Shown here: positions 1 through 5,928 of the stretch, piece by piece
Position numbering within the stretch: position 1 is the stretch's first letter
How the letters are laid out: each line of letters opens with the position of its first letter
Assembly (NCBI GenBank): GCA_903859115.1
Contig: CAIOLH010000187.1
Span: 1 to 5,928, forward strand
DNA: 5,928 bases
Direction: 5' to 3'
From: an uncultured Opitutia bacterium
GTDB lineage: Bacteria > Verrucomicrobiota > Verrucomicrobiae > Opitutales > UBA953
Translations under genes and position numbers: made by a program
The notes under the pieces: generated by a model
The model's input: only the letters and a program-made list of their open reading frames with translations
What the model was told of the DNA's origin: nothing
Databases searched by the model: none

Positions 1-540
1 AATGAACGTAATGAAAGTATCCACGGTGTAGCTTGCACCTTCCGCAAGCCTGCTGACGTCTATCACGCTGCGGAAAAAGTACGCGACGCGGGTTGGAAAT
101 ATTGGGATGTGCATTCGGCTTATCCGATTCACGGACTTGATCAAGCGATGGGTATGCCGCGTTCCAAAGTACCTCGTCTCACTTTATTAGGCGGTGTGAC
201 TGGTTTCATCACCGGTTGTTTACTCACCTGGTACATGAATTCATACGACTACCCACTCGTGGTTGGTGGTAAGCCATTTTGGAGTCCAATCTTCCCGTTC
301 CCAATCATGTACGAGTGCACGATTCTCTTCGCTGCTTTTGGTACATTCTTTGGACAGTTCATTTTAAATCGTCTCCCACAACACCATCACCCCTTATTCG
401 ATCTTCCGCAATTTGCGCGTACATCGGATGACTCGTTCATGATTGTTTTGGAAGCACGTGATTCCAAATTCCATTTAGATGAATCCCGAAACTTCTTACT
501 CTCTTTAGGGGGTCAAGAAATCACCGTTATTCGCGACTAA
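1..540 (+). CDS. actD: ActD, alternative complex III membrane subunit (DUF3341 family), 5'-partial
   Basis: Membrane subunit of alternative complex III (quinol:cytochrome c oxidoreductase); it carries no cofactor and probably has a structural role. The frame is open from base 1 with no in-frame stop, so the true start lies upstream of the window; 179 residues are visible. The segment before the GTG at 109 already reads as the conserved N-terminal ferredoxin-like part of the family (AAEKVRDAGW, then WDVHSAYPIHGLDQAMG), so that GTG is not the start. Family hallmarks follow: two hydrophobic helices at roughly visible residues 58-80 and 99-121, a YDYPLVVGGKP loop between them, and the HPLFDLPQFARTSDDSF block after the second helix. 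The C-terminal end (LSLGGQEITVIRD) is also typical. actE begins 6 bases after the stop. Probably only a few N-terminal residues are missing. Confidence 0.93.
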   Translation, partial: NERNESIHGVACTFRKPADVYHAAEKVRDAGWKYWDVHSAYPIHGLDQAMGMPRSKVPRLTLLGGVTGFITGCLLTWYMNSYDYPLVVGGKPFWSPIFPFPIMYECTILFAAFGTFFGQFILNRLPQHHHPLFDLPQFARTSDDSFMIVLEARDSKFHLDESRNFLLSLGGQEITVIRD

Positions 541-546
541 TCCACC

Positions 547-1263
547 ATGAGCCGCTATCTTACATTTCTCGCTATCGTTGTTGTTGCTGTGATCGGCTTC
601 CTTGGTTTCCAAGGAAAGACTTCGAAGCAAACTCCGATTTATGTTTTCGATGATATGGACTATCAGTCGAAGTATAAAGCCCAGGGCGAAAATACCTTCT
701 TCGCTGATGGACGCGATGCCCGCCCGCCTGTAGCTGGATCTGTGGCTCGCGGTACTGGACTCGAACCCACCAAAGTTTTCTCTGCAGAATATCGTCGCGC
801 TGAATCACTCAACGCAGCTTTCGTTACAGGAAAAGATGAGAAGGGTAATTTCCTTTTAGATTTCCCAGCCAAAAGTCTCACCACTTTATCGTCGGGCGAA
901 TTACAACCTTACACCATCGACAGTAAGGTTCTCGAATTAGGTCGTGCGAAATACCAAATCTATTGTGCAGTATGCCACGGACAAGCTGCCAATGGTAATG
1001 GTATTATGAAAGTGCGTTCAGCCATCGAAGGCGACATCGCGATCAACACGATTGCTAATTTACAAAGCGCTACTTACCGCGCCTACCCACAGGGCCAAAT
1101 TTTTGATGTGATCACCAACGGCAAAAATACCATGATGCCTTATGGCGATAAACTTTCACCTGAAGAACGCTGGGCGGTAGTTGCTTACTTGCGCGCCCTC
1201 CAACTTTCTCAGTTCTGCCCACCAGAAATCACCCCTGCCTCCATTAAGGCCACCGCCAAATAA
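547..1263 (+). CDS. actE: ActE, monoheme cytochrome c subunit of alternative complex III
   Basis: Periplasm-facing monoheme cytochrome c subunit of ACIII, which passes quinol-derived electrons to the next acceptor. It has 238 residues. Residues 4-22 form one hydrophobic segment that serves as export signal or membrane anchor. The block FFADGRDARPPVAGSVARG (residues 51-69) is the signature of ActE. The cytochrome domain covers about 127-222, with heme attachment site CAVCH (C140, C143, H144) and probable axial Met in TMMPYG (M196 or M197). Many ActE proteins are lipoproteins, but no lipobox cysteine follows the hydrophobic segment here, so this one is probably anchored by its uncleaved N-terminal helix. 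A single extra cysteine, C224, lies near the C-terminus. The ATG at 547 is 6 bases after actD and lacks a Shine-Dalgarno sequence. Position between actD and actF supports the assignment. Confidence 0.94.
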   Translation: MSRYLTFLAIVVVAVIGFLGFQGKTSKQTPIYVFDDMDYQSKYKAQGENTFFADGRDARPPVAGSVARGTGLEPTKVFSAEYRRAESLNAAFVTGKDEKGNFLLDFPAKSLTTLSSGELQPYTIDSKVLELGRAKYQIYCAVCHGQAANGNGIMKVRSAIEGDIAINTIANLQSATYRAYPQGQIFDVITNGKNTMMPYGDKLSPEERWAVVAYLRALQLSQFCPPEITPASIKATAK

Positions 1264-1269
1264 TTCGCC

Positions 1270-2538
1270 ATGAGCGCATCTCCTTCTCGTTTATCTTCAC
1301 ATTGGACAACTTTTGTTGCCATCGGCTTTGTTGCCTTGGTTGCGGTGTGGTCATTTGCCTTCCTGGGTCTAGGCGAACATAACCATCGTCCCGCACTCTC
1401 CGTTTTAGTCGGCTGCTTATTTTGGGTCTCTACACTGATCGGTATGTTGATGCTCACGATGATTACGCGTGTGTTCGACGCTGGTTGGGCTCCGCTTATT
1501 CGTCGTTCTTGGGAATTCATGATCGGCGCATTACCGATTGTAATTCTCTTAGGTATAGCTCCGTTAGCATTCCTTCCTGAGTTTCGACACTTATTATGGG
1601 AGTGGACTGACGCCTCACACATTTTACCGAGCGGACACGAAGTAGGGCACGATCCTATTCTCCAGGCCAAAAGCTGGTTCCTGAACGAAAACTTTTTCCT
1701 AATCCGTATCGCTGTTTACGTTTTATTCTTCGGCGCGATTACCTGGGCTCTCCGCAATTGGTCTTTCAAACAAGATAAAGAACGTACCGCGCAGCACACT
1801 CATACACTTCACGCGATTTCAGCAGTCGGAATTCCAGCAAGTGCGGTTTTACTCACCATGCTTGCATTCGATTGTTTGATGGCTCTTTCCTACCATTGGT
1901 TCTCAACCATGTATGGTGTATGGTTCTTCGCATTATCGATTCGATTGGCTTTAGCTGCCACGGTGATTGTAACCTACCGACTCTCTAACGGCGGTTGGCT
2001 CGACGGATTACTTAATCAAGCCCACCGTCACGTACTCGGCTGTCTGATGTTAGCCTTCACCGTTTTCTGGGCGTACATTAGTTTCTCTCAGTACTTCTTA
2101 ATTTATACTGCGAATATTCCTGAAGAAACTTTCTGGTATAACATTCGTGAATTCAATCCTGTCACTGGACTAAAGAGCGATTGGTGGGGTGTTTCGATGT
2201 ACCTCATTTTCGGATTCTTTTTCTTGCCGTTCCTTTCACTTTTATTCTACCGCTCGAAAATTATCGCAGGTCGATTACTCACCATCGCCTTCATTATTTT
2301 TGCCGGTGGTATCGTTGATCTTTGGTTCAACGCTGTCCCACGGCAAATCGTAGATAAAACCGCTCCCGAAGGTTTTACCGTGTCGCCCTTTATCAGTGGC
2401 TATCTCGCCTTAGACCTTCTCGCGATTGCTGGCTTTGGCTGCTTAGTCGTCGGACTATTTTTACGTGCCTCGACGAAGGCAGAAACTATCCCCGTCCACG
2501 ACCCTCGTATTCTCGAGTCTATCAATTACCATGAGTGA
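1270..2538 (+). CDS. actF: ActF, integral membrane subunit of alternative complex III (NrfD/PsrC-like)
   Basis: Polytopic subunit of ACIII, related to ActC and the NrfD/PsrC family, often annotated as quinone-binding subunit 2. It sits in the cytoplasmic membrane and is thought to contribute to quinol handling or proton movement; that role comes from the family. The protein has 422 residues with about ten hydrophobic helices (roughly 14-34, 44-66, 85-105, 142-162, 182-206, 212-237, 255-280, 306-328, 333-356, 374-398). Family landmarks are ITRVFDAGWAPLIRRSWE (65-82), YHWFSTMYGVWFF (208-220), WAYISFSQYFLIYTANIPEE (267-286) and the C-terminal PVHDPRILES (408-417). Length is normal. The start is 6 bases after actE and has no Shine-Dalgarno motif. 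The TGA stop is read through in another frame by the start of the next gene, an 8-base overlap. Confidence 0.95.
   Translation: MSASPSRLSSHWTTFVAIGFVALVAVWSFAFLGLGEHNHRPALSVLVGCLFWVSTLIGMLMLTMITRVFDAGWAPLIRRSWEFMIGALPIVILLGIAPLAFLPEFRHLLWEWTDASHILPSGHEVGHDPILQAKSWFLNENFFLIRIAVYVLFFGAITWALRNWSFKQDKERTAQHTHTLHAISAVGIPASAVLLTMLAFDCLMALSYHWFSTMYGVWFFALSIRLALAATVIVTYRLSNGGWLDGLLNQAHRHVLGCLMLAFTVFWAYISFSQYFLIYTANIPEETFWYNIREFNPVTGLKSDWWGVSMYLIFGFFFLPFLSLLFYRSKIIAGRLLTIAFIIFAGGIVDLWFNAVPRQIVDKTAPEGFTVSPFISGYLALDLLAIAGFGCLVVGLFLRASTKAETIPVHDPRILESINYHE
2531..2538 (+). other. 8-base start/stop overlap (ATGAGTGA), likely translational coupling
   Basis: The ATG of the cytochrome c gene lies 5 bases before the TGA stop of actF, in a different frame. 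No Shine-Dalgarno motif precedes it. Ribosomes ending actF could restart here, coupling the last ACIII subunit to the first gene of the cbb3-like module. This is the only overlap in the window and the only TGA stop; the other six genes end in TAA. Confidence 0.75.
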
Positions 2539-3289
2539 TAATTCTTCTAATGGAGATCGCCCTTTAATTCCTGCCCAAGTTGCTTCTTGGTTAGGTATTT
2601 TAGCTTTCGTTTTTGTAGCGATCTTCGCCATCGCCTACGCGTATGTTGCCTTCAGTCCGAAAACTAATTCTGATGTCGAACGTCGTATCGCTGAAAAAGC
2701 ACTCCGTGCGGACACTGAATCAAAAGCCAAAGGTTTGATTTCAGAGATAGGTCTCAACAGTGACGGAACTTATCGTGTACCAGCCGAAACTGCGATGTCA
2801 CTCATCGCTGCCGATCCTCAGTTAGTAAATAAAATGCGTAGCTACGCTGCCCCTGGTCCATCTGCACCTCAGCCAGTTACTGTTAAAACCGATGCACCTA
2901 AAGTAGCTGATGAAGAGACTTTAAAGCGCGGTTTAGCGGTCTACTCACGAACCTGTATTGCTTGTCACCAACCTACGGGCAAAGGACTCGCCCCCGTTTT
3001 TCCTCCTTTAGCTGAGTCGCCCATTGTGAACGGTGACGCTACACTACCTATCAAATTCATTCTTCATGGATTAATGGGACCAGTCACAGTTGCTGGTACG
3101 ACCTATAACAGCATGATGCCTGCGGTTGCAGGTGTGAGCGACCAAGAGATTTCGGATGTTCTCACTTACGTACGTGCTAGTTTTGGTAACAACTCTGGCC
3201 CAGTAACGGTTGAGCAAGTCAAAGCGGTACGTGATGCCAATGCTTCACGTAACACGCCATGGACCACAGCCGAATTAGGCCTTAAATAA
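2531..3289 (+). CDS. Membrane-anchored monoheme cytochrome c (class I)
   Basis: Predicted periplasmic electron carrier tethered to the membrane, probably linking ACIII to the cbb3-like module; that role is inferred from position. The 252-residue form starting at MSDNSSNGD is chosen: an ATG 66 bases upstream (2465) would only add an arginine-rich translation of the actF C-terminus. One helix lies at about 17-41. Residues 45-105 form a helical linker containing YRVPAETAMSLIAADP. A Pro/Ala-rich spacer leads to a class I cytochrome c domain (about 127-220) with CIACH (C142, C145, H146), the FPPLAESP loop (157-164) and probable axial Met at 195 or 196 (SMMP). A C-terminal extension of about 30 residues follows. 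The last gene of the window encodes a paralogue with the same fold and matching extension. It might be annotated generically as cytochrome c. Confidence 0.92.
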   Translation: MSDNSSNGDRPLIPAQVASWLGILAFVFVAIFAIAYAYVAFSPKTNSDVERRIAEKALRADTESKAKGLISEIGLNSDGTYRVPAETAMSLIAADPQLVNKMRSYAAPGPSAPQPVTVKTDAPKVADEETLKRGLAVYSRTCIACHQPTGKGLAPVFPPLAESPIVNGDATLPIKFILHGLMGPVTVAGTTYNSMMPAVAGVSDQEISDVLTYVRASFGNNSGPVTVEQVKAVRDANASRNTPWTTAELGLK

Positions 3290-3304
3290 TTTTTATAACA
3301 CACG

Positions 3305-4675
3305 ATGAGCCAGGACTATAACCGCCAATCACATTCATCCAGAGGCGACACGGGCAGCACGACTCCCGTCCGTTTGTTTTTTGCCTCCGCTTTAGGTTGG
3401 TTGATTATTTCATCGGCTCTCGGACTGATTGTAAGTCTTAAACTCCAACTGCCATCTTTCATGGGTGGTTGTGAATGGTTTACTTACGGTCGCTTATCGG
3501 TACTTCAACACAACGCTTTCACCTACGGTTGGATTGCTAACGCCATTTTCGGTGTGAACTTGTGGATCATGTCAGCGTTGGCTCGTTTCGAATTTAAAGA
3601 CAGCTGGTTAGCAGTCTGTGGATGGTTGGGCTGGAATCTCGCTCTTACTTTCGGGCTCGGTGCAATTTTCCTCGGACACCTCAATGGCTACGCGCTTTTA
3701 GAAATGCCCAAGGAAGTCGCTCCCGCTTTATTTATCAGTTTCCTCTTTGCTGCTCTCTGGCCTGCAGTTGCGTTTGTTCGTCGTCCTACTGGACACGTCT
3801 TCGTATCACAATGGTACATCATCGGTGCTTCCTTCGTCTTCCCAGTGGCCTTTGGTATTACTCAATTACTCGTTCTTTGGTATCCAACATCCGGAGTACT
3901 TCAGGCGCTCATCCACAGTTGGTTCATCCAAAATATTCAATTACTCTGGATTGGATCCTCAGCAATTTCCGCGACTTATTATTTCATTTCCAAGGAGTCT
4001 GGCCGCACCATCTCAGCTTATTATTTAGCCACTGTGGGATTCTGGACCTACTTCCTCTTTGCAGGTTGGACGGCTCCTGCTTCATTACTCGGTGGACCGA
4101 TTCCTGTTTGGATTCAATCCGTTGGCGTCATCACTTCACTGATGATGTTGGTTCCAATAATTATCTTGGGTATCAATTTCTTTGGAACACTTTCCTACAA
4201 TCGCGGATTCGCGGGTGCATGGAATAACACGACCCTGCGTTTCGTCTTGGTTGGTATCGTGAGCTTCGCAGTTTCATCTATCTTAAATATTGTTTTCTCA
4301 ACCCGCTCACTGAATGCGATTGTGCGTTTCACTGATTTCACTGTCGGACAACAACAACTCGTGAATTACGGCTTCGTATCGATGGTCATCTTCGGTGCCG
4401 CCTATTATATTCTTCCTCGTATCACTGGATCGTTCTGGCCTTCAGCGAAATTAGTTCACCTTCATTTCTGGTCTTCGGCTATCGGCGGACTCGGTTTAGC
4501 TATCCATCTTTTAATCTGTGGTTACCCTGCGGTTAATAGCGGAGTCATGAGCTATTACATTCCCGTTATCTTCTTCGTACTTTTACAATTAGTGGGACAT
4601 GTGGCCTTTGCGATTAACTCTTTCGTGATGCTCTTGGCTTCTGCTCGAAACTCCAACGACAATAACCACGCTTAA
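3305..4675 (+). CDS. CcoN-like protein (cbb3 oxidase subunit I family) lacking all canonical heme and CuB ligands
   Basis: Heme-copper oxidase subunit I homologue of the cbb3 (C-type) family: 456 residues, about 12 membrane helices, close to normal CcoN length. Family-typical blocks are EWFTYGRLSVL (57-67), SATYYFISKESGR (222-234), FTDFTVG (342-348), YYILPRITG (367-375) and LHFWSSAIGG (386-395). Aligned by eye with Pseudomonas CcoN (from memory), every metal ligand is replaced. The heme b His of helix 2 is Q68. The three CuB His are Q209, A259 and S260. The heme b3 and heme b His pair of helix 10 (G-H-x-H) is Q349 and Q351. The cross-linked Tyr aligns with A253, and the nearby Glu of helix 9 aligns with L327. 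Stretches between these sites align almost without gaps and the frame is intact, so it does not look like a decaying gene. Oxygen reduction by the known mechanism is not possible. A scaffold or electron-transfer partner for the adjacent CcoO is inferred. Databases would probably label it cbb3-type oxidase subunit I. Confidence 0.93.
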   Translation: MSQDYNRQSHSSRGDTGSTTPVRLFFASALGWLIISSALGLIVSLKLQLPSFMGGCEWFTYGRLSVLQHNAFTYGWIANAIFGVNLWIMSALARFEFKDSWLAVCGWLGWNLALTFGLGAIFLGHLNGYALLEMPKEVAPALFISFLFAALWPAVAFVRRPTGHVFVSQWYIIGASFVFPVAFGITQLLVLWYPTSGVLQALIHSWFIQNIQLLWIGSSAISATYYFISKESGRTISAYYLATVGFWTYFLFAGWTAPASLLGGPIPVWIQSVGVITSLMMLVPIIILGINFFGTLSYNRGFAGAWNNTTLRFVLVGIVSFAVSSILNIVFSTRSLNAIVRFTDFTVGQQQLVNYGFVSMVIFGAAYYILPRITGSFWPSAKLVHLHFWSSAIGGLGLAIHLLICGYPAVNSGVMSYYIPVIFFVLLQLVGHVAFAINSFVMLLASARNSNDNNHA

Positions 4676-4687
4676 ATTGCACTGAAC

Positions 4688-5239
4688 ATGAAGGACTTTA
4701 ATCTTATTCTGGCTGGTATTTTTTTCACCCTCGCTGCCTCTTTTGGTGGTCTGTTAATTAGTGGTGAAGTTCAATTAGGAACACTCGGTCGTGCACCGGC
4801 CGAAGAGGGTGGCGCACTTTTTCCTCCACGTGAAACCGGCTTAGCGATTCAAGGTCGCCAAGTGTATATCGAATTAGGCTGCGTTGCCTGTCATACCCAA
4901 CAGGTGCGTCCAGCAGGACAGGGTAACGATATCGCTAAGGGTTATGGTCCGCGTCCTTCCGTGGCTCGTGACTACGTTCTTCAGTCTCAATTACTCTTAG
5001 GTAATCATCGCAATGGACCCGATCTCGCCAACTACGGAGCTCGCGCTAAGTCCGATGACGAAATCCATGGTCACCTTCGATCGCCTGCAGCTGGTAGCAC
5101 GATGCCTGCGTACAATTTCTTATACGTCGTAGACAAAAATGGCATTACTCAGCCAACTGAGCGCGCTCAAGCCTTGGTCGCGTATTTAAAATCTCTTCGC
5201 ATCGACTACAATTCGCCTGAAGCGAAATTGAAACAGTAA
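4688..5239 (+). CDS. ccoO: CcoO-like monoheme cytochrome c, cbb3-type oxidase subunit II
   Basis: Membrane-anchored monoheme cytochrome c of the CcoO family, which in cbb3 oxidases passes electrons to subunit I. It has 183 residues, slightly short for CcoO. One N-terminal helix (about 5-24) is followed by a periplasmic domain. Family features in order are GRQVYIELGCVACHTQQVRP (56-75) with C65, C68 and H69 binding heme c, YGPRPSVARDYV (86-97), the GNHRNGPDLANYGAR block (105-119), HLRSP (129-133) and axial Met in STMPAYNFL (M139). All heme-binding residues are intact, in contrast to the CcoN-like protein encoded 12 bases upstream. If the partner binds no heme, this heme must deliver electrons elsewhere. 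The start ATG has no Shine-Dalgarno sequence. Confidence 0.93.
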   Translation: MKDFNLILAGIFFTLAASFGGLLISGEVQLGTLGRAPAEEGGALFPPRETGLAIQGRQVYIELGCVACHTQQVRPAGQGNDIAKGYGPRPSVARDYVLQSQLLLGNHRNGPDLANYGARAKSDDEIHGHLRSPAAGSTMPAYNFLYVVDKNGITQPTERAQALVAYLKSLRIDYNSPEAKLKQ

Positions 5240-5243
5240 TCCC

Positions 5244-5921
5244 ATGTCACAACATTCTCAAAATAACGATAAGCCTAATCGCTCCTTTGGCGAACAGGGT
5301 AATCTTTCCGACAATCGCTTAGTCGAAATCCACTCGCACCTCGCTCGCGACAAGGAAGAGCCCAGCGAAGGTTTTTCTATTCTGCCTATCGTCATTGTAT
5401 TTATCTTTTGCGGATTTGGTTTCTGGGCAGGTGTTTACCTGACCCGTAATTCGGGTGGATTCTCGGCCAGCTCATTCGATCTCGATGCCCCTAAGGTAGC
5501 TGCCGATAGCGGACCCAAGGCCTTTGAGCCTGATGTCGCTAAAGGTGAGAAGCTTTTCATCCAACAGTGTGCCTCTTGTCACCAAGCCACCGGTTTGGGC
5601 GTTCCTGGTGCCTTCCCGCCACTTGCTGGTTCTCCTTGGCCCGTGGGTAATGAAGAACGTATCATCAAAATCGTCCTCGCTGGCTTAGCGGGTGAAATCG
5701 AAGTGAACGGACAAAAATATGTCGGCAACATGCCCAACATCGGTGCAGGTTTAAAAGACGCTCAAGTCGCTAACATCGTTTCTTACGTTCGTTCAGCTTG
5801 GGGTAATAAAGGTGAGCCTGTTATGGACACCAAGGTGGCCGAAGTGCGCAAAGCCATTGGTGGTCGTGCTCAGTACAGTCCTAAAGAGATTCTCGATCAG
5901 CATCCTTTAGAATCTAAATAA
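5244..5921 (+). CDS. Membrane-anchored monoheme cytochrome c, in the position of CcoP
   Basis: Predicted membrane-tethered periplasmic electron carrier, 225 residues. A hydrophilic, probably cytoplasmic N-terminus (1-43) containing EIHSHLARDKEEPSEG precedes a single helix (about 44-66). A spacer then leads to a class I cytochrome c domain (about 95-188) with CASCH (C109, C112, H113), FPPLAGSP (124-131) and probable axial Met in NMPNIG (M163). A C-terminal tail of about 35 residues follows (QYSPKEIL). Gene order after ccoO suggests it takes the place of CcoP, but CcoP usually carries two heme c groups and only one CxxCH is present. It is paralogous to the cytochrome at 2531-3289: the FPPLA, YVRxxxGN and C-terminal tail segments line up. 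The start is 4 bases after ccoO. The window ends 7 bases after the stop, so the operon may continue. Confidence 0.92.
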   Translation: MSQHSQNNDKPNRSFGEQGNLSDNRLVEIHSHLARDKEEPSEGFSILPIVIVFIFCGFGFWAGVYLTRNSGGFSASSFDLDAPKVAADSGPKAFEPDVAKGEKLFIQQCASCHQATGLGVPGAFPPLAGSPWPVGNEERIIKIVLAGLAGEIEVNGQKYVGNMPNIGAGLKDAQVANIVSYVRSAWGNKGEPVMDTKVAEVRKAIGGRAQYSPKEILDQHPLESK

Positions 5922-5928
5922 GAACTCA

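Follow-up and report, generated by a model that had tools for sequence, protein, structure and literature searches.

Genes for C-type oxidases adjoin those of alternative complex III (ACIII) in verrucomicrobial methanotrophs and in Opitutaceae, according to the passage of PMC8498564 that cites Refojo et al. 2010 on this point, and an excerpt of the genome paper on a methanotroph describes a cbb3 oxidase co-located with ACIII (PMC6688271). Excerpts of the studies on Rhodothermus marinus (PMC5928083) and Flavobacterium johnsoniae (PMC8552683) report the association of ACIII with caa3/aa3 oxidases; the mono-heme subunit ActE is a proposed electron donor in the former (PMC5928083) and is dispensable in the latter (PMC8552683).

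In contrast to CcoN of the cbb3 (C-type) oxidases, the CcoN-like protein encoded by the DNA described here (the whole stretch of 5,928 nucleotides is hereafter referred to as the window) has none of the six metal ligands and no cross-linked Tyr. The six His residues concerned come close to defining the heme-copper oxidase superfamily. On its plus strand, the window carries the 3' part of an ACIII operon, which encodes, in this order, ActD (partial), ActE, ActF, a cytochrome c, the CcoN-like protein, a FixO-like protein and another cytochrome c (Table 1).

Table 1. Genes of the window and codons at the ligand positions of the CcoN-like protein
Feature	Position	Strand	Evidence
ActD subunit of ACIII; 5' end beyond window	1..540	+	PF11821, E 4.6e-60
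ActE, mono-heme c subunit of ACIII	547..1263	+	PDB 6f0k_E, E 4.9e-31
ActF, ACIII membrane subunit	1270..2538	+	PDB 6f0k_F, E 1.9e-41; no Pfam/NCBIfam match above cut-off
Extra mono-heme cytochrome c, between ActF and CcoN-like gene	2531..3289	+	PF00034, E 8.5e-10
CcoN-like protein, 456 aa; six heme/CuB ligand positions and cross-linked Tyr all replaced	3305..4675	+	
Q68 codon (low-spin heme b His position)	3506..3508	+	3mk7_A alignment; computed from 3305
Q209 codon (CuB His position)	3929..3931	+	3mk7_A alignment; computed from 3305
A259 and S260 codons (CuB His-His pair position)	4079..4084	+	3mk7_A alignment; computed from 3305
Q349, Q350 and Q351 codons (349, heme b3 His position; 351, heme b His position)	4349..4357	+	3mk7_A alignment; computed from 3305
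FixO/CcoO-like mono-heme c subunit; CVACH motif	4688..5239	+	PF02433, E 7.8e-18; PDB CcoO 8smr_F, E 6.6e-16
Mono-heme cytochrome c in CcoP position, one CxxCH	5244..5921	+	PF00034, E 1.4e-14; TIGR00782 ccoP, E 9e-13, under its cut-off

The CcoN-like gene and its operon

The CcoN-like gene starts with ATG, and its reading frame is open along the full length. Residues 22-417 of the product match Pfam COX1 (PF00115; E 1.9e-34), and the closest PDB entries are the cbb3 CcoN chains 9g6b, 8smr and 3mk7, which places the protein with heme-copper oxidase subunits I, cbb3 being the nearest type. The predicted structure, a check suggested by an earlier reading of the sequence alone (hereafter, the sequence-only reading), likewise has the cbb3 CcoN fold. 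When the window protein alone was scored against the TIGR00780 ccoN equivalog model, it fell short of the cut-off (107.7 versus 583.15 bits).

In the HMMER alignment with Pseudomonas stutzeri CcoN (3mk7_A), H60, H207, H257, H258, H345 and H347 correspond to Q68, Q209, A259, S260, Q349 and Q351, respectively, and Y251 and E323 correspond to A253 and L327. We take H60 and H347 to be the ligands of low-spin heme b, H345 that of heme b3, H207, H257 and H258 those of CuB, Y251 the cross-linked active-site Tyr and E323 the helix-9 Glu. On these assignments, the window protein has neither the His pair of low-spin heme b (Q68, Q351), nor the heme b3 His (Q349) and the three CuB His (Q209; A259, S260), nor the active-site Tyr (A253). 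The sequence-only reading had named exactly these replacements, including those of the Tyr and the helix-9 Glu, in an intact 456-residue CcoN-like protein, and the comparison with P. stutzeri CcoN agrees with it at every position. The adjacent H69 was considered as a substitute for Q68 and ruled out because close relatives carry R or D at that position. The alignment supports the view that the protein is a CcoN descendant unable to form the normal metal sites, as was held in the sequence-only reading, which called it non-catalytic; that it would also be heme-free, as was suggested there with a 'perhaps', follows from the ligand loss. The alternative offered in the same place, an unknown chemistry, gained no support in this analysis.

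The gene order matches that of the family at large, in which the CcoN-like gene follows ActF, with or without one intervening cytochrome c gene, and precedes genes for a FixO-like and a mono-heme c protein. The intervening gene is missing from many other family loci; it occurs in the clade of the window and in part of the Haloferula-Luteolibacter clade (L176-L194) and was not seen in other branches. By inspection, the FixO-like protein has an N-terminal hydrophobic helix and the cytochrome in the CcoP position a hydrophobic N-terminal stretch. Both retain their candidate distal Met (M139 in the FixO-like protein).

All six His are absent from the 14 closest homologues among the matches listed (P0002-P0015; 86-94% identical), and the full ligand set is lacking in 50 of the 50 contigs found with a family profile (two of them partial, without site 68). 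The loss therefore is not a sequencing error, which the sequence-only reading had named as a possible refutation; the homologue search proposed there showed that the losses are shared. The window gene yields dN/dS values of 0.037, 0.057 and 0.055 against its relatives L001, L002 and L003, and the 12 pairs that gave values span 0.037-0.139, with dS >2 in two of the 12 and saturated dS in a 13th pair. The gene is under purifying selection, as had been surmised from the sequence.

Distribution of the family and history of ligand loss

The profile, built from 24 members, retrieved the 50 genome contigs mentioned above, most of them titled Opitutae, Opitutales or Verrucomicrobia, with odd titles such as 'bacterium' (L009) and 'Polynucleobacter' (L028). 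Our genome samples were drawn from a single phylum, Verrucomicrobiota, in which 121 of 387 genomes matched, 88 of them in the ACIII-linked family of ~500-residue proteins as delimited by a cut-off of our choice (E 1e-70). The full set of six His and Tyr is present in 28 of the 88 family genomes and is not found in the remaining 60; thus, many Verrucomicrobiota bear a CcoN-like protein that is stripped of its metal ligands and is kept intact next to ACIII. Six of the other 33 matching genomes were fetched and showed the full set, as did a second protein of genome G039. Full-set proteins from non-family genomes together with this second protein served as the outgroup, all 8 proteins of which come from the same phylum.

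Database searches with stripped queries gave 339, 1080 and 522 matches, the best 120 of which were listed in each case. Among these 360 homologues, which include the records of two of the queries themselves, 119 retain no ligand His, 240 retain a single one and one retains two (P0029 and P0056 have a gap at one ligand site). Because the queries were stripped and only the best 120 matches were taken, the three lists show shared losses and could hardly reveal intact members, which came from the phylum sample. Two listed homologues are titled as other phyla, namely, Armatimonadetes (P0189) and Phycisphaerae (P0337), and perhaps come from misbinned MAGs.

The stripped states vary by branch. At positions 68, 209, 253, 259, 260, 349 and 351, the window protein reads QQAASQQ, and others read AHSSRRW, QQGRHQQ, FEAADVQ, HSAQKFI, HHGQHFI, HNSQRYH, AAGVNQQ and more. 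Thus, the ligand sites differ widely among branches and partly even among near relatives. Separate branches repeatedly show Gln at 68, 209, 349 and 351, and some have kept a single ligand His, H68 or H209 (for instance, 118 of the 120 listed relatives of the Haloferula member), which could bind something. In the Opitutus-type branch (L130, L131, L136, L137, L143-L146 and P0242-P0361), positions 349/351 are Arg-Trp in 119 of the 120 listed relatives and Ser-Trp in one, which in the alignment has the appearance of a fixed replacement, not of drift. The helix-9 Glu position varies among the 28 intact members as well (L111-L166; A, F, I, L, M, Q or T), so that its loss in the window protein says little. 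Given this variation, proton uptake may even in the intact forms work differently from that of standard cbb3 oxidases.

Two trees were built. The quick tree comprised 93 of 113 rows, 20 near-duplicates having been removed by hand, and excluded the seven site columns; in the careful tree, long branches and more duplicates were dropped, leaving 55 of the 113 rows. The family forms a single clade apart from true CcoN/CcoNO in both, with support of 100 in the quick tree (87 family rows) and 100/100 in the careful tree (53 family rows). In the quick tree, the intact/stripped label requires four changes: in a 42-row clade that holds the window (support 100), in L113, which stands alone among intact rows, in L147/L148, and in a 19-row set (support 85) composed of the Haloferula-Luteolibacter clade (16 rows; 99) and L165, L185 and L189. 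These four changes are forced by starred branches, and the stars of quick trees are less trustworthy with long rows, which are present in this one. The careful tree requires three changes, two of them forced by well supported (starred) branches, and sets L147/L148, which shift between the trees, beside the Haloferula-Luteolibacter clade. None of its 200 bootstrap trees is compatible with a single change (5-95% range, 3-3). One ancestral loss, with all 64 stripped rows constrained together, was also rejected by the AU test (p-AU 0.00265), in which two trees were compared on the basis of the quick tree for a group picked after the labels had been seen. Judging from these phylogenies, two ligand losses are firm and three or four in total likely. 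The direction of change is read as loss because the outgroup proteins and the 28 intact family members share the complete set.

Linkage to ACIII, other oxidases and c-type subunits

Statements on hosts rest on the genomes of relatives of the window, not its own. In 84 of 85 sampled loci, the CcoN-like gene is preceded by ActF in the same orientation; the remaining locus is a 5.2-kb contig. Given that ActD is present in 87 of the 88 family genomes and that the family is absent from 35 of the 122 genomes with a strong ActD match (>140 bits; hand count), the family goes with ACIII, and ACIII also occurs without the family. Gene linkage and co-occurrence thus tie the CcoN-like gene to ACIII, of which the protein may be a subunit. 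At three loci (L171, L172 and L174), ActE and ActF alone adjoin the CcoN-like gene and ActD is on a different contig; the ACIII operon looks split there.

A second PF00115 protein (>300 bits) is encoded by 77 of 78 hosts of the stripped gene; in one stripped host, the MAG G020, no other heme-copper oxidase was seen. Since 26 of the 28 hosts of the intact gene also have another heme-copper oxidase, redundancy allows the loss without being sufficient to predict it. Our guess, from length, that the second oxidases are cbb3 fusions was wrong for the one host examined, in which inspection revealed an A-type oxidase (CoxB with a CxxCH, CoxA, CoxC and CoxD). A 721-aa gene downstream at L003 was likewise considered as a true CcoNO fusion and ruled out, since by inspection the sequence looks like an LptD-type outer-membrane protein, with neighbours resembling thioredoxin and ScpA. 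At two loci (L203 and L205), inspection showed a ~570-aa heme-copper-oxidase/NOR-like gene beside a divergent ~475-aa HCO-like gene, the pair being surrounded by SCO-like and cupredoxin-like genes, perhaps a system with two HCO-like subunits. The presence of intact family members, the loss of ligands on more than one occasion and the separate heme-copper oxidase in nearly all stripped hosts go beyond what the sequence-only reading had foreseen.

In 75 of 76 stripped loci, and in 26 of 28 intact ones, the 2 kb after the gene contain two genes with a single CxxCH each (L013, L124 and L138 are the three of the 104 loci without both); the ORFs were chosen for holding CxxCH, and the counts show only that such ORFs are at the right place. 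The distal Met of the FixO-like protein, a candidate role read from the alignment columns, as is that of the CcoP-like Met, occurs in all 26 intact rows and in 43 of the 76 stripped ones, the window among them; the other 33 stripped rows have Cys (15), His (6), Lys (4), Arg (4), Ala (1) or a gap (3). All 15 Cys come from the Haloferula-Luteolibacter clade, which has 21 loci. The CcoP-like Met persists in all 26 intact rows and in 74 of the 76 stripped ones. Hence, heme attachment persists while the FixO heme ligand changes in many stripped lineages, in which the heme potential presumably changed, too. This suggests that FixO-like c-hemes have been retuned in stripped lineages, and, with the Met replaced in 33 of 76 rows, the FixO-like heme may not relay electrons in every stripped member.

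Possible roles and comparison with known systems

We favour, with a probability of roughly 65%, the reading that a former ACIII-linked C-type oxidase was repeatedly turned into a non-catalytic scaffold; the CcoN-like protein is probably a structural part rather than an enzyme. The ancestor would have been a C-type oxidase tied to ACIII, the oxygen reduction of which was taken over by another oxidase of the host. The CcoN subunit would have remained as a membrane scaffold that positions the c-hemes of the FixO-like and CcoP-like proteins at the ACIII outlet and perhaps also docks an A-type oxidase; electrons would leave via the c-hemes and no longer enter CcoN. The sequence-only reading had proposed a scaffold joining ACIII to c-type cytochromes: the common operon with both is a fact, and the joining role, although we consider it the likeliest, is one that we infer. 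Against it count the host without a second oxidase, the 35 of 122 ACIII genomes without the family, the second oxidase in 26 of 28 intact hosts, the replacement of the FixO Met in 33 of 76 rows, the retention of H68 or H209 in some branches and the location of ActD on another contig at L171, L172 and L174. A fuller account, which we put forward tentatively and with the odds against it, would have the ACIII-linked oxidase repeatedly converted into a redox-free subunit of an ACIII-FixO-cytochrome c(-caa3) complex, where the fold would act either as a bridge or as an ion path coupled by conformation, and would have the FixO c-heme acquire Cys, His or Lys as axial ligands in several lineages.

The protein might instead take part in metal-free energy conversion, with a cofactor-free, conformationally coupled proton/ion path on ACIII, as has been proposed for the cofactor-free ActC and ActF. 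The membrane core is indeed still constrained without the catalytic site: 57 columns are >=85% identical across 105 family rows, and several of these (for example, W152, F179, P180 and W378) differ in the 8 outgroup CcoN rows. However, no conserved polar path emerged from the column comparison of family rows, and the polar residues R65, E130, Y166, Y321 and R421, which are invariant among intact members, are relaxed in the stripped forms, which makes this possibility unlikely.

An altered cofactor, whether an unusually ligated heme or a different metal, with a new redox role, appears quite improbable. The recurrence of Gln in separate branches, the single His kept in some and the Arg-Trp pair of the Opitutus-type relatives, which is not free drift, would fit such a cofactor, but Gln is a very unusual heme ligand, the sites vary widely between branches and partly between near relatives, and R65, R421 and the Tyr that are fixed in intact members are relaxed as well. 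Equally doubtful is a role in assembling or maturing the c-type subunits or the A-type oxidase, in which case the protein would not be a stable member of a complex. The gene shares its operon with cytochromes, and at 19 of 21 Haloferula-Luteolibacter loci the next genes after the module are coxA-coxC-coxB; yet the FixO-like partner stands beside the gene in nearly all loci, as in the stable CcoN-CcoO pair, and the entire long membrane core is constrained. A sequencing or assembly artefact or a decaying pseudogene is hardly credible, since we found no point in its favour and the losses are common to hundreds of database proteins and many contigs, including records named Opitutus sp. GAS368, Oleiharenicola lentus, Luteolibacter ambystomatis and Haloferula helveola, with dN/dS of ~0.05 among close relatives.

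Whichever role applies, what stands is a recurrent loss of metal sites inside an ACIII-linked oxidase family of Verrucomicrobiota, not one odd protein. The repeated origin of a large selected group that lacks the six His would show a use of the fold apart from redox chemistry, and, if the fuller account given tentatively above is true, a heme-copper oxidase core would have been retained as a constitutive, metal-free component of a respiratory complex. The finding also makes the role of supercomplex architecture testable, namely, what ACIII still needs of an oxidase without its chemistry. Intact and stripped versions, encoded in the same operon, offer a natural before-and-after comparison, and stripped ones are present in Opitutus, Oleiharenicola, Luteolibacter and Haloferula. 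Most of the named stripped records listed (Opitutus, Lacunisphaera, Oleiharenicola, Luteolibacter and a Haloferula) are labelled 'cbb3-type cytochrome c oxidase subunit I', so that high-affinity oxygen respiration may be over-predicted in Verrucomicrobiota; the Haloferula helveola record is labelled a conserved hypothetical protein. Searches of an open-access library revealed no report of a ligand-less CcoN, which does not show its absence from print.

Compared to a cbb3 operon, the operon partner in the window is ACIII, and the CcoP-like protein has one c-heme motif. The C-type oxidase genes mentioned in PMC8498564 come from the same phylum and gene neighbourhood as the window, so they probably represent the same locus. 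However, the passage concerned speaks of an oxidase, whereas the Opitutaceae records analysed here cannot form normal metal sites: Opitutus sp. GAS368, two Lacunisphaera MAGs and Oleiharenicola lentus read AHSSRRW or AHTSRRW at the seven positions (a lineage check confirmed that the records of these three genera belong to Opitutaceae, and the lineages of the other record names were checked as well). In the ACIII-aa3/caa3 supercomplexes of F. johnsoniae and R. marinus, as far as the excerpts describe them, ACIII genes likewise adjoin oxidase genes, but the neighbour of ACIII is an active oxidase there and a ligand-less CcoN-like subunit in the operon of the window.
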